Positions 1 through 64,000 of a stretch of 64,000 bases of DNA are shown piece by piece. The notes beneath the pieces are model-generated. The model did no database searches. It had not been told where the DNA came from and saw only the letters and a list, made by a program, of their open reading frames with translations. A program made the position numbers and the translations under genes. Where the stretch lies: positions 1 through 64,000 of the forward strand of contig CASFPE010000018.1 in NCBI GenBank assembly GCA_949296575.1. The letters run 5' to 3'. The DNA comes from an uncultured Bacteroides sp. (GTDB lineage: Bacteria > Bacteroidota > Bacteroidia > Bacteroidales > Bacteroidaceae). Each line of letters begins with the position of its first letter. Within the stretch, counting starts at the first letter, position 1.

Positions 1-351
1 GGCGTGACACTTAACATTTATCGTACGAAGAAAGGAAAGGATATTACTTTCAAAATTTATATGAGAGATAAATATCTTTTTGGAATAAGTTATACGGGCG
101 ATACCAATACAGATAAAATATTGACAGAAGCAATAGACGGTTCGGGTACATCATTTCAAAGCGGCAAAGACTGGGCTGGTTTTAGTGAACCGTCTTCCCG
201 CTATATATTGAACTTCAAGAATATGGATTCAGAAGGAATCGGCAAATTGAAAAATCCGACATCCAGAGCCGCATTCATGGATGGTCTTGTCAGTGAAATA
301 GACGCACTGATAAAGAAATTGGTGGAAGCATTCAAAAAGAAAGGACTGTAA
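1..351 (+). CDS. hypothetical protein, 5'-truncated by the window edge
   Basis: The frame is open from the first base, so the gene probably starts upstream; the GTG at 4 is only the first in-frame start-like codon. The visible 115 residues are soluble, with no membrane segment, and end in a Lys-rich helix (LIKKLVEAFKKKGL). I do not recognise the family. It is AT-richer than the housekeeping genes further on and lies 8 bases ahead of two very small genes on the same strand, which suggests a small accessory cluster. Function unknown. Confidence 0.6.
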   Translation, partial: GVTLNIYRTKKGKDITFKIYMRDKYLFGISYTGDTNTDKILTEAIDGSGTSFQSGKDWAGFSEPSSRYILNFKNMDSEGIGKLKNPTSRAAFMDGLVSEIDALIKKLVEAFKKKGL

Positions 352-359
352 TGTAGCTT

Positions 360-482
360 ATGAAACTTGGCAAATGGGGATGTTTAGCCCTCGTCCTATA
401 TCTGTGCAGGAACATTCTCTATGTCCTCTTTTGGGGACTGATAGCATTTATATGCTACGCATTAGTATATTGGATATTATGA
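360..482 (+). CDS. 40-residue single-span membrane protein
   Basis: ATG at 360 opens a 40-codon frame whose product is almost entirely hydrophobic after a short basic N-terminus (MKLGKWGCLALVLYL), with a second apolar stretch to the C-terminus (FWGLIAFICYALVYWIL). It would be a one- or two-pass inner-membrane peptide. Its TGA stop (480-482) overlaps the ATG of the next gene (479-481) as ATGA, the usual sign of translational coupling. That overlap and the strongly biased composition are the reasons for calling so short a gene. Function unknown. Confidence 0.5.
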   Translation: MKLGKWGCLALVLYLCRNILYVLFWGLIAFICYALVYWIL

Positions 483-640
483 AAATACGTGGACTGAGTT
501 TCTCTTGGAAAAGAGCGGTTGGCATAACGGCAGCCAAACAGAAGATGAGCCGAAAGACGGGAATACCCACGACCAAACAAGGTTTGGAACGGAAAGTAGG
601 CAAAATGATTCTCGATGCCATCTTTGGCAAAAAGCGGTAA
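479..640 (+). CDS. small basic protein (53 aa)
   Basis: ATG at 479 overlaps the stop of the membrane peptide before it. A longer reading from 374 in the same frame is possible, but its extra N-terminus is the out-of-frame shadow of that peptide. The product is highly basic, with motifs FSWKRAVGIT, SRKTGIPTTKQG and a C-terminal FGKKR. Small proteins of this general look (a SWKRA..GI start and an RKTGIPTT core) occur in Bacteroides; I know of no function for them. The charge suggests nucleic-acid or membrane-surface binding, which is inference. Confidence 0.55.
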   Translation: MKIRGLSFSWKRAVGITAAKQKMSRKTGIPTTKQGLERKVGKMILDAIFGKKR

Positions 641-653
641 TGCTTAGTTGGAT

Positions 654-696
654 AAAAGCGGTCGTCTCAAACTGAAATTGGGAATGCCGCTTTTTT
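654..696 (+). terminator. probable rho-independent terminator
   Basis: Arms AAAAGCGG and CCGCTTTT enclose a 25-nt loop, with the T-run continuing after the second arm, 13 bases after the stop of the small basic protein. The long loop makes it a modest call. The 300 bases that follow (about 700-1010) show no gene. Confidence 0.5.
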
Positions 697-1010
697 CATA
701 TTATATGCAATGCCGATGACATGGCCTCAAAATTCCCATTGACAGGTGTTGCCTGCTCTCTGCGCTTCTTCTGTTGTTGCGGTGTGATGCATCCATGCAA
801 GTATTGAAAGAAGAAACAGTTTATGGCAAGCGTTGGCGTGGCGGGGGGAGGATTGCATGTCTGCCTGCGGGGCATGCAGGCGGAAGCATCAGGGGGACAA
901 GCCTGATGGATGGAGGGGGGTGGGATGATTCTTCTTGGCAGTAAAGCAGATTTTACCTGTAAAGCGGGCGCGTTTTACGGGTGAAATTTCAAATTTTATA
1001 TAGAAAAGTT

Positions 1011-1147
1011 CCTTGCACGATTATTAATCGTCATGCGTGAAGATTAATAATCGTGCAGGGAAAAGTACATAGAAGTTTTTGAAAATCATTGGAAGGTTTT
1101 GCCTCACTCTTCAGGAGGATTTTCCAAAACCTTTAGGATGTTTTTCC
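1011..1147. repeat. dispersed repeat H, copy 1 (hairpin plus flank)
   Basis: It contains a perfect 15-bp inverted repeat, arms at 1015-1029 and 1042-1056 (core GATTAATAATCGTGC), around a 12-nt loop. It is followed by a flank with GGAAGGTTTTG and CCAAAACCTTT. Read on the minus strand, the whole segment matches 27800-27923 base by base over most of its length, including the flank, so this is a dispersed element and not a lone terminator. No ORF is present. Confidence 0.7.
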
Positions 1148-1180
1148 GGGCTTTGCGGGGCGTGGCGGTTTTCCAAAAGG

Positions 1181-1432
1181 TCAGCGTGGCTTTTGCCCGT
1201 AGTTGTCCCAATTGAACTCCGCGCCAATCAGTTCCAAAGCCTGGTATTTCCATGGCTCTTGGTCGAAATTGGGCGTGAATTTCGCCATCAGCCGTTTCAG
1301 GCCTTTGTCGTCGTCGGGCGTTTGCGGCGCATTGAAGCGCAACGCAAGTTCCCAGATGGATTCCGGCTCGTTGTTCCAATCCAATTGGCAGAACACCGTG
1401 CCGATGCGGGTGAGGAGATGGTTGCTTTTCAT
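1181..1432 (-). CDS. possible hypothetical protein or gene remnant (83 aa)
   Basis: The frame MKSNHLLTRIGTVFCQLDW... to ...FNWDNYGQKPR has ordinary protein-like composition (Trp-, Asn- and Asp-rich, no low complexity), unlike the Arg/Pro-rich shadows in this region. It stays open upstream to 1561, but that part overlaps the tRNA terminator and does not look coding. No promoter is evident. It may be the 3' remnant of a decayed gene. Family not recognised. Confidence 0.3.
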   Translation of the reverse strand: MKSNHLLTRIGTVFCQLDWNNEPESIWELALRFNAPQTPDDDKGLKRLMAKFTPNFDQEPWKYQALELIGAEFNWDNYGQKPR

Positions 1433-1548
1433 GCCGTCATCCAGCCGCAGGCAATGGTTGTCCAAGGGGAGTGGCCGTGGGATGGAAATCCGGGGAGAAG
1501 TTTTTCCGGGATATGCCCGGTTTCCTTTGGCGGAAGTGATAAAAAGCA

Positions 1549-1590
1549 AAACAGGATGCACCTTCAGATTCCTTCGGATGCATCCTGTTT
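1549..1590 (-). terminator. terminator of the initiator tRNA gene
   Basis: A perfect 12-bp stem (AAACAGGATGCA at 1549-1560, TGCATCCTGTTT at 1579-1590) around an 18-nt loop, followed on the minus strand by a T-rich tract. It lies 11 bases past the tRNA 3' end. Confidence 0.85.
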
Positions 1591-1601
1591 CTTTGGAAGT
1601 G

Positions 1602-1674
<73 letters not shown>

Positions 1675-1691
1675 ATTTTTTTTTCGTGGTG

Positions 1692-1722
1692 CAAAGGTAC
1701 GGCTTATGATTGGATTGTGCAA
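1692..1722 (-). promoter_or_regulatory. promoter of initiator tRNA
   Basis: On the minus strand TACCTTTG (1692-1699) is the -7 element and TTG (1720-1722) the -33 element, 20 bases apart. The tRNA 5' end is 18 bases downstream of the -7 element. Confidence 0.75.
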
Positions 1723-1834
1723 GCAAAAGGCGAAATATTTTTTGGGCTGGTGGCATTTTATGCAGATTCAAGGCTGTAAAGGCCGGTTTTTCTGCTTTGC
1801 GCTTGCGAATCTTTGGCATAAGTGTGGCGAATAT

Positions 1835-1865
1835 TTGTTTAGTAGGGGGAAAAGCTGTACTTTTG
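1835..1865 (+). promoter_or_regulatory. promoter of the tetR gene
   Basis: TTG at 1835-1837 and TACTTTTG at 1858-1865, 20 bases apart, match the Bacteroidetes consensus. The predicted transcript begins near 1872, so translation must start at 1896; the longer frame from 1710 is excluded. Confidence 0.75.
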
Positions 1866-1895
1866 CTCATCTTTTCAAGCAATGTGCATTTTGTT

Positions 1896-2486
1896 ATGGC
1901 TGTTTCGCAGACGAGGAGAGAGATTGTGAATGCTGCCCGGCAACTTTTCGCCAAGGTCGGGGTTGAGAATGCTACGATGAACGATATTGCTATTGCTTCC
2001 AAGCGTGGCCGGCGCACGTTGTATACCTATTTCAAGAACAAGGAAGATGTTTACTTGGCAGTGGTGGAGTCTGAGCTTGAGGTGTTGTCAAGGAAAATGC
2101 AGGAGGTGATGGAACGCGACATGGAGCCGGATGAAAAACTGTTAGAAATGATTTTCACGCGTTTAGACATGGTGAAGGAAGTCGTTTATCGCAACGGCAC
2201 GTTGCGCGCCGGTTTCTTCCGTGACATTTGGAGGGTGGAAAAGGTGCGGAAGAAGTTTGACATGCGGGAGGTGCTGCTGTTTGAAACTGTGCTTGGAGAG
2301 GGAAAAGAAAGGGGTATTTTCAAGATCGACGATATCCAGTTGACAGCCATGGTCATTCATTATTGCCTGAAGGGGATTGAAGTCCCTTATATACGCGGGC
2401 ATCTGGAACTGGGCTTGGATGTGAAGACGCGACGGCAGTATGTGCGCAACATGGTGTTCAATGCATTGCAGAGACAAACAATATGA
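1896..2486 (+). CDS. TetR/AcrR-family transcriptional regulator
   Basis: A 196-residue DNA-binding repressor of TetR type. The N-terminal helix-turn-helix is clear: TRREIVNAARQLFAKVGVE, then ATMNDIAIASKRGRRTLYTY and FKNKEDVY (residues about 5-55). The rest is an alpha-helical ligand/dimer domain with no recognisable effector specificity. Start chosen from the promoter position. It sits 26 bases ahead of fabG on the same strand, so it may be co-transcribed with or control the fabG unit; TetR proteins regulating lipid genes are common, but this link is inference. Confidence 0.9.
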   Translation: MAVSQTRREIVNAARQLFAKVGVENATMNDIAIASKRGRRTLYTYFKNKEDVYLAVVESELEVLSRKMQEVMERDMEPDEKLLEMIFTRLDMVKEVVYRNGTLRAGFFRDIWRVEKVRKKFDMREVLLFETVLGEGKERGIFKIDDIQLTAMVIHYCLKGIEVPYIRGHLELGLDVKTRRQYVRNMVFNALQRQTI

Positions 2487-2512
2487 TTCAAATACATTTT
2501 AACTGATTGATT

Positions 2513-3259
2513 ATGGGATTATTGAATGGTAAGACAGCGCTGATTACCGGTGCTGCGCGGGGCATAGGGAAAGCCATTGCCTTGAAGTATGCGTCTGAGG
2601 GCGCAAACATTGCATTTACGGACCTTGTGATTGACGAAAATGCGGAAAATACGGTTCGTGAGCTGGAAGCTTTCGGGGTAAAGGCAAAAGGATACGCATC
2701 CAATGCCGCCAACTTTGAGGAAACGCAAACAGTGGTGAACCAAATCAAGGAGGAATTTGGCAGCATCGACATTTTGGTCAACAACGCAGGCATCACGAAA
2801 GACGGCCTGATGATGCGCATGAGCGAAGCACAGTGGGATGCAGTCCTTACAGTCAACCTGAAATCCGCTTTCAACTTCATTCATGCATGCACTCCGATCA
2901 TGCTGCGCCAAAAGCAGGGAAGCATCATCAACATGGCTTCTGTGGTGGGCGTTCACGGCAATGCAGGCCAATGCAACTATTCGGCATCGAAAGCCGGCAT
3001 GATAGGGTTGGCTAAGTCTATCGCGCAAGAATTGGGGTCGCGAGGAATCCGTGCGAATGCCATTGCTCCGGGTTTCATCGTCACGGACATGACGGCAAAA
3101 TTGTCGGATGAAGTGAGGGAAGAATGGTGCAAGAAGATTCCTCTTCGCCGTGGCGGAACGCCGGAAGATGTGGCCAATGTGGCATTGTTTTTGGCATCGG
3201 ACATGTCCTCTTACGTCAGCGGCCAGGTTATCCAAGTGGATGGCGGCATGAACATGTAA
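2513..3259 (+). CDS. fabG: 3-oxoacyl-[acyl-carrier-protein] reductase
   Basis: A 248-residue classical short-chain dehydrogenase that reduces 3-oxoacyl-ACP with NADPH in fatty-acid elongation. Visible motifs: TGAARGIG nucleotide-binding loop near residue 12, NNAG near 90, a catalytic Ser in NMASVVG, and YSASK (Tyr and Lys of the active site) near residue 154. The C-terminus ends QVIQVDGGMNM, typical of FabG. ATG at 2513 is preferred over the TTG at 2507. Other short-chain dehydrogenases share these motifs, but length and the tail favour FabG. The next gene starts 3 bases after its stop. Confidence 0.93.
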   Translation: MGLLNGKTALITGAARGIGKAIALKYASEGANIAFTDLVIDENAENTVRELEAFGVKAKGYASNAANFEETQTVVNQIKEEFGSIDILVNNAGITKDGLMMRMSEAQWDAVLTVNLKSAFNFIHACTPIMLRQKQGSIINMASVVGVHGNAGQCNYSASKAGMIGLAKSIAQELGSRGIRANAIAPGFIVTDMTAKLSDEVREEWCKKIPLRRGGTPEDVANVALFLASDMSSYVSGQVIQVDGGMNM

Positions 3260-3262
3260 GCG

Positions 3263-3937
3263 ATGACTATTGTTTACGAGGACAACCATCTCATCATTGC
3301 CAACAAAGACAGTTCTGAGATAGTCCAAGGCGACAAGACAGGCGATACTCCTCTTTCAGAGAAAATAAAAGCATACTTGAAAGAGGAGTATGCGAAGCCT
3401 GGAAATGTGTTTCTTGGCGTTGTGCATCGGTTGGACCGGCCGGTGAGTGGCTTGGTGATGTTTGCAAAAACCAGCAAAGCCTTGTCGCGCCTGAACGACA
3501 TGTTCAGGAACGGGGAGGTGGAGAAGACTTATTGGGCCATTGTGAAGGAGCGTCCGGCGCAGGACGAAGCGGAATTGTGCCATTATCTGGTGCGCAATGA
3601 GAAGCAGAACAAGTCCTATGCGTATGACAAGGAAGTGAAAGGCTCAAAGAAAGCGCTCTTGTCTTATAAGCTCATTGCGCGTTCTGACCGTTATTATTTG
3701 CTGGAAGTCCGTTTGGAGACAGGCAGGCATCACCAGATTCGCTGCCAGTTGGCCAAAATAGGTTGCCCTATCAAGGGCGATTTGAAATATGGATTCCCGC
3801 GTTCAAATCCTGATGGCAGCATCAGCTTGCTGGCGCGCAAAATGAGTTTTGTGCATCCTGTTTCTAAAAAGCGGATAGAGGTTGAAGCGCCTTTGCCGGA
3901 AGACAAGCTGTGGAAAGCGTTTGAACCGCTCTGCTGA
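3263..3937 (+). CDS. RluA-family pseudouridine synthase without S4 domain
   Basis: A 224-residue enzyme that isomerises specific uridines in rRNA or tRNA to pseudouridine. The diagnostic catalytic motif HRLDRPVSG is near residue 53 with the nucleophilic Asp. GRHHQIRCQL and LLARKMSFVHPV are further family signatures. The protein lacks the N-terminal S4 domain of RluC/RluD, so it is the short form; the target base cannot be told. It starts 3 bases after fabG and ends at a strong terminator, so the two genes are one unit. Confidence 0.9.
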   Translation: MTIVYEDNHLIIANKDSSEIVQGDKTGDTPLSEKIKAYLKEEYAKPGNVFLGVVHRLDRPVSGLVMFAKTSKALSRLNDMFRNGEVEKTYWAIVKERPAQDEAELCHYLVRNEKQNKSYAYDKEVKGSKKALLSYKLIARSDRYYLLEVRLETGRHHQIRCQLAKIGCPIKGDLKYGFPRSNPDGSISLLARKMSFVHPVSKKRIEVEAPLPEDKLWKAFEPLC

Positions 3938-3947
3938 AACAAGTAAA

Positions 3948-3985
3948 AACCGCTGCCTTTGTATTCGCTAATACAGGCAGCGGTT
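3948..3985 (+). terminator. terminator of the tetR-fabG-rlu unit
   Basis: A long hairpin: AACCGCTGCC pairs with GGCAGCGGTT, and GTATT with AATAC inside it, closing on loop cgct. It is followed by a T-rich stretch. The next 220 bases hold nothing identifiable before the convergent gene. Confidence 0.85.
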
Positions 3986-4206
3986 CTTCTCTCAAATAGA
4001 AACGTCTGTGCTTAATTTAATTATTATGCTAATTGGATAGATGGGTTTGGTTCATCTATGCCTTAATAAGGCAACAAGGATCGTGCCAATATTTGCTGCT
4101 TTTATGCAAATCATTGTCGTTCAGCGTGATGCCTTTGCAATCTGTTTTGCCCGAAGTGTGGAAAGTGTGGAGAATATGTGGAAGCAGTGTGTAATAAATC
4201 CCTGCT

Positions 4207-5577
4207 TTATCCTTCAATGTTGTAAAGTTTGAGCTTGTTGTAAAGCGTCTTCCGGTCTATCCCCAGCAAAGCGGCTGCTTTGCTTTTGTTGTAGTTGGTT
4301 TGTTGCAGTGCTTCCAAGATTTGTTCTTTCTCCCGTTTTTCATTGCGCAGGGGGAAAGAGGCAGGAGCAGCTTCTTCTTTCATGTCATAACCTAAGTCGT
4401 TGATGCAGATGTAGTTGCTTTGCGCAAGCAATGTGGCTCGCCTTACCGTGTTTTTCAATTGTCGCAAGTTGCCGGGCCATTGGTAGCTTTGCAGGGCTTC
4501 GGCTGCTTTGAAGTCGAAGCCGAGGAGACGTTTGTTTAGTTCTTTGTTGGCTTGGTCAAGGAAAAAATTGGCAAATAGCAGGATGTCTTCTTTTCGCTCT
4601 TTCAAACTTGGCATTTTCAACGTGAATTCATTGATGCGATGGTAGAGGTCTTCCCGGAAAGAGCCTTTCTTGATGGCCTCTTGAAGGTCTTCGTTGGTGG
4701 CCGAAATGAAACGGATGTCTACTTCGATTTCTTCAATAGAGCCGACGGGGCGCACGCGGCGTTCTTGCAGTGCCCTTAATAATTGCACTTGCACCTCGTA
4801 GCCGAGGTTTCCTATCTCGTCTAAGAATATGGTTCCTCCGTTGGCTGCCACGAAAGCCCCGGTTTTGTTGGCCAATGCTCCTGTGAACGAACCTTTGATA
4901 TGGCCGAAGAATTCAGAAGCGGCCAGTTCTTTGGGTATAGAGCCGCAATCGATGGCAATGAAGGGTTTGTCTGCTCTGTTGCTTAATTGGTGGATGCGGT
5001 GCGCCACATATTCTTTCCCGGTTCCGCTTGCGCCGTTTATTAATACCGACATGGAAGTTGGCGCCACCAACTTCACATAGTTGAACAGTTGTTTTGCAGC
5101 TTCGCTGTTCCCTTCCAAATATCCTTCTTGCCATGCCTGGTTGCCATTGTTGTGTCCTGCGGCTGCATGCTCAGGAGATTTTGTTTTCTTCTGGCTTTCA
5201 TCTGCGGCTGGTTGCGGGCAAGAAAGGGCATCGTTGATTTTCTTCAAGAGTTCGTCAGGATTGACAGGCTTGGATATGTAATCGCTTGCCCCTGACTTGA
5301 TGGCAGTTACGGCTGTTTGTATTTCCGCATATCCAGTCATGATGATAAGGGGAAGGTGTCGCTTCTTTTCGTTCATCCATTCCAATAGCTGGATTCCGTC
5401 GCCGTCTGGCAACCGCAGGTCAGAAAGAACCAGCCCATACGTGTTATGTTGAAGCAGCTTGCGTGCATGCGCAATGCTGCTGGCAGTGTCTACCGTAAAC
5501 CCTTTTTTGGTGAGCCATGTTTTGAGCATGACTCCAAAGGTGATGTCGTCTTCTATGATCAGTATGGAAGCGGTCAT
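4207..5577 (-). CDS. sigma-54-dependent response regulator (NtrC family)
   Basis: A 456-residue transcription activator in three parts. Residues 1-120 are a receiver with phosphoacceptor Asp in LVLSDLRLPDGDG (about 54). Residues about 155-395 are an AAA+ domain with Walker A GASGTGKE (about 186), a sigma-54 contact loop reading GSFTGA instead of GAFTGA (about 231), and Walker B GGTIFLDEIG. Residues 425-456 are a Fis-type helix-turn-helix (NKSKAAALLGIDRKTLYNK). It lies 75 bases downstream of the hybrid histidine kinase and is its likely partner. TATTTTTG at 5600-5607 could be an internal promoter but lacks a good -33. Confidence 0.93.
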   Translation of the reverse strand: MTASILIIEDDITFGVMLKTWLTKKGFTVDTASSIAHARKLLQHNTYGLVLSDLRLPDGDGIQLLEWMNEKKRHLPLIIMTGYAEIQTAVTAIKSGASDYISKPVNPDELLKKINDALSCPQPAADESQKKTKSPEHAAAGHNNGNQAWQEGYLEGNSEAAKQLFNYVKLVAPTSMSVLINGASGTGKEYVAHRIHQLSNRADKPFIAIDCGSIPKELAASEFFGHIKGSFTGALANKTGAFVAANGGTIFLDEIGNLGYEVQVQLLRALQERRVRPVGSIEEIEVDIRFISATNEDLQEAIKKGSFREDLYHRINEFTLKMPSLKERKEDILLFANFFLDQANKELNKRLLGFDFKAAEALQSYQWPGNLRQLKNTVRRATLLAQSNYICINDLGYDMKEEAAPASFPLRNEKREKEQILEALQQTNYNKSKAAALLGIDRKTLYNKLKLYNIEG

Positions 5578-5652
5578 TTTGATATCCTTTGCAAGGATAC
5601 AAAAATACGTTTCTTTCCCTTATTCTGTTTGTATTGTTAATACCTTTTAATA

Positions 5653-8130
5653 TTATTCGAGGAGTGTTTTCCCTTCTTTTATTACCTTTTCGATGTGCAG
5701 AATGGCGGCTTGTGCCTGTTGCTTCATGTCGTCGGTGAATGGGGAAGTTCGGTTTGTTTCCAGCCATGCCAAAGCGGAGGTGCATTCTTCCGCATGGATC
5801 ATGCGCATCAAGGGGAGTATTTTATGTGCTAAAGCAGTGATTCTTGTGGCATTTTGGGCTGAAAGGGCTTCTTGCAGCGCATGGTTGTTCGATTCTGTTT
5901 CTTGAATAAATGTTTTTAATATTTCGTTTGCTGCTTGGGCATCGCCTTCTGAAAAGGCTGTGAGCGCATGGAAATTCAGCGTATTGCCATTGCGGGCAAA
6001 ACTTGTTCCTGTCTTTTGCTCAGGCATGGAAAGCCGGCATTGAGGGCAGGCTTTCAATAGCGCGTCTTTCAATTCTTCCAAAGAAAAGGGTTTATGCAAG
6101 CAGGTGATGAACCCTTTTGGCTGGAAGTCTGCTTCTTCCATGTCGCTTCGGGCTGTTACGGCAACGACCGGGACGTTTGCTATATCATTGTTGCCGGACT
6201 CCTTTAGGCACTTTGCCAGCGTGAAACCATCAATGGCAGGCATTTGTACATCTGTAAGGAGGATGTCGAACTTCTGCCGTTTCATTTTTCCCATTAGTTC
6301 GTCCGGGTGTTGGCAGCACGTGGCTTTAGCGTTCAATTGTTCCAGCATGGCTGCAGTGAGGTCTAATTGCAGGCGGTCATCGTCAATCAGCAGGACATTT
6401 AAGGGTGCGATGGTTGCAGGTGGTTCCTTGCCTGTATCTTCTTCCTTTGCGGCAGTTGGCAGAGGCAGGTATACGGTGAACAGGCTGCCTTTGCCGATGG
6501 TGCTGTTGACGGTGATTTGCCCTTTGAGCAATGCCACTAATTTATGGACGATGGCAAGGCCCAGGCCGAATCCTTCTTCGCCTTGCGCGTTCTTCAATCG
6601 TGTGAATTCTTGGAAAATCTTTTCTTGTTCCTCTTTGGCTATGCCTTTCCCCGTGTCGCCGACGAGGATGATGAGTTGTCCTTCGCTATAATTTACGGTG
6701 AGGGAGACATTTCCTTTGGAGGTGAATTTTATGGCATTGGAAACAAGGTTGTCCACAATCTGGCGGATGCGGAAGGGGTCTCCTTTGCAAAGGTTTCCGT
6801 TTAAGGCCGGTGTTATTTTGTAGTGGAATTCTAATTGCTTTTTTTGTGCAATGGGAATGAACGAAGCGTTGATTTCGTCGAATAGTTGTTTGGGGCTGAA
6901 CGGCAGGGCGTTAATTTCCATCTTGTTGGAATCCAGTTTATGGTAATCCAATAAGCTTTTCACTAAATTCAGCAAATGTTCGGATGAGCGTTTGATGTTG
7001 TGCAGATAATTCAGTTGGCGTTCATCGGAAAGCAGGCGTTCCAGCAGGTCGATGTAGCCTATGATGGAGCCTACGGGTGCTTTGAGGTCGTGGGTGATGG
7101 CCAGCATCAGCCGTTCGCGTGTTTTCAGCAAGTCTTCTGCCTTTTGCTTGGCTTTCTCCAATTCGCGCCGGTAGCGGTTGCTTTTTGTGATGTCCCTCCA
7201 AATGAGAATCAAGAACACGAGCGCCAGCACAGTGGATCCGATAGCTATTATCCCGATGGTTTGCATGGATTCTTTCCGGATGAGTTGCACTTGCTCCATC
7301 CTTGCGAGCGAGCGGTTGATTTCTTCCTGTTCAAAGTCCCTTAATATCTGGTTGATTTGGGAGGTTAGTATTTGGCTGTCATAGCGCAAGCGTGCTGCTT
7401 TTGCTTGCAGCATCTTGACCCGTTTTTGTTGCTTGTCGTTGATTTCTATTTGTATGCTCCGCAGGATGCTGACCACGGTGTCGGCGGGATTGTATTCAAA
7501 GGTCAGGGTGTCGGTGATGATTTCGTGTGAAGTGTTGGTCACCGTTGCCGTGTCCCTTTTCCGTGGCATGAATGCTTCGGCCAAGCGTTTGAAGAAACCT
7601 TTCTTTTCTTGTGGCATTTGATAGGAATCCTGCTTCACGACCACCTTTTTTTGCACCCGGTCCTGTTTTACTACGGAATCCTGCCGTTCGATGATTTGCT
7701 GCACGTTTTGTTGGTAGGCATGATCCAAGGTCGTGTCATTAAGGGCTTTTAGCAGCCCCAGCATGTTCTGTTCTTTCCTTGACAGCAGCCAGGAAATGCT
7801 GTCCATCCGTTGCCATTGCAGGGAATCCGATGCCAAGTGGCGCAGGCTGTCTATCAGCGCTGAGGCTTTGCGCATGGACTTCCGGTAGGCAGAATAGTCC
7901 GACAGATTGCCTATGCTGAGCGATTGTCCGATGGCTTCTGCTTCGTACAGTTGGGCCAACGTGCTGTTCAGCAGTTTCCGTTTGGTTTCCATTTCTTCTT
8001 CATAGGCATCGGGTTCAGCTAATTGTTCCATCTCTTGGTAGACGAACAAGGCGGAATACACCAACAGCGAGATGAGGAGGATGTAGCCGATGGTGACTTC
8101 AAACTTGATCCATTTGCTTTGCTTTTGCAT
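5653..8130 (-). CDS. hybrid histidine kinase with receiver and HPt domains
   Basis: An 825-residue inner-membrane sensor. A membrane segment at about 12-31 and another at about 290-312 bracket a helical periplasmic sensor that is rich in coiled-coil-like sequence. Next come HisKA with phospho-His in AITHDLKAP (about 346), an HATPase with GDTGKGIA and GFGLGLAIV, a receiver with NVLLIDDD (about 578) and acceptor Asp in LLTDVQMP (about 624), and a C-terminal HPt domain with His in ALAHKILP (about 767). The full relay could pass phosphate to the NtrC-type regulator encoded next. The signal is unknown; neighbours are an exporter and envelope proteases. Confidence 0.93.
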   Translation of the reverse strand: MQKQSKWIKFEVTIGYILLISLLVYSALFVYQEMEQLAEPDAYEEEMETKRKLLNSTLAQLYEAEAIGQSLSIGNLSDYSAYRKSMRKASALIDSLRHLASDSLQWQRMDSISWLLSRKEQNMLGLLKALNDTTLDHAYQQNVQQIIERQDSVVKQDRVQKKVVVKQDSYQMPQEKKGFFKRLAEAFMPRKRDTATVTNTSHEIITDTLTFEYNPADTVVSILRSIQIEINDKQQKRVKMLQAKAARLRYDSQILTSQINQILRDFEQEEINRSLARMEQVQLIRKESMQTIGIIAIGSTVLALVFLILIWRDITKSNRYRRELEKAKQKAEDLLKTRERLMLAITHDLKAPVGSIIGYIDLLERLLSDERQLNYLHNIKRSSEHLLNLVKSLLDYHKLDSNKMEINALPFSPKQLFDEINASFIPIAQKKQLEFHYKITPALNGNLCKGDPFRIRQIVDNLVSNAIKFTSKGNVSLTVNYSEGQLIILVGDTGKGIAKEEQEKIFQEFTRLKNAQGEEGFGLGLAIVHKLVALLKGQITVNSTIGKGSLFTVYLPLPTAAKEEDTGKEPPATIAPLNVLLIDDDRLQLDLTAAMLEQLNAKATCCQHPDELMGKMKRQKFDILLTDVQMPAIDGFTLAKCLKESGNNDIANVPVVAVTARSDMEEADFQPKGFITCLHKPFSLEELKDALLKACPQCRLSMPEQKTGTSFARNGNTLNFHALTAFSEGDAQAANEILKTFIQETESNNHALQEALSAQNATRITALAHKILPLMRMIHAEECTSALAWLETNRTSPFTDDMKQQAQAAILHIEKVIKEGKTLLE

Positions 8131-8142
8131 GCCGGTTGGGAG

Positions 8143-9483
8143 TTAGAATGACAAATGTTGGGTCTTGTGGCGAAACCGCAAGTAGTATAGTATCCCTGCA
8201 GTGGTCAGCCCGAAAGGGAAAGCCATCCATATGCCGGTAATGCCCCAATCCAAGACGAAGCCGCAGATGTAGCCCACCGGCAGGGAGATGACAAAATAGG
8301 CAATGAAAGCGATGAACATCATGGGGCGAACGTCGGAGATTCCACGGAGGGCGTTTGCGAAATTGATTTGCAACCCGTCGCCAAATTGGTATATTAACAA
8401 AGGAATGACCAATGTGGCCACTGTGGCACCGACGGTTTCATTGTCGGTGAACAACCCGCCCCAATAATCCCGCAGCAGGAAGATGGGCACGGAGGTGGCG
8501 ACAGCCATTAATAATATAAGGTGGAAACCGGCGTTTGCCGAACGGCGTATGGCCGTCACTTCACCGCGCCCGTAATGGTTGCTGGCCAAGACCGCCACGG
8601 CGGCTCCCATGCCATAGTACATCATGAAGCAGATTTGGGAGATGGCCAGCATGATTTGGTGGGCGGCGAGGGCGATTGTCCCCAGCCATCCTATCATGAT
8701 GGCGCTCAAACTGAACGAAGCTGTCTCCATGCCCATCTGCAAGGCTACGGGGAAACCTAATTGGTTCAGGCGGAAGAAGTCTTTCTTGTTGATGCGCCCT
8801 TTGCGGTAGCCTTGCAGGCTTGGCGCATAGCGGCGGGTGCAGAAAAAGATGAAAGCAAACACCGCTACCATCAGGATGCGCGAGAACAGCGTGCTAAGCC
8901 CGGCTCCTGCCAGCCCTAATTCGGGGAATCCCAATTTCCCGTTTATCAGGATGTAGTTGCCGACGATGTTGAGGACATTTCCTCCCAATAGTATCCACAT
9001 GGAGATTTTCGTGTCGGTCAGTCCGTCGGCGAATTGCTTGAATCCGTTGAACAGGAGGACGAACAGGAGGGAAGCCAGCAGGATAAGGTAGTAGGGGCGG
9101 ATGAGCGGGAGCAGTTCTTCGGGTTGCCCTAAACGATCCACGAAGGCATACAGCACGCCCATTGCCGACATTAGCCCCAAAGCTACCAAGGCATTGGCCA
9201 GCAAACTGTTTTTCAGCACTTGGCCGGTGGCTCTCAGGTTGTTCTGCCCGTACAGTGCGCCGATGACAGGGGTCAGCCCATAGGAGAAACCGGTGCTGAA
9301 GATGATGACCAGGTTGAACACGTTGTTCACGAAGGAGGCTGCCGCCAGTTCCTGTGTGCTATGGTGGCCAATCATGAGCGTGTCGGCCAAACCCAAGACG
9401 ATGACGCCTATCTGCCCGATGACGATGGGGATGCCGATGGCGGTCAGCTGGCGGTAGTAGTTTTTATACTGTTGGAACATCAT
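8143..9483 (-). CDS. MATE-family multidrug/organic cation exporter
   Basis: A 446-residue inner-membrane protein with about 12 hydrophobic segments in two similar halves, matching the MATE (NorM/DinF) family in length and pattern: an N-terminal GIPIVIGQIGVIVLGLADTL with LMIGHHSTQELAA, and a second-half GMGAAVAVLASNHYGRGE. These proteins expel cationic drugs or metabolites with Na+ or H+. Two Met codons in tandem begin the frame; either could be the start. It is 12 bases from both neighbours in the five-gene minus-strand unit. Substrate cannot be read from sequence. Confidence 0.92.
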   Translation of the reverse strand: MMFQQYKNYYRQLTAIGIPIVIGQIGVIVLGLADTLMIGHHSTQELAAASFVNNVFNLVIIFSTGFSYGLTPVIGALYGQNNLRATGQVLKNSLLANALVALGLMSAMGVLYAFVDRLGQPEELLPLIRPYYLILLASLLFVLLFNGFKQFADGLTDTKISMWILLGGNVLNIVGNYILINGKLGFPELGLAGAGLSTLFSRILMVAVFAFIFFCTRRYAPSLQGYRKGRINKKDFFRLNQLGFPVALQMGMETASFSLSAIMIGWLGTIALAAHQIMLAISQICFMMYYGMGAAVAVLASNHYGRGEVTAIRRSANAGFHLILLMAVATSVPIFLLRDYWGGLFTDNETVGATVATLVIPLLIYQFGDGLQINFANALRGISDVRPMMFIAFIAYFVISLPVGYICGFVLDWGITGIWMAFPFGLTTAGILYYLRFRHKTQHLSF

Positions 9484-9495
9484 TTGAAAGGTGTT

Positions 9496-10734
9496 TTACG
9501 GCTTGGCGAGGTAATGGACGACGCAGCAGTTCTCGCGGGTGAAGGCTGCTTGAGCGGTGCGCCGGATGTCGCCGGGCGTTACGGCGCGGCATCTGGCCAC
9601 CTCTCCGTTGATGTCTTCTGCCTTCCCGATGAGTTCGAAGAAAGCCAAGTTGGCAGCGAGGTCTAAATAGTTGAGGTTGGCAAACAGTTGGTTGCTTTCA
9701 AATTTGTTCTTCACCTTTTCCAGTTCTTCTTTGCCGGGTTCTTCCTGTTTCAGCGTTTCCAGTTCGCGCCATAAGGAGTCTTCGGCTTGTGCCATGGATA
9801 TGCCTGGCGCCAAACGTCCGCTGATGTGTAGCAGCCCGGGGTCGATGGTGCCGGACACGTAGGCATCGATGGAGGCAAAGATGTGGCGGTCTTTTTGCAG
9901 ATGCTGTATCAAGCGGCTGGAACGGCCGTTTGCCAGCAGGTCTGACAACAGGTCGAAAGCATGGTAGCCGGGATGGCATCGCCCCGGCATGTGGAAAGCC
10001 ATGTAGAGGAGCGGGGCAGGCACATTGCGTTCCACTGCGAGGCGGCGTTCTTCTGTTTGCCGGGGTTCTTCGGGCAAATCTCTTGGCGGCACATCGCGCC
10101 GGGGGATGCCGCCGAACCATTTCTCCGACAATCGGAATGCCCGTTCCGCCGTGATGTTCCCCGTGATGGCGAGGATGGCGTTGTTGGGGGCATAGTGGCG
10201 GAAGAAGAAGCTGCGCACCTCGTCGAGCGTGGCTTGGGCGATGTGTTCTATCGACAGCCCGATGGTGGGCCAGCGGTAGGGATGCACGCGGTAGGCCAGT
10301 TCGCGGACAAGGAAGGCGAGGTCGCCGTAGGGCTGGTTGAGGTAGCGTTGCTTGAACTCCTCGCTCACCACTTGGCGTTGTACTTCCAGGCTTTGCGGCG
10401 TGAAGGCCAGTTCCAGCATGCGGTCCGACTCCAGCCAGAATCCCGTCTCCACGTTTTGCGCGGGGAGGGTCAGGTAATAGTTTGTCACGTCGTTGTTGGT
10501 CCATGCGTTGTTCTCGCCCCCGGCTGCTTGCAGGGGGCGGTCGTAGTTGGGGATGTGCTTGGAGCCGCCGAACATGAGGTGTTCAAACAGGTGTGCGAAG
10601 CCGGTGTGCTGCGGATGCTCGTCGCGCGCCCCCACGTCGTAGAGGATGTTCAGGGCGACCATCTGCGTGGATGCATCCTCGCTGTGGACGATGCGCAGGC
10701 CGTTGGCCAATGTATGCCGGTTGACTTCTATCAT
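9496..10734 (-). CDS. M16-family zinc peptidase (insulinase-like)
   Basis: A 412-residue single-unit M16 peptidase. The inverted zinc motif HLFEH (HxxEH) is near residue 48, with a downstream Glu region typical of the family (ENNAWTNNDVTNYYLTLP), and the middle domain ends near NRDV-type loops. There is no obvious signal peptide (start MIEVNRHTLANGLRIV), so it acts in the cytoplasm or is exported in an unusual way. M16 members of this length often work as pairs; no partner is adjacent. It lies between the MATE exporter and the cyclophilin in one operon. Confidence 0.9.
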   Translation of the reverse strand: MIEVNRHTLANGLRIVHSEDASTQMVALNILYDVGARDEHPQHTGFAHLFEHLMFGGSKHIPNYDRPLQAAGGENNAWTNNDVTNYYLTLPAQNVETGFWLESDRMLELAFTPQSLEVQRQVVSEEFKQRYLNQPYGDLAFLVRELAYRVHPYRWPTIGLSIEHIAQATLDEVRSFFFRHYAPNNAILAITGNITAERAFRLSEKWFGGIPRRDVPPRDLPEEPRQTEERRLAVERNVPAPLLYMAFHMPGRCHPGYHAFDLLSDLLANGRSSRLIQHLQKDRHIFASIDAYVSGTIDPGLLHISGRLAPGISMAQAEDSLWRELETLKQEEPGKEELEKVKNKFESNQLFANLNYLDLAANLAFFELIGKAEDINGEVARCRAVTPGDIRRTAQAAFTRENCCVVHYLAKP

Positions 10735-10742
10735 GGGCGTTG

Positions 10743-11597
10743 TTATTCTTCGATGAGGGTGAGGCGGGTCATGCGGATGTCGTCCACGGGGCGGTCGCCG
10801 CGCCCGGTCTTTGCCTTTTGGATGGCATCCACTATGTCCATGCCTTCCATCACTTCGCCGAACACGGTGTATTCGCCGTCCAAGTGGGGTGTGCCTCCCA
10901 CGGTGGTGTAGGCTTCCACTTGCTCCGGCGTGAAGCGGAAAGGCGGCAGGCTGTCCACTTGCGCCTGTGCTTCGGCAACGAGTTTCTCTTGAAGGTCATA
11001 CAGCCCGTCTTCATCGTTGGCGCGGCGCAGTTTGTAGATTTCTTTCAGGTGCTTTTGCGCCAAGGCGTTGAAAGCGTTGTTCAGGCGGGCGTTGTTCATC
11101 TGTTGCTCCATGTCGAGCAAGGCAGAGTCGGAATACACTTTCCCGGTGACGATGTAGAACTGGCAGCCCGACGACTCCTTCCGGGGGTTCACCTGGTCGC
11201 CTTGGCGGGCAGCGGCCAAAGCTCCTTTCTTGTGGAAATGCTTGGGATAGACGAACTCGGCGGGGAGGGTGTAGCCCACGTCGCCTGTTCCCAACTGTTT
11301 GCCTGCGGGGGCGTTGACGGATTCAGGGTCGCCGCCTTGTATCATGAAGTCTTTGATGACGCGGTGGAAAAGGGTGCCGTCCAGCGTTCCTTCTTCCACC
11401 AGCTTGATGAAGTTGTCGCGGTGGCGCGGGGTGTCGTCATACAATTTCACCTTGATGTCTCCAAGGTTGGTCTCTATCAGGACCATCGTTTCTTGCTTGT
11501 TTTCCATATCGTTCTTCTTGTTTTTGCCCACGGCGGCCAGCAACACGACGCATGCGGCGGCCATGGAGGCGAGGGATATTGCTGTCTGTTTTTTCAT
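10743..11597 (-). CDS. cyclophilin-type peptidyl-prolyl isomerase, exported
   Basis: A 284-residue prolyl isomerase. Residues 1-25 are a signal or anchor sequence (MKKQTAISLASMAAACVVLL), possibly a lipoprotein at Cys16, so it should act in the envelope. The cyclophilin fold follows: LFHRVIKDFMIQGGDP (about 90-105), then SSGCQFYIVTG. An unusual helical insert of roughly 65 residues (MEQQMNNARLNNAF... to about 240) interrupts the domain before GEYTVFGEVMEGMD. Start at 11597 is fixed by the promoter at 11629-11659; the longer frame to 11750 would begin upstream of the transcript. First gene of a five-gene unit. Confidence 0.92.
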   Translation of the reverse strand: MKKQTAISLASMAAACVVLLAAVGKNKKNDMENKQETMVLIETNLGDIKVKLYDDTPRHRDNFIKLVEEGTLDGTLFHRVIKDFMIQGGDPESVNAPAGKQLGTGDVGYTLPAEFVYPKHFHKKGALAAARQGDQVNPRKESSGCQFYIVTGKVYSDSALLDMEQQMNNARLNNAFNALAQKHLKEIYKLRRANDEDGLYDLQEKLVAEAQAQVDSLPPFRFTPEQVEAYTTVGGTPHLDGEYTVFGEVMEGMDIVDAIQKAKTGRGDRPVDDIRMTRLTLIEE

Positions 11598-11628
11598 TTT
11601 CGTTGGCAATGCCTTGTTTTTGCAGGCG

Positions 11629-11659
11629 CAAAGATACGAAGAAACGGTGGCATATTCAA
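11629..11659 (-). promoter_or_regulatory. promoter of the cyclophilin-M16-MATE-kinase-regulator operon
   Basis: On the minus strand TATCTTTG (11629-11636) and TTG (11657-11659) are 20 bases apart. The five genes downstream are separated by 8, 12, 12 and 75 bases with no clear terminator. Confidence 0.75.
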
Positions 11660-11688
11660 TATTTCTGCGGGATAGTTGGCGGAGATGA

Positions 11689-11910
11689 GCGGGAGGAAAC
11701 TTCTGTTTGGCGGGGTGGAAATTTTCGGTTGTGCGGGAGAAAACTTTCATTCATGCGGGCAGGAACTTCTGCCGTCGACGGCGGCTGTATGAATGTCGCC
11801 GTCATTTGTACGGATGTCGTCGTCATCTGTACGGGTGGCGACGGCGGCGGAAAAAGTGATGCGGGTGAGCCGAAGTTCTTGTGCGGGCGGCAGGAAGTTT
11901 TTGCACGGGC
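11689..11910. repeat. intergenic array F (21-23-bp units)
   Basis: Units starting GCGGG occur at 11689, 11710, 11733 and 11755, each carrying GGAAnnTT-like sequence. They run into the 12-bp palindrome GCCGTCGACGGC (11771-11782). Three 21-bp units follow with TGTAcGgaTGtCG at 11786, 11807 and 11828, then GCGGG units at 11861 and 11883. It lies between the operon promoter and the terminator of the next gene and is non-coding. Array G at 44 kb uses the same unit types. Confidence 0.7.
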
Positions 11911-11924
11911 AGGCGCAAAAAGAT

Positions 11925-11961
11925 GCCCGCGCATCTTGGCCGGTAGGGTGGATGCGCGGGC
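11925..11961 (-). terminator. terminator of the secreted-protein operon
   Basis: A perfect 11-bp stem (GCCCGCGCATC at 11925-11935, GATGCGCGGGC at 11951-11961), followed on the minus strand by a five-T run. It is 22 bases past the stop of the Omp28-like gene. Confidence 0.85.
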
Positions 11962-11983
11962 GGTTCTTTGCAGGCGGCGGGGA

Positions 11984-13780
11984 TTAGCGGAAAGCTTTGC
12001 GCGTTTCCTCCGTACCGTCGCGGTAGAGGGTTCGTTCGATGTAGAATCCCTGTTCCGGGCGGCTGTCCAAAAGGATGCCTTCGATGGAGTAGTACAGTTT
12101 GCGGGCCACGGCCTTGCCTCCTGCTTCGGCGGTTGTGATGCCGGTCGTGCCTTTCTGCACGGGGCATTGCGTGGCGTTCAGCACGGGGCAGCCGTTGAGA
12201 TCGTTCTCGTCCAAGGTGTGGAGGAAAGCTACGGCCTTCAGGTTGCTGCGCTGCCAGCTGTCGCCGAGGGCGAAGTTGAAGGTGGCTTCAAATGTGTCGC
12301 CGTCCCATTCCACCGGCACGCCCCATGCGCCGGTCGGCACGGCGCGGACCACGTTCTCATGCACATAGTCACTGCCTCCGGGATAAGGGTCTTTGCTCAT
12401 TTGGTATTGCGCCTGTATGCCGTCTTCCAAGAGGAACACGGTGAGCCGCGCATCGGGGGCTTGCTGGGCGAACACCGGGGTTTTCTCCCCTTTCACGGTC
12501 ACTTCCGCCCGCCCGTTGTCGTCATACACGGCGGCGGCTTCCACACTGGCGAAGGCTTTCTCGGCCATTTCCTGGTCGAAAAGCCGCTGCATCACCTCCG
12601 GCTCGAAGATGCTCATCGGGGCGTAGTCGCGGGTGTTCTCCTCGATGTCGAAGTGGGTGCGGTCCAGCATGACGGAGGGGGCGAAGTTGCTCCCGCCGAA
12701 GAACCACAGGTATTGCTCGCTTTCGGGGATGGTGAGCCAGTCGGTGCCGAAGGCGGCGTGGTGGCACACCCACACCACGCGTTCCTTGTATTCGTCCGTC
12801 AGGGCTTCTTTCAGTCGCTCCGCCCCTTCCGGGCAGTTGCTGCAGTTTTCGGTGGTGAACTCCTCCAAGAGCAGGGTGCGGTCGAATGCTTTGTCATACG
12901 TGGTCACGGTGATGGACTGGGTGTTGTCGTCGGGCGTTTCGTCTGTTGTCCCGGCGGCGGACACGGTGATTTCCACCGGCGTTTGGTAGCCTTCGGCAAT
13001 CTCCCGTGCGAACATCACGAAGTAGAACTCCGTGCGGTCGCGGTATTCCAGCACGTTGTCATAGTGGTCGGAATACGTCTTGCCATTGACGGTGCAGGTG
13101 ATGTCGAAGCCTTCCACGGTCTGCATACCCGCGTTGGCTACCTCGCCCCGGATGGACAGCACGTCCTCGTCCCTTGACAGCACGTCGTTGTCGGCTGCGC
13201 AGTTGGAAATCACCAAGTCATGCTGCGGCAGGTTCTCGCCCGTGATGCCCACTTCCAGGCTCAATGCGCCTTTGTTGGCATAGTTGGCCCATGTGCCGTC
13301 GTTGCCCACCCAGCAACTGTTGTCGTTCTGTATGCCGCTCACCAAAGAGATGCATTTGATGATTTCCCCTTCCTGCTCAAAGGAGTAGCCGCAGTAGAGG
13401 TCTTCATCGCCCGTGATGAGGTAGGGTGTGGGCAGTTGTGCCTCGTTCCACCCTTTGGCTAAACCGCCCGCAGCGGCCTCGGCGGCGTTGGCGGCTTGCA
13501 GGCTGCCTTCGCGCACCCACACCGTCACGCCTCCTAAGTAAGTGGTGCTGGAGAGGGCGAACCGTATGCTGGTGATGCTGGCTCCGGCCAATGGGGAAAG
13601 TTCTTCTTTTGGGATGCAGATGGCTGCTTCCACGGTCTTTGCTCCGGCACGCCCGTTGACGCCGCTGCTGCTCCACTGCCCGTCGCAGTACGTGTAATAG
13701 TAGGCAGATTGCCCGCATGCGGGGCTGCTCCAGCCCCAATATGCAAGCAATGCCAATAGTAAACATGCGAAGTGTTTCAT
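11984..13780 (-). CDS. secreted Omp28-like protein with thioredoxin-like motif
   Basis: 598 residues with a signal peptide (MKHFACLLLALLAYWGWSSP, cleavage after ACGQ). The middle holds EEFTTENCSNCPEGAERL (about 330), the Cys-x2-Cys motif of Omp28-related Bacteroidetes proteins with a thioredoxin-like fold. The N-terminal 200 residues look like a beta-rich carbohydrate- or peptide-binding region. The C-terminus (YYSIEGILLDSRPEQGFYIE, then DGTEETRK) has the form of a secretion/sorting tail. It begins 13 bases after the neighbouring secreted-protein gene and probably shares its promoter. Surface or extracellular; substrate unknown. Confidence 0.75.
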   Translation of the reverse strand: MKHFACLLLALLAYWGWSSPACGQSAYYYTYCDGQWSSSGVNGRAGAKTVEAAICIPKEELSPLAGASITSIRFALSSTTYLGGVTVWVREGSLQAANAAEAAAGGLAKGWNEAQLPTPYLITGDEDLYCGYSFEQEGEIIKCISLVSGIQNDNSCWVGNDGTWANYANKGALSLEVGITGENLPQHDLVISNCAADNDVLSRDEDVLSIRGEVANAGMQTVEGFDITCTVNGKTYSDHYDNVLEYRDRTEFYFVMFAREIAEGYQTPVEITVSAAGTTDETPDDNTQSITVTTYDKAFDRTLLLEEFTTENCSNCPEGAERLKEALTDEYKERVVWVCHHAAFGTDWLTIPESEQYLWFFGGSNFAPSVMLDRTHFDIEENTRDYAPMSIFEPEVMQRLFDQEMAEKAFASVEAAAVYDDNGRAEVTVKGEKTPVFAQQAPDARLTVFLLEDGIQAQYQMSKDPYPGGSDYVHENVVRAVPTGAWGVPVEWDGDTFEATFNFALGDSWQRSNLKAVAFLHTLDENDLNGCPVLNATQCPVQKGTTGITTAEAGGKAVARKLYYSIEGILLDSRPEQGFYIERTLYRDGTEETRKAFR

Positions 13781-13793
13781 GCCGCAAGGGTGC

Positions 13794-15797
13794 TTACCGG
13801 TTCCACTTCTTCACGGTTTCGCGGGTACCGTCGTCGTAGGTGATGACTTGCAGCACGAGTCCCTTCGTATCGGCAGGCACCACTTGCCCGGCCATGTTCA
13901 CCGTGGTCACTTCCTTCACTGTCTTGCCGGCGGCGGTGTTGCTGATGGAAGAACCGCCTGTGGTGCCGATGAAGCCTTCGTCCACCGTCCAGTAAGCGCG
14001 GTCAGAGACGGTTTCCTGCCCGTCCATCTTGTAAACCATCTCCACGCCGATGGTGTTGATGAGTGATTCGTACATGAAGATGGTCATGGAACCGTTGCCC
14101 GGCATGAAGTCAAATCCATCATCGAAAGTGACCGGCACGTCTGTCATTGCCTCATCTAACATCATGTATATTGACGGGTCGAATGTGTAAATCATGTCGT
14201 CCAAATAGATGCGGAAATAGAGGTTTTCTTTTAGCAAGGGGTTGCCTTCGGTGTCTTGCACATCATATCTTATGTAGATGTAATCCATTCCCATCTCGCT
14301 GACGAAATCTATTTCCTGTGCAGGGGCCGGTTTGCCCATTGCTGCTTCTATCTTTTCCATGGAGAGGTTTTCTCCCCAGATAACGTCCGTGTTGCTATAG
14401 ATGAAGGCGAACTGCCCGTTGCCGGTGATTTGTTCGCCGTTCACTTGCATGGTGTAGTCGCCGGTGGCCTGCACTTCATCGCCTTCCGCGCCTTCCGTCA
14501 CTTGGCAGCCCCAGAAGTAAACCGGCTCGCCCAAGATGTAAGTGCCGATGCATTGCCCGCCGGGGAAGGTGGCTACGCCGTCTTTCACCGTGCCATAGAC
14601 CCATGCCGTCGGCAGGTTCGGGCACAAGCCTTGGATGTAGATGGAGTCGTTCGCCATATAGACATAGCCGGTGGTGTTGGCCGCCCCGTTGGACGAGTCA
14701 TAGCGGATGCTGTACGTATCGCCCTTTTCCGTGGGGGTGATGATGGGGTATTCAAGGGGTGCGAGGGTCATGTTGCCGTAGCCGTTCATGATGAATCCGC
14801 CTTCGCCGTTTTGCTCAATCACGTAGTTGTCATCCTTGGCCACCAATCGGTCGCCCTCTTTCAGCAGGACAAATTCAGCGGCAGCCGTGTAAACGTTGCG
14901 TGGGTATTCCACGCCGTCAATCACTTGGGTCTCTTGGTGGAGGTTAGTTCCTGCCATCATCCACAAGTCGTACACGCTGCCCAAGTTGTCGTACTTGCCC
15001 AAATATTGTTCCGTGGGGAACGCGATTTCCGAGCCTCTGTCCACGCCTTGCACCCATGCTTCGGGCATGTCGGGCGCCAAGCCTTTGACATATACTGTAT
15101 TGTTTTCGCCATACACGATGTAGGCCAATGTTTCATGTTCTTCCCCGGACACATTGGTGTGGGTGGAAGAATAAGCCACCTTTTCGCCTTTCGGTTCGGG
15201 AAGCACTTGCGGGTCGTCGGTGTAAGAGTCCGGGGTTGTCCCGATGTAGAAGCGGTCGAAACCCACGCCGCTCACGCTGGTTGCCTGCGTGCAGTGGTGG
15301 ATGGCGAATACGTATTCCCCGCTTTCTGGCACTTGGAAGGTGCTTTCCACCTTTGTCCATTCAAATGCTTGGATGGCCTTGTCGCCGGTGTAGTCCATGA
15401 TGACGTTGGTCTGGGCAGCTTCGTTGGCTTCTGTCCCGTAAGTTATCTCAAATTCATCGCAAGTGCTGAGAACGCCTGCGCCGAAAAACCATGTGCTGGC
15501 ATAGTAGTCCGTTCCTGCTTCCAAACGCACCGGCACGGAGAATGCCCATGCGTTCCTTGATTCGATGGTGCTGGGTCCTGAAACCAAATAGGTGATTCCG
15601 TGGAAAGGTTCTTCACCCAGCACGTTGAATTGCATTTTGAATGAGTTGGGGTCGGTGTTGTTGTCGATGAGCGTCCATTGGCATTCGCCGTTCTCGAACG
15701 ATTCCACGTAGGGAAGTGTCTCGGCGACTGCTTCATTTTGCGCGATGGTTCCCGATGCCATCAGGGTCAATCCTAATAATAATGTAAGTTTTCTCAT
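13794..15797 (-). CDS. secreted beta-rich surface protein with sorting-like tail
   Basis: 667 residues from MRKLTLLLGLTLMASGTIAQ (signal peptide, cleaved about AQ/N). Residues 15-180 look like a jelly-roll adhesin domain (PYVESFENGECQWTLIDNN, VGFDRFYIG). Then come two similar segments of about 130 residues: one has TVYVKGLAPDMPEAWVQG, the other SIYIQGLCPNLPTAWVYGTV. The end (VNMAGQVVPADTKGLVLQV, then DGTRETVKK) fits a type IX-like sorting tail. The start is set by the promoter at 15822-15852; the in-frame Met at 15824 lies inside the -7 element. Role not known; adhesion or glycan binding is a guess. Confidence 0.75.
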   Translation of the reverse strand: MRKLTLLLGLTLMASGTIAQNEAVAETLPYVESFENGECQWTLIDNNTDPNSFKMQFNVLGEEPFHGITYLVSGPSTIESRNAWAFSVPVRLEAGTDYYASTWFFGAGVLSTCDEFEITYGTEANEAAQTNVIMDYTGDKAIQAFEWTKVESTFQVPESGEYVFAIHHCTQATSVSGVGFDRFYIGTTPDSYTDDPQVLPEPKGEKVAYSSTHTNVSGEEHETLAYIVYGENNTVYVKGLAPDMPEAWVQGVDRGSEIAFPTEQYLGKYDNLGSVYDLWMMAGTNLHQETQVIDGVEYPRNVYTAAAEFVLLKEGDRLVAKDDNYVIEQNGEGGFIMNGYGNMTLAPLEYPIITPTEKGDTYSIRYDSSNGAANTTGYVYMANDSIYIQGLCPNLPTAWVYGTVKDGVATFPGGQCIGTYILGEPVYFWGCQVTEGAEGDEVQATGDYTMQVNGEQITGNGQFAFIYSNTDVIWGENLSMEKIEAAMGKPAPAQEIDFVSEMGMDYIYIRYDVQDTEGNPLLKENLYFRIYLDDMIYTFDPSIYMMLDEAMTDVPVTFDDGFDFMPGNGSMTIFMYESLINTIGVEMVYKMDGQETVSDRAYWTVDEGFIGTTGGSSISNTAAGKTVKEVTTVNMAGQVVPADTKGLVLQVITYDDGTRETVKKWNR

Positions 15798-15821
15798 AAA
15801 CAGTAAATTTAAAAACGACAT

Positions 15822-15852
15822 CAAAAGTAGTAAGTTCGTTTAATAAACCAAA
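15822..15852 (-). promoter_or_regulatory. promoter of the two secreted-protein genes
   Basis: On the minus strand TACTTTTG (15822-15829) and TTTG (15849-15852) are 19 bases apart. The ATG at 15797 is about 18 bases from the predicted transcript start. No consensus promoter was found facing clpB in the rest of this spacer. Confidence 0.8.
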
Positions 15853-16082
15853 GAATCCTGTCCATTTTTTATAAAATATCCACATCTTTTGCTGACAAAT
15901 CATGCATAAATATGCCATAATTTCATTGTAACAACCTGATTGTATGTCAATTAGGCATAATATTGATGAGATGTGAATATATGGCAGGGCGTTTGATGGG
16001 AAAGAAATGGATTTGCGGCAAATGCCAAAGGCAGAAGACGCAGACCAGACAAATCATGAAATAAAGAAAGGAGAATGAAGAT

Positions 16083-18671
16083 ATGAATTTCAACAATTTT
16101 ACCATCAAATCGCAAGAAGCCGTGCAAGAGGCGGTCAATGTGGCGCAGGCACGGGGACAGCAAGCCATCGAGCCGGTTCACTTGCTTTCCGGAGTGATGA
16201 AAGTGGGCGAGAACATCACGAACTTCCTGTTCCAGAAACTGGGCATGAACGCGCAGCAAATTGCTCTTGTCCTTGATAGGCAAATAGCTTCTCTGCCAAA
16301 GGTTTCCGGCGGTGAGCCTTACCTTAGCCGTGAGGCCAACGAGGTTTTCCAGAAAGCGGCTGATTATAGCAAGGAGTATGGTGATGAATATGTTTCTTTG
16401 GAGCTGATAATCCTGGCATTGTTCAAGGTGAACAGTACGGCTTCGAATATATTGAAGGACGCAGGCATGACAGAAAAGGAATTGAAGGCTGCCATATCCG
16501 AGCTTCGGAAAGGCGAAAAGGTGACTTCGCAATCCAGTGAGGACACTTACCAGGCATTGAACAAATATGCCATCAATCTGAACGAAGCTGCCCGGAGCGG
16601 GAAGCTTGACCCTGTCATTGGGCGGGATGAGGAAATACGCCGTGTGCTTCAGATATTGAGCCGGCGCACCAAGAACAATCCTATCTTGATTGGCGAACCG
16701 GGTACGGGAAAAACAGCCATTGTGGAAGGTCTGGCACATCGTATCCTGAGGGGCGACGTGCCGGAGAACCTGAAAGACAAGCAAGTTTATTCCCTTGACA
16801 TGGGTGCGCTTATCGCCGGTGCCAAATATAAAGGTGAGTTTGAGGAACGTTTGAAAGCCGTTATTAATGAAGTGAAAAATTCCGATGGCAACATCATCTT
16901 GTTCATCGATGAAATCCACACTTTGGTAGGAGCAGGAAAAGGTGAGGGTGCTATGGATGCCGCCAACATTCTGAAACCGGCCTTGGCACGGGGCGAATTG
17001 CGAAGCATCGGTGCCACTACGCTTGACGAGTACCAGAAATACTTTGAAAAAGATAAAGCTTTGGAACGCCGTTTCCAGACCGTGTTTGTCAATGAGCCGG
17101 ATGTGCTGAGCAGCATATCCATCCTTCGCGGGTTGAAGGAACGTTACGAGAACCACCACAAAGTGCGTATCAAGGACGATGCCATCATTGCAGCCGTGGA
17201 ACTTTCTAACCGTTACATCACTGACCGTTTCTTGCCGGACAAGGCGATTGACCTGATGGATGAGGCTGCTGCGAAACTTCGCATGGAGCGCGATTCAGTG
17301 CCGGAGGAGTTGGATGAAATCACCCGGAAAATCAAACAGTTGGAGATAGAACGCGAAGCCATCAAGCGCGAGAAGGATGAACCGAAACTGGAACAGCTTA
17401 CCAAGGAAATTGCGGAATTGAAAGAGCAGGAAAACTCATTCAAGGCAAAATGGGAAAGCGAAAAGGCTTTGGTGAACAAGATACAGCAGAACAAGCAGCA
17501 AATAGAGCAACTGAAGTTTGAAGCTGACAAGGCGGAACGTGAAGGCGATTATGGCAGGGTAGCCGAAATACGTTATGGCAAGTTGAAGGCATTGAATGAT
17601 GAGATTGCAGGAATACAAGAACAATTGCATCACACGCAAGGCGACAGTGCGATGATCAAGGAAGAAGTGGATGCAGAGGATATTGCGGATGTGGTGTCGC
17701 GATGGACGGGCATTCCTGTAAGCAAGATGCTGCAAAGCGAACGCGAGAAACTGTTGCACTTGGAAGATGAACTGCACTTGCGGGTGATAGGGCAAGATGA
17801 AGCCATATCGGCTGTTTCTGATGCCGTCCGTCGCAGCCGTGCAGGCTTGCAAGACCCGAAACGTCCTATCGGTTCGTTCATTTTCTTAGGCACGACCGGT
17901 GTGGGCAAAACAGAGCTGGCGAAAGCATTGGCCGAGTATTTGTTTGACGATGAAAGCCTGATGACCCGTATCGATATGAGCGAGTACCAAGAGAAGCATT
18001 CTGTATCGCGATTGATTGGAGCGCCTCCCGGATACGTAGGTTATGACGAAGGCGGTCAGTTGACCGAAGCAGTGAGAAGGAAGCCTTATTCGGTCGTGTT
18101 GTTCGATGAGATAGAAAAAGCGCATCCGGATGTGTTCAACATTCTGCTTCAGGTGTTGGACGATGGCCGTTTGACGGACAACAAGGGGCGTGTCGTCAAT
18201 TTCAAGAACACCATCATCATCATGACATCCAAGTTAGGAAGCTCCTACATACAGAGACAGTTTGAGCGGATGACTCCTGAGAACAGGGAAGTCATCATTG
18301 AGGAGACGAAGAAGGAAGTGATGTCGATGCTGAAGAAGACGATCCGGCCGGAGTTCCTTAACCGTATTGACGAGACCATCATGTTCTTGCCGTTGAACAA
18401 AGAGCAGATAGAGCAGATTGTGACGCTCCAGATTAACGGCATTAAGAAAATGTTGTCGGAAAACGGTGTGGAACTTCAGATGACGGATGCCGCCACGCAG
18501 TTCCTTGCCAGCACAGGATATGACCCTGAATTTGGTGCCCGCCCCGTGAAACGTGCCATCCAGCGTTATTTGCTGAACGATTTGTCACGCAAGTTGTTGG
18601 CACAAGAAGTGGATCGCAGCAAGCCGATTATTGTGGGCGTAGGCGGCGACCATTTGATTTTCAGGAATTGA
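16083..18671 (+). CDS. clpB: ATP-dependent chaperone ClpB
   Basis: An 862-residue Hsp100 disaggregase that with DnaK rescues aggregated protein in the cytoplasm. In order: a Clp N-domain (residues 1-145), AAA-1 with Walker A GEPGTGKT (about 204) and Walker [12 protein letters not shown], the long M-domain coiled coil (about 405-525), AAA-2 with Walker A GTTGVGKT (about 603) and [11 protein letters not shown], and a small C-terminal domain ([18 protein letters not shown]). Length is normal for ClpB. The usual sensor-1 TSNxG reads TSKLGS here, a small departure. It is a single gene followed by a strong terminator; no heat-shock promoter was identified. Confidence 0.97.
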
Positions 18672-18687
18672 TGAAGCGTGTTTTTAT

Positions 18688-18731
18688 GATTCTGCCCCGC
18701 AAGTTTGTAAATGAACTTGCGGGGCAGAATC
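18688..18731. terminator. bidirectional terminator between clpB and the DUF5606 gene
   Basis: A perfect 18-bp stem (arms GATTCTGCCCCGCAAGTT at 18688-18705 and AACTTGCGGGGCAGAATC at 18714-18731) around loop tgtaaatg, serving the two convergent genes. Confidence 0.9.
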
Positions 18732-18732
18732 A

Positions 18733-19155
18733 TTATTGTTGTTCTTTTTCGTCCTTTTCTTCGCTTAAGAAGTCAGTTATTCCATTCGACACTAAGATGT
18801 TGTACCATGAGATGAGTTTCTTGATGTCGTTGGGGTAAACGCGGTCGCGGTCGAAGTCGGGCAACACTTCCGACAAGTATTGGCGGAGTTCATCAGCTGT
18901 GGCCTTCTTTGTGTCGATGGCGATTGTAGCTCCGTTTTCTTTTTCCTTGATGGCTTCTAACACTTCTTTTAGGGGCTTTTCCGCATCGTTTGTGTACATG
19001 GCGATATCGGCCAGCGAAGTGATTTTTTCATTGCCATAGGCAGGCATGCGTTTTTTCTCCGGAGTGACGCTTTCCACAATCAGCATGCTTTTGGCTTGCG
19101 ACACCAATTTATATAACCCGGGTTTCCCGGAAATGGACAAAATGTTTTTCAACAT
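18733..19155 (-). CDS. DUF5606-like conserved protein
   Basis: 140 residues starting MLKNILSISGKPGLYKLVSQ, a start characteristic of the Bacteroidetes DUF5606 family. The rest includes a motif region KRMPAYGNEKITSLADIAMY and an acidic C-terminal tail (SEEKDEKEQQ). It is soluble with no signal peptide. The N-terminal SGKPGLYKL segment suggests a small beta-barrel nucleic-acid-binding or protein-binding domain, but no function is known to me. The start at 19155 is placed by the promoter at 19194-19225. It lies in its own unit just downstream of coaE. Confidence 0.85.
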   Translation of the reverse strand: MLKNILSISGKPGLYKLVSQAKSMLIVESVTPEKKRMPAYGNEKITSLADIAMYTNDAEKPLKEVLEAIKEKENGATIAIDTKKATADELRQYLSEVLPDFDRDRVYPNDIKKLISWYNILVSNGITDFLSEEKDEKEQQ

Positions 19156-19193
19156 GATTCTTTTAAAGTTTAAGTTAGTAAAAAATAGTTTGG

Positions 19194-19225
19194 CAAAAGT
19201 AATATTCGCCTCCGATACGGGCAAA
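19194..19225 (-). promoter_or_regulatory. promoter of the DUF5606 gene
   Basis: On the minus strand TACTTTTG (19194-19201) and TTTG (19222-19225) are 20 bases apart, a perfect consensus between the coaE stop and this gene. Confidence 0.85.
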
Positions 19226-19250
19226 CCTGTCGGCAATAAATTACATAATA

Positions 19251-19844
19251 TTAGAGAAAGCGTTTTTGCAAGGCGTGCATGGCCATTTCAACTTGTGGGA
19301 TGAGCGGCCGGATGCCATCGTTATGGATTACATAGTCGGCATATTGCAGTTTTTTTTCATCTGCCATTTGGCTGGCCATCCGTTTTCGGATTGATTCTGC
19401 ATCGGCTTGGTCTCTTTCCATGCAACGTTGCAGGCGGATGTTTTCCGGTGCATGCACCATGACGATGATGTCTGTCTCGCTTGTGAATCCGGATTCTATC
19501 AATATGGCTGATTCCATTGCGGCAAAGTCATTTCCTTTTTGTTGTGCCACCCAATGGCGGAAGTGGGCTTTTACGCAGGGGTGGATAATGTGGTTTACTT
19601 CTTGCAGGTGTTGCGGGTTGCCGAAAATATAAGTTGCCAGCATTTCCCGGTTCAGCATATTGTTTTGGTAAATGTCGTGGCCTAACAGGCGGGTTAGTTT
19701 TTGGCGGATTTGTTCATTGGTTGCAGTCAGTTGCTTGGCTTCGTGGTCCGTGTCGTAAACGGGGATTCCCATGATGCGGAACAGATGGGCAACGACTGAT
19801 TTCCCGCTGCCTATTCCTCCGGTGATTCCTATTTTAATAGCCAT
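19251..19844 (-). CDS. coaE: dephospho-CoA kinase
   Basis: A 197-residue enzyme that phosphorylates the 3'-OH of dephospho-CoA, the last step of coenzyme A synthesis. The P-loop GITGGIGSGKS is at residues 6-16, followed by DTDHEAKQL (the substrate Asp region) and ESGFTSETDIIVMV. Length is normal. It overlaps the YbbR-like gene by 11 bases and is the last gene of the nusB-yajC-ybbR-coaE unit, an arrangement common in Bacteroidales. Confidence 0.95.
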   Translation of the reverse strand: MAIKIGITGGIGSGKSVVAHLFRIMGIPVYDTDHEAKQLTATNEQIRQKLTRLLGHDIYQNNMLNREMLATYIFGNPQHLQEVNHIIHPCVKAHFRHWVAQQKGNDFAAMESAILIESGFTSETDIIVMVHAPENIRLQRCMERDQADAESIRKRMASQMADEKKLQYADYVIHNDGIRPLIPQVEMAMHALQKRFL

Positions 19845-20841
19845 GGGTCTGTTCGATCAGATAATCAATTTCCTCAGGGACAATCCGGATATGGCTTATT
19901 CCGGGAGGACATGATTTTATTTTCACTTTGTATCGGTCGGTGGTGTCGCCGAGCAATTCATTGTAAGGTACTTCAATGGTGAAGTCTTCCGGGTCGACAG
20001 ACCGGAATCGGTTTAATCCCACTTGGAAAGTCACTTTTACTTTCATGGGGAAAGTCCGCAGGATTTTGTCGGGGGGAAATCCGGTGCCTTTTAAGGATAC
20101 TTCAATTGTTTTTTCCGTTATGACATCCGTGGGGAGTTGCATTTTTACGACATTTGGAACGTATTTCACGCCTTTCATTTTGCATAGTTCCACGCTTTTT
20201 GTGGTTGTGTCGGTTAAATTGGCCAGTTGGATGAATTCAGTGGGGGCGTACTCCAAAGTGTCGTCGATAAGCGCAGGTGCGTAGACCATCACTGAATCCG
20301 GTGAAAAGACCGTGTCGGTGATATAGTGCAAAGGGTCGGTGGAGAGGCTGCCGCAAAAGCGCACAGGAAGTTTTTTCCCTTTTCCTTCTGTATAGATGAA
20401 TTCCAAAGTGTCTGGTGCAACGGATAGCAATTGGGTGGAACTTTTCAATTGCCCGCTGATTGGGATTGCCAGTTCTCTGCCTGCCACCCGGGTGTGCCCG
20501 CTGTTGTCTTTGTATGCATTGAAATTGATATTCACTGGATACAATTTGTTGGCAAACATATAGTTCACTAAAACGGTCCCTTTGTCTTTCAGCCGGATGG
20601 TTAGTTTGCTGGGCGGTTCCGATGTGATCACCACGTTGTCAGGGACGTTTTTCAGCCGCACGGGTATTTGGAAATTGGTTTCATAGTCGTTTTTCAGTGT
20701 TTGAAGCAGCCAGAACCCGAACGAGATGATGAAGAAAAACAAAAAGATTAAGAATTCCTTGCTGTTGTCGCTGAGCAGGAAATTCCTAATCTTTTCCTTT
20801 GTTTTTTTGCAGTAAAGCCCTATGTCCTTTATATTGAACAT
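19834..20841 (-). CDS. YbbR-like domain membrane protein (CdaR-type)
   Basis: 335 residues: a short cytoplasmic N-terminus, one membrane segment (FLIFLFFFIISFGFWLLQ, about 30-47), then an outward-facing region with repeated YbbR-like modules. These show as the recurring pattern of VRLKNVPDNVVITSEPPSKL and VSLKGTGFPPDKILR. In Firmicutes YbbR (CdaR) proteins modulate the cyclic-di-AMP synthase; here no cdaA is adjacent, so the role is open. The repeats may form rods between membranes. It overlaps coaE and follows yajC by 5 bases. Confidence 0.85.
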   Translation of the reverse strand: MFNIKDIGLYCKKTKEKIRNFLLSDNSKEFLIFLFFFIISFGFWLLQTLKNDYETNFQIPVRLKNVPDNVVITSEPPSKLTIRLKDKGTVLVNYMFANKLYPVNINFNAYKDNSGHTRVAGRELAIPISGQLKSSTQLLSVAPDTLEFIYTEGKGKKLPVRFCGSLSTDPLHYITDTVFSPDSVMVYAPALIDDTLEYAPTEFIQLANLTDTTTKSVELCKMKGVKYVPNVVKMQLPTDVITEKTIEVSLKGTGFPPDKILRTFPMKVKVTFQVGLNRFRSVDPEDFTIEVPYNELLGDTTDRYKVKIKSCPPGISHIRIVPEEIDYLIEQTHGY

Positions 20842-20846
20842 TCTGC

Positions 20847-21173
20847 TTATTTGGCAACTCCTTGTGCTTGGTCAGGAGCAGCAGCGAAGATGGAGTTTTT
20901 GTCAATCGTGATTTTCACGTTGTCTGCGATTTCCAATACTACGGTTGCGTCATCAATGCTTTTGATTTTTCCGTAGATGCCTCCTGCGGTGACCACTTTC
21001 TGCCCCACCTCCAAGTTCTTGCGGAAGTTTTGGATTTCTTTTTGTTTCTTGTTTTGCGGGCGTATCATGAAGAAATACATGATAGCGAAGATGGCTATCA
21101 TCATTGCCCAGAAAGTCCAGCTTCCTGAAGCTGCGCCGCCTTGTTGTTGCAATAAAATTGTCAATAATTCCAT
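20847..21173 (-). CDS. yajC: preprotein translocase subunit YajC
   Basis: A 108-residue single-span inner-membrane protein that associates with SecDF. The membrane segment WTFWAMMIAIFAIMYFFMIR is followed directly by the family signature PQNKKQKEIQNFRKNLEVGQ and KVVTAGGIYGKI. The C-terminal cytoplasmic part is a small beta domain (VVLEIADNVKITIDKNSI). Length matches the family. It lies 43 bases after nusB. Confidence 0.95.
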   Translation of the reverse strand: MELLTILLQQQGGAASGSWTFWAMMIAIFAIMYFFMIRPQNKKQKEIQNFRKNLEVGQKVVTAGGIYGKIKSIDDATVVLEIADNVKITIDKNSIFAAAPDQAQGVAK

Positions 21174-21216
21174 GGTTCTTTATTATTAATATTGAATCAA
21201 ATGTTTCACAAAAATA

Positions 21217-22143
21217 TTAGTTTTTCGTCAGCTTCCCGTCTTTTTTTAATTGATTAACAATTCCATCCAAAGTGCCGTTTACAAAGCCTGCGCTTTTGGG
21301 CGTGCTGTAGCTTTTGGCGATTTCGATGTATTCGTTCAGCGACACGTTGATGGGTATGTTGGGGAAACTCAGTATTTCGGCCAAGGCTATTTGCATGATG
21401 ATGACATCCATGAATGCCACGCGGTCCAAGTCCCAGTTGCGGGTGCCTTCGCTTATGATGTGCCGGTAATAGTCGCTATTCAAAATGGCGCGTCGGAAAA
21501 GCTTGCGGGCGAAGTCTTTGTCTTCTTCATCTTTGAATTCCGGCAGCAGGGCTTGGCTGGCGCCGTTTTTTTCTTCGAAGCGTTTGATGGTTTTGATGAC
21601 GAATGTATCCACAATGGCCTTGTCGTCGTTCCAATAGAGGCTTTGGTCTTCCAAAAGCTGGTCCAGTTCCTCATTGTTGAATATGAAAGTTTTGTAGAGT
21701 TTCCGCCACAGTTCGCGGTCGTCGGTGTAGGCCGGCGCTTCAATGGCGAGGTATTCTTTGTAGATGCTTGATGAAATGATTTCCTCATAGAGTTTCTTTA
21801 TGAACTCCTGCCCTTCGGCCCAGTTCTTCTTTTGGTTGTTGGCAAAATCGTCCAATTGCTGGTTGGCTTCCAATTGCATGGCGAATTTGTTTTCTGCCAG
21901 CTTGATGTGCGGGGTCATGTCTTCCTTGGTTGGAGTAAGCCTGTTTTGAGCCAAATCGATTTTTTTCTGCGCATGCCTGGTTATTTCCACTATCAACAAT
22001 AATAGGTAATTGTATAAATCGTATGCTTTTGATAAGCTGAAGAACAATTCTTTTTCTGCCGTGTCTATGTTTTTATTCCCGTTTTGGTAATAAGCGTAAA
22101 TGATTTGTACAATTTTAAGACGGATAAGAACTCTGTTGATCAT
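21217..22143 (-). CDS. nusB: transcription antitermination factor NusB, long form
   Basis: 308 residues, about twice E. coli NusB, as usual in Bacteroidetes. The NusB fold is in the C-terminal half: DFARKLFRRAILNSDYYRHI (about 210), then DRVAFMDVIIMQIALAEILS and NVSLNEYIEIAKSYSTPKSA, the conserved end. The N-terminal half is an extra helical region starting MINRVLIRLKIVQIIYAYYQ. NusB with NusE supports rRNA antitermination. First gene of the unit; promoter at 22174-22206. Confidence 0.92.
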   Translation of the reverse strand: MINRVLIRLKIVQIIYAYYQNGNKNIDTAEKELFFSLSKAYDLYNYLLLLIVEITRHAQKKIDLAQNRLTPTKEDMTPHIKLAENKFAMQLEANQQLDDFANNQKKNWAEGQEFIKKLYEEIISSSIYKEYLAIEAPAYTDDRELWRKLYKTFIFNNEELDQLLEDQSLYWNDDKAIVDTFVIKTIKRFEEKNGASQALLPEFKDEEDKDFARKLFRRAILNSDYYRHIISEGTRNWDLDRVAFMDVIIMQIALAEILSFPNIPINVSLNEYIEIAKSYSTPKSAGFVNGTLDGIVNQLKKDGKLTKN

Positions 22144-22173
22144 ATATTTATGTTTATCGATTCATTTGAGCCG

Positions 22174-22206
22174 CAAAAGTAGTTAAATTTGCCGTTAATG
22201 GGCAAA
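22174..22206 (-). promoter_or_regulatory. promoter of the nusB-yajC-ybbR-coaE operon
   Basis: On the minus strand TACTTTTG (22174-22181) and TTTG (22203-22206) are 21 bases apart, about 25 bases ahead of the nusB start. Confidence 0.8.
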
Positions 22207-22344
22207 TAAAATCGTTTTTTTCTGCAATAATTGTGGCTTGCGTTGAAAAAGTGGGTTCGGAGGCCAACTTTATGCCTTTTTCTTTTGATGTATAAAAAAA
22301 AATATCCAATTTTGGCCCCGGTTTTAAATTTATTCGAAAAGACA

Positions 22345-22737
22345 ATGGAAGAATTCAAAAAGAGAGACAATGGCGAGATGAGCGATAAGGAAATCCTTTT
22401 TTCCAAATCCATCAAGGCAGGAAAGCGCATCTATTATCTGGACGTGAAAAAGAGCCGTAAGGATGAAATGTTTCTGGCCATAACGGAGAGCAAGAAAATT
22501 TTTTCGAATGGAGGAGACGAGTCGCAGGTGACATTCGAAAAGCACAAGATATTTTTGTATAGGGAAGATTTCGAAAAATTCATGGACGGCTTGTCCGAAG
22601 CCATCGGGTTTATTAATAATGCCCAAGGCGAATGCCCGGTAAAGGGCGGCAACGGCAAGGAGGAGAAAGAGTCCGGCGCCCCGGAAGAAACCGTTTCAAA
22701 GGATAGTGAAATAAAGATTGATATCGATTTTGAATGA
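22345..22737 (+). CDS. PUR-domain (DUF3276) nucleic-acid-binding protein
   Basis: 130 residues. Residues about 12-85 (KEILFSKSIKAGKRIYYLDV, RKDEMFLAITESKK, then KHKIFLYREDFEKFMDGL) are the PUR-alpha-like single-stranded nucleic-acid-binding fold found across Bacteroidetes and spirochaetes. The C-terminus is a low-complexity acidic tail (EEKESGAPEETVSKDSE, then IDIDFE). ATG at 22345 starts the conserved part; the frame continues upstream through the promoter region. A weak promoter fits at 22284-22314 (TTTG, 19 bases, CAATTTTG). Divergent from nusB. Confidence 0.88.
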   Translation: MEEFKKRDNGEMSDKEILFSKSIKAGKRIYYLDVKKSRKDEMFLAITESKKIFSNGGDESQVTFEKHKIFLYREDFEKFMDGLSEAIGFINNAQGECPVKGGNGKEEKESGAPEETVSKDSEIKIDIDFE

Positions 22738-22763
22738 GCGTTGCCTTCATTTGAAGGCATGTG

Positions 22764-22795
22764 TTTGCATGTTTGATATTTTGTTGCTAACTTTG
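22764..22795 (+). promoter_or_regulatory. promoter of rplY-pth-S4 unit
   Basis: TTTG (22764-22767) and TAACTTTG (22788-22795), 20 bases apart. It leaves a leader of about 80 nt before rplY in which ATCATGTGTGAT forms a small hairpin. A GCCTTC/GAAGGC hairpin at 22742-22759 just upstream may end the preceding gene. Confidence 0.8.
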
Positions 22796-22881
22796 CGCCG
22801 CTTTTTGCAGCATCATGTGTGATGGTGAATTAAGCAACGTGATTGAAAACTTAATTTAGAGTAACACAAAAAAATTAGAAA

Positions 22882-23493
22882 ATGAAATCATTTGCATTGG
22901 CAGGGACGTCGAGAAGCATCGCAGAACGTTCATCTGCACAAAAAAGAAATCTGAAAGCGATGCGCAGGAACAATGAAGTTCCTTGTGTGTTGTATGGCGT
23001 GGACAAGGACGAGCAAGGCAAGCCGGTGGCTACCCATTTCTCTGTTCCTTACGACAGCCTCCGCAAGTTGGTCTACACTCCCCATATCTATGTGGTGGAC
23101 TTGACCATTGACGGGAAATTGGTGAATGCCGTAATGAAAGAAATCCAGTTCCATCCGGTGAAAGACACGATTCTTCACGTGGACTTCTACCAAATCAATG
23201 AGGAGAAACCGATTGTCATGGAAGTGCCGGTGGCCATCGAAGGCTTGGCAGAAGGTGTGAAAGCCGGTGGAAAGCTGTCGTTGCAAGTTCGCAAATTGAA
23301 AGTGAAAGCTTTGTATAATGTAATTCCGGAACGCTTGACCATCAACGTGACGAACTTGGGCTTAGGCAAGACCATCAAAGTGGGCGACCTTTCTTACGAA
23401 GGATTGGAATTGCTGAATGCGAAAGATGCCGTGGTTTGCGCCGTGAAGTTGACGCGTGCCGCAAGAGGCGCCGCAGCCGCAGCAGGAAAATAA
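22882..23493 (+). CDS. rplY: 50S ribosomal protein L25, long CTC form
   Basis: 203 residues. The N-terminal L25 domain binds 5S rRNA (RNLKAMRRNNEVPCVLYGVD, then LVYTPHIYVVDLTIDG, DTILHVDFYQI). The C-terminal CTC extension follows from about residue 100 (VPVAIEGLAEGVKAGGKLS). An Ala-rich tail (RGAAAAAGK) ends it. Length is typical of the general-stress/CTC form. It is followed 15 bases later by pth, a widespread pairing. Confidence 0.95.
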   Translation: MKSFALAGTSRSIAERSSAQKRNLKAMRRNNEVPCVLYGVDKDEQGKPVATHFSVPYDSLRKLVYTPHIYVVDLTIDGKLVNAVMKEIQFHPVKDTILHVDFYQINEEKPIVMEVPVAIEGLAEGVKAGGKLSLQVRKLKVKALYNVIPERLTINVTNLGLGKTIKVGDLSYEGLELLNAKDAVVCAVKLTRAARGAAAAAGK

Positions 23494-23508
23494 GATTGGA
23501 TTTTTTGA

Positions 23509-24072
23509 ATGAAATACTTGATAGCAGGCTTGGGCAATATCGGTGCTGAATACCGGGATACCCGCCACAATATTGGGTTTGACGTGTTGGACGCCTTGGC
23601 AAAGGCGTCCAATTTCGTTTTTGCCGACGGGCGATATGGTGCTACGGCCACTCTGTCGCTGAAGGGGAGGCAACTGCTGTTCCTGAAGCCGTCCACTTAC
23701 ATGAACTTGAGCGGGAATGCCGTGCGTTATTACCTGCAAAAGGAAAACATCCCTGTGGAAAACCTTCTGGTGGTGGTGGACGACCTTTCGCTTCCTTTTG
23801 GCACGTTGAGGCTGAAGCCGAAAGGCAGCGACGGCGGACACAACGGGTTGAAGCACATTGCCGCCACCTTAGGCACGCAGGAATACGCCCGTTTGCGCTT
23901 TGGCATCGGCAACGACTTTCCACGGGGCGGTCAAATCGACTATGTGCTGGGGCGTTTCTCTGCCGAAGAGCAGGCTGCTTTGCCGGAACGTTTGGCGCAG
24001 GCGGGCGAAATCATTAAAAGTTTTTGCCTGGCAGGCATCAGCATCACCATGAATGCTTACAACAAGAAATGA
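23509..24072 (+). CDS. pth: peptidyl-tRNA hydrolase
   Basis: 187 residues; it cleaves peptidyl-tRNA released from stalled ribosomes. Signatures: [20 protein letters not shown] with the catalytic His near residue 20, [12 protein letters not shown] near 63, [20 protein letters not shown] near 91-110 with catalytic Asp, and GGHNGLKHI. Normal length. Its TGA stop overlaps the ATG of the S4 gene as ATGA. Confidence 0.97.
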
Positions 24073-24491
24073 GGATGGCAGAGGCACGGATTGACAAATG
24101 GATGTGGGCGGTGCGCATTTTCAAGACGCGCACGATTGCCGCCGAAGCCTGCAAGAAAGGGCATGTGTGGATTAACAGCGTGCAGGCAAAGCCGTCGCGG
24201 ATGGTGAAGGCGGGCGACGTGGTGCAAGTGAAGAAGCCCCCCGTCACGTATTCTTTCAAGGTGTTGCAGACGATAGAAAACCGCGTGGGTGCCAAGTTGG
24301 TGAACGAATACATGGAAAACGTCACCACGCCCGACCAGTACGAACTGTTGGAGATGAACAAGATAAGCGGTTTCGTCAACCGTGCGCGCGGCACAGGCCG
24401 TCCCACCAAGAAGGAACGCCGCAGCCTGGAAGAGTTCATGATGCCGGATTTCTTGGGCGACTTTGATTCCGCAGACGACGAGGAGGAATAG
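24069..24491 (+). CDS. S4-domain RNA-binding protein (Hsp15-like)
   Basis: 140 residues from ATG 24069 (ATGA overlap with pth); the ATG at 24075 ([11 protein letters not shown]) is an equally good start. Residues 5-65 are an S4 domain ([40 protein letters not shown]), as in heat-shock protein 15, which frees nascent chains left on 50S subunits. The C-terminal part ([20 protein letters not shown]) is basic with an acidic end. Coupling to pth fits a shared role in ribosome rescue, which is inference. Confidence 0.88.
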
Positions 24492-24515
24492 AGGGGGAAA
24501 CTATTCAAGTATAAC

Positions 24516-24547
24516 CGAAAAACGGGCAATCTCCGCACGTTTTTTCG
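24516..24547 (+). terminator. terminator after the S4 gene
   Basis: CGAAAAACG (24516-24524) pairs with CGTTTTTTCG (24538-24547) around a 13-nt loop, with the T-run inside the second arm. Confidence 0.7.
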
Positions 24548-24590
24548 TTTATAACCGAAACTTTGCTATATTTGCATCAAACTTTAGGTT

Positions 24591-25862
24591 ATGGACGAAA
24601 GATTGAACGTGCTTCGTAAATACAATTTCTGGGAATCGGCGCATTTTGATTTCGGGTTTAAACGTGCCGAATATACGGATAAGATTACCGATTACATCGG
24701 CAATCGATTGGTCAAGGTATTAATTGGGCAACGGCGCACAGGAAAAAGTTATATATTGAGGCAGATAGCCCAAGAATTGGTTGTAACGGGTGTTAATCCT
24801 AAAAACACTTTGTTCATAAACCGGGAGCTTACAGACTTTGAGTTTATAAAGACGCATAAGGACCTTGAAGAATTGGTTGAACTTTATAAAAGCGAACTGA
24901 ATCCTTCTGGGAAGATCTATATATTTATTGATGAGATACAGCTGATTGAAGGGTGGGAAAAGCCGGTCAACTCTTATTCGCAGGATTATGCCACAGAATA
25001 TGAACTATTCATCAGTGGCTCTAATTCAAAGATGTTGTCTGGGGAGTTGTCCACGTTGCTTTCCGGCAGATACATTGAGTTTGCAATTTATCCTTTCGGT
25101 TATAGGGAATTTTTAGGAATGAGGAATCTGCCGTGTGGCAAAGAGAGTTACATGGCTTATATGAATGCAGGAGGGCTTCCTGAACTGTTCTCTTTGCCGG
25201 AAAGGCAGGAAATCCGCTGCAATTATATTTCGGCTCTGAAAGATTCCATCTTGTTGAAGGACATTATACAGCGGTATAAGGTGCGTGAGCCTAAATTGCT
25301 TGAAGACATTTTCGCGTTTTTAGTGAACAATGCTTCCAACATGATATCGGTTAACAGCATTGTGAATTATTTCAAAGGGAAAAAGCGTAAAACCAGTTAC
25401 GACATTGTTGCTGCCTACATCGGTTATATCGAAGATGCTTTCCTAATACATCGGTGCAAACGTTATGACATAAAAGGGAAAGAGGTGTTGGCAGGAACAG
25501 CCAAGCTGTACATGAACGATCTTGCTTATAAGAATTTCCTGTATGCAGGATTTGCATACGGTATCGGGTATAAGCTGGAAAACCTTGTTTTCTTGGAGTT
25601 GAAGCGGGCAGGGTATGATGTTTACACCGGGTATTCCAAAGAAAAGGAAGTTGATTTTGTTGCCCGGAAGAATGACCGGATTATTTATATACAGAGTTCT
25701 TATGCATTGGTTGACGAGAATACGGTGATGAGGGAATACATGCCATTGGAAATGATACGGGACAGTTATGAGAAATGGGTTGTTTCGTTGGATGATTTCG
25801 TCTTGCCATCCAATAATGGCATCCGCCATGTCCAAGCATGGAACTTGCTTTCGGTGGTATAG
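24591..25862 (+). CDS. AAA+ ATPase of the DUF4143 family
   Basis: 423 residues: an N-terminal ATPase with Walker A IGQRRTGKS (about 45) and Walker B IYIFIDEIQ (about 108), then FISGSNSKMLSGELSTLLSG (sensor region), and a C-terminal DUF4143 domain with a nuclease-like end (LKRAGYDVYTGYSKEKEVDF). The family is abundant and variable in Bacteroidetes; its role is unsettled. The gene is clearly AT-richer than its neighbours and stands alone between two terminators, with -7 element TATATTTG at 24567-24574, so recent acquisition is plausible. Confidence 0.9.
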   Translation: MDERLNVLRKYNFWESAHFDFGFKRAEYTDKITDYIGNRLVKVLIGQRRTGKSYILRQIAQELVVTGVNPKNTLFINRELTDFEFIKTHKDLEELVELYKSELNPSGKIYIFIDEIQLIEGWEKPVNSYSQDYATEYELFISGSNSKMLSGELSTLLSGRYIEFAIYPFGYREFLGMRNLPCGKESYMAYMNAGGLPELFSLPERQEIRCNYISALKDSILLKDIIQRYKVREPKLLEDIFAFLVNNASNMISVNSIVNYFKGKKRKTSYDIVAAYIGYIEDAFLIHRCKRYDIKGKEVLAGTAKLYMNDLAYKNFLYAGFAYGIGYKLENLVFLELKRAGYDVYTGYSKEKEVDFVARKNDRIIYIQSSYALVDENTVMREYMPLEMIRDSYEKWVVSLDDFVLPSNNGIRHVQAWNLLSVV

Positions 25863-25874
25863 GAAAAAAATGGA

Positions 25875-25928
25875 ATGAATCCCAGTTTTTGCAGCTCAAT
25901 GGAAAGAGTGGCAAGCACTGGGATTCAT
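25875..25928. terminator. inverted repeat between convergent genes, likely terminator
   Basis: Perfect 12-bp arms ATGAATCCCAGT (25875-25886) and ACTGGGATTCAT (25917-25928) around a 30-nt loop, between the ATPase and the convergent lipoprotein gene. The long loop and lack of a T-run make it less certain than others. Confidence 0.5.
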
Positions 25929-25948
25929 GCAGGCCTCAAGGCAATAGC

Positions 25949-26320
25949 TTACTTGTTCGTGAATTCAACGATGTTGCCTGTGGCGGTAACTGTCACTTCC
26001 ACATAAATCGGGGTAATCATTTTCACGCTTTGCTTTACCGTTGTGTTGACGATGGCTTGCGAGCCGCTGAGTTTGGCATTCTTCGTCATTTCGTCGATGG
26101 CATTCGCACGCAAGGCGTGTTTTCGGATGTTGCCCAATCCAAATATGTAACGTCCTGTCACTTCACCACTGGCAGTCCCAATGATTCTGTAGTTGTCTTG
26201 CGAAAGCACTACGCTTGTTTGGTTCTGGTTTTGGTTGCTGGTCAGGTTTTGAGATATGCCGCAGCTTGACAATCCAAGCACGCATGCAGCAACCACGCTT
26301 GCTAAAAGTAATTTTTTCAT
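25949..26320 (-). CDS. small lipoprotein, DUF6567-like
   Basis: 123 residues starting MKKLLLASVVAACVLGLSSC, a lipoprotein signal with lipobox LSSC. After a Gln/Asn-rich linker (SNQNQNQTS) comes a compact domain: YRIIGTASGEVTGRYIFGLG, ALRANAIDEMTKNAKLSGSQ, then a beta-rich end with VEVTVTATGNIVEF. It resembles small Bacteroidetes lipoproteins of DUF6567 type; this match is from memory and not certain. Probably anchored in the outer membrane. ATG at 26320 precedes the signal peptide; the longer frame is not supported. Function unknown. Confidence 0.8.
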   Translation of the reverse strand: MKKLLLASVVAACVLGLSSCGISQNLTSNQNQNQTSVVLSQDNYRIIGTASGEVTGRYIFGLGNIRKHALRANAIDEMTKNAKLSGSQAIVNTTVKQSVKMITPIYVEVTVTATGNIVEFTNK

Positions 26321-26370
26321 AACGGATAATGAATTGTATCCCTGCACCAATCGGGGGATGTTTATAATTG

Positions 26371-26409
26371 AAAAGCATAAAGGTGCTTCCCTTGAAAGGG
26401 TATGCTTTT
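26371..26409 (-). terminator. nested hairpin terminator
   Basis: Outer arms AAAAGCATA (26371-26379) and TATGCTTTT (26401-26409) enclose an inner hairpin CCCTT-ga-AAGGG. It sits directly after the stop of the gene at 26411-26923. Confidence 0.7.
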
Positions 26410-26410
26410 G

Positions 26411-26923
26411 TTATTTCCCATGTTGGATTGTATAGGTTTCTGTAGTAAACACGAGCGGGATTCGTGTGTTGGGGCTTATGGTGGCTTCTTCTCCTTTTAT
26501 GGCAAGGAAAGCGAGCCCTACGAAAGGAAGGAATGTCAGTCCCAACCCAACGCCCAATCCCAATGCCAGCCCGTCTTTGCTTACCCCATATTCTTCCCAT
26601 TCGCCTTGGAGCAGGATGGTTTGCCCGTCTATGGCTTTAGTGGACATGCATTGAACGTGGATATATCCTTCTCTGCCAACGCCTCTTGCTTTTTCCCTTT
26701 TTACTTGTATGTCAACAGGGGTTCCTTTCTGAATCAAGATTTTGTTCTCCTCGTTTCTGATGTCGTATTCCACTACGGCTTGTGCCGTTTGTCCGTGTTT
26801 GCTGTTCAGTGCAGAGATGATTCTGACAGGCACGGCTGTTCCTCTTGGTAGAATGTCTCCTGCTTGTATGTGCAGAAGCGGGATGCACGTGCAGAGTATT
26901 AAGCTAAGAATCTTTTTTGCCAT
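26411..26923 (-). CDS. secreted/periplasmic hypothetical protein
   Basis: 170 residues with signal peptide MAKKILSLILCTCIPLLHIQ (cleaved near QAG). The mature part is a beta-rich domain (GTAVPVRIISALNSKHGQTA, NKILIQKGTPVDIQVKREKA), which recalls envelope proteins that bind or modify the wall or membrane. It contains a Gly-rich hydrophobic segment (LALGLGVGLGLTFLPFVGLA) able to insert in a membrane. A -7-like TAAATTTG is at 26951-26958 upstream. Family not recognised. The spacer from 26960 to 27250 shows no gene. Confidence 0.7.
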   Translation of the reverse strand: MAKKILSLILCTCIPLLHIQAGDILPRGTAVPVRIISALNSKHGQTAQAVVEYDIRNEENKILIQKGTPVDIQVKREKARGVGREGYIHVQCMSTKAIDGQTILLQGEWEEYGVSKDGLALGLGVGLGLTFLPFVGLAFLAIKGEEATISPNTRIPLVFTTETYTIQHGK

Positions 26924-27250
26924 ATTCCACAAACATAATGTTTACAGGTGCAAATTTAGGATGCCTGTGAATGAAAAACATTGGTTGCCCCGTGACTATA
27001 ATTCACGGTTCTGTGGAATAAAAATCACGGCCGGGAAGTTTGTGAGAGGGTGATGCGGGGAGATGGAGGAGGGATGTTGTGAGTTTGAAGGAGGATGGCG
27101 GCGTGCTTCTAAATGTTGTTTTATGGCAACTTATCGTATATTTTCCTTCTCATTTTTCACGTATTCAAGATTATCAGTTGGCCAAATTTGCACGAAATCA
27201 AGATTATTGCGGAGGCAAATATACACATTTTTTAGAATGACGAGGTGTTT

Positions 27251-27499
27251 TCAGGGTGTTTTTGTTCCGGGCTTTTCTTGTTTTTCCGGCGAGTCGTCCG
27301 GCAGTTCCTTGAGGTAATACTGGAAGAAATTGTGGTGCAGGATGCAGGAGATGCGCAGCAGCAGGGCGGTGTCGATGCTTTCGCGCTTGAAGATGGAATA
27401 CACATTGGTGCGCTCGCAGCACAGCTTGCGGGCAAACCATGCCACGGAGCGTTCCTGGCGGCGGAGTTCTTCTTTTATCAGCGTCCCGATGTGTACCAT
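27251..27499 (-). CDS. small helix-turn-helix DNA-binding protein
   Basis: 82 residues. Residues 1-65 form an XRE-like helix-turn-helix: MVHIGTLIKEELRRQERSVA, WFARKLCCERTNVYSIFKRE, then SIDTALLLRISCILHHNFF. Small proteins of this form are frequent in Bacteroides and usually regulate neighbours; no target is evident. The C-terminus is a charged tail (LPDDSPEKQEKPGTKTP). The start ATG shares the palindrome CCATGG with a start codon on the other strand. A consensus promoter lies 250 bases upstream, giving an unusually long leader. Confidence 0.8.
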   Translation of the reverse strand: MVHIGTLIKEELRRQERSVAWFARKLCCERTNVYSIFKRESIDTALLLRISCILHHNFFQYYLKELPDDSPEKQEKPGTKTP

Positions 27500-27608
27500 G
27501 GCGGAAACAAAAAAGGCGGAACCATTCGTTGCTTATCGTAATTCTGAGGTACCGCCAAGCACCGTGTCCATGGATAAGTACGAACAGTTCACGCCCATAC
27601 GAGCGTGA
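27498..27608 (+). CDS. candidate 36-residue small protein
   Basis: ATG at 27498, inside the CCATGG shared head-to-head with the HTH gene start, opens a 36-codon frame with ordinary soluble composition (MAETKKAEPFVAYRN, VPPSTVSMDKYEQFTPIRA). The stop falls inside a perfect 8-bp hairpin (27587-27610). No plus-strand promoter is clear, and the frame is antisense to the leader of the HTH mRNA. It is listed because of the composition; it may be chance. Confidence 0.3.
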   Translation: MAETKKAEPFVAYRNSEVPPSTVSMDKYEQFTPIRA

Positions 27609-27749
27609 ACCTTCATCTACTTATTCCCCGGACTTTCAAATTGGCGGTTTTCAGAATGGAGAATAAGAGCTAAAAGCTCAAATGTCTTTTCCCAATAAGT
27701 ACCAAATGGAAACGCTTTTCCAACTGTTTGATAACTGTTTTTGTCAAGG

Positions 27750-27780
27750 CAAAGGTAGTTCTTTTTTTGATTCTTCCAAA
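27750..27780 (-). promoter_or_regulatory. promoter for the small HTH gene
   Basis: On the minus strand TACCTTTG (27750-27757) and TTTG (27777-27780), 19 bases apart. The leader to 27499 is about 245 nt and holds the stem-loop GTTCACGC/GCGTGAAC at 27587-27610. Confidence 0.6.
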
Positions 27781-27799
27781 GGCTTCCGAAAATCGTCCC

Positions 27800-27923
27800 A
27801 AAGGTTTTTTAAAAACCTTCCATGGTTTTGCCCCAAACCTTCCAATGATTTTTGAAATTTTATGGGAAGAATTCCCTGCACGATTAATAATCTTACACGA
27901 TGACGATTAATAATCGTCACGGG
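27800..27923. repeat. dispersed repeat H, copy 2
   Basis: The inverted partner of 1011-1147. It keeps the flank (AAAGGTTTT, then CCTTCCAATGATTTTTG), the junction CCCTGCACGATTA, and an imperfect hairpin made of two GATTAATAATC blocks (27882-27892 and 27905-27915) around a 12-nt loop. Downstream, 27924-28259 contains no gene that I can support. Confidence 0.7.
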
Positions 27924-28259
27924 AATCTTTCATGATGAATTGGGGAATTTTGCCCGAAGGGCAGGCGCGTTTTCCCCGAAAGGCCCGGCCATCGCTGCTT
28001 CCATCAGCGGCGGAATCACCGCCCTTTCCTGCCTCTTGTTTTATGCCCGTGCATTGAAGCCCGTCTTGCAAAGTTGAACAGGGAAAGCCTGCGCTTGTCC
28101 TTTCGTGGCATGGCTGCCATTGCCGCATCGGTTTGTCTTCGTTGCTTGGTGGAATGACATTGGCTGCGATAAGCGGCTGGTGGCTCTTTGCGCGCCGCAA
28201 ATGCGAGAAGGCTTGCCGCCAAAAAGATTTGTTGCGGCAGGGAAGCTTGCTGCAACAAA

Positions 28260-28285
28260 AAAAGGAGACCTGAAAGTCTCCTTTT
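28260..28285 (-). terminator. terminator of the SRP RNA-tRNA-Thr unit
   Basis: A perfect 10-bp stem AAAAGGAGAC/GTCTCCTTTT with loop ctgaaa, followed on the minus strand by a T-run. It lies 5 bases past the tRNA. Confidence 0.9.
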
Positions 28286-28290
28286 CCTTG

Positions 28291-28364
28291 AGCCTCTTGT
28301 CGGATTCGAACCAACGACCCCGAGATTACAAATCACGTGCTCTGGCCAACTGAGCTAAAGAGGC
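28291..28364 (-). tRNA. tRNA-Thr (UGU)
   Basis: A 74-nt cloverleaf with acceptor arms GCCTCTT/AAGAGGC, D-arm GCTC/GAGC, anticodon TGT (plus-strand 28328-28330) and T-loop GGTTCGAATCC. CCA is not encoded. It starts 5 bases after the SRP RNA and has no promoter of its own, so the two must be cut from one transcript. Confidence 0.95.
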
Positions 28365-28369
28365 GGGGT

Positions 28370-28467
28370 GGGCAAGCTTCCTACACCGGTCGCTACAACC
28401 GACTACCTTTGCTGCGGTCAAGCCCTGGAGGATTTGTCAGGAGCTGACCGTATAGGGCTCGCCCATT
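28370..28467 (-). ncRNA. ffs: signal recognition particle RNA, small bacterial type
   Basis: About 98 nt forming one long hairpin. The ends pair as GGGCGAGC with GCTTGCCC, then CCTATAC with GTGTAGG, then GGTC with GACC. The apical region has the SRP hallmark internal loop, CAGG on the 5' side facing AGCA on the 3' side, between helices. The end (CGACCGGTGTAGGAAGC) is like the 3' part of E. coli 4.5S RNA. The RNA binds Ffh to target nascent membrane proteins. The tetraloop position does not read GGAA; see findings. Promoter at 28477-28506; tRNA-Thr follows directly. Confidence 0.85.
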
Positions 28468-28476
28468 TTGCGGGTG

Positions 28477-28506
28477 CAAAGGTAGTGATTATTTTCTATT
28501 CTGCAA
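28477..28506 (-). promoter_or_regulatory. promoter of the SRP RNA-tRNA-Thr transcript
   Basis: On the minus strand TACCTTTG (28477-28484) and TTG (28504-28506) are 19 bases apart. The predicted start is a few bases ahead of the first paired base of the SRP RNA. Confidence 0.85.
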
Positions 28507-28582
28507 GCAGGCGGAGCGTTTTTTACCGCTTTCATCAAGGATTTGTGCGTGGAGAAACGGTCGCTATGCCGGGATATTTGCT

Positions 28583-29536
28583 TTATCCCAGCAGTTTCAT
28601 GAGCAATTTCCGAACGGGCCGGCTGCACAGCATGGCGCGGAACAGCGTGTATTTTGCCGTGTAGCGGCGGTCGGGCAAAGGGAATAATCCGTTTTTCTCG
28701 AGACGCTTGAGCCTTTTTTCGAGTTGGGAGGCCGACCGGGCAAGCTTTATGGTATTATAGATATAGTCCATGGTGAGTTGGGCCACGCGCCTTTCCATTG
28801 CTTGTTTGGCCAAGGCTTCCGTTGATTTGCTTATTTGGGCGAGGTGGTTTATGATGCGTTCCGTATCGTTAAGCCGTTTTATAATGTTCCGTTTGCTCGT
28901 GTTGTGGGTGATGGAATGCGGCCTTTGGCGGTAAAAGTAAGCTGTTGCTCCGGTCACGCAGATGTTTGCGGCGCGTAGCAGGAGTTGCGGCGTGAATTCT
29001 TCGTCTTCATGCAGCGTGCCGGGCGTGAAAAGCAATCCGCCTAATATGCTTTTCCTGAACAGGTATCCCCATGCGGCGGCATGCAGGTTGTTGTTTGCCA
29101 TGTATGCTTCGCCGCTTGCGCATCGGATGGCGGGGCGTTTTTTGCCTTTGGTTTTGAGGTTGCTTGTCGGGACGAACAGGATAGCATCGTATTCGTTGCT
29201 TCTCGCAAGGCCGAGGCATTTCTCGTACCCCCTTTTGATGAGCATGTCATCGCCGTCCACGAATTGGATGTATTGCCCTGTGGCCATGCTGATGCCTGTG
29301 TTCCTTGCCGCGCTTAATCCCTTGTTCTCCTGCCGGATGTATGTGATCTCATCCATCCTTCCGGCCAATTCACGGACCGGGCTTTCGCGTGAACCGTCGT
29401 CAATGAGTATGATTTCCCTTTCCTTGCGTTGGAGCGGCAATTCTAATATGCTGTCGATGCATTCGGCCAACATCCCTGCGGGGAGGTTGTAGCATGCCAC
29501 GATGAAGCTTATGATGGGGTTCTTGCTATTGTCCAT
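28583..29536 (-). CDS. family 2 glycosyltransferase
   Basis: 317 residues of a GT-A fold inverting transferase. IISFIVACYN starts the nucleotide-sugar domain, with IILIDDGS (about 44), KGLSAARNTGI (about 75) and the metal-binding YIQFVDGDDM (about 95). EDEEF near 170 may be the catalytic-base region. The C-terminal 100 residues are helical and basic, without a membrane anchor. It probably adds sugars to a capsule, O-antigen or other surface glycan, but no polysaccharide cluster surrounds it. The promoter abuts the start codon (see findings). Confidence 0.9.
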   Translation of the reverse strand: MDNSKNPIISFIVACYNLPAGMLAECIDSILELPLQRKEREIILIDDGSRESPVRELAGRMDEITYIRQENKGLSAARNTGISMATGQYIQFVDGDDMLIKRGYEKCLGLARSNEYDAILFVPTSNLKTKGKKRPAIRCASGEAYMANNNLHAAAWGYLFRKSILGGLLFTPGTLHEDEEFTPQLLLRAANICVTGATAYFYRQRPHSITHNTSKRNIIKRLNDTERIINHLAQISKSTEALAKQAMERRVAQLTMDYIYNTIKLARSASQLEKRLKRLEKNGLFPLPDRRYTAKYTLFRAMLCSRPVRKLLMKLLG

Positions 29537-29540
29537 GTCG

Positions 29541-29570
29541 CAAAATTAGCATTTTATCGGGACAAGGCAA
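29541..29570 (-). promoter_or_regulatory. promoter of the glycosyltransferase gene
   Basis: On the minus strand TAATTTTG (29541-29548) and TTG (29568-29570), 19 bases apart. The ATG begins 5 bases past the -7 element. Confidence 0.7.
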
Positions 29571-29709
29571 CTCATGCGGGATTCTTTTTTAGGGTTGCTC
29601 GGGAAAAGCGCAGGTTTCGTCCCTGCTTTCCGGGGCTGCGTGATTGGCTGGCCTGGCACCTCTGTGCGTTGGTTATGGATGCAGTGCTTTGGGGAGAAAT
29701 CCTATAAGC

Positions 29710-29747
29710 AAAAGCTCCTGCAAGTTCATTGAACCGCAGGAGCTTTT
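29710..29747 (-). terminator. terminator of the Fe-S scaffold/GGGtGRT operon
   Basis: A perfect 12-bp stem AAAAGCTCCTGC/GCAGGAGCTTTT with a 14-nt loop, 20 bases after the GGGtGRT stop. It works on both strands. Confidence 0.85.
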
Positions 29748-29767
29748 GTTCGTTTATGTGTATTGGG

Positions 29768-30778
29768 TTATTTGCTTAGTGCCAAAGCCACGTTCACGGC
29801 GCAAGCCACTGTGCATCCTACCATCGGGTTGTTGCCGATGCCTAAGAAGCCCATCATTTCCACATGTGCGGGAACTGAAGAAGAGCCGGCGAACTGGGCA
29901 TCCGAGTGCATGCGACCCAATGTGTCGGTCATGCCGTAAGAAGCAGGGCCTGCAGCCATGTTGTCTGGATGCAAGGTGCGGCCTGTGCCGCCGCCTGATG
30001 CTACTGAGAAGTAAGGCTTGCCGGCAAGCACACGCTCTTTCTTATAAGTGCCAGCCACCGGGTGTTGGAAGCGGGTCGGGTTTGTGGAGTTGCCTGTGAT
30101 GGACACGTCCACATTTTCATGCCACATGATGGCCACGCCTTCGCGCACATCGTCGGCACCGTAGCATTTCACTTTCGCGCGAGGGCCGTCGGAATACGGA
30201 GTCTCCTTCACGATGTTCAATTCGCCGGTGAAGTAGTCGAACTTCGTCTGCACGTATGTGAAACCGTTGATGCGGCTGATAATCATGGCAGCATCCTTGC
30301 CCAAACCGTTCAGGATGCAACGCAAGGGGTTCTTGCGCACCTTGTTGGCCATTTCGGCAATCTTGATGGCGCCTTCTGCAGCGGCGAACGACTCGTGCCC
30401 TGCCAAGAATGCGAAGCATTGGGTTTCTTCGCGGAGCAGGCGGGCGGCCAGGTTGCCGTGGCCGATGCCTACCTTGCGGTCGTCGGCTACAGAACCTGGG
30501 ATGCAGAATGCCTGCAAGCCGATGCCGATAGCTTCGGCAGCGTCAGCGGCGTTTTTGCAGCCTTTCTTCAGCGCGATGGCGCAACCCACCACGTATGCCC
30601 ATTTTGCGTTCTCGAAGCAGATGCCTTGCGTTTCCTGGCAAGTCATGTAGGGGTCGAGACCTGCTTCGTCACAGATCTTGTTAGCTTCTTCAATGTCTTT
30701 GATGCCGTTCTCGTTCAATGCAGCCAGAATCTGCTTCATGCGGCGGTCTTGGCTTTCAAACTGTACTGGTCTAATCAT
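29768..30778 (-). CDS. GGGtGRT-family protein
   Basis: 336 residues of a conserved family named for its motif, seen here as VASGGGTGRTLHPD (about 270). Other conserved parts: QETQGICFENAKWAYVVGCA (about 45), VADDRKVGIGHGNLAARLLR, and a C-terminal MMGFLGIGNNPMVGCTVACA. Several Cys are scattered, and the family is regularly encoded with a NifU/IscU-like scaffold, as here (16 bases apart). The role is not established; an Fe-S-linked function is inferred from the pairing. ATG at 30778 starts the conserved sequence; the Met at 30814 lies within the upstream gene. Confidence 0.88.
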   Translation of the reverse strand: MIRPVQFESQDRRMKQILAALNENGIKDIEEANKICDEAGLDPYMTCQETQGICFENAKWAYVVGCAIALKKGCKNAADAAEAIGIGLQAFCIPGSVADDRKVGIGHGNLAARLLREETQCFAFLAGHESFAAAEGAIKIAEMANKVRKNPLRCILNGLGKDAAMIISRINGFTYVQTKFDYFTGELNIVKETPYSDGPRAKVKCYGADDVREGVAIMWHENVDVSITGNSTNPTRFQHPVAGTYKKERVLAGKPYFSVASGGGTGRTLHPDNMAAGPASYGMTDTLGRMHSDAQFAGSSSVPAHVEMMGFLGIGNNPMVGCTVACAVNVALALSK

Positions 30779-30794
30779 AATCTGTGTCCTCCTA

Positions 30795-31496
30795 TTATTC
30801 TTTACGTGGATCAATATATTTAACTGCGCCTTGTTCGGGTTTGAAGCGCCCGTAGGTGCCGGTCACGGCTTTCAATGCTTCGTTGGCGTCAACGCCTTTC
30901 TTCACTTGTTCCATGAACTTGCCCATGTGGACGTATTCATAGCCGATTACTTGGTTGTCTTTGTCGAGGGCCATGCGGGTGATGTAGCCTTCGGTCAGTT
31001 CAAGGTAGCGGGTGCCTTTGGCTTTGGTGCCGTACAGCGTGCCTACTTGGCTGCGGAGCCCTTTGCCCAAGTCTTCCAAGCCTGCGCCAATCATCAGGCC
31101 GCCTTCTGAAAAGGCAGACTGTGTGCGCCCGTAGACGATTTGCAGGAACAGTTCACGCATGGCCGTGTTGATGGCATCGCATACCAAGTCGGTGTTCAAT
31201 GCTTCCAGGATGGTCTTTCCCGGCAGGATTTCAGAGGCCATGGCAGCCGAGTGGGTCATGCCGGAGCAGCCGATTGTTTCCACCAGGCATTCTTCGATGA
31301 CGCCTTCTTTCACGTTCAGCGTCAGTTTGCAGGTGCCTTGCTGCGGGGCGCACCATCCCACGCCGTGGGTCAGGCCGGAGATGTCTTTGATTTCTTTTGC
31401 TTGAATCCATTTCCCTTCTTCAGGAATGGGAGCCGGGCCGTGGTTCGGTCCTTTTGCAACACAACACATGTGTTCAACTTCCTGTGAGTAAGTCAT
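30795..31496 (-). CDS. IscU/NifU-like iron-sulfur cluster scaffold protein
   Basis: 233 residues. Scaffold-type Cys positions are in GVGWCAPQQGTCKLTLNV (about 47-57) and ETIGCSGMTHSAAMASEI (about 78), with a further MCCV at the N-terminus. It is longer than IscU and has its own C-terminal region (YLELTEGYITRMALDKDNQV). It is encoded just ahead of the GGGtGRT gene, its standard partner in anaerobes; the cluster receiver is unknown. No isc or suf genes are near. Confidence 0.85.
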   Translation of the reverse strand: MTYSQEVEHMCCVAKGPNHGPAPIPEEGKWIQAKEIKDISGLTHGVGWCAPQQGTCKLTLNVKEGVIEECLVETIGCSGMTHSAAMASEILPGKTILEALNTDLVCDAINTAMRELFLQIVYGRTQSAFSEGGLMIGAGLEDLGKGLRSQVGTLYGTKAKGTRYLELTEGYITRMALDKDNQVIGYEYVHMGKFMEQVKKGVDANEALKAVTGTYGRFKPEQGAVKYIDPRKE

Positions 31497-31582
31497 ATTT
31501 GCTTTCTTTTTAATGAATAGAATAAATAATGTTCGTAACCATCATTGTGTGGCAGGGAAGGAGGGCTTCCCGAAAACCGGTG

Positions 31583-31590
31583 CAAAGTTA
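31583..31590 (-). promoter_or_regulatory. -7 element for the Fe-S scaffold operon
   Basis: TAACTTTG on the minus strand; about 80 nt of leader before the ATG at 31496. A clear -33 element was not found. Confidence 0.55.
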
Positions 31591-31744
31591 GGGCTTTTTC
31601 TTTTTCTGCCTGCCGGTGCGTGGTTGCTTTTTTCGCCGGGAAACCTTAAATAACGTTGTGGAGGCGGCGGTTTGCCAAGTGGAGTTGGCAAATGGGCTGG
31701 GCGGCGGGGCGGCCTGCGTGTGCCGGGCAGCAGGGCGGATATGG

Positions 31745-31773
31745 AAGGGGCGCAGCCTGTGCCGCGCCCCTTT
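31745..31773. terminator. terminator-like hairpin
   Basis: GGGGCGC and GCGCCCC pair around a 10-nt loop, with AA on one side and TTT on the other, just downstream (minus strand) of the orphan secretion tail. It probably once ended that lost gene. Confidence 0.6.
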
Positions 31774-31815
31774 GCTGTATCGCCTTGTGTGGCGGAGTGC
31801 TTCTGTTGTGCCGGA

Positions 31816-31893
31816 TTAACGCGCCACCTTCATCACGTGCCGCTGGCCCTCCATGTCTATACATATTATATAGATGCCGCGCCATGTATAGAC
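31816..31893 (-). pseudogene. orphan C-terminal secretion tail of a lost LRR-type gene
   Basis: On the minus strand the frame reads RGIYIICIDMEGQRHVMKVA, then Arg and a stop at 31816-31818. It aligns with the last 20 residues of the two leucine-rich-repeat proteins at 58.6-61.7 kb (GIYIISIEQGGQRQVLKVAR). Upstream of the tail an in-frame stop appears within a few codons, and array E takes the place of any gene body. Confidence 0.75.
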
Positions 31894-31899
31894 TGTTTA

Positions 31900-32115
31900 C
31901 CATGCGCAAGGGGGCGGCCGGATGGTGCGCGGGATGCGCCCATGCTGCCACGCTGTAAGGACTGTTTACCATGCGCGGCATGGTGGGGTGATGACGCGCA
32001 TCATGGTGCTGCCATGACGCGCAAGGCGAGGTGTGGATGATGCGCACCATGAGGGTGCCATGACGCGCATCATGGGGTGGTGCTGTTGCGCTTCATGGAG
32101 GGTGGCTGTTGCGCT
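31900..32115. repeat. intergenic array E (exact 23-bp period)
   Basis: A nine-base core recurs every 23 bases without a slip: TGGTGCGCG 31923, TGCCACGCT 31946, CCATGCGCG 31969, TGACGCGCA 31992 and 32015, TGATGCGCA 32038, TGACGCGCA 32061, TGTTGCGCT 32084 and 32107, with CCATGCGCA at 31900. Some units form hairpins (CCATGA/TCATGG). A 17-bp direct repeat GACTGTTTACCATGCGC also occurs at both ends of the left half. Non-coding. Confidence 0.8.
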
Positions 32116-32124
32116 TCATGATTC

Positions 32125-32230
32125 CACCCCCTCCACAATGGCCTGTGGGGCATGTTTTGCGGGGTGGATGGATGGCCAAGGCGACGAGTTGGCGAGCGAA
32201 CCAGTTGACAAGGCGGAAGCCCGGCGGGCT
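32125..32230. repeat. dispersed repeat I, copy 1
   Basis: The 36 bases at 32125-32160 match the reverse complement of 61817-61852 at 34 of 36 positions and contain the hairpin CCACAATGGCCTGTGG. A second shared block, GGAAGCCCGGCGGGCT at 32215-32230, matches the reverse complement of 61732-61747. The sequence between the blocks differs. Confidence 0.75.
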
Positions 32231-32343
32231 TCCAGCAAGGCCATCCGCAGGGGCGGCGTTGTTGCAATATCTTACTGCCTGGCGATGGGGCGGGAAGGAT
32301 GGCGGCATTTCAGGGCGGCGCGGCAGAAGGTTTCCGCCCGTAT

Positions 32344-32377
32344 TTTGCCCGTATGTCGGGGAATTGTTGTAAGTTTG
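32344..32377 (+). promoter_or_regulatory. promoter of the nucleotidyltransferase gene
   Basis: TTTG (32344-32347) and TAAGTTTG (32370-32377), 22 bases apart, slightly longer than usual. Confidence 0.6.
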
Positions 32378-32418
32378 CGGCACGTATATGTTTCACAACC
32401 TAATAAACTGTAAATGAT

Positions 32419-33321
32419 ATGAAACCTACATTGTTTGTGTTGGCTGCCGGCATGGGCAGCCGTTACGGTGGTTTGAAGCAGCTGGACGGGCTGGGACCCA
32501 ACGGCGAGACCATCATGGACTATTCTATTTTCGACGCCATGCGCGGCGGGTTCGGCAAGGTCGTGTTCGTCATCCGCAAGGACTTCGAGGACGGCTTCCG
32601 CGCCAAGATATTGAGCAAGTACGAGAACCACATACCGGTGGAACTGGTGTTCCAGGGCCTCGATGCCCTGCCTGAGGGGTTCGCCTGCCCGGAGGGGCGC
32701 ACGAAGCCGTGGGGGACGAACCACGCCGTGCTGATGGGCAAGGACGTGATACGCGAGCCGTTTGCCGTGATCAACGCCGACGACTTCTACGGGCGCGACA
32801 GCTTCGCGGTGATGGGGCGTTACCTTTCCGGCATGGAAGGGCGCGAGAATGACTACTGCATGGTGGGCTACCGCGTGTGCAACACCCTGTCGGAGAGTGG
32901 CGCCGTGGCGCGCGGCATTTGCGAGACCAACGCCGAGGGCTTCCTCGCCACGGTGGTGGAGCGCACGGAGGTGATGCGCGTGGACGGGCGCGTGTGCTAC
33001 AAGGACGAGCAGGGCCAGTGGGTGGCCGTGGCGGAGAACACGCCGGTGTCGATGAACATGTGGGGCTTCACGCCCGACTATTTCCGGCACTCGGAGGCGT
33101 ACTTCGCGGAGTTCCTGCGGGCGAACATGGGCAACCTGAAGGCCGAGTTCTTCATCCCCTTGATGGTGAACAAGCTGATTACCGAGGGGACGGCGCGGGT
33201 GAAGGTGCTGGACACGACGGCGAAGTGGTTCGGCGTGACGTATGCTGCCGACCGCCAAGGCGTGGTGGACAAGATACAGGCGCTGGTGGATGCGGGCGAA
33301 TACCCGTCGAAGCTGTTCTGA
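32419..33321 (+). CDS. sugar-phosphate nucleotidyltransferase-like protein
   Basis: 300 residues. The N-terminus has the nucleotidyltransferase signature LFVLAAGMGSRYGGLKQLDG (GxGxR with Lys), and FAVINADDFYG near residue 118 is the metal-binding Asp region. This is the form of UTP- or dTTP-dependent sugar-1-phosphate uridylyl/thymidylyltransferases. Members of this variant are usually annotated only as nucleotidyltransferase; the sugar cannot be told. GC-rich codon use resembles the genes to the right. It is a monocistronic gene ending at a bidirectional terminator. Confidence 0.85.
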   Translation: MKPTLFVLAAGMGSRYGGLKQLDGLGPNGETIMDYSIFDAMRGGFGKVVFVIRKDFEDGFRAKILSKYENHIPVELVFQGLDALPEGFACPEGRTKPWGTNHAVLMGKDVIREPFAVINADDFYGRDSFAVMGRYLSGMEGRENDYCMVGYRVCNTLSESGAVARGICETNAEGFLATVVERTEVMRVDGRVCYKDEQGQWVAVAENTPVSMNMWGFTPDYFRHSEAYFAEFLRANMGNLKAEFFIPLMVNKLITEGTARVKVLDTTAKWFGVTYAADRQGVVDKIQALVDAGEYPSKLF

Positions 33322-33343
33322 GGCAGCGCAGGCATGGATGCAG

Positions 33344-33377
33344 GAAGCCCGGTTCCCCTCCACGGGAGCCGGGCTTC
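33344..33377. terminator. bidirectional terminator
   Basis: GAAGCCCGG pairs with CCGGGCTTC, and TCCC with GGGA inside it, between the convergent nucleotidyltransferase and efflux genes. Confidence 0.9.
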
Positions 33378-33386
33378 TTCGCGTCC

Positions 33387-34565
33387 TTACAGTTCGTTCT
33401 TGAACAGGCGGCTGACGGCTTTCTGGTACTGGTTCTCCAGTTGGACGTACTCCAGTTCCGCCTGTATGCAGCTGTTCATCTGCGTGAGGTACTCCTCCGT
33501 GCTGATTTCCTCCTCCTCGAGGGCTTTCTCCAAGAGGCGGCTGTTCTCGCGGACGAGTTGCATGTCGTAGGCATTCATGGTGAGGCGGATGCTGGCCGCT
33601 TCGTGGTAGAGGGCGGTGACGGCTGCTTCGGCCTGCAAGCGGGCATTGTCTTCCCGCAGGCCGGCCGACAGGGCTTGTGCCTTGGCGGCCTTCACCTTGT
33701 GGCGGTTGCTGAACAGGGGGAGCGAGCCTCCGATGATGAAGCCGTTGAACTGTTCGCCCACGCCGGTGTTGCGGCGGTATCCCACCTCTATCGAGGGCAG
33801 CCAGCCGGACTTGTCGAGGGCCACTTGCTTGCGGGCGGCTTCGGCTTCGCTCTCCATGGCGGCGACCTGGAGTTCGGCGGCAAGCACGCGCTGCTTCACT
33901 TCTTCCAGCGTCCCTGGCTTCTCCACGGGGGGGTAGGCCGTGCCGTCCAGTTCCACCGGCTCGTCGCCGTTCATGGCCGACAGGCTTTGCAGGAGGTTGA
34001 GGCGCGCCGCATGGTTGGCTGCCAGGTCGGCACGAGCCTTCATCTGTTGCATCTGTGCGCTGTTGTACTCTATGATGTTGGCATCGCCCGTCTCCAAGCG
34101 TTCCTCGTAAAGCCCGGCCAGTTCCTCGGCGTTGTCCAATAGCAGTTCAAGCAATTCTTCCTGCCGGTTCAGGTGGATGATGTCCATGCACAGTTCTTTG
34201 GCTTGCAGCAGGATGTCGCGGCGCACGATGGCGTATTGCCGGTCGAGCGCCTGCGCCTTGAGGCCGTTCAGCTTGTTGCGCGTGCCGTAGAGAGTGGGGA
34301 AGTCGAATCCTTGCGATACCACCAATTCCCCCGTCTTGCCCAGTTCGCCGGGCTTCCCGTATTGGTAGGCGTAGCTCACGGACGGGTCGGGCAGGTTGTT
34401 GTCGGAGGCGTTGGCCAGCTTTTGTGCTTCTGCCAGATGGCTGCTGGCTTGCAGTTCCTTGTTGTTCGCTTCGATGCTCTCCAAGATGTCTTCGATGCTA
34501 TGCCTTTGTGCGGACAGGTTCATGCCTGCAGCCAGGCAGATAGTGAATATGAGTCCTTTCTTCAT
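33387..34565 (-). CDS. outer-membrane efflux protein (TolC/CusC type)
   Basis: 392 residues with signal peptide MKKGLIFTICLAAGMNLSAQ. It is helical with a two-fold internal repeat typical of the outer-membrane factor family: a first half with HLAEAQKLANASDNNLPDPS, and a second with LQVAAMESEAEAARKQVALD and PSIEVGYRRNTGVG. It forms the exit channel for the RND pump. Its ATG overlaps the pump stop by 4 bases (34562-34565), which shows tight coupling. It is the last gene of the efflux operon. Confidence 0.92.
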   Translation of the reverse strand: MKKGLIFTICLAAGMNLSAQRHSIEDILESIEANNKELQASSHLAEAQKLANASDNNLPDPSVSYAYQYGKPGELGKTGELVVSQGFDFPTLYGTRNKLNGLKAQALDRQYAIVRRDILLQAKELCMDIIHLNRQEELLELLLDNAEELAGLYEERLETGDANIIEYNSAQMQQMKARADLAANHAARLNLLQSLSAMNGDEPVELDGTAYPPVEKPGTLEEVKQRVLAAELQVAAMESEAEAARKQVALDKSGWLPSIEVGYRRNTGVGEQFNGFIIGGSLPLFSNRHKVKAAKAQALSAGLREDNARLQAEAAVTALYHEAASIRLTMNAYDMQLVRENSRLLEKALEEEEISTEEYLTQMNSCIQAELEYVQLENQYQKAVSRLFKNEL

Positions 34566-37500
34566 GATTGAGTTGGTTTAGAGGGGTTTGTTAATGTGTA
34601 AACAATAGGCACGATGAATCCGTTCAGCAGCGTGGAGGTCAGCAGCCCTCCCAGGATGACTTTGGCCATCGGGCTTTGTATCTCATTGCCGGGCAGCGAC
34701 CCTCCCATGGCGAGCGGGATAAGCGCCAAGGCCGACGACAATGCCGTCATCAGGATGGGGTTGAGCCGGTCCAGCGACCCTTGGATGATGCAGTCGTGCA
34801 GTGACAAGCCTTGCTCATGCAGCAGGTTGTAGTGCGACACGAGCAGCATCCCGTTGCGCGTGGCGATGCCGAACAGCGATATGAAGCCGATGATGGCGGG
34901 GATGCTGACCTCGCCCGTGGTGGCTGTTAGGGCAAACACTCCGCCGATGAGGGCCAGGGGAAGGTTCAGCAGGATGATGGCACTTTGCCTTGCATCGTGG
35001 AATTGCCCGTAAAGCAACAAGAAGATGACCACGATGGACATGAGGGAGGTGAGCAGCAGGATGCGCGACGCGCTTTGCTCGCTCTCGAACTGCCCTCCGT
35101 ATTCGATGTGGTATCCTTCCGGCAGGGTGATGCGCTGGGCAATGCGCGATTGTATGTCGTTCACTACGCTGCGGATGTCGCGCCCTTCCGTGTTGGCCGA
35201 AATGACAATCTTGCGTTTCACGTTCTCGCGGCTGATGGTGTTGGGACCCATTGTGGAAGTGATGTCGGCCACTTGGCAAAGAGGCACTTTCTGGTTTCCT
35301 GCGTCTATCATCAGTTCGTTGACTTTATTGATTTCGTCGCGGCAGTCGTCCTTGGCGCGTACCACGAGGTCGAAGGTCTTCCCGCTTTCATAGACTTGGG
35401 AGACCACCTCGCCTGCCAGATGCACTTGCACGAACTCCGCAAACTGCGGCAAAGATATGCCATATCTTGCAAGTATCTCCCTCTTGGGGGTGATTTTTAG
35501 CTGCGGGCGTTCGATTTGCTGTTCCACGTTCAGGTCGGCCACGCCTTCCACGTCCTGTATGCATTCCTTGATTTGGTTGCCCAAGGCGAACATGCGGTTC
35601 AGGTCGTTGCCGAACAGCTTGATGGCGATGTTGGCTTGTGTGCCTGACAGCATGGCATCGATGCGGTGGGAGATGGGTTGCCCGATTTCGACGTTCACGC
35701 CGTTCAGGATGGACAGCTTCTCGCGTACTTCAGCTGTCAGTTCCTCGCGTGAACGGCCGTCCAATTCGAACGGCGCCTCTATCTCGGAGACGTTCACGCC
35801 AAGGGCATGTTCGTCTAATTCGGCACGGCCCGTCTTGCGCACCACTGTCTTTATTTCTGGAATGGTGAGCAGCAGTTCCTCGGCCTGTTGCCCGATGCGG
35901 TCGGATTCGGGCAGGGAGATGCCGGGCAGGCTGCTGATGTTGATGGTGAACGAACCTTCATTGAACGGGGGCAGGAAGTTGCGTCCCAACGTGAAGAACA
36001 TCCCGGCAGCCACGGCGAACAGGGCTATCGTCCCGCCCAGGATGATGCGCTTGTGGTGCAGGGCATGTTCGAGGGCGATGCCGTACCACTTTTTCAGCCA
36101 TGTGGCAAGGAAAGCTTCCTTGGGCATCTTCGTGCTGTGCTTGTAGCCCAACAGGTAGCTGCAGAGCGCCGGGGTCAGCGTGAGCGCCACGATGGTGGAA
36201 GCGAACAGGGCTACGATGAACGCCACGCCCAAGGGCATGAGCATGCGCCCTTCCATGCCGGAGAGGAAGAACAGCGGCACGAAGCTCGCCACGATGATGA
36301 GGGTGGAGTTCAGGATGGGCATGCGCACCTCGCGGGAGGCATGGAACACGACATCGATGACTTTCTGCCTTTCCCCTTCGGGCTTTAGCCGGTTCTCGCG
36401 CAGATGTTTCCATACGTTCTCCACATCCACGATGGCATCGTCTACCAGCGAGCCGATGGCAATGGCTAAGCCGCCGAGGCTCATGGTGTTGATGGTAAGC
36501 CCCATGAGGTGAAGCACCAAGATGGCTATCACCATGGACAGGGGCAGGGTGACGAGGGAAATGACGGTGGTGCGCGTGTTGGCAAGGAAGAGGAACAACA
36601 CGATGACCCCGAAGATGGCGCCTTCATAGAGCGACTTTTGCACGTTGCCGATGGAGCTTTCGATGAAGCGGCTTTGGCGGAAAGCATCTGTGGATACGTG
36701 GACATCGGGCGGCAGGGTGGCTTGGAGTTCGGCCATGGTGGCATCAAGCTTCTCCGTCAGTTCCAAGGTGCTGGTGTCCGGCTGCTTGGTGACGGTGAGC
36801 AGCACGGCGGGCCGCCCTTTTTCGGATGCCGTGCCTAACTTGGGCTGGCGGGCGCCGATTTGCACGTCGGCAATGTCGCCCAAGCGGACGGGGACGGCGG
36901 CTGAGGTTTTCACCACAGCCTGTGCCAATGCTTCGGCCTGCGTGGTGGTCAACATGCCTCGCACGATGTATTCGTTGCCATATTCATAGATGACGCCTCC
37001 GTTCACATTCTGGTTCATCTGCCGGGTGGCGGCCATCACGTCGGCCAGTGCTACGCCGTAATGCTTCATGCGGGCAGGGTCTGTCAGTATCTGGTATTCT
37101 TTGACATCGCCGCCTAATACGGCTACCTGTGCTACGCCTCCCGTGGAAAGCAGGCGCGGGCGGATGGTCCAGTCGGCTATGGTGCGGAGGTCGAGCATGG
37201 AGGTGCTGTCGGCGGTGAGGCCGATAATCAGCACTTCGCCAAGGATGGACGACTGCGGGCCGAGGGTGGGCTTGCCGATGCCTTCCGGCAGGCTTTCGTT
37301 GACAGTGGCAAGTTTCTCGGAGACAATCTGCCGGGCAAGGTAGATGTCGGTGTTCCAGTCGAACTCCACCCAAACAACGGAGAAGCTGTGGGTGGACGAG
37401 GAACGGACGCGGCGCACGTGGGTCGCCCCGTTCACGGCAGTCTCGATAGGGAAGGTGACGAGTTGTTCCACTTCTTCGGCTGCCATGCCATTGGCTTCGG

Positions 37501-37651
37501 TCATGACGACGACGGTGGGCGCATTCAGGTCGGGGAACACGTCGACCTCGGTGTGGAGCGTGGCGTAGGTTCCCCCTATCATAAGCAGCACGGCGGCTAT
37601 CAGGATGAACAGCCGGTTGTGCAGGGAGAAATGTATGATTCTGTCTAACAT
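34562..37651 (-). CDS. heavy-metal efflux RND pump (CusA/CzcA family)
   Basis: 1029 residues, a full RND pump of the inner membrane: the first segment at residues 12-30, a periplasmic loop (30-330), segments II-VI (about 335-525), a second loop, and segments VIII-XII to the end. The heavy-metal class is shown by the start FPDLNAPTVVVMTEANGMAA, LPEGIGKPTLGPQSSILGEV (early periplasmic loop), and IAIGSLVDDAIVDVENVWKH with the proton-relay Asp pair in segment IV. The ion (Cu/Ag or Co/Zn/Cd) cannot be assigned. The adaptor gene is 12 bases upstream. Confidence 0.95.
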   Translation of the reverse strand: MLDRIIHFSLHNRLFILIAAVLLMIGGTYATLHTEVDVFPDLNAPTVVVMTEANGMAAEEVEQLVTFPIETAVNGATHVRRVRSSSTHSFSVVWVEFDWNTDIYLARQIVSEKLATVNESLPEGIGKPTLGPQSSILGEVLIIGLTADSTSMLDLRTIADWTIRPRLLSTGGVAQVAVLGGDVKEYQILTDPARMKHYGVALADVMAATRQMNQNVNGGVIYEYGNEYIVRGMLTTTQAEALAQAVVKTSAAVPVRLGDIADVQIGARQPKLGTASEKGRPAVLLTVTKQPDTSTLELTEKLDATMAELQATLPPDVHVSTDAFRQSRFIESSIGNVQKSLYEGAIFGVIVLFLFLANTRTTVISLVTLPLSMVIAILVLHLMGLTINTMSLGGLAIAIGSLVDDAIVDVENVWKHLRENRLKPEGERQKVIDVVFHASREVRMPILNSTLIIVASFVPLFFLSGMEGRMLMPLGVAFIVALFASTIVALTLTPALCSYLLGYKHSTKMPKEAFLATWLKKWYGIALEHALHHKRIILGGTIALFAVAAGMFFTLGRNFLPPFNEGSFTINISSLPGISLPESDRIGQQAEELLLTIPEIKTVVRKTGRAELDEHALGVNVSEIEAPFELDGRSREELTAEVREKLSILNGVNVEIGQPISHRIDAMLSGTQANIAIKLFGNDLNRMFALGNQIKECIQDVEGVADLNVEQQIERPQLKITPKREILARYGISLPQFAEFVQVHLAGEVVSQVYESGKTFDLVVRAKDDCRDEINKVNELMIDAGNQKVPLCQVADITSTMGPNTISRENVKRKIVISANTEGRDIRSVVNDIQSRIAQRITLPEGYHIEYGGQFESEQSASRILLLTSLMSIVVIFLLLYGQFHDARQSAIILLNLPLALIGGVFALTATTGEVSIPAIIGFISLFGIATRNGMLLVSHYNLLHEQGLSLHDCIIQGSLDRLNPILMTALSSALALIPLAMGGSLPGNEIQSPMAKVILGGLLTSTLLNGFIVPIVYTLTNPSKPTQS

Positions 37652-37663
37652 GTCCGTAGGGTT

Positions 37664-38806
37664 TTAATGTTCATGGGAATGGGCGGGGATGGCGGAGGAT
37701 GCGCCTGCCAGTTTCACTTGGTAAGCACCTTGGGTGACAATGCGGTCGCCGGGGTGCAGCCCTTGGAGTATGCGGGTCGCCACGCCGTCGGTGGAGCCGG
37801 GCTTGACTTCCTGTTTGCGGTAGCAGTCCTCATCGAGTTGGATGTACACGAAGTAGGCTCCCTGCTCCTCGATGATTGCGCTGCGCGGGACGGTGATGGC
37901 GTCTTCTTCTGTTTCGCCAAGCAGATAGACGGTGGCGTAGCTGCCGGGCAGGATGCCTTCGCGGTTGTCGAAAGCGAAGGTGACGGGGATGTAGAACGAT
38001 GTTTCCGCGCTGGCGGTTCGCCCGTAGGCAAGGCGTTGCCCTCCGAGGCTGTCGAGGCTATGCACGCGGTTGTCGTAGGGGGTTTCGAAGCGGGCGGAGG
38101 TGATGGCAGCCAGGCGCGGGTAGTGTTTGGCGGGGACATCGGCCCGCAGGTGCAGCCGCCGGGTGGAGGTGACGGTCATGAGCGGTTGCCCGGCGGCGGC
38201 GTAGTCGCCTTCGCGGACGAGGCATTGCTTGACGTACCCGTCGATGGGTGACGCCACGGCCTGCCCGTTGGCGGTGCTTCCGGCGGCGACGGATTGGTAA
38301 GCGATGCGGGCGTTCTCATACGCGGAACGGATGCTGTTGTATTCCTTCTGGGAGATGATTTGCCCGTCGAGGAGCTTTTGGGCGCGTTGGTAGTCTTGCA
38401 AGGCTGTTTCGTAGTCCACCTTGGCGCGTTGCGCCGGGTCGCCGCCCTCCATGCCTGTGGCGGAGAGCGTGGCCAATGTGGCGCCTTTGGCCACCGGCAT
38501 GCCTTCGGCCATGCGGGATGGGAAGGAAACGGTGCCTCCGATGGTGGCCGCCACGGTGGCTTCGCTGCCGGGCGCGGGGAGGATTTGCCCGCTGGCGCGG
38601 ATGACTTCGCGGAAGGGGCGGGGTTGCACTTCGCTGGTTCTCACGCCGGCAGCTTCGGCCTTGGCGTGGGGGAACACGATTTCGCCGGCGTGCGCTTCTG
38701 TGGCATGCGCGGCGGTTTCCCCGGCGTGTTGTTCCTCGTGGGGATGGTGGTGGCAGGCGGCCAGCAGGAGGGCTGCCGCTGCGGTCAGGATGATGTTTGC
38801 TTTCAT
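37664..38806 (-). CDS. RND periplasmic adaptor lipoprotein (CusB/CzcB type)
   Basis: 380 residues from MKANIILTAAAALLLAAC, a lipoprotein signal with Cys18; a start four codons earlier (38818) is also possible. A His-rich stretch follows directly (CHHHPHEEQHAGETAAHATE), suggesting metal binding. Then come the usual lipoyl/hairpin/beta-barrel domains: SGQILPAPGSEATVAATIGG, LLDGQIISQKEYNSIRSAYE, SPIDGYVKQCLVREGDYAAA. The C-terminus is His-rich (AIPAHSHEH). First gene of the efflux operon, with a leader of about 310 nt. Confidence 0.93.
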   Translation of the reverse strand: MKANIILTAAAALLLAACHHHPHEEQHAGETAAHATEAHAGEIVFPHAKAEAAGVRTSEVQPRPFREVIRASGQILPAPGSEATVAATIGGTVSFPSRMAEGMPVAKGATLATLSATGMEGGDPAQRAKVDYETALQDYQRAQKLLDGQIISQKEYNSIRSAYENARIAYQSVAAGSTANGQAVASPIDGYVKQCLVREGDYAAAGQPLMTVTSTRRLHLRADVPAKHYPRLAAITSARFETPYDNRVHSLDSLGGQRLAYGRTASAETSFYIPVTFAFDNREGILPGSYATVYLLGETEEDAITVPRSAIIEEQGAYFVYIQLDEDCYRKQEVKPGSTDGVATRILQGLHPGDRIVTQGAYQVKLAGASSAIPAHSHEH

Positions 38807-38957
38807 ATTCTGGTTCATTTCAGGTTTATGTCATTGTCAATTATGTAGCCGTATGGCTTTTTTGCCTTCGGGCGGAAGGCGTGGCTTCCTCCGTGCCGTG
38901 GGTGAAGCCGGGAGGGACGCTTCCTTCAAGCATCCCCCTTGGCATCCCTTTCCATGC

Positions 38958-39023
38958 GCCACAATCGTGGCATGCGTGTGCCACAGCCGTGGCGTGCATG
39001 TGCCACAGTTGTGGCGTGCGTTG
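38958..39023. repeat. array B: three 22-bp hairpin units in the efflux leader
   Basis: Each unit is a 14-nt palindrome, GCCACaatcGTGGC at 38958, GCCACagccGTGGC at 38980 and GCCACagttGTGGC at 39002, followed by an 8-nt spacer (ATGCGTGT, GTGCATGT, GTGCGTTG). Related GCATGGTGGC sequences trail to 39063. In the efflux-operon mRNA this gives three tandem hairpins. Confidence 0.8.
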
Positions 39024-39122
39024 CCCGTGCGCATGGTGGCATGTTATGCGCAGGCATGGTGGCCTGCTGTCCATAGGCATGGCATGGGAATCACCTCCCT
39101 TTGCTTCCTATGGAGATGGCGG

Positions 39123-39130
39123 CAAAGGTA
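39123..39130 (-). promoter_or_regulatory. -7 element of the metal-efflux operon
   Basis: TACCTTTG on the minus strand between the DUF6769-like gene and array B. The -33 element is poor, which may mean an activator is needed. Confidence 0.5.
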
Positions 39131-39170
39131 AGCGTTCCCTCGTGCAACCGGGTTGCGAAGGGGCAAGGGG

Positions 39171-39569
39171 TCAAAGGATGGCCGGCGGGGCGCGTGGGCT
39201 GCGGCAGGAGGCCGCAGCGGAGGGGTGCAGGCGTTCGCAGTAGGGCGGTGCCGGGGATTTTGGCGCGGCATGCGGGAGGCCGCCGGGCGTGGCAGCCGCT
39301 ATACCTGCCGGGTTGGCTTGCGCTTTTGTGCAAAGGCGCAGGCCATGGCCGGTGTTGCCCTTATAGCAATGGAACTTGGTGATGCAGGCTGTGTGGCAGG
39401 GGGCCTCCTCCTGCGGGCCGTTTTGGTGGGCAGGGAGGGAAGCATGCGCCTCGTGGTTCATGGCGAAGCATGCGGCGGCGCGATGGTGGTGGTGCGGCAA
39501 TGCGTTGGCCGCTACCATGGCGATGCATGCCACGAGGAAGATGAGGGTAATATGCCTTTTGCTGCGCAT
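39171..39569 (-). CDS. DUF6769-like small exported protein
   Basis: 132 residues starting MRSKRHITLIFLVACIAMVA, a signal or anchor sequence. A His cluster follows (NALPHHHHRAAACFAMNHEA) and then Cys-rich CHTACITKFHCYKG. The start and the PHHHH motif resemble small DUF6769 proteins encoded ahead of metal RND efflux genes in Bacteroides. The last 45 residues (Ala/Pro-rich, SAAASCRSPRAPPAIL) look unlike a normal C-terminus, so a frameshift is possible. A -7 element TATCTTTG is at 39590-39597. Probably a metal-binding accessory; inferred. Confidence 0.7.
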   Translation of the reverse strand: MRSKRHITLIFLVACIAMVAANALPHHHHRAAACFAMNHEAHASLPAHQNGPQEEAPCHTACITKFHCYKGNTGHGLRLCTKAQANPAGIAAATPGGLPHAAPKSPAPPYCERLHPSAAASCRSPRAPPAIL

Positions 39570-39639
39570 CTTGCTTGTTGGTTTGGGCGCAAAGATAGGG
39601 CAAAGCGCGGAGATACGGAAACTTTCGGGCGGGATAAAA

Positions 39640-39675
39640 GCAAGGGGCGCACGTGGAAAAGCATGCGCCCCTTGC
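39640..39675 (-). terminator. terminator of the M13 peptidase gene
   Basis: A perfect 12-bp stem GCAAGGGGCGCA/TGCGCCCCTTGC followed on the minus strand by four T. Confidence 0.85.
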
Positions 39676-39700
39676 AGGAATTGCCTTGGATGGCTGTGTT

Positions 39701-41737
39701 TTACCAGATGGACACCCTCTTGTCCTTGGGAATGTACATCGGGTCGGCCTCGGTGATGCCGAATGCGTCATACCATGCATCTATCTGCGGCAGGATGCCG
39801 TTGACGCGCCATTTGCCCAAAGAGTGGACGTCGATGTTGGTGAGGTAGAGGACATATTCGGGACGGGTGTTGTTGGCCCATACCCCGGCGTAGGCCAAGA
39901 AGAAGCGTTGTTCGGGCGTGAAGCCGTCCACCACGGGCAGCGGGTTGTCTTTTGTGGCGGCCTTGAAGGCTTGGTAGGCCACTTGGAGCCCTCCGTAGTC
40001 GGCAATGTTCTCGCCGAGGGTCATTTCCCCGTTGGCATGCACGCCGGGCGCTACTTCGATGTTGTTGAAGAAGTCCACCATGACTTGCGCACGTTGTTTG
40101 AAGCGTTCTGCATCGTCGGCAGTCCACCATTCGCGTAGGTTGCCGTCTTTGTCGTATTGGCGGCCTTGGTCGTCGAATCCGTGGGTCATCTCATGCCCGA
40201 TGACTACGCCGATAGCTCCGTAATTGAATGCGTCGTCGGCGTTCATGTCAAAGAACGGGGGTTGCAGGATGCCAGCGGGGAAGCATATCTCGTTGGTTGT
40301 CGGGTTGTAGTAGGCGTTGACGGTCTGGGGGGTCATCAGCCATTCGTCGCGGTCTACGGGTTTGCCTGCGCGCGCTGTCATGTCATCGTATGCCCATTGC
40401 GTGGCGCGTTCGATGTTCGCCCAGTAAGAATCGTCCTTTATTTCCAACGCGGAATAGTCTTTCCATTTGTCGGGGTAGCCGATTTTGACATGGAAGGTGG
40501 AGAGTTTCTCCAATGCGAGGGCTTTGGTGGAGTCGCTCATCCATTCCACGTTTTGGATGCGTTCGCCTAATGCGGTTTGCAGGTTCTTCACCAATGCCAC
40601 CATGCGTTCTTTGGCTGCTGCGGGGAAGTATTTCTCCACGTACATTTGGCCGATGGCTTCACCCAATACGCCGCTGACGGTGCCTACAGCGCGTTTCCAG
40701 CGGGGCTGCATTTCTTGCGTGCCTGACATGGTGCGGCTGTAGAAGTCGAAGTTCTGTTCGTTGAGGTCGTCGCTCAGGCAGGATGCTGCGCTGTCAATGA
40801 GTTTCCATTGCAGATAGAGTGCTTGGTCGGCTACCGGCAAGGTGTCCAGTTCTTTGGCGGATGCGGCCAGCGCGTCGGGTTGCCCGATGATGATTTCCTT
40901 CACGTCTTTCAGCCCAAATCCGGCAAGATAGGCATCCCAGTTGAATGTGGGGTATTTTGTGCGGATTTCATCCATGCTCATCTTGTTGTAGTTGAGTTGG
41001 GGGTTGCGGAGGTCTTCTTTTTTGCGGAAAGCTTTGGCAAGGCGTGTTTCCACGTCCATGACGATGGTTACGGCTTTTTGTGCGATGGCCTTGTCATATC
41101 CTGCCAGTTGGAACATTTTCTGTACATGCGCTTTGAATGCTTCGCGTATCCGGGTGCTGTTTTCGTCTTTCTCCAAATAGTAATCGCGGTTGCCCATTGA
41201 CAGTCCGGCTTGTCCGATTTGCACGGCGTTCATGCTGCTGTTTTTCTCGTCGGCTCCCACGTAGAGTGCCAAGTAGCTGCCTATGCCACGGCGGGCCAAG
41301 CTGGATATAAGTGCATAGACATCTTTTTTGTCTTTGAGTGCGGCGATTTCCTCTAACTCGGCCTTGATGGGCATCACGCCTTCTTGGTTCAGTTTCACAC
41401 TGTCCATGGCGATGCGGTAGAGGTCGCTCACTTTTTGGCCTACGCTTCCTTGGGGATGTTGTTCGGTGGAGAGGCTTTCAATGAGTTCCTGCATCTGTTT
41501 GCGGTTGGTTTCGCTGAGGATGGTGAATGAGCCGTAGAGGGGATATTCCTCTGGTATCGGGTGGTTGGCCATCCATCCTCCGCAAGCGTATTGGTAGAAA
41601 TTGGTACCAGGCAGTGCCGTGGTGTCGAGGTTGGCAAGGTCGATGCCTGTAGTTTGCGGCATCTCTTTTTTGCTGTTGCAGCCTGTTGAGGCAGCCAATG
41701 CAAGCGCCATGATAGGCAAATAATACTTCATCTTCAT
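39701..41737 (-). CDS. M13-family zinc metallopeptidase (neprilysin-like, PepO)
   Basis: 678 residues, normal for the family. N-terminal lipoprotein-like signal (YYLPIMALALAASTGCNSKK) suggests anchoring on the envelope. The C-terminal third has VNAYYNPTTNEICFPAGIL, the zinc motif IGHEMTHGFD (HExxH) and ENIADYGGLQVAYQAF with the third zinc ligand. It degrades short peptides. Two Met codons start the frame (MKMKYYLP). The ABC-F gene ends 11 bases upstream, so read-through from it is likely. Confidence 0.95.
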   Translation of the reverse strand: MKMKYYLPIMALALAASTGCNSKKEMPQTTGIDLANLDTTALPGTNFYQYACGGWMANHPIPEEYPLYGSFTILSETNRKQMQELIESLSTEQHPQGSVGQKVSDLYRIAMDSVKLNQEGVMPIKAELEEIAALKDKKDVYALISSLARRGIGSYLALYVGADEKNSSMNAVQIGQAGLSMGNRDYYLEKDENSTRIREAFKAHVQKMFQLAGYDKAIAQKAVTIVMDVETRLAKAFRKKEDLRNPQLNYNKMSMDEIRTKYPTFNWDAYLAGFGLKDVKEIIIGQPDALAASAKELDTLPVADQALYLQWKLIDSAASCLSDDLNEQNFDFYSRTMSGTQEMQPRWKRAVGTVSGVLGEAIGQMYVEKYFPAAAKERMVALVKNLQTALGERIQNVEWMSDSTKALALEKLSTFHVKIGYPDKWKDYSALEIKDDSYWANIERATQWAYDDMTARAGKPVDRDEWLMTPQTVNAYYNPTTNEICFPAGILQPPFFDMNADDAFNYGAIGVVIGHEMTHGFDDQGRQYDKDGNLREWWTADDAERFKQRAQVMVDFFNNIEVAPGVHANGEMTLGENIADYGGLQVAYQAFKAATKDNPLPVVDGFTPEQRFFLAYAGVWANNTRPEYVLYLTNIDVHSLGKWRVNGILPQIDAWYDAFGITEADPMYIPKDKRVSIW

Positions 41738-41748
41738 ATAAACTGTAT

Positions 41749-43683
41749 TTAATTGATGTTTAGGTTTTCTTCAAGTTCGATGGATGCGTTTTCCCATTCT
41801 GCTTCTTTTGTTTCCAGTTGCCCTTTCAGGCTTTGGTAATGGGCGTAAAGCTGTTTGTCGGATGCTCCTTCCGGGGTTGACATTTTCAGCTCTGCTTCTT
41901 TGATGTCTGCTTCTAATAGCGTGATGCTTTTTTCACAGTCGGCTATTAGCTTCTCTAATTTGCGTATTTTCCGGTTTTGTTCTTTCCGTGCTTCGTACGA
42001 CAGCTTGCCGTCGTTGTTGTCACTTCCTGATTGTTGGGCAGGTTGCGGGGCTTTTCGTTGCAATTCGTTCAGGTTTTCTATTTTTTTCTTTTGCAGGAAG
42101 TCGTATATGCCGCCTAAATGCTCTTTCACCAAGCCCCCGCCAAATTCGTAAACTTTGCTGACCAGCCCGTCAAGGAAGTCGCGGTCGTGGGAGACTATGA
42201 TGGCTGTCCCGTCGAAGTCGCGGATGGCTTCTTTCAGCACGTCTTTCGACCGCATGTCCAAATGGTTGGTCGGTTCGTCCAATATCAGCAGGTTCACGGG
42301 TTCGAGCAGGAGCTTGATCATGGCGAGGCGGCTTCGTTCGCCGCCGGACAGCACTTTGACTTTTTTGTCAATGGTTTCCCCGCCGAACATGAATGCGCCG
42401 AGTATGTCGCGTATTTTGGTGCGGATGTCGCCTTTGGCCACGTAGTCGATGGTGTCGAACACGGTGAGGTTCTCGTTGAGCAGTTGCGCTTGGTTTTGTG
42501 CGAAATAGCCGATCATGACGTTGTGGCCGATGGTGAGTTTGCCTTCGTAGGCGGTTTCTCCCATGATGCATTTCACGAGGGTGGATTTCCCTTCTCCGTT
42601 CCTTCCCACGAATGCCACTTTGTCGCCCCGGTGGAGCGTCATGTCGACATTGTGGATGACCACGTGGCTGCCATATGCTTTCTTTAGCCCTTCGATGGTG
42701 ACGGGGTAGCTGCCTGACCTTGGGGCGGGCGGGAATTTGAGCCGCAGGGTGGAGGTGTCGTCTTCGTCGATTTCAATGGGGACGATTTTCTCTAATTGTT
42801 TGATGCGGCTTTGCACTTGGACGGCTTTGGTGGCTTTGTAGCGGAAGCGTTCGATGAATTCTTCGGTGTCCTGTATTTGTTTCTGCTGGTTTTCGTAAGC
42901 CCGCATTTGTTGTTCGCGGCGTTCCTTGCGCAAGGCGACGAATTGATCGTAGGCCACTTTGTAGTCGTAGATGCGGTGGCAGTTGATTTCGATGGTGCGG
43001 GTGGTGACGTTGTTGATGAACGCCCTGTCGTGTGATACCAGCACGGCGGCTCCGGGATGGTTTTTCAGGAATTCCTCTAACCATTGTATGGATTCGATGT
43101 CCAAGTGGTTGGTGGGTTCGTCGAGGAGCAGCACGTCGGGGCGGCGGAGCAGGATTTTTGCTAATTCGATGCGCATGCGCCATCCTCCGCTGAATTCGGA
43201 GGTGGGGCGGTTGAAGTCTTCGCGCCGGAATCCTAATCCGGCCAAGGTGCGTTCTGTTTCGGCATGGTAGTTGGTGCCTCCCATCATCAGGAAGCGTTCG
43301 TTTTCGTGCGTGAAGCGTTCGATGAGTTTCCGGTAGCTTTCCGATTCGTAATCGGTTCTTTCCGCCAGTTCATTGTTGAGTTTTTGTATTTCGGCTTGTA
43401 TTTCGGTGATATGGCTGAAGGCTAGTTCTGCTTCTTCCATTACCGTGCGTTGGTCGCTTAAGGCCATGACTTGTGGCAGGTAGCCGATGGTGATGTCCTT
43501 AGGAACTGAAATTGTGCCGGATGTGGGGTTTTGTTGCCCGGCAAGTATTTTCAGCAAGGTGGATTTCCCTGCGCCGTTTTTCCCGACCAATGCGATGCGG
43601 TCTTTTTTGTTGATGACGAATGTCACGTCTTCCAACAACGGCGTGGCTCCAAATTCCACATATAGGTTGTCTACGGAAACCAT
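41749..43683 (-). CDS. ABC-F family ATPase (translation factor type)
   Basis: 644 residues without membrane segments: two ABC cassettes (Walker A GKNGAGKST about 36 and GRNGEGKST about 360; signatures FSGGWRMR and LSGGERSR; LLDEPTNHLD twice), joined by a basic linker (REQQMRAYENQQKQIQDTEE), and a C-terminal coiled coil (about 560-640). This is the Uup/EttA-like class that acts on ribosomes; some members give antibiotic protection. Start MVSVDNLYVEFG at 43683; the in-frame ATG at 43725 overlaps the -7 element. Followed closely by the M13 gene. Confidence 0.93.
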   Translation of the reverse strand: MVSVDNLYVEFGATPLLEDVTFVINKKDRIALVGKNGAGKSTLLKILAGQQNPTSGTISVPKDITIGYLPQVMALSDQRTVMEEAELAFSHITEIQAEIQKLNNELAERTDYESESYRKLIERFTHENERFLMMGGTNYHAETERTLAGLGFRREDFNRPTSEFSGGWRMRIELAKILLRRPDVLLLDEPTNHLDIESIQWLEEFLKNHPGAAVLVSHDRAFINNVTTRTIEINCHRIYDYKVAYDQFVALRKERREQQMRAYENQQKQIQDTEEFIERFRYKATKAVQVQSRIKQLEKIVPIEIDEDDTSTLRLKFPPAPRSGSYPVTIEGLKKAYGSHVVIHNVDMTLHRGDKVAFVGRNGEGKSTLVKCIMGETAYEGKLTIGHNVMIGYFAQNQAQLLNENLTVFDTIDYVAKGDIRTKIRDILGAFMFGGETIDKKVKVLSGGERSRLAMIKLLLEPVNLLILDEPTNHLDMRSKDVLKEAIRDFDGTAIIVSHDRDFLDGLVSKVYEFGGGLVKEHLGGIYDFLQKKKIENLNELQRKAPQPAQQSGSDNNDGKLSYEARKEQNRKIRKLEKLIADCEKSITLLEADIKEAELKMSTPEGASDKQLYAHYQSLKGQLETKEAEWENASIELEENLNIN

Positions 43684-43722
43684 TCCTGTTTGTTTTATCA
43701 GTTTTTCTTTCCTACTGGCTGG

Positions 43723-43752
43723 CAAAGATAGGCATTAAATGCTGATGTGCAA
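43723..43752 (-). promoter_or_regulatory. promoter of the ABC-F gene
   Basis: On the minus strand TATCTTTG (43723-43730) and TTG (43750-43752), 19 bases apart. Confidence 0.75.
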
Positions 43753-43846
43753 TGATGTCGGGCTGAAAAAGCTTCATGCTTCGATTGGTTTTTGTGATGT
43801 TGTCTGCTTCTCGTTTTTTAACGGATGGAGGCGAGGCACTTAAACT

Positions 43847-43860
43847 ATGTTATATAACAT
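43847..43860. promoter_or_regulatory. 14-bp perfect palindrome, possible operator
   Basis: ATGTTATATAACAT lies between the divergent ABC-F and small-RNA promoters, 21 bases upstream of the small-RNA -33 element. It has the form of a dimer-binding site; no regulator is known. Confidence 0.35.
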
Positions 43861-43916
43861 ATTCTTTAAAGGGCGGATTGTTTGCATTTCCGGGAAATCC
43901 TGTATTTTTGCAACGT

Positions 43917-43976
43917 GTTTTTCATAGTATTAGATTTAAGGTTAACAAGGTTGGAGTACGGCGGTACTCCTTTTTT
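43917..43976 (+). ncRNA. putative small RNA, Bacteroidales-1-like
   Basis: A short, free-standing transcription unit. Promoter TTTG (43881-43884), 18 bases, TATTTTTG (43903-43910); predicted start near 43917; then about 35 nt (with TTAGATTTAAGGTTAACAAG), and a strong terminator GGAGTAC-ggcg-GTACTCC with six T ending at 43976. No ORF is present. The Bacteroidales-1 RNA motif is described as a small RNA bounded by exactly this promoter type and a terminator; assignment to it is from memory. Confidence 0.6.
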
Positions 43977-44047
43977 ATGCCTTTCCTGTAGATTCTGCGC
44001 ATAGTATTTTCTCTGGCAGTTGTGTTTGTTTTTCTGTTTGGCCGTAT

Positions 44048-44259
44048 GGAAACTTCCGTTCGGCGGTGCTGGAACTTTTGTTTGGCCGCATAGTTTCTTC
44101 TGGCTTCGTCGTCGTTTGTACGGATGCCGCCGTCGTTTGTATAGTTGTCGTCGTCGGTTGTGCTGTCGCCGTCGACGGCAGAAGTTTCTGCCCGTGCAAA
44201 TTGAAGTTTCTTCCCGCGTAAGCGGAAGTTTTCTCCCGCATGGGTGGAGGAATTTCCCG
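44048..44259. repeat. intergenic array G (21-23-bp units), related to array F
   Basis: GGAAacTT units at 44048 and 44071; three units with TTTGTAcgg/TTGTGCTG at 44115, 44136 and 44157; the palindrome GCCGTCGACGGC at 44168-44179; then GAAGTTTC-type units at 44181, 44203 and 44225. Array F has the same palindrome and unit types, with the central units on the other side of the palindrome. It fills the spacer between the small RNA and the TonB receptor stop. Confidence 0.7.
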
Positions 44260-44287
44260 GCATGAATTGGAATCCTTTGCGGCTGTG

Positions 44288-46687
44288 TCAGAACCGGAAA
44301 CGGAGGTCGATGCCGAATTGGCGGGGTTTTCCTTTCTGGATGAATCGGTTTCCCAGCGATTCGAAGTAGAATGCGGCGTATTGCTGGCCTAAGAGGTTGC
44401 TGCCCCAGAGGTCGATTTGCACTTTCTTTGCTTGGGCGGAGACGCGGGCGTTGAGCGTGCCGTAGAAATCCTGCGCCATGTCGTTTTGTTCTGTCCAATA
44501 GATTTTTCCGGCTCCGTTGTAGCAGAGGTTGAGCAGGAGGTGGCGGAAGGCGGCCTGCGGGCGGAAGCGGAATGTGTAGCTTCCGCTGAGGGTGAGGGTA
44601 TGGCGTGGCACGAATGGCACGAACTGGCCGCTGTAGTAGGTGGTGACGACGGCGCCTGTGTCGTCTTTCTGGTTGGTGGCATAGGAACGGAAGGTGGCAT
44701 GGGTCAGCCCGTAGGCGGCTTGCAGGAGCAGGTTGGGCGTGGCTTGCGCCCGCACTTCGGCTTCTGCGCCGATGCTGCGGCTGCGTCCGGCGTTGACGGT
44801 CATGCGGCCGAAGCCGTTTTCTGAGAAGCGGGCCACTTGCTGGTCCCGCGTGTCCATGTAAAAGGCGGCCAAGTCGGCATCTAATTTGTTGCCGGGCAAG
44901 GATAGGTGTGCGCCTATTTCGTAGCTCCAGCTGTATTCGGGGCGGTAGATGGTGCTTTCGCTGATGTCGGGGTGTTCGCCGTAGCCGGGGATGTTGCCCA
45001 GCATTTGGCCGATTTGCCCTTCAGGGATATGGAAGTCTTGGGCCATCTTGTCTTTCAAGGCATCCACCATGGCGTTCTTCAGTTCGCCTTGGATGAGGTC
45101 GGAGAACATCTGTATGTTGTAGCCTCCGGAGCGGTATCCCCGGCTGACGGAGGCGTAGAGGGTGTTGCGTTTGTCGAATCTGTATTGCACGGCGAATTTA
45201 GGAAGGAACTGCAGGTAGCTGTGGCTTTCCTCCCCTTTCAAGACGGATTGTGCGGACAGTCCTTTTAATGTCATGGCAGGGTTTCCAGGCGCAAAGGCGA
45301 TGTGGAAGTCGAAGTCCATCGGGTCGTTGTAGGAATTGTAGGTCATGCTGGTTCGTTCATAGTCGAGGCGCAGCCCTGCGGTGACCGACAGGCCGTCCAC
45401 GAGGAAGTCGTTGACGGTGGACTGGTGATAGACGGCGGCGTTCCACGCGGGCGTGTTGAAATAGCCGGGGATGCGGAGGCGGTCGTTGGCCACTTGGAGG
45501 CTCATCGACGGGAAGGGGATGGCTTGGAACACGCCGTTGATGTTGCCTTCTATCATCTCGTTGATGCCTTCGCGCTTGAATGTGACGGGGGCTTCCGTGT
45601 CCAGGCTCTGGTAGAAGCCGAAGATGCCGGTGGTCCATTGCCACCTTGCGCCTGGCTTTGACTTGAACACGATTTCCTCGGACACCGTGTGCATGCGTTG
45701 CTTTTGCATGAGGTTGAAGATGTCCTTTTCCGTGAAGTCCTGGTCGAGGAACATCCGGTCGTCCAGGTACTGGTAGCCGGTGATGAAGCTCGCCACGAAC
45801 GGGCCGGGCTGGTACTCGATGTTCATCCCGCCGTTGACGAGGCTGCGGCGGTAGGTGCTTTCGTCGTTGTAGGCCACAGGGTCGATGGCACCCGTGGCGG
45901 GGTGGTACAGCCCGTAGGCGTATCCCCCTTGGTTGTTGTGTTCGTAGCTTAGTGTGAAGTCCAGTTTCAGGTTGTCTTGCGGCAAAGAGATAGCCCGGAT
46001 GCGACCGCCCCCGCTGCTGAGGCGGTCGGCGTTTTTGTCCACGGAGGGAGCGTTGTTTTTGAAGAACCCTCCCCGGTATTCATAGAACCCTCCAGCAGAG
46101 AAGGCGAATTTGCGGCTGATGCGGTGGTAGTGGGTGAACGAAGCGTTGTAGTTGTGGTAGGTGGCAGCGCCTAATCGGATGTCCGTGCCTTGGTAAGTGA
46201 AGGGCGATCGGGTATGCACGTTGATCAGGCCGCCCATGGTGTTGCGCCCGTAGAGCGTGCCTTGCGGGCCGCGCAGGATGTCGATGCTCTCGATGTCGTA
46301 GAAGCTGAAGTCGAAGGCCGATTTGTCGATGTAAGGGATGTTGTCCACGTACAGTCCCACGGCGGGCGTGTTGATTCGCGCCCCGATGCCGCGTATGTAA
46401 ACGGCAGAGGTCATCCTCGAGCCGTAGTCGGGGATGAAGATGTTGGGCGTTATCTGGCTGATGCCTTTGATGGAGTTGATACGGTACTGTTGCATGCCTT
46501 GCTGTGTGATGCGCGAGGCTGCGGCAGGTGTTTGCCTCAGGTCGGCGTTCCCTTTCGGCGAAGGGGCGGTCACCACCACGTCGTCAAAGGTGATGGCGGC
46601 GGTTGTGTCAGTCGGCAGTGCCTCCTTGTGGCCGTAAACTGTGGCCGCAGCCAATAGGGCGGTCAGCAATAAGCTTGTTCTTTTCAT
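44288..46687 (-). CDS. TonB-dependent outer-membrane receptor
   Basis: 799 residues from MKRTSLLLTALLAAATVYGH (signal peptide). The plug domain has VVVTAPSPKGNADLRQTPAA (about 40), AVYIRGIGARINTPAVGLYV and ILRGPQGTLYGRNTMGGLIN (about 140). A 22-strand barrel follows and ends in Phe (FGIDLRFRF), the usual BAM signal. There is no N-terminal carboxypeptidase-like domain and no SusD partner, so it is more like siderophore or vitamin receptors than a glycan SusC. Start at 46687 precedes the signal peptide. Substrate unknown. Confidence 0.93.
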   Translation of the reverse strand: MKRTSLLLTALLAAATVYGHKEALPTDTTAAITFDDVVVTAPSPKGNADLRQTPAAASRITQQGMQQYRINSIKGISQITPNIFIPDYGSRMTSAVYIRGIGARINTPAVGLYVDNIPYIDKSAFDFSFYDIESIDILRGPQGTLYGRNTMGGLINVHTRSPFTYQGTDIRLGAATYHNYNASFTHYHRISRKFAFSAGGFYEYRGGFFKNNAPSVDKNADRLSSGGGRIRAISLPQDNLKLDFTLSYEHNNQGGYAYGLYHPATGAIDPVAYNDESTYRRSLVNGGMNIEYQPGPFVASFITGYQYLDDRMFLDQDFTEKDIFNLMQKQRMHTVSEEIVFKSKPGARWQWTTGIFGFYQSLDTEAPVTFKREGINEMIEGNINGVFQAIPFPSMSLQVANDRLRIPGYFNTPAWNAAVYHQSTVNDFLVDGLSVTAGLRLDYERTSMTYNSYNDPMDFDFHIAFAPGNPAMTLKGLSAQSVLKGEESHSYLQFLPKFAVQYRFDKRNTLYASVSRGYRSGGYNIQMFSDLIQGELKNAMVDALKDKMAQDFHIPEGQIGQMLGNIPGYGEHPDISESTIYRPEYSWSYEIGAHLSLPGNKLDADLAAFYMDTRDQQVARFSENGFGRMTVNAGRSRSIGAEAEVRAQATPNLLLQAAYGLTHATFRSYATNQKDDTGAVVTTYYSGQFVPFVPRHTLTLSGSYTFRFRPQAAFRHLLLNLCYNGAGKIYWTEQNDMAQDFYGTLNARVSAQAKKVQIDLWGSNLLGQQYAAFYFESLGNRFIQKGKPRQFGIDLRFRF

Positions 46688-46828
46688 TGTCTGTGGGTGC
46701 TTTGGTTTTCCGCGTGCAAAGTAAATGTGAATTTTCCGGGCATGCAATCCCCATTTGTGAGGATAATTCGGGGGCATGGAGAGAGAAAAGAACTATCTTT
46801 GCGGTGCAGATTGTAAAAATAGGGGCAT

Positions 46829-47605
46829 ATGTTGTTTAAAAGCATGATGGCGTTGGCCTTGGGGTTGCTGTGTGGCGGGTCTTCCCTTTTTGCCATGGAA
46901 GGCCGCGACAGCGTGGCGGTGCGGGTGGAGGAGGGCGAACAGTTCCGCCCGGTTCAGTTGGCGTTGCCTGCCTCGTTAGTGGCAGCCGGCACGTTGGGGC
47001 TGGCCGTTCCCCAGTTGAAGGCGGCCAACCGGGATGTCCGCGATGCCTTGGGCCGCTGGCGCGACGGGCGTTATTTCCGGGCGGACGACTATTTGCAATA
47101 TCTTCCGGTCGTTTCCCATCTGGGGCTGAGCCTGTTGGGCGCGAAAGCGAAGCATGGCTACGTGGAGCGCATTTGCGTGGTTGCCACCTCATACGCCGCG
47201 ATGGGCATCATGGTGAATGGGTTGAAATACACGGTCAGGGAGCGCCGCCCGGACGGCAGTACGCGCAATTCCTTCCCCTCTGGGCATACGGCCACCGCTT
47301 TCATGGGAGCGGAACTGGTCAGGATGGAGTACAAGGACGATTCGCCCCTGTATGGCATTGGGGCTTACACGGTGGCTTGCGGAGTGGCATTCCTGCGGCT
47401 TTACAACGAGCGGCATTGGTGCAACGACGTGCTGGCCGGGGCAGGCATTGGCATATTGAGTGCCCGCATCGGGTATTGGCTCCTGCCCTTGGAGCGGAAA
47501 TGGTTCCGGCTTGACAGGATAGGGAAGGGGAGCAAGGTGGCGGTGTTCCCCTATTACGATGCCGCTTCAAGGGGCGGCGGGGGAATGCTGGCCCTTCGTT
47601 TTTAG
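46829..47605 (+). CDS. PAP2-family phosphatase, exported
   Basis: 258 residues with a signal peptide (MLFKSMMALALGLLCGGSSL). The three phosphatase motifs are KYTVRERRPDGS (about 128), NSFPSGHTATAF (about 148) and RLYNERHWCNDVLAGAGIG (about 190-208). Such enzymes dephosphorylate lipid phosphates such as undecaprenyl-PP or phosphatidylglycerol-P, or lipid A. A -7 element TATCTTTG at 46794-46801 serves it; the gene is divergent from the TonB receptor and convergent with the LuxR-type gene, 2 bases apart. Confidence 0.9.
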   Translation: MLFKSMMALALGLLCGGSSLFAMEGRDSVAVRVEEGEQFRPVQLALPASLVAAGTLGLAVPQLKAANRDVRDALGRWRDGRYFRADDYLQYLPVVSHLGLSLLGAKAKHGYVERICVVATSYAAMGIMVNGLKYTVRERRPDGSTRNSFPSGHTATAFMGAELVRMEYKDDSPLYGIGAYTVACGVAFLRLYNERHWCNDVLAGAGIGILSARIGYWLLPLERKWFRLDRIGKGSKVAVFPYYDAASRGGGGMLALRF

Positions 47606-47607
47606 GC

Positions 47608-48180
47608 TCAGATGCTGCCTGCCTCGATGTACCCGTGCATGACGGCATAGACGGCCAGCCCGGAGACCGACCTGATGCCCAGCTTCTCGATGATTTTCTT
47701 CCGGTGGGTGATGACCGTCGTCTGGCTGATGTTCAGCCTGTCGGCTATTTCCTTGTTGATGCATCCTTTGGCAAGCAGCACGAGTACCTCTGCTTCCCTT
47801 GCCGTGAGTGTTCCTGACGGGGCATTGGAGGCATGGTGGTGGTAGTCCTGCCCGTGGCGGTGCAGTTCCACGATTTGCTTGATGAGCATATCTTCCGGCT
47901 GGGCGACGTTCAGCACCGGGATGCCTGCCGGCGGCTTCTGCCTGTCGCCGTTTGCCATGATGATGGTCTTGGGCTTGCGGGGCAGGAAGAAGGCGGCATG
48001 CTCGAAGTAGGTTTGCTCGGCCACGAAGTAGTGGGCATACCGCTCCGCCCCGCAGGACTCCATCTCCGCAAAGGTGGCGAACCGCCGGATGGAGGCCGTG
48101 GGGATGAGGCTTTCGAGGATGGTCTTCAGCCCTAAGGCGCAAAGCACGTTGCTGTCTATGATGGCTATTTCCTTATCCAT
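47608..48180 (-). CDS. LuxR-type regulator with degenerate receiver
   Basis: 190 residues. The C-terminal 65 are a clear LuxR/FixJ helix-turn-helix: LTAREAEVLVLLAKGCINKE, then IADRLNISQTTVITHRKKII. The N-terminal 120 residues have receiver-like length and start (IAIIDSNVLCALGLKTILES), but the strand that should carry the phosphoacceptor Asp reads YAHYFVAEQTYF with no Asp. Signalling by phosphorylation is therefore doubtful. The start overlaps the flavoprotein stop by 8 bases, so the two are co-expressed. Confidence 0.85.
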   Translation of the reverse strand: MDKEIAIIDSNVLCALGLKTILESLIPTASIRRFATFAEMESCGAERYAHYFVAEQTYFEHAAFFLPRKPKTIIMANGDRQKPPAGIPVLNVAQPEDMLIKQIVELHRHGQDYHHHASNAPSGTLTAREAEVLVLLAKGCINKEIADRLNISQTTVITHRKKIIEKLGIRSVSGLAVYAVMHGYIEAGSI

Positions 48181-49741
48181 GGGAAGCGTTCAGGTATTGG
48201 GACAGGCTGTCGGCGCAGCGTTCGCCGTCGATGCCGGCCGAGACGATGCCCCCGGCATACCCGGCTCCTTCCCCGCACGGGAACAGCCCTTGTATTTCCA
48301 CATGTTGCAGCGTGTCCCGGTCGCGGAGGATGCGCACGGGCGACGAGGTGCGGGTTTCCACCCCGATGACGGCGGCTTGGTTGGTCAGGAAGCCGTGCGA
48401 TGCCTTCCCGAAGTGGCGGAATCCTTGCCGCAGGCGTTCGCTGATGAAGCCCGGCAGCCAGAAGTGCAGGGGCGAGGCCACTAATCCCGGCGTGTAGGAA
48501 CTGTCGGGCAGGGACGCACCCAGACGTTTGTTCACGAAGTCGGCCATGCGTTGCGCCGGTGCGGTTTGGCTGCGTCCCCCTTGCAGCCATGCCTGGCGTT
48601 CCAAGTCCTCTTGGAAGTGCAGGAGGGCCAGCGCGCCGTATTGTTCATAGCCGGTGATGTCCTCCGGGCGCGTCTCCACCACCATGCCGGAGTTGGCCCA
48701 CCGGGAACCCCGGTTGGAGGGCGACATGCCGTTCACCACCACCTGCTCAGGTCCGCTGGCCGCAGGGACGATGAACCCGCCGGGACACATGCAGAAGCTA
48801 TATACCCCCCGCCCGTCGGCTTGCGTGACGAAGCTGTATTCGGCGGCGGGGAGGTATTCGCCCCGTCCCTCGCGGCGGTGGTACTGGATTTGGTCAATCA
48901 ACTCTTGGGGATGCTCCAGGCGCACGCCGACGGCAATGCCCTTTGGCTCGATGGCGATGCGTTGGGCGTGAAGCCAGCGGTACACGTCGCGGGCGGAGTG
49001 GCCGGTGGCAAGGATGACCGGGCCGTGGAACTCCTGCCCGCCGGCCGTCTGCACGCCGATGGCCTGCCCGTTGCGGACGATGAGGGCATCCGCCCGCGTT
49101 TGGAAGTGGATTTCCCCCCCGTATTGCAGGATGGTGCGGCGCATGTTCTCGATGACGCGGGGCAGCTTGTCGGTGCCGATGTGGGGATGCGCGTCGGCCA
49201 AGATGGCCGTGCTGGCCCCGTGCTGGCAGAAGATGCGGAGGATGCGATCCGTGTCGCCGCGCTTCTTGCTGCGGGTGTAGAGCTTGCCGTCGGAGTAGGC
49301 GCCCGCGCCGCCCTCGCCGAAGCAATAGTTCGATTCCGGGTCCACCGCCTGCTCGCGGGGGATGCGGGCAAGGTCTTTCTTGCGCTCATGCACATCCTTC
49401 CCCCGTTCCAGCACCACGGGCTTGATGCCCTGCTCGATGAGGCGGAGGGCGGCGAACAGCCCTCCGGGTCCCGCCCCCACCACGACGGCCTGCCTGCGGC
49501 CGTCCACTTCATGGTACTCAACGGGTGTGTATTCTTGTGCCGGGGGCACCTCGTTGACGTAGGCCCGCACGTGGAGGTTGACGTAGATGGTGCGCTGCCG
49601 CGCGTCGATGCTGCGTTTCAGCACGCGGACGGCGTTGACGGAGGGGAGGTCGAGTCCCTTTTCCGTGGCAAGGCATTGCAGGATGCTCTGTTCGTTGGCG
49701 GCCTGTTCGGGCAGCAGCCGGAGTTGGTATTCGTAGGTCAT
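48173..49741 (-). CDS. FAD-dependent oxidoreductase
   Basis: 522 residues. After an N-terminal domain of about 85 residues (YEYQLRLLPEQAANEQSILQ) comes the dinucleotide-binding AVVVGAGPGGLFAALRLIEQ, then NYCFGEGGAGAYSDGKLYTR, VILATGHSARDVYRWL and near the C-terminus LFPCGEGAGYAGGIVSAGID. This is the uncharacterised flavoprotein family often annotated as NAD(P)/FAD-dependent oxidoreductase. Substrate unknown. It is 24 bases downstream of radA and overlaps the regulator behind it. Confidence 0.88.
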   Translation of the reverse strand: MTYEYQLRLLPEQAANEQSILQCLATEKGLDLPSVNAVRVLKRSIDARQRTIYVNLHVRAYVNEVPPAQEYTPVEYHEVDGRRQAVVVGAGPGGLFAALRLIEQGIKPVVLERGKDVHERKKDLARIPREQAVDPESNYCFGEGGAGAYSDGKLYTRSKKRGDTDRILRIFCQHGASTAILADAHPHIGTDKLPRVIENMRRTILQYGGEIHFQTRADALIVRNGQAIGVQTAGGQEFHGPVILATGHSARDVYRWLHAQRIAIEPKGIAVGVRLEHPQELIDQIQYHRREGRGEYLPAAEYSFVTQADGRGVYSFCMCPGGFIVPAASGPEQVVVNGMSPSNRGSRWANSGMVVETRPEDITGYEQYGALALLHFQEDLERQAWLQGGRSQTAPAQRMADFVNKRLGASLPDSSYTPGLVASPLHFWLPGFISERLRQGFRHFGKASHGFLTNQAAVIGVETRTSSPVRILRDRDTLQHVEIQGLFPCGEGAGYAGGIVSAGIDGERCADSLSQYLNASHG

Positions 49742-49765
49742 GGTTGCATATATTATAATAATGTG

Positions 49766-51133
49766 TTATCCGAATAGTTGCCGGAAGGCTTCTTCCACCT
49801 TGCGCACCGGCACTACCTCGATGCGGAGGTTGCTTTTGTCCAGGCTCTGGGCGTTGTATTTGGGGACGAGCATGCGCCGGAATCCCAGCTTTTGCGCCTC
49901 GGCGATGCGCTGGGCGATGCGGTTCACGGGGCGTATCTCGCCCGACAGCCCCACTTCGCCTGCCAGGCACGTCTGGCTGTCGACGGGGATGTCCATGTTG
50001 GAGGAGAGGACGGCGGTGATGACGGCCAGGTCGATGGCGGGGTCGTTCACCCGCAGCCCCCCCGCGATGTTGAGGAACACGTCCTTTTGGGCCAGCTTGA
50101 ACCCCACGCGCTTCTCCAGGACGGCGAGCAGCATGTTCATCCGCCGGATGTCGAATCCTGTGGCCGAACGTTGCGGCGTGCCGTAGGCGGCGGTGCCCAC
50201 GAGGGCCTGCGTCTCGATGAGGAAAGGCCGCGCCCCCTCCACGGCGGCGGCCACGGCGATGCCGCTCATGCCCTCGTGGTCCTGCGAAAGGAGCAGTTCC
50301 GAGGGGTTGGCCACAGGGCGCAGCCCGTCGTTGCGCATTTCGTAGATGCCCAGTTCCGAGGTGCTGCCGAAGCGGTTCTTGATGCTGCGCAGGATGCGGT
50401 ACATGTAGTGCTGGTCGCCTTCGAATTGCAGCACCGTGTCCACGATGTGTTCCAGCACCTTCGGCCCGGCGATGCTTCCCTCCTTGTTGATGTGGCCTAT
50501 CATCAGCACGGCGACGCCCGACTCCTTGGCGAACTTGAGCAGCGACGCGGCGCACTCGCGGATTTGCGTGATGCTGCCGGGCGACGCTTCGGCTCCCTCG
50601 GTGGCAATCGTCTGTATGGAGTCGATGACCACGAGCGCGGGCTGCGTGTCGCGGATGTGGGCATAGATTTGCTCTAACGACGTTTCGCAGGCGATGAGGC
50701 AGCCGGAGTCGGGGTGGCTGATGCGGTCGGCCCGCAGCTTGAGCTGCCGGGCGCTCTCCTCGCCCGACACGTAGAGGGTGCGCACCTCCGGCAGGCGCAG
50801 GGCGGTTTGCAGCACGAGGGTGGACTTGCCGATGCCCGGCTCTCCCCCCACTAATACCAGCGAGCCGGGCACCAGCCCGCCGCCTAATACGCGGTCCAGT
50901 TCGTCGTCGCCGAGGCGGATGCGGGGCGCTTCCTCCGCGTTGAGTTCGTTGATGCGCACGGGGCGGCTTTTCGCCGCGCTTCCCCCGGCTTCTGCCCGCA
51001 GGCGGGGCGGGGCGGCGGCCACGGTCTGCTCCACGTAGGTGTTCCACGCCCCGCATCCGGGGCATTTGCCCACCCACTTGGGCGAGTCCATGCCGCATTG
51101 GGTGCATACGTAAACGGTCTTCAGCTTTGCCAT
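49766..51133 (-). CDS. radA: DNA repair protein RadA
   Basis: 455 residues. The N-terminal zinc finger (CTQCGMDSPKWVGKCPGCG), the RecA-like ATPase with GGEPGIGKST (about 98), the RadA-specific KNRFGST (about 260) and a Lon-like C-terminal domain are all visible. It drives branch migration in recombination. Start at 51133 (MAKLKTVYVC); an ATG four codons earlier is possible, but the frame further up runs through the promoter (-7 TATCTTTG at 51159-51166) and is non-coding. Confidence 0.96.
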   Translation of the reverse strand: MAKLKTVYVCTQCGMDSPKWVGKCPGCGAWNTYVEQTVAAAPPRLRAEAGGSAAKSRPVRINELNAEEAPRIRLGDDELDRVLGGGLVPGSLVLVGGEPGIGKSTLVLQTALRLPEVRTLYVSGEESARQLKLRADRISHPDSGCLIACETSLEQIYAHIRDTQPALVVIDSIQTIATEGAEASPGSITQIRECAASLLKFAKESGVAVLMIGHINKEGSIAGPKVLEHIVDTVLQFEGDQHYMYRILRSIKNRFGSTSELGIYEMRNDGLRPVANPSELLLSQDHEGMSGIAVAAAVEGARPFLIETQALVGTAAYGTPQRSATGFDIRRMNMLLAVLEKRVGFKLAQKDVFLNIAGGLRVNDPAIDLAVITAVLSSNMDIPVDSQTCLAGEVGLSGEIRPVNRIAQRIAEAQKLGFRRMLVPKYNAQSLDKSNLRIEVVPVRKVEEAFRQLFG

Positions 51134-51158
51134 CTTCCTTGTCATTATTATCGATCCG

Positions 51159-51166
51159 CAAAGATA
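51159..51166 (-). promoter_or_regulatory. -7 element of the radA unit
   Basis: TATCTTTG on the minus strand, 26 bases ahead of the radA start. The -33 element is not clear. Confidence 0.6.
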
Positions 51167-51319
51167 GGGAAAGTTTCCGGCACTGCCGCGCCTGCGGGTT
51201 GTGAATCCCTTCCTTTTCTCCTTCCTCCTGCCGGAAATCTCCGCCCTGCCTCCCCGCAGGCGCCTTGCGGGGGGTGCGCGGGGTGTTCTTTCCGCCTTCC
51301 CTGCCGTGGCGTGCGGGGG

Positions 51320-51493
51320 GATGCGTTCCCCCTCCACAGGGGGAACGCATTGGGGGTGCCTCCACCGTGCGCATGGTGTGCCGGGGGGGAACGCATTGGG
51401 AGTGGGGTTGGGGAACGCATTCCCCCATAGGGGAGGGAATGCGTTGGGTAGGGGGAGGGGGAATGCGTACCCTCCCCATGGGGGGAATGCGTT
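51320..51493. repeat. intergenic array D (23-24-bp period)
   Basis: An octamer related to AATGCGTT or its reverse complement AACGCATT occurs at 51320, 51344, 51367, 51390, 51414, 51438, 51462 and 51486. Intervals are 24, 23, 23, 24, 24, 24 and 24. Between octamers are 15-16 bases, mostly runs of G or C (for example GGGAGTGGGGTTGGGG). Some neighbours pair into hairpins. The rest of the 51134-51667 spacer shows no gene. Confidence 0.85.
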
Positions 51494-51582
51494 GGGGGTA
51501 TTGGGGGGTACATGTACCCTCCCGCTCCCCCTTCGTGATGGCGCACGGGGGATGCCGCGCAGGGCGCGGGGCAGACGGAAAG

Positions 51583-51623
51583 CAGCCCCCTCCCGCCGGC
51601 TTGCGTGCCGTGGAAGGGGGCTG
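51583..51623 (-). terminator. terminator of the threonine operon
   Basis: CAGCCCCCT and AGGGGGCTG pair around a 23-nt loop, 45 bases after the thrC stop. Confidence 0.8.
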
Positions 51624-51667
51624 TCTGTTTCAGTTGGCGGTGCAGGGAGGGCGGGGTGCCGTCCGGC

Positions 51668-52972
51668 CTATGCGCGGCTTAGGAGGAGGGCTTTGAACTC
51701 GTCGAAGCTGTTGCCCATGGCGACGGACTCTTTCCGCCCCTGCATGAAGGCGCGGAGGCGCTCCGGCACTTCCACCTTGCAGCCTGCGGCTTCCTCCACC
51801 GTGAGGGGGAACTTGGCCGGGTGGGCGGTCTCCAGGAAGAAGCCCGCTTCGCCTTGTCGGAGGCCGTTGCGCAGGGCCTGGTATGCGCAGGCCCCGTGGG
51901 GGTCGAGCAGGTAGCCCGTGCGGCGGCGGAGGGAGGCGATGGCGGCCCGTATCTCGCTGTCAGTGAAGGCCGCGCCGGTGATGTCGCGGCACACGGCTTC
52001 GTGGCTGCCTCCGTACAAGTCCATGATGCGGGCGAAGTTGCTGGGGGCACCCACGTCCATGGCGTTGGCGATGGTGGCCACGGACGGGCGCGGCTCGTAG
52101 CGGCCCGTGCGGAGGTATTGCAGGAACACGTCGTTGCGGTTGTTGGCGGCGATGAAGCGGGCGATGGGCAGGCCCATGCGCTTGGCCGCCAGGCCGGCGG
52201 CGAGGTTGCCGAAGTTGCCGCTCGGCACGCAGGCCACGACGGCCCCCCTGTGCCCCGCCTGCCGCAGTTGCGCGTAGGCGTGGAAGTAGTAGAACGACTG
52301 GGGGAGGAAGCGGGCCACGTTGATGGAGTTGGCCGAGGTGAGGTCCATGCGGGCTTGCAGCTCGCTGTCCGTGAAGGCGGCCTTCACGAGGGCCTGGCAG
52401 TCGTCGAACGTGCCGTCCACCTCCACCGCCGTGATGTTGCGGCCGAGGGTGGTGAATTGCTTCTCCTGCGTCTCGCTCACTTTCCCCTTGGGGTACAACA
52501 CGTAGACGCGGATGCCCTCCACGCCGAGGAAGCCGTTGGCCACCGCGCTTCCCGTGTCGCCGGAGGTGGCCACCAGCACGTTCACCTGCTGCCGTCCCTC
52601 CTTGCGGATGAAATAGCCGAGCAGGCGGGCCATGAAGCGGGCGCCCACGTCCTTGAAGGCCAGTGTGGGCCCGTGGAACAGTTCCAACGACCAGATGCCC
52701 GGCTCCACTTCCGCCAAGGGTACGGGGAAGTTGAGCGCGTCGCGCACGATGCCGTGCAGCACGTCCTGCGGCACGTCGCCGCCGAACAGCGCGTCGGCCA
52801 CGCGGCAGGCGATGTCCGGCAGCGTCATGCCGGCGATGTGGTCGTAGAAGTCTTGCGGGAGAGTCTTGATTTCCCAGGGCATGTACAAGCCCTTGTCGGG
52901 GGCGAGGCCCCGCACCACCGCCTCCTCCAATGTGGCCGGGGCGGTGTTCTTGTTGGTGCTGTAATATTGCAT
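51668..52972 (-). CDS. thrC: threonine synthase
   Basis: 434 residues; converts O-phosphohomoserine to threonine with pyridoxal phosphate. The PLP lysine is in LFHGPTLAFKDVGARF (about 110), the phosphate-binding ATSGDTGSAVANGF follows (about 145), and VACVPSGNFGNLAAGLAAK is near 255. Start MQYYSTNK at 52972. It lies 8 bases after the apgM-like gene; the three threonine genes are one operon. Confidence 0.96.
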   Translation of the reverse strand: MQYYSTNKNTAPATLEEAVVRGLAPDKGLYMPWEIKTLPQDFYDHIAGMTLPDIACRVADALFGGDVPQDVLHGIVRDALNFPVPLAEVEPGIWSLELFHGPTLAFKDVGARFMARLLGYFIRKEGRQQVNVLVATSGDTGSAVANGFLGVEGIRVYVLYPKGKVSETQEKQFTTLGRNITAVEVDGTFDDCQALVKAAFTDSELQARMDLTSANSINVARFLPQSFYYFHAYAQLRQAGHRGAVVACVPSGNFGNLAAGLAAKRMGLPIARFIAANNRNDVFLQYLRTGRYEPRPSVATIANAMDVGAPSNFARIMDLYGGSHEAVCRDITGAAFTDSEIRAAIASLRRRTGYLLDPHGACAYQALRNGLRQGEAGFFLETAHPAKFPLTVEEAAGCKVEVPERLRAFMQGRKESVAMGNSFDEFKALLLSRA

Positions 52973-52980
52973 GTTGCTTT

Positions 52981-54189
52981 TTATTGGATAAATGCGTGGA
53001 TAAACTCGTCTCTTTCCATCGTCCCGTAGCTCCCTTGGCGGCACGACGCTTCGTCGAAGGCGGCCACGCCGTCGGGCGCGATGCCCCGGCGCCATACGAG
53101 GAACGGCACCGGCTCGGCGGTGTGGGTGCGCAGTTCGCACGGGGTGGGGTGGTCGGGCAGCACGGCGATGGCCACCGGCTCGTCCCACTGGCGCACGGCC
53201 TCGTACACCGGGCGCACCACCCGTGCGTCCAAGTCCTCGATGGTGCGCTGCTTCAGGGCGATATCGCCCTCATGCCCCGCTTCGTCGCTGGCCTCGATGT
53301 GGAGGTACACGAAGTCGTCGGTGCGCAGCGCGTCCAAGGCGGCGGCCACCTTGTTCTCGTAGTTGGTGTCGTACAGCCCGGTGGCGCCCTCCACCCGTAT
53401 GCAGCGCAGCCCGGCATAGATGCCGATGCCCTGTATGAGGTCGACGGCGGAGATGACCGCCCCGCGCCGCACTTGCGGGAAGGTGGCCGGGAGGGGCTGC
53501 ATCTTCGGGCGGTAGCCGGGCGACCACGGCCAGATGCTGTTGGCGGGGTCCTTGCCTTCGGCCTTGCGGCGGAGGTTCACGGGGTGGGCGTCCAGCAGTG
53601 CCTGCGATTGCAGGATGAGGTCGTTGAGGAGGCGGGCGGTGCCTTCGGCTTCAGGCGTTCCGGCCTTCACCATCAGGGGGCGGAAGGGGTGCAGGGGAAC
53701 GTCGTGGGGGGGCGTGCAACGGATGCGCTTGTCGCCGCCCTTGACGACCAGGAGGTGGCGGTAGGCCACGCCGGTGTGGAAATGCACCCGTTCGCTGCCG
53801 AGCTTCCCTTGCAGGAAGCGGATGAGTTCTGCGGCCTCCTCCGTGTGGATATGGCCTGCCGAATGGTTCTTCAGCGCTTCGCCCTCGATGCAGACGAGGT
53901 TGCAGCGCAGGGCCATGTCGCCCGGTTGCAGGTCCACGCCGATGCTGGCGGCCTCCAGCGCGCCCCGCCCTTCATAGACGGCGGGCAGGTCGTAGCCCAG
54001 GATGGAGAGGTTGGCCACCTCGCTGCCGGGGTGGAAGCCGTCGGGTACGGTGCGGAGCATGCCTGTCCTGCCTTCGCGGGCCAGCAAGTCCATGAAAGGG
54101 GTGCGGGCGGCCTGCAGCAGGGTCTTCCCGCCCAATGCGGGGATGGGCCGGTCGGCCATCCCGTCGCCTAATATGATGATGTGCTTCAT
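52981..54189 (-). CDS. phosphoglycerate mutase-like protein (ApgM), probable homoserine kinase
   Basis: 402 residues of the archaeal-type cofactor-independent phosphoglycerate mutase family (alkaline phosphatase fold). Metal ligands are visible in IIILGDGMADRPIPAL (1-16), SEVANLSILGYD with the nucleophilic-position Ser (about 57), HIEASDEAGHEGD (about 300) and VLPDHPTPCELRTHT (about 345). Being between thrA and thrC, where a homoserine kinase is needed and no GHMP-type thrB is seen, it is more likely to phosphorylate homoserine; a subfamily has been proposed for this. Start MKHIIIL at 54189. Confidence 0.88.
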   Translation of the reverse strand: MKHIIILGDGMADRPIPALGGKTLLQAARTPFMDLLAREGRTGMLRTVPDGFHPGSEVANLSILGYDLPAVYEGRGALEAASIGVDLQPGDMALRCNLVCIEGEALKNHSAGHIHTEEAAELIRFLQGKLGSERVHFHTGVAYRHLLVVKGGDKRIRCTPPHDVPLHPFRPLMVKAGTPEAEGTARLLNDLILQSQALLDAHPVNLRRKAEGKDPANSIWPWSPGYRPKMQPLPATFPQVRRGAVISAVDLIQGIGIYAGLRCIRVEGATGLYDTNYENKVAAALDALRTDDFVYLHIEASDEAGHEGDIALKQRTIEDLDARVVRPVYEAVRQWDEPVAIAVLPDHPTPCELRTHTAEPVPFLVWRRGIAPDGVAAFDEASCRQGSYGTMERDEFIHAFIQ

Positions 54190-54200
54190 ACCTTTATATA

Positions 54201-56633
54201 TTAGATGTTGGCTATGCTCATGATGTCTGCAAACACGCCCGCCGCCGTCACGTTGGCCCCGGCGCCGTATCCCTGTATCATCATCGGGTACTCCCGGTAG
54301 CGGTCGGTGGTGAGCAGGATGACGTTGTTGCTGCCCTCTAACCCGTAGAAGGGGTGTCCGGGGCTTACCTCCATCAGGCCCACGGAGGCTTTCCCCTGTT
54401 CTAAGCGGGCCACGAACCGCCAGTGCTTGTTCTCCCGCTCTAATACCTTGCGCTTCCCCTCGAACCCGGCATCCAAGGCGTGGAGTCTGCCCCAGAAGTC
54501 GTCCAGGCTGCCCTCGAAGCATTCATCGGGCAGGAACAGGTGTTTCTCCACGTCCTCCTGCTCGATGGGGTAGCCGGCCTCGCGTGCCAGGATGACCAGC
54601 TTGCGCACCACGTCCGTCCCGCTGAGGTCGATGCGGGGGTCAGGCTCGGAGTAATGCTCCTCCTGTGCCATCCGTATGGCCTTGCTCAGGGGAACGTCGG
54701 CACTGAGCTTGTTGAAGATGTAATTCAACGTGCCGGACAGGACGGCCTCTATCTTCAGCACCTTGTCGCCGCTGTTGCGCAGGTCGTTGATGGTGTTGAT
54801 GATGGGCAGGCCCGCGCCTACGTTGGTCTCGAACAGGAACTTCACTCCCCGCTGGCGGGCGATGTGCTTCAGCTCGTAGTAGTCGGCGTAACGGGAGGAG
54901 GCGGCTATCTTGTTGGCGGCCACCACGGACACGTTGTGCGACAGCAGGTCCTTGTACAGCCCGGCTATCTCCGCGCTGGCGGTGCAGTCCACGAAGACGG
55001 AGTTGAAGATGTTCATCCGCAGTATCTCGTCGCGCAGCACGGCGGGCGAGCTTTTCACCCCTTGCTCCTTGAGGTCGTCGCGGTAGGTGGCGAGGTCCAG
55101 CCCGTGGCGGGCAAAGAGGGCTTTCTTGGCATCTGCTATCCCCACGATGTTCAGCTTCAGCCCGTTCTCCTGCATGAGCTTCTGTTGCTGCATGTTGATT
55201 TGCGCCAGCAGGCTGCCCCCCACCGTGCCGATGCCGCACACGAAGAGGTTCAGCACCTGGTATTCCGACAGGAAGAAGGAGTCGTGGATGACGTTGAGCG
55301 ACTTGCGCAGGGAGCTTGCCTCCACCACGAAGGAGATGTTCGTTTCCGAGGCGCCTTGGGCGCAGGCTATCACGTTGATGCCGTTCTTGCCGAGTGTGCC
55401 GAACAGCTTGCCCGCGATGCCCGGCGTATGTTTCATGTTCTCGCCTACGACGGCCACCGTGGCCAAGCCACTCTCTGCCGTGATGCGGGTGATTTCGCCC
55501 ATCTCTATCTCCTTGGCGAACTCCTCGTTGAGCACCTCGCACGAGAGGGCGGCATCCACGGTGCGCACACCGATGGAGGTGGAGTTCTCCGACGATGCCT
55601 GCGACACGAGGAAGACGCTGATGCCGTTCTTGGCCAATGCCTTGAATATGCGGTAGTTCACGCCGATGACGCCTACCATGCCCAAGCCTTGCACGGTGAT
55701 GAGGCTCATGTCGTTGATGGAGGAGATGCCTTTGATGGCCTTGCCGCCTTCGCTCTTGCGGTTGGAGATGTAGGTACCCTCCACTTCGGGGCGGAAGGTG
55801 TTCTTGATGCGGATGGGGATGTTCTTGTGGAACACGGGGTAGATGGTGGGAGGATAGACCACCTTCGCGCCGAAGTTGCACAGTTCCATGGCCTCCACGT
55901 AGCTCAGTTCCTTTATGGTGTAGGCAGAGGAGATGACTTTGGGGTCGGCGGTCATGAAGCCGTCCACGTCCGTCCATATCTCCAAGATGGAGGCGTCGAG
56001 GGCGGCGGCGATGATGGCGGCGGTGTGGTCGGAGCCTCCCCGGCCGAGGTTCGTGGCCTCCCCCGTGGCCTTGTCGCTGGCGATGAAGCCGGGGACGACA
56101 GCCACCTTCGGCAGTTCCCGGAACGTCTCTTTCACCAGGCGGGCGGTGAGGTCGGTATCGACCACGTTCTTGGAGTGCTTCCGTTCGGTCTTGATGAACA
56201 GGCGCGCGTCGTAGCGCACGGCGCCGTCTATCACATGGCTGACGATGAGGGAGGAGAGCCGTTCCCCGTAGCTGACGATGGCGTTGGAGGTCTTCGGGGA
56301 GAGGTCCTTGATGAGGCAGACCCCGTTGAAGATGTCTTGCAGTTCATCGAGCAATTGGCCCACCTTGCTTTGCAGGGCAGTCCTGTTGCCGCCTTCCGGC
56401 AAGAGGCCTTCCACGACTTCGGCGTGCCGCCGGGCGATGGCGGCGAAGGATTCGCGGAACGCTTGGCTGCCGGATGCCGCCTGTGCGCCTGTGCGTAGCA
56501 ACTGGTCGGTGATGCCGCCTAAGGCGGACACGACGACGACGACCGGCTCTTGGGCCGATTCCACGATGCGTTTCACGGTGAGGATGCTTTCCACGGAACC
56601 GACCGAGGTCCCGCCAAATTTCATTACTTTCAT
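54201..56633 (-). CDS. thrA: bifunctional aspartokinase/homoserine dehydrogenase
   Basis: 810 residues catalysing the first and third steps from aspartate to threonine. The aspartokinase has MKFGGTSVGS at the start and GRGGSDHTAAIIAAALDA (about 225); two ACT regions follow (about 310-460). The homoserine dehydrogenase starts near 465 (LNLFVCGIGTVGGSLLAQI), with GAGLPIINTINDLRNSGDKV about 640. Start MKVMKFGG at 56633; the longer frame covers the leader. First structural gene of the operon, 11 bases ahead of apgM, preceded by a candidate leader peptide. Confidence 0.96.
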   Translation of the reverse strand: MKVMKFGGTSVGSVESILTVKRIVESAQEPVVVVVSALGGITDQLLRTGAQAASGSQAFRESFAAIARRHAEVVEGLLPEGGNRTALQSKVGQLLDELQDIFNGVCLIKDLSPKTSNAIVSYGERLSSLIVSHVIDGAVRYDARLFIKTERKHSKNVVDTDLTARLVKETFRELPKVAVVPGFIASDKATGEATNLGRGGSDHTAAIIAAALDASILEIWTDVDGFMTADPKVISSAYTIKELSYVEAMELCNFGAKVVYPPTIYPVFHKNIPIRIKNTFRPEVEGTYISNRKSEGGKAIKGISSINDMSLITVQGLGMVGVIGVNYRIFKALAKNGISVFLVSQASSENSTSIGVRTVDAALSCEVLNEEFAKEIEMGEITRITAESGLATVAVVGENMKHTPGIAGKLFGTLGKNGINVIACAQGASETNISFVVEASSLRKSLNVIHDSFFLSEYQVLNLFVCGIGTVGGSLLAQINMQQQKLMQENGLKLNIVGIADAKKALFARHGLDLATYRDDLKEQGVKSSPAVLRDEILRMNIFNSVFVDCTASAEIAGLYKDLLSHNVSVVAANKIAASSRYADYYELKHIARQRGVKFLFETNVGAGLPIINTINDLRNSGDKVLKIEAVLSGTLNYIFNKLSADVPLSKAIRMAQEEHYSEPDPRIDLSGTDVVRKLVILAREAGYPIEQEDVEKHLFLPDECFEGSLDDFWGRLHALDAGFEGKRKVLERENKHWRFVARLEQGKASVGLMEVSPGHPFYGLEGSNNVILLTTDRYREYPMMIQGYGAGANVTAAGVFADIMSIANI

Positions 56634-56759
56634 GCAGATATTCTGGTTTTGCGTGCTTTCCCGCAGGGGGAACGCACGGTGTGGTTTGACGATGGAGTTG
56701 ACTGTGGGGTTATGTTTGCCTTTGCAAACGTGAATCACGTAGATACACAAATACTATCC

Positions 56760-56822
56760 TCAACCCCGAAGGGTCATGGTGCGTGTCGTGGGGGACGCAT
56801 GGCGGTGATAATATTTGCCCAT
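56760..56822 (-). CDS. candidate Thr-rich leader peptide of the thr operon
   Basis: ATG at 56822 opens a 20-codon frame (MGKYYHRHASPTTRTMTLRG) with four Thr codons in six (T-T-R-T-M-T) near the end. It begins about 25 bases after a predicted transcript start and stops about 125 bases before thrA. The stop region lies in an ACCC-ttcg-GGGT hairpin. More hairpins follow: ACGTGA/TCACGT, GTTTGC/GCAAAC and GTGC-g-TTCCC/GGGAA-a-GCAC. This fits attenuation by threonyl-tRNA, though no T-run marks a terminator. Confidence 0.5.
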   Translation of the reverse strand: MGKYYHRHASPTTRTMTLRG

Positions 56823-56853
56823 GGTTGGTTTTTGTTGAAATGTTATGATGTCG

Positions 56854-56861
56854 CAAATATA
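56854..56861 (-). promoter_or_regulatory. -7 element of the threonine operon
   Basis: TATATTTG on the minus strand, 32 bases ahead of the leader-peptide start. No good -33 match. Confidence 0.55.
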
Positions 56862-57058
56862 GGAACTTTTGCGAACATTCTATCATGATTCCCATAAAAA
56901 ATGTGATATCTTGCGCATAAAAGTGCCGGAGGCGGCGGCGTTTGTCCGCCTGTCCCCTGCCCGCAGACATCCCGGAAGGCTGCACTTTCTTGTCATTTTG
57001 ATAGGATTTATGGAATAATGTGCTACCTTTGCCGGTGATTGTTGAAGAAAACCGCAGG

Positions 57059-58102
57059 ATGACCGCACAGGATGCTTCCATATTGCTAATCTATACCGGC
57101 GGCACCATCGGCATGATAGAGAATGCCGAGACGGGTGCCTTGGAGAACTTCGACTTCGAGCAACTGCGGTTGCAGGTGCCGGAGCTGCAACGTTTCTCGT
57201 TCCATATCGGCTCCTGCTCCTTCGACCCTCCCATCGACTCCTCCGACATGGACCCTTCCACGTGGGGGCGGCTGGCCACCCTCATCCGTGACAATTACGA
57301 GCGCTACGACGGCTTCGTGGTGCTGCACGGCACGGACACGATGGCCTACACCGCCTCGGCCCTGAGCTTCATGCTGGAGGGCTTGGGCAAGCCCGTCATC
57401 CTGACCGGCTCGCAGTTGCCCATCGGCATGCTGCGCACCGACGGCAAGGAGAACCTCCTGACCAGCATCGAGATTGCGGCGGAGCAGGAGGAAGGCCGCC
57501 CCGTCGTGCCGGAGGTGTGCATCTTCTTCGAGAACCACCTGACGCGCGGCAACCGCACGGTGAAGGTCAATGCCGAGAACTTCAACGCCTTCCGCTCCTT
57601 CAACTATCCCCCGCTGGCGGAGGCGGGCATCCACATCAAGTACGAGCGGCAGTTCATCCGCCGCGCGCCCGGCGGCGCGCCCTTGCGGTGCCACACGCGG
57701 ATGGACACGGCGGTGGCCGTGCTGAAGCTCTTTCCCGGCATCCGCGAGGAAGCGGTGGCCGCCGCCTTGGGCATCCCCGGCCTGCGCGGCCTGGTGCTGG
57801 AGACTTTCGGCGCGGGTAACGCGCCCCGCCACCCGTGGCTCGTGCGCAGGCTCAAAGATGCAGTGGCCGGGGGCATGGTGGTGGTCAACGTGACGCAGTG
57901 CGGGGCGGGCGCCGTGGAGATGGGCCGCTACGAGACGGGGCGCCAGCTCATCGAGGCGGGCGTGGTGTGCGGGCACGACAGCACCACCGAGTCGGCCATC
58001 ACGAAGCTCATGTTCCTCTTGGGGCAGGATTTGCCCCCCGCCGAGGTGCGGCGGCTCATGGGCGTGTCCCTTGCCGGGGAAATCACCGTGCCGCAACCGT
58101 GA
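57059..58102 (+). CDS. ansA: L-asparaginase, type I
   Basis: 347 residues without signal peptide, so cytoplasmic. Catalytic Thr in LLIYTGGTIGMIENAETG (about 12) and the second triad in VVLHGTDTMAYTASALS (about 92). QLPIGMLRTDGKENLLTS and CGHDSTTESAITKLMFLLGQ complete the family signature. It hydrolyses asparagine to aspartate and ammonia; aspartate feeds the divergent threonine operon, a pleasing but unproven link. Start at 57059, with -7 element TACCTTTG at 57024-57031. Confidence 0.95.
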   Translation: MTAQDASILLIYTGGTIGMIENAETGALENFDFEQLRLQVPELQRFSFHIGSCSFDPPIDSSDMDPSTWGRLATLIRDNYERYDGFVVLHGTDTMAYTASALSFMLEGLGKPVILTGSQLPIGMLRTDGKENLLTSIEIAAEQEEGRPVVPEVCIFFENHLTRGNRTVKVNAENFNAFRSFNYPPLAEAGIHIKYERQFIRRAPGGAPLRCHTRMDTAVAVLKLFPGIREEAVAAALGIPGLRGLVLETFGAGNAPRHPWLVRRLKDAVAGGMVVVNVTQCGAGAVEMGRYETGRQLIEAGVVCGHDSTTESAITKLMFLLGQDLPPAEVRRLMGVSLAGEITVPQP

Positions 58103-58138
58103 TGCTTTTCCCTGTTACAGAATGCTTTGTCCCCCTTC

Positions 58139-58315
58139 GTGCGCTTGATACTGCCAGTACCGTGCGCTTGATACTGGCAGTACCGTGCGCTTGATACTGT
58201 GAGTACCACCAGCATGGTACTGTGAGTACCACCAGCATGGTACTGTGAGTACCACAGTTATGGTACTGCGAGTACCACAGTTATGGTACGGCAAGTACCC
58301 ACGTTTAGGTACGGC
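58139..58315. repeat. intergenic array A (exact 23-bp period, hairpin plus octamer)
   Basis: Seven full units and a part. A 15-nt palindrome GRTACTGnnAGTACC (variant GGTACGGCAAGTACC) starts at 58147, 58170, 58193, 58216, 58239, 58262 and 58285, with a partial copy at 58308. The 8-nt spacers come in runs: GTGCGCTT at 58139, 58162 and 58185; ACCAGCAT at 58208 and 58231; ACAGTTAT at 58254 and 58277; CACGTTTA at 58300. No ORF, no cas genes. Confidence 0.9.
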
Positions 58316-58386
58316 TTGCGCCGTCGCCGGGAGGGCCATCGCGCCCCGCCCTCAGCGGAACGGGCAGGAAAATTTCCCCCGGATGC

Positions 58387-58417
58387 TTGCGTATCTCGTC
58401 ATAACCCCTTACATTTG
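58387..58417 (+). promoter_or_regulatory. promoter of the first leucine-rich-repeat gene
   Basis: TTG (58387-58389) and TACATTTG (58410-58417), 20 bases apart; leader of about 135 nt. Confidence 0.7.
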
Positions 58418-58558
58418 CGCAATGTAGATACGACTATAACACAATATGCACCATTATATCCTAATTAACCCTAATAATCAAGAAACGCGGCCCTGCCACC
58501 GGCGGGAAGCGCAAGGCGGACAGTTTATTTCAAGTTTCATTTATAAATCAATTGCATT

Positions 58559-60685
58559 ATGATCAAACGTTTATTGACAATGGCCTGCGCGGCGGTGTTT
58601 GCGCTGGCAGGCCGGGCGCAGTCGCTCAGCGCGACTGTTGAGGGCATCACGTACACCGTGGAAGAGGGGGCGCAAACCGCCACCGTGTCCCAAGCATACG
58701 TGGGTCTTACCACGGCCAATATCCTTGGCACGGTGGAAATCGAAGGGACGGCCTATCCCGTGGCCGCCATCGGCAATGGCGCTTTTATGGATTGCATGTC
58801 GCTGGAAAGCGTCACGTTGCCCCAAGGGCTGCGCGACATCGGAGAGTCGGCTTTCCAAAACTGCGCATCGCTGGCCAGCATCGCGGTTCCGGAAGGTGTG
58901 ATGGCCATTGGCAGCTATGCTTTCTCGGCTTGCACGTCGCTGGCCAGCGTCACCCTCCCGGAGGGCCTGGAGAGCCTCGGCGTCGGTGCTTTCACGGCTT
59001 GCCGGGCATTGCCGGGCATCACCCTGCCGTCCACGCTGGCGAGCATCGGTGGCGCTGCTTTCATGGAATGTTCGGCGTTGGAAAGCATCGCATGGCCTTC
59101 TTCGTTGGCGACGGTCAGCGGGGATGCGTTCAATGGCTGCATCTTGCTGGCTGATGTCACCCTCCCGGACGGAGTGACCGCGATTGGCGACTATGCTTTT
59201 TCGCGTTGCCAGTCGCTGGCCGCTATCACCCTGCCTTCCACGTTAGAGAGCATCGGCGCAAGTGCATTCTACGAGGCGCCGCTGGCCGACATCACCTGCC
59301 GGGCCGCCGTGCCGCCTGTGTTGGACGACCAGTCCTTCGACCGGGAACATTACATGGAGGCCGCCCTCCACGTGCCGGCCGGGGCAGAGCCGGCCTACCG
59401 CGCCGCCAATGGCTGGATGAACTTCTTCGACAAGGCCACGGTGGACGGCATCCTGTACGTGGTGAACCCCGATACGCGCACCGCCTCCGTGATGGACGGC
59501 ACGTCGGCCGCCGGCTCGTTCGTCCTCCCCGCCACGGTGGAATACGAGGGCGAGGATTACGCCGTCACCTCCATCGGCGAATATGCTTTCTATTCCTGCA
59601 TGGGATTGACCTCCATTGCCATCCCGGAAGGGGTCACTTCCATCGGGTTTGGGGCGTTCGGGTACTGCCGGTTCCTGGAAAGCGTCACCTTGCCGTCCAC
59701 GTTGGCGGAAATCGGTGTCGCTGGTTTCGGGGGCTGTATTTCGCTGCGTGACATCCATTGGCCGGAGGGCTTGCAGCGCATCGGCGATTCGGCATTCGAG
59801 GAATGCACCTCGCTGGAAAGCGTCACCCTGCCTGCCGGGCTGGTGGAAATCGGCGAGTATGCTTTCTGTGCCTGCGAGTCGTTGCAAGAGATTATTTTGC
59901 CCGCCGGGTTGCAAAGCATCGGCGCGGGAGCTTTTGAGGAATGCTCCATGCTGGCAAGCATCGCCCTGCCCGAAGGGTTGCAATACCTTGGCGAAGGGGC
60001 GTTCGCGTACTGCGAGTCGATAGAGAGCATCGTTGTGCCGCAGGGGATGGCGGCCTTTGGCGCGTATGCCTTCGAAGGTTGCATGTCGCTGTCGAGCGTC
60101 ACCCTGCCTGAGGGATTGCAAGCCATTCCCGAAGGGGCTTTCTGCGAGACGGGGCTGGAAAGCATTGACTTGCCGGAGAGCGTCACGGCCATCGAGTTCT
60201 ATGCCTTTGCGGAATGTGCTTCGTTGCGGAGCATCGCCCTGCCCGCCGCCTTGCAGGAGGTAGGCAGCATGGCATTTGCAGAGACCCCGCTGGCGGACGT
60301 TTACAGTTATGCTGCCACTCCGCCTGCGATTGAGGCCGACACGTTTGACGAGGCTGTTTATGCGGAAGCCGCGCTCCACGTCCCCTCCGACGTAGTGGAT
60401 GCTTACCGTGCTGCCGAAGGATGGGAGCAATTCCAGCATATCGACGGCGACTTGCCCTCCACGGGCATCGGCAGCGTGGCGGTGGGTGCCTCCTTCGCCC
60501 GGTATGCGGATGGTGTGGTCACCGCCTCCGGCTTGGCCGAGATCACGGTGCATGATGCCAACGGCGCGCGGGTGCTGCATGCGGCGGATGCCACCACGCT
60601 TGACCTCAACGCCCTGCCGTGCGGCATCTATATAATAAGTATAGAGCAAGGCGGGCAGCGGCAAGTGCTGAAGGTGGCGAGATAA
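58559..60685 (+). CDS. BspA-like leucine-rich-repeat surface protein, sorting tail
   Basis: 708 residues. Signal peptide MIKRLLTMACAAVFALAGRA; then two blocks of about 23-residue BspA-type repeats (residues about 55-245 and 330-600) of the form GAFxxCxSLxSVTLPxGLxx. Each block closes with a module like FDREHYMEAALHVPAGAEPA, then YRAANGWMNF. The C-terminus (LAEITVHDANGARVLHAAD, then GIYIISIEQGGQRQVLKVAR) resembles a type IX secretion tail. Likely a surface adhesin or host-interaction protein. Signal region and tail are nearly identical in DNA to the next gene. Confidence 0.9.
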   Translation: MIKRLLTMACAAVFALAGRAQSLSATVEGITYTVEEGAQTATVSQAYVGLTTANILGTVEIEGTAYPVAAIGNGAFMDCMSLESVTLPQGLRDIGESAFQNCASLASIAVPEGVMAIGSYAFSACTSLASVTLPEGLESLGVGAFTACRALPGITLPSTLASIGGAAFMECSALESIAWPSSLATVSGDAFNGCILLADVTLPDGVTAIGDYAFSRCQSLAAITLPSTLESIGASAFYEAPLADITCRAAVPPVLDDQSFDREHYMEAALHVPAGAEPAYRAANGWMNFFDKATVDGILYVVNPDTRTASVMDGTSAAGSFVLPATVEYEGEDYAVTSIGEYAFYSCMGLTSIAIPEGVTSIGFGAFGYCRFLESVTLPSTLAEIGVAGFGGCISLRDIHWPEGLQRIGDSAFEECTSLESVTLPAGLVEIGEYAFCACESLQEIILPAGLQSIGAGAFEECSMLASIALPEGLQYLGEGAFAYCESIESIVVPQGMAAFGAYAFEGCMSLSSVTLPEGLQAIPEGAFCETGLESIDLPESVTAIEFYAFAECASLRSIALPAALQEVGSMAFAETPLADVYSYAATPPAIEADTFDEAVYAEAALHVPSDVVDAYRAAEGWEQFQHIDGDLPSTGIGSVAVGASFARYADGVVTASGLAEITVHDANGARVLHAADATTLDLNALPCGIYIISIEQGGQRQVLKVAR

Positions 60686-60691
60686 TGATCG

Positions 60692-60720
60692 GGGGCATCC
60701 CGCCGCGTGCGGGGTGTCCC
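60692..60720 (+). terminator. terminator between the two LRR genes
   Basis: GGGGCATCCCGC pairs with GCGGGGTGTCCC (two G:U pairs), loop cgcgt, followed by TTTCC. No consensus promoter is seen in the 42 bases left before the next gene, so partial read-through is likely. Confidence 0.65.
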
Positions 60721-60762
60721 TTTCCTATACCATATTACTAACATAAACCAAACATTTATCTT

Positions 60763-61674
60763 ATGATGAAACAGACACTTTTATTGGCCTGCGCGGCGGT
60801 GCTTGCGCTGGCAGGCCGGGCGCAGGCACAAGAGTTCACGGTTGGCGGGATTGAATACGGCCTATATGCGGATTATGGGCGTGCTTACGTCAATGGTTAC
60901 ACGGGCAGTCCTGTGGAGGTGGTGGTTCCTGCCACGGTGGAATACGAGGGGGGAAGTTATTCCGTGACAGAAATTAGCAGTTATGCTTTCGCGGAGTGCG
61001 CTTCGTTGGAAAGTGTCACGCTGCCCCAAGGGATGACGGATATTTATGAGTCAGCTTTCCAAGACTGCACCGCGCTGAAAAACGTCAGCCTGCCGGAGGG
61101 CTTGGAGTACATCAGCGACCAAGTGTTCTATGGCTGCACATCATTGGAAAGCCTTGTGCTGCCGGAAGGGTTGCAGAAAACCTGCTGGCTTGCTTTTGCG
61201 AACTGCGCCTCGCTGAAAATCATCAGTTTCCCTTCTACCTTCCAGGAAATGGAAGGCCCTACTTTCCGTAATACTCCGTTGGAACACATTGCTTGCCACG
61301 CCGTAGTCCCGCCCGCCATCATGGACGATGACTTCGATGCGGGAACCTATGCCGTTGCCACACTCCATGTGCCTGCCGGTACGGCGGATGCATACCGTGC
61401 CGCCGCAGGGTGGAAGAACTTCCTCGCCATTGAGGAGGACGCAGAGAGGTTCACGGGCATTGCTGCTGTTTCTGCTGCCTCCCTTTCCACTTACGCGGAT
61501 GGCATCCTCACCACTTCCGGCTTGGCGGACATCACGGTGCATGATGCCAGCGGCGCGCGGGTGCTGCATGCGGCGGGCGTTGCCTCGCTGTCGTTGGAGG
61601 CCCTGCCTCGCGGCATTTATATAATAAGTATAGAGCAAGGCGGGCAGCATCAGGTGCTGAAGGTGGCGCGTTGA
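60763..61674 (+). CDS. BspA-like leucine-rich-repeat surface protein, short paralogue
   Basis: 303 residues with the same plan as the gene before it but one repeat block: signal peptide MMKQTLLLACAAVLALAGRA, BspA repeats at about 65-185 (SYAFAECASLESVTLPQGM), closing module FDAGTYAVATLHVPAGTADA, and the tail LADITVHDASGARVLHAAG, then GIYIISIEQGGQHQVLKVAR. It looks like a duplicate of the larger gene that kept both ends and fewer repeats. Surface location inferred from the signal and tail. Confidence 0.88.
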   Translation: MMKQTLLLACAAVLALAGRAQAQEFTVGGIEYGLYADYGRAYVNGYTGSPVEVVVPATVEYEGGSYSVTEISSYAFAECASLESVTLPQGMTDIYESAFQDCTALKNVSLPEGLEYISDQVFYGCTSLESLVLPEGLQKTCWLAFANCASLKIISFPSTFQEMEGPTFRNTPLEHIACHAVVPPAIMDDDFDAGTYAVATLHVPAGTADAYRAAAGWKNFLAIEEDAERFTGIAAVSAASLSTYADGILTTSGLADITVHDASGARVLHAAGVASLSLEALPRGIYIISIEQGGQHQVLKVAR

Positions 61675-61731
61675 CGTTGCGCCAGCAGGCCGGGTTGCGT
61701 AGTAATGGATTTGTACAGCACAGCCCGCCGG

Positions 61732-61852
61732 GCTTCCATCATGGGAAGCTGGGCGGGCTGCCTTTTTGCGGCTGTCCCTGCCGGGCGGGTGTTGCGGAAG
61801 GCTGCCGGACGGGCTTGCAAAACATGCCCCACAGCCCATTGTGGATGGGGTG
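61732..61852. repeat. dispersed repeat I, copy 2 (inverted)
   Basis: Blocks 61732-61747 and 61817-61852 are the reverse complements of 32215-32230 and 32125-32160. The 36-base block differs at two positions and contains the hairpin CCACAGCCCATTGTGG. The gap between blocks is 69 bases here and 54 at 32 kb. Confidence 0.75.
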
Positions 61853-61857
61853 ACGAC

Positions 61858-61925
61858 ACCACTATTGTGGTCACCCCTCCACCGCAATTGTGGTCTCCAC
61901 CCCACCTCCATTGTGGTCTCCGCCT
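61858..61925. repeat. intergenic array C (22-23-bp period)
   Basis: Units ACCACTATTGTGGT at 61858, CACCGCAATTGTGGT at 61880 and CACCTCCATTGTGGT at 61903, followed by 8-nt spacers CACCCCTC, CTCCACCC and CTCCGCCT. A decayed unit (CCTCCGTTGTGGT) is near 61951. The array directly continues the hairpin of repeat I copy 2. Confidence 0.75.
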
Positions 61926-62008
61926 CCCCTCAACGGCGGCCTGCGATCGGCCTCCGTTGTGGTAAATGTTCCATACACGTCGCGGTGCAGGGCCTTGCCT
62001 GTCGCGGC

Positions 62009-62782
62009 CTACTTGATGTTGGCGCGTATGCGGGCGAGGTACTGCTTCATGCCTTCCGCGTCGCGGCGGGTGATGATGTCGAGCAGGCGTTTCAGTTCGG
62101 TGCGGATGCCCTCCACCTGTGCCGGGGTGCGGGGGTTGAAGAGGATTTCCTGCAAGAGGTAGTCGTCTTCCGACAGCAGCCCTTGGGCGATGGACATGTG
62201 GCGCTTGAAGGTGGTGCCGGGCGCGTCCTGGTGTTTCATGACGGCGGCGAACACGAGGGTGGACACGAAGGGGATGGAGAGGGAGTAGGCCACGGTGTCG
62301 TCATGCTCCTCGAAGGTGTATTCGAAGATGCGGAGGCCGAGCGACTGGTAGAGGTCCTTGAAGAACACCTTCCCGAGGTGGTCGCCCTCGCTGATGATGA
62401 TGGCGTTCTCGCTGCTTAGGTTGCTGAGGCTGGCAAAGGTGGGCCCGAACATGGGGTGGGTGGAGACGTAGCGGAAGCCGCACCCGGCGTAGAATGCTTT
62501 CAGCCCCGTCTTCACGGAGGCGATGTCGCTGAGGATGCAGCCTTTGGGCAGCACGGGCATGACGTTGCGGAACGCTTCCAGGGTGTATTTCACGGTGGCG
62601 GCGTTGATGGCGAGTTCCGGCTCGAAGTCTTTTATCTCCTCCAGCGTGGTGAAGCGGCAGGTGTTGTACACGAAGCGCAGCTGGAGCGGGTTGGTGTCGT
62701 ACACGGCCGTCTCGTGCCGGAAGCTGAGGAGGTCGGTGAAGAAGGAGCCCATCTTCCCGGCTCCCAATATCAGTATTCTCAT
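62009..62782 (-). CDS. tyrA: prephenate dehydrogenase
   Basis: 257 residues; NAD(P)-dependent oxidative decarboxylation of prephenate towards tyrosine. ILILGAGKMGSFFTDLLSFR is the Rossmann loop, ILSDIASVKTGLKAF (about 103) and YVSTHPMFGPTFASL (about 125, with the catalytic His) are family signatures, and the C-terminal helical domain (DDTVAYSLSIPFVSTLVFAA) follows. No ACT or mutase domain is fused; the mutase is in the gene upstream. Same strand as the DAHP synthase gene, 93 bases apart. Confidence 0.93.
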   Translation of the reverse strand: MRILILGAGKMGSFFTDLLSFRHETAVYDTNPLQLRFVYNTCRFTTLEEIKDFEPELAINAATVKYTLEAFRNVMPVLPKGCILSDIASVKTGLKAFYAGCGFRYVSTHPMFGPTFASLSNLSSENAIIISEGDHLGKVFFKDLYQSLGLRIFEYTFEEHDDTVAYSLSIPFVSTLVFAAVMKHQDAPGTTFKRHMSIAQGLLSEDDYLLQEILFNPRTPAQVEGIRTELKRLLDIITRRDAEGMKQYLARIRANIK

Positions 62783-62786
62783 TTTG

Positions 62787-62873
62787 GTAGTAGTTAGTAG
62801 CTGGTAGTTAGTAGTCGGTAGTTAGTAGCTGGCAGTTGGCAGTTCCTGACTGCTGGCTACTGACTACTGGCTG
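62787..62873. repeat. heptamer repeats with inverted partner in the aro-tyrA spacer
   Basis: Seven-base steps of the type GGTAGTT/AGTAGCT run from 62787 to about 62843, with GGTAGTTAGTAG given twice. The tail (ACTGCTGGCTACTGACTA) is an imperfect reverse complement of TAGTTAGTAGCTGGCAGT, so the spacer can fold into a long hairpin. Confidence 0.65.
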
Positions 62874-62875
62874 CT

Positions 62876-63937
62876 TCATTCATTGATAATCTCCATTTGC
62901 TGGCGCACGCTTTCCTCGTGGACGGCCTCGAATACCTTCTTGATGAATCCGGCGTCCATGCCGCAGGCGGCTCCCTGCGCCCCCCGCTTTTCGAGGATTT
63001 CGTTGTACCGCCCGGCCTGCAGCACGGTCATGTTGTGTTCCTTCTTGAAGGTGCCTATCTCGCGGCACACCCTCATGCGCTTGGCCAGCACTTCGATGAG
63101 CGTGTTGTCGCACTCGTCGATTTGGTGGCGCAGTTCGTTGAGGTTCTCGGTGGTCTGCGTCTCCTTGCGGATGACGAGGAGGTTGAGGATATAGTCGAGT
63201 ATGTCGGGGGTGACCTGCTGGGCCGCGTCGCTCCAGGCGGCGTCGGGGTTGCAGTGGCTCTCTATGATGAGCCCGTCGAAGTTCAAGTCCATGGCCTGCT
63301 GGCAGAGGGATGCGATGAGTTCCCTCTTCCCGCCGATGTGGCTGGGGTCGCAGAAGATGGGCAGTTCGGGGATGCGGCGGCGCAGTTCGATGGGGATGTG
63401 CCACTGCGGCAGGTTGCGGTATATCTTCTTGTCGTAGGAACTGAAGCCCCGGTGTATGGCGGCCAGCCGTCGCAGCCCGGCGTTGTTGATGCGCTCCAGC
63501 GCGCCGATCCACAGTTCGAGGTCGGGGTTCACGGGGTTCTTCACCAGGACAGGGATGTCCACGCCCCTCAGCGCGTCGGCTATCTCCTGCACGGCAAAGG
63601 GGTTGGCCGATGTCCGCGCCCCTATCCAGAGGAGGTCGATGCCGTGCTTCAGGGCTTCGTACACGTGCTTGGCCGTCGCCACTTCGGTGGCCACGTACAT
63701 GCCGGTCTCGCGTTTCACTTCCTTGAGCCATGCCAGTCCTTCCACGCCGATGCCTTCGAAGCCTCCGGGTTTGGTGCGGGGTTTCCAGATGCCTGCCCGG
63801 AATATCTTGATGCCTTTGGATGCCAGCTGGCGGGCAGTTTCCATCACTTGTTCTTCTGTCTCTGCGCTGCATGGGCCTGCAATGACGATGGGCCTTTCAG
63901 GCTCGATGCCGGGGAGTAAGATTGATTCTAATTCCAT
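62876..63937 (-). CDS. DAHP synthase/chorismate mutase fusion
   Basis: 353 residues. Residues 1-260 are a 3-deoxy-7-phosphoheptulonate synthase of the short (KDOPS-like) type: PIVIAGPCSAETEEQVMETA, IFRAGIWKPRTKPGGFEGIG, PVLVKNPVNPDLELWIGALE and FCDPSHIGGKRELIASLC. Residues about 265-353 are an AroQ-type chorismate mutase (LNELRHQIDECDNTLIEVLA, KRMRVCREIGTFKK). It thus supplies the first shikimate step and the branch to prephenate, used by tyrA next. The fusion may allow feedback control by prephenate; inference from known homologues. Confidence 0.95.
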   Translation of the reverse strand: MELESILLPGIEPERPIVIAGPCSAETEEQVMETARQLASKGIKIFRAGIWKPRTKPGGFEGIGVEGLAWLKEVKRETGMYVATEVATAKHVYEALKHGIDLLWIGARTSANPFAVQEIADALRGVDIPVLVKNPVNPDLELWIGALERINNAGLRRLAAIHRGFSSYDKKIYRNLPQWHIPIELRRRIPELPIFCDPSHIGGKRELIASLCQQAMDLNFDGLIIESHCNPDAAWSDAAQQVTPDILDYILNLLVIRKETQTTENLNELRHQIDECDNTLIEVLAKRMRVCREIGTFKKEHNMTVLQAGRYNEILEKRGAQGAACGMDAGFIKKVFEAVHEESVRQQMEIINE

Positions 63938-63957
63938 GGTTGTACGGTTTGTTATGG

Positions 63958-64000
63958 TTACAGTTGTATTTGTTTGATGCGTTCCAATGCTTCCCGCAGG
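63958..64000 (-). CDS. 3' end of a gene, probably an aminotransferase
   Basis: On the minus strand the frame reads LREALERIKQIQL and stops (63958-63960), 20 bases before the DAHP synthase gene. In Bacteroidales a class I/II aminotransferase usually precedes this gene, and a helical end of this kind fits one. The gene continues beyond the window, so identity rests on context. Confidence 0.5.
   Translation of the reverse strand, partial: LREALERIKQIQL

Follow-up and report, generated by a model that had tools for sequence, protein, structure and literature searches.

What kind of element alternates a short palindrome with 8-nt spacers at a fixed step downstream of an asparaginase gene in an uncultured Bacteroides sp., and is it, as its layout suggests, a small relative of CRISPR arrays? 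We addressed this in the window, the whole stretch of 64,000 nucleotides that was analysed, to which coordinates refer except where another locus is named.

Structure of the array

The gene and the parts of the array are as follows.

57059..58102, + strand: asparaginase gene (Pfam PF00710 and PF17763, gene prediction)
58139..58314, no strand: palindrome array with a 23-bp step (sequence, shuffle test)
58139..58207, + strand: block 1, GTGCGCTT plus GATACTGNNAGTACC, three times; each of the other three arrays of the genome starts with this block too
58208..58253, + strand: block 2, ACCAGCAT plus GGTACTGTGAGTACC, twice
58254..58299, + strand: block 3, ACAGTTAT plus palindrome, twice, the second palindrome being GGTACGGCAAGTACC
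58300..58314, + strand: end block, CACGTTTA plus the partial palindrome GGTACGG; two other arrays have CACGTTAT or CACGTCAT close to their far end

The array begins 36 bp after the asparaginase stop codon and contains eight octamers, seven complete 15-nt palindromes and one partial palindrome, with a step of exactly 23 bp across all units. The octamer GTGCGCTT starts at 58139, 58162 and 58185, ACCAGCAT at 58208 and 58231, ACAGTTAT at 58254 and 58277, and CACGTTTA at 58300; the 15-mers start at 58147, 58170, 58193, 58216, 58239, 58262 and 58285, and the partial copy at 58308. These palindromes, octamer runs and step had been described in an earlier note, with which sequence and coordinates agreed. 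The palindrome consensus given there, GGTACTGnnAGTACC, was exact in only three of the seven units (58216, 58239 and 58262), while the other four deviated from it: the first three read GATACT...AGTACC, with one imperfect pair and GATACT as the left arm, and the seventh is GGTACGGCAAGTACC. The array unit is a 15-nt dyad with the arms GGTACT/AGTACC and an 8-nt linker. A two-unit pattern with up to three mismatches allowed had six matches in the window and none in 100 shuffled windows, which excludes chance as the source of the array. No Rfam family matched at the array, and a protein-coding repeat was ruled out because 23 is not divisible by 3.

Four arrays in one genome

All 15-mers of the dyad detected with at most one mismatch in the genome lay within four arrays, which occupy the following sites, where gene names outside the window were assigned by reading translations.

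Contig 3 (C3): array in the oadA/ABC-F gap
Contig 14 (C14): array in the rsgA/esterase gap
Contig 18 (C18): the window array, on the asparaginase side
Contig 29 (C29): array in the ispF/menA gap

No solitary dyad site was found in the genome at this threshold, so that solitary operators of a regulator were ruled out. In one orientation, all four arrays share the octamer order GTGCGCTT, then ACCAGCAT-like, then ACAGTTAT-like, and three of them have CACGTT-like octamers close to the far end. Runs of equal octamers are present in all four, with copy numbers per block that vary; the shared order and the varying copy numbers together indicate that the arrays descend from one ancestor and have since gained or lost whole units. 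The proposal of the earlier note that the array grew by unit duplication, with the octamer changing from block to block, is thereby supported, and the octamers, for which it had suggested looking elsewhere in the genome, recur in unchanged order in the three other arrays. Similarity among the four starts at 58138 and is over by 58315 in window coordinates, and their flanks have no leader, tail or terminal inverted repeat in common.

All four arrays adjoin stop codons. Three lie between convergent genes, as would the window array if two leucine-rich repeat (LRR) genes beside it were discounted; convergent gaps overall made up 33 of 276 in the sample.

Comparison with CRISPRs and other repeats

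As in CRISPR arrays, a palindromic repeat alternates regularly with a spacer of fixed length, and a cas1 gene is present in the genome, as a miniature CRISPR-like or Cas1-driven array would have it. The likeness is superficial. CRISPR spacers are unique, foreign-derived and about 30 nt long, whereas the octamers are 8 nt long, stand in equal runs and are shared in one order among four arrays; their recurrence in the same order in the three other arrays marks them as inherited blocks, not acquired spacers. The earlier note was right that no cas gene is seen near the window array; Cas9, Cas1 and a normal CRISPR with a 76-bp step are nevertheless present in the genome, on contig C10, where the sole Cas1 match lies beside its own Cas9 and CRISPR and away from the contigs of the palindrome arrays. 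The CRISPR-like reading was therefore rejected, its probability being close to nil.

REP/BIME elements are GTAG- and CGTC-tagged palindromes (PMC3733652). Like them, the arrays consist of short intergenic palindromes with linkers, located downstream of genes and often between convergent genes, here at four loci that are all beside stop codons. They differ in that the present arrays are direct with an exact 23-bp step, whereas REP/BIME alternate in orientation, and in that only four loci are involved. No GTAG or CGTC tetranucleotide foot was recognised in the unit consensus, and a link to the REP-associated transposase was ruled out because Y1_Tnp (PF01797) had no match in the genome, which is 85% complete. 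A further trait of REP/BIME elements is that they bind gyrase, IHF or Pol I. BrickBuilt is a minisatellite-MITE of Porphyromonas gingivalis with a leader and a tail whose terminal inverted repeats are like those of IS5 elements, and it was described without spacers between repeats (PMC4596501). It belongs to the same order, Bacteroidales, and shares the 23-nt intergenic tandem unit, species specificity, several loci per genome and variable copy number, whereas here there is a clear dyad with an 8-nt linker and no shared flanks; a MITE with terminal repeats was rejected since the four arrays have neither leader nor tail in common. We class the array as a dispersed palindromic minisatellite and a new variant within that kind.

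The iterons of plasmid origins, which are protein-binding arrays, are likewise direct repeats spaced about two helical turns apart, but the present arrays occupy several chromosomal loci at gene ends, and no replication initiator gene was seen next to them.

Corresponding arrays in a congener

The exact palindrome pair was absent from 250 other genomes of the family, including the sole congener in the set (G001), and a search of 84,980 species and one of viral contigs gave a single match each, both of two units only and in unrelated sequence, which were taken as chance. The congener has 23-bp arrays at corresponding sites, with similar octamers and other palindromes. The earlier note had named the lack of any other array of this layout in relatives as part of what would refute it; such arrays do exist in the congener. 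Its asparaginase/menA array is built of CGTACA-GTG-TGTACG plus ACAAGCAT, its ispF/prephenate dehydrogenase array of CGTACA-GTT-TGTACG plus ATAAGCAT, with CGTACG...CGTACG variants, and its rsgA/esterase array of CGTACCGGTTGTACG plus ATAACGTC; the array downstream of its oadA gene is of different sequence with the core ACCATGCGCATGGT. At two corresponding sites, octamers matched between the species at 7 of 8 positions (ACCAGCAT with ACAAGCAT and ATAACGTG with ATAACGTC, with 308 and 68 of 20,000 shuffles equally good, respectively), which supports common descent of the arrays. The match at ispF was weak, 1630 of 20,000 shuffles being as good.

The dyads differ between the two species at two base pairs, changed on both sides, from GGTACT-NNN-AGTACC here to CGTACA-NNN-TGTACG in the congener. 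The outer pair is G-C in 22 units and C-G in 13, and the inner pair is T-A in 19, A-T in 10 and G-C in 1. The covariation score was 0.292 against 0.093 for shuffled units, was reached in none of 500 shuffles and was at most 0.107 in slid controls; it rests on two species whose units within one array are not independent, and so shows that symmetry is kept but not how often it changed. Homogenisation may have spread a small number of double changes, in which case the counts overstate the independent events.

A second palindrome family with 15 + 8 = 23-bp units (ACGATTANTAATCGT plus variable octamers) occurs in both species with unchanged arms and two to three copies per site (L035:9273-9329, L036:3398-3458 and L045:7719-7777; also L048, L049, L050, L051 and L054).

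Gene order and rearrangement

Downstream of the window array lie the following features.

58559..61674, + strand: two BspA-type LRR genes between the array and the prephenate dehydrogenase gene (Pfam PF13306); absent at this site in the congener (synteny)
61857..61945, no strand: a further 23-bp array, weaker than the palindrome array and unrelated to it in sequence (core CCACNATTGTGG), located in the gap between convergent genes that precedes the prephenate dehydrogenase gene
62009..62782, - strand: prephenate dehydrogenase gene (Pfam PF02153), which adjoins ispF across a 23-bp array in the congener

A hairpin resembling a terminator (CCCCACAG...TTGTGGAGGGG with CATGTTTT) recurs at scattered places in the genome, at window positions 61820-61855 and 32125-32160 and at L007:3076-3107.

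In the congener, the asparaginase gene faces menA and ispF faces the prephenate dehydrogenase gene, whereas in the genome studied (G000) the asparaginase gene faces, beyond the two LRR genes, prephenate dehydrogenase, and ispF faces menA. A single reciprocal exchange that broke the gene order at two array sites is enough to explain this difference, and the arrays have the orientation that homologous exchange needs; on our preferred reading they are a recombination site as well. In a third genus (G002), ispF adjoins menA without a gap, which suggests that the order in the genome studied may be the older. The two LRR genes are a later insertion at the asparaginase site, which leaves the window array at present between codirectional genes, and LRR coding sequence is also inserted at the oadA/ABC-F site of the congener. 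The arrays mark changes of gene order and, at two sites, insertions of surface LRR genes, and so bear on genome rearrangement.

The exchange at two arrays would also suit an array of crossover sites for a site-specific recombinase, in which arms AGTACC/GGTACT surround an 8-bp core as in loxP and recombination between equal cores yields inversions and the runs of equal octamers. Inverted arms around an 8-bp core and equal-core runs are indeed what is seen, but for tyrosine recombinases arms of 6–7 bp are short, adjacent sites would overlap, no recombinase is linked to the arrays, and homologous recombination across the roughly 170 bp of similar DNA is enough for the exchange. We regard this explanation as very unlikely.

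Transcription and a proposed DNA-level role

The position of the arrays beside stop codons, mostly between convergent genes, would also be expected of an RNA element, in which the 3' ends of convergent transcripts would carry hairpins in series that terminate transcription or shield the ends of the mRNA, and a role of this type at mRNA ends has been proposed for REP elements. RNA of the window array folded better than shuffles on both strands (z of -3.9 and -5.1), and where the second dyad pair forms an A-C mismatch on one strand, the opposite strand forms a G-U wobble. On the other hand, the units lack a following T-run, and no intrinsic terminator, i.e. a GC-rich hairpin followed by a T-run, was found in the window array. 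The oadA/ABC-F array is flanked on either side by a terminator-like hairpin with a T-run, the two being opposed, and falls outside both predicted transcripts, so that it is probably untranscribed; these hairpins were read directly from the sequence and were not reported by the automatic scan, probably because loop or tail fell outside its rules. At rsgA/esterase, the esterase's own terminator precedes the array in both species. The terminators at these two sites favour a role at the DNA level, in the simplest case a dimeric protein bound to neighbouring dyads, over a string of RNA hairpins, which moreover would require neither an exact step nor identical arms at each locus, and the RNA reading appears unlikely.

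Our preferred, still tentative explanation, to which we give a probability of about 40%, is that the array belongs to a small dispersed REP/BIME-like family of palindromic minisatellites that grows by unit duplication, whose symmetry and phasing at about two helical turns probably serve DNA-level binding of a putative dimeric protein, and which is also a site of recombination. Symmetric half-sites and the 23-bp step would be kept for this protein, perhaps one that handles the nucleoid or supercoils, which between gene ends would sit on adjacent units at roughly one face of the helix. The units would multiply via unequal recombination or slippage, and recombination would homogenise the arrays between loci, making them sites of rearrangement too. 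Several points count against this explanation: 23 bp corresponds to 2.19 turns of relaxed DNA rather than exactly two, strict spacing is equally expected from plain unit duplication, the present neighbours of the window array are codirectional, and folding on both strands suits an RNA role too. Binding by such a protein could be tested directly in this species and its congener, in which the sites correspond while both arms of the dyad differ.

Step size across intergenic regions

We scored intergenic self-similarity at each lag from 10 to 60 in 74 kb of intergenic DNA of the genome studied; the survey of this class of arrays is based on sampled stretches of the genome. Lags 21, 22 and 23 gave 14, 26 and 36 events, respectively, with none at 15–20 and nine in total at 24–41, and composition shuffles gave none at 21–23. 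In the congener, the same three lags gave 5, 7 and 30 events. Among other genera, peaks were found at 21 in G014, at 22 in G012 and G011 (the latter also with lags 11 and 33) and at 21–22 in G003, and almost no lag events in G010 and G002. Among other families sampled, G252 had peaks at 21 and 42, G258 had single events only, and two others as well as E. coli had no such peak. Arrays of 21–23 bp were carried by 33 of the 199 sampled intergenic regions of the genome studied (∼17%) and fell into 23 sequence families by simple clustering; many but not all of their units are palindromic, and coding DNA has no 21–23 peak. The array at 61857..61945 is of the same class as the palindrome array, in a different family. 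In G015 (genus g15), a single intergenic region (L123:1218-1760) holds one 16-bp and two 23-bp arrays, and in one of the latter the unit changes stepwise along the array while the step stays at 23.

The constancy of the step across unrelated sequences argues that geometry rather than ancestry sets it. In the freely accessible full-text literature on intergenic or palindromic tandem repeats of this group we found no description of a 21–23 bp lock, and only BrickBuilt came close. It is conceivable, though doubtful, that genomes of the family hold sequence-independent intergenic arrays with a step of about two helical turns (21–23 bp; also 11, 33 and 44 in some genera), which a DNA-bridging or polymerising protein would create or maintain; the palindromic arrays would then be the best-phased among them, with arms that co-evolve with the protein between species. 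If DNA geometry and not sequence does set the step, many sites report a chromosome-organising or repeat-making activity in these bacteria.

These data also bear on a serious rival, a neutral palindromic minisatellite without function, in which slippage or unequal crossing-over multiplies the units, the dyads stay perfect through hairpin-templated repair and the arrays are homogenised by recombination. It agrees with the blocks of identical octamers, their differing copy numbers, the species-specific arms and the rearrangement at arrays, and insertions are tolerated at convergent gene ends. Simple slippage would not, however, be expected to yield a sequence-independent step of 21–23 bp in unrelated repeats of several genera, with almost none at 15–20 or 24–41, nor octamers of unrelated sequence that all stay 8 nt long, and we hold neutrality to be possible with the odds against it.

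Further repeats were noted in the sampled intergenic regions. A 21-bp repeat family (about CTGTACAGATGACGACGGCAA) occurs in five of them (window 11773-11852 and 44106-44248; L030, L033 and L038), and a 22-bp array around GGAAGTTTCTTCC follows it at 44181-44239. An Rfam match to the FopS sRNA family of Bacteroidetes lies at 43915-43980, near the 21–22 bp arrays at 44106-44248. At 38958-39082, 22-bp and 23-bp arrays with different palindromes (GCCACAGTCGTGGC and GCATGGTGGCATGC) adjoin each other, and a 48-bp G-rich repeat (GGGGGGGAATGCGTTGGG...) is located between codirectional genes at 51383-51496.
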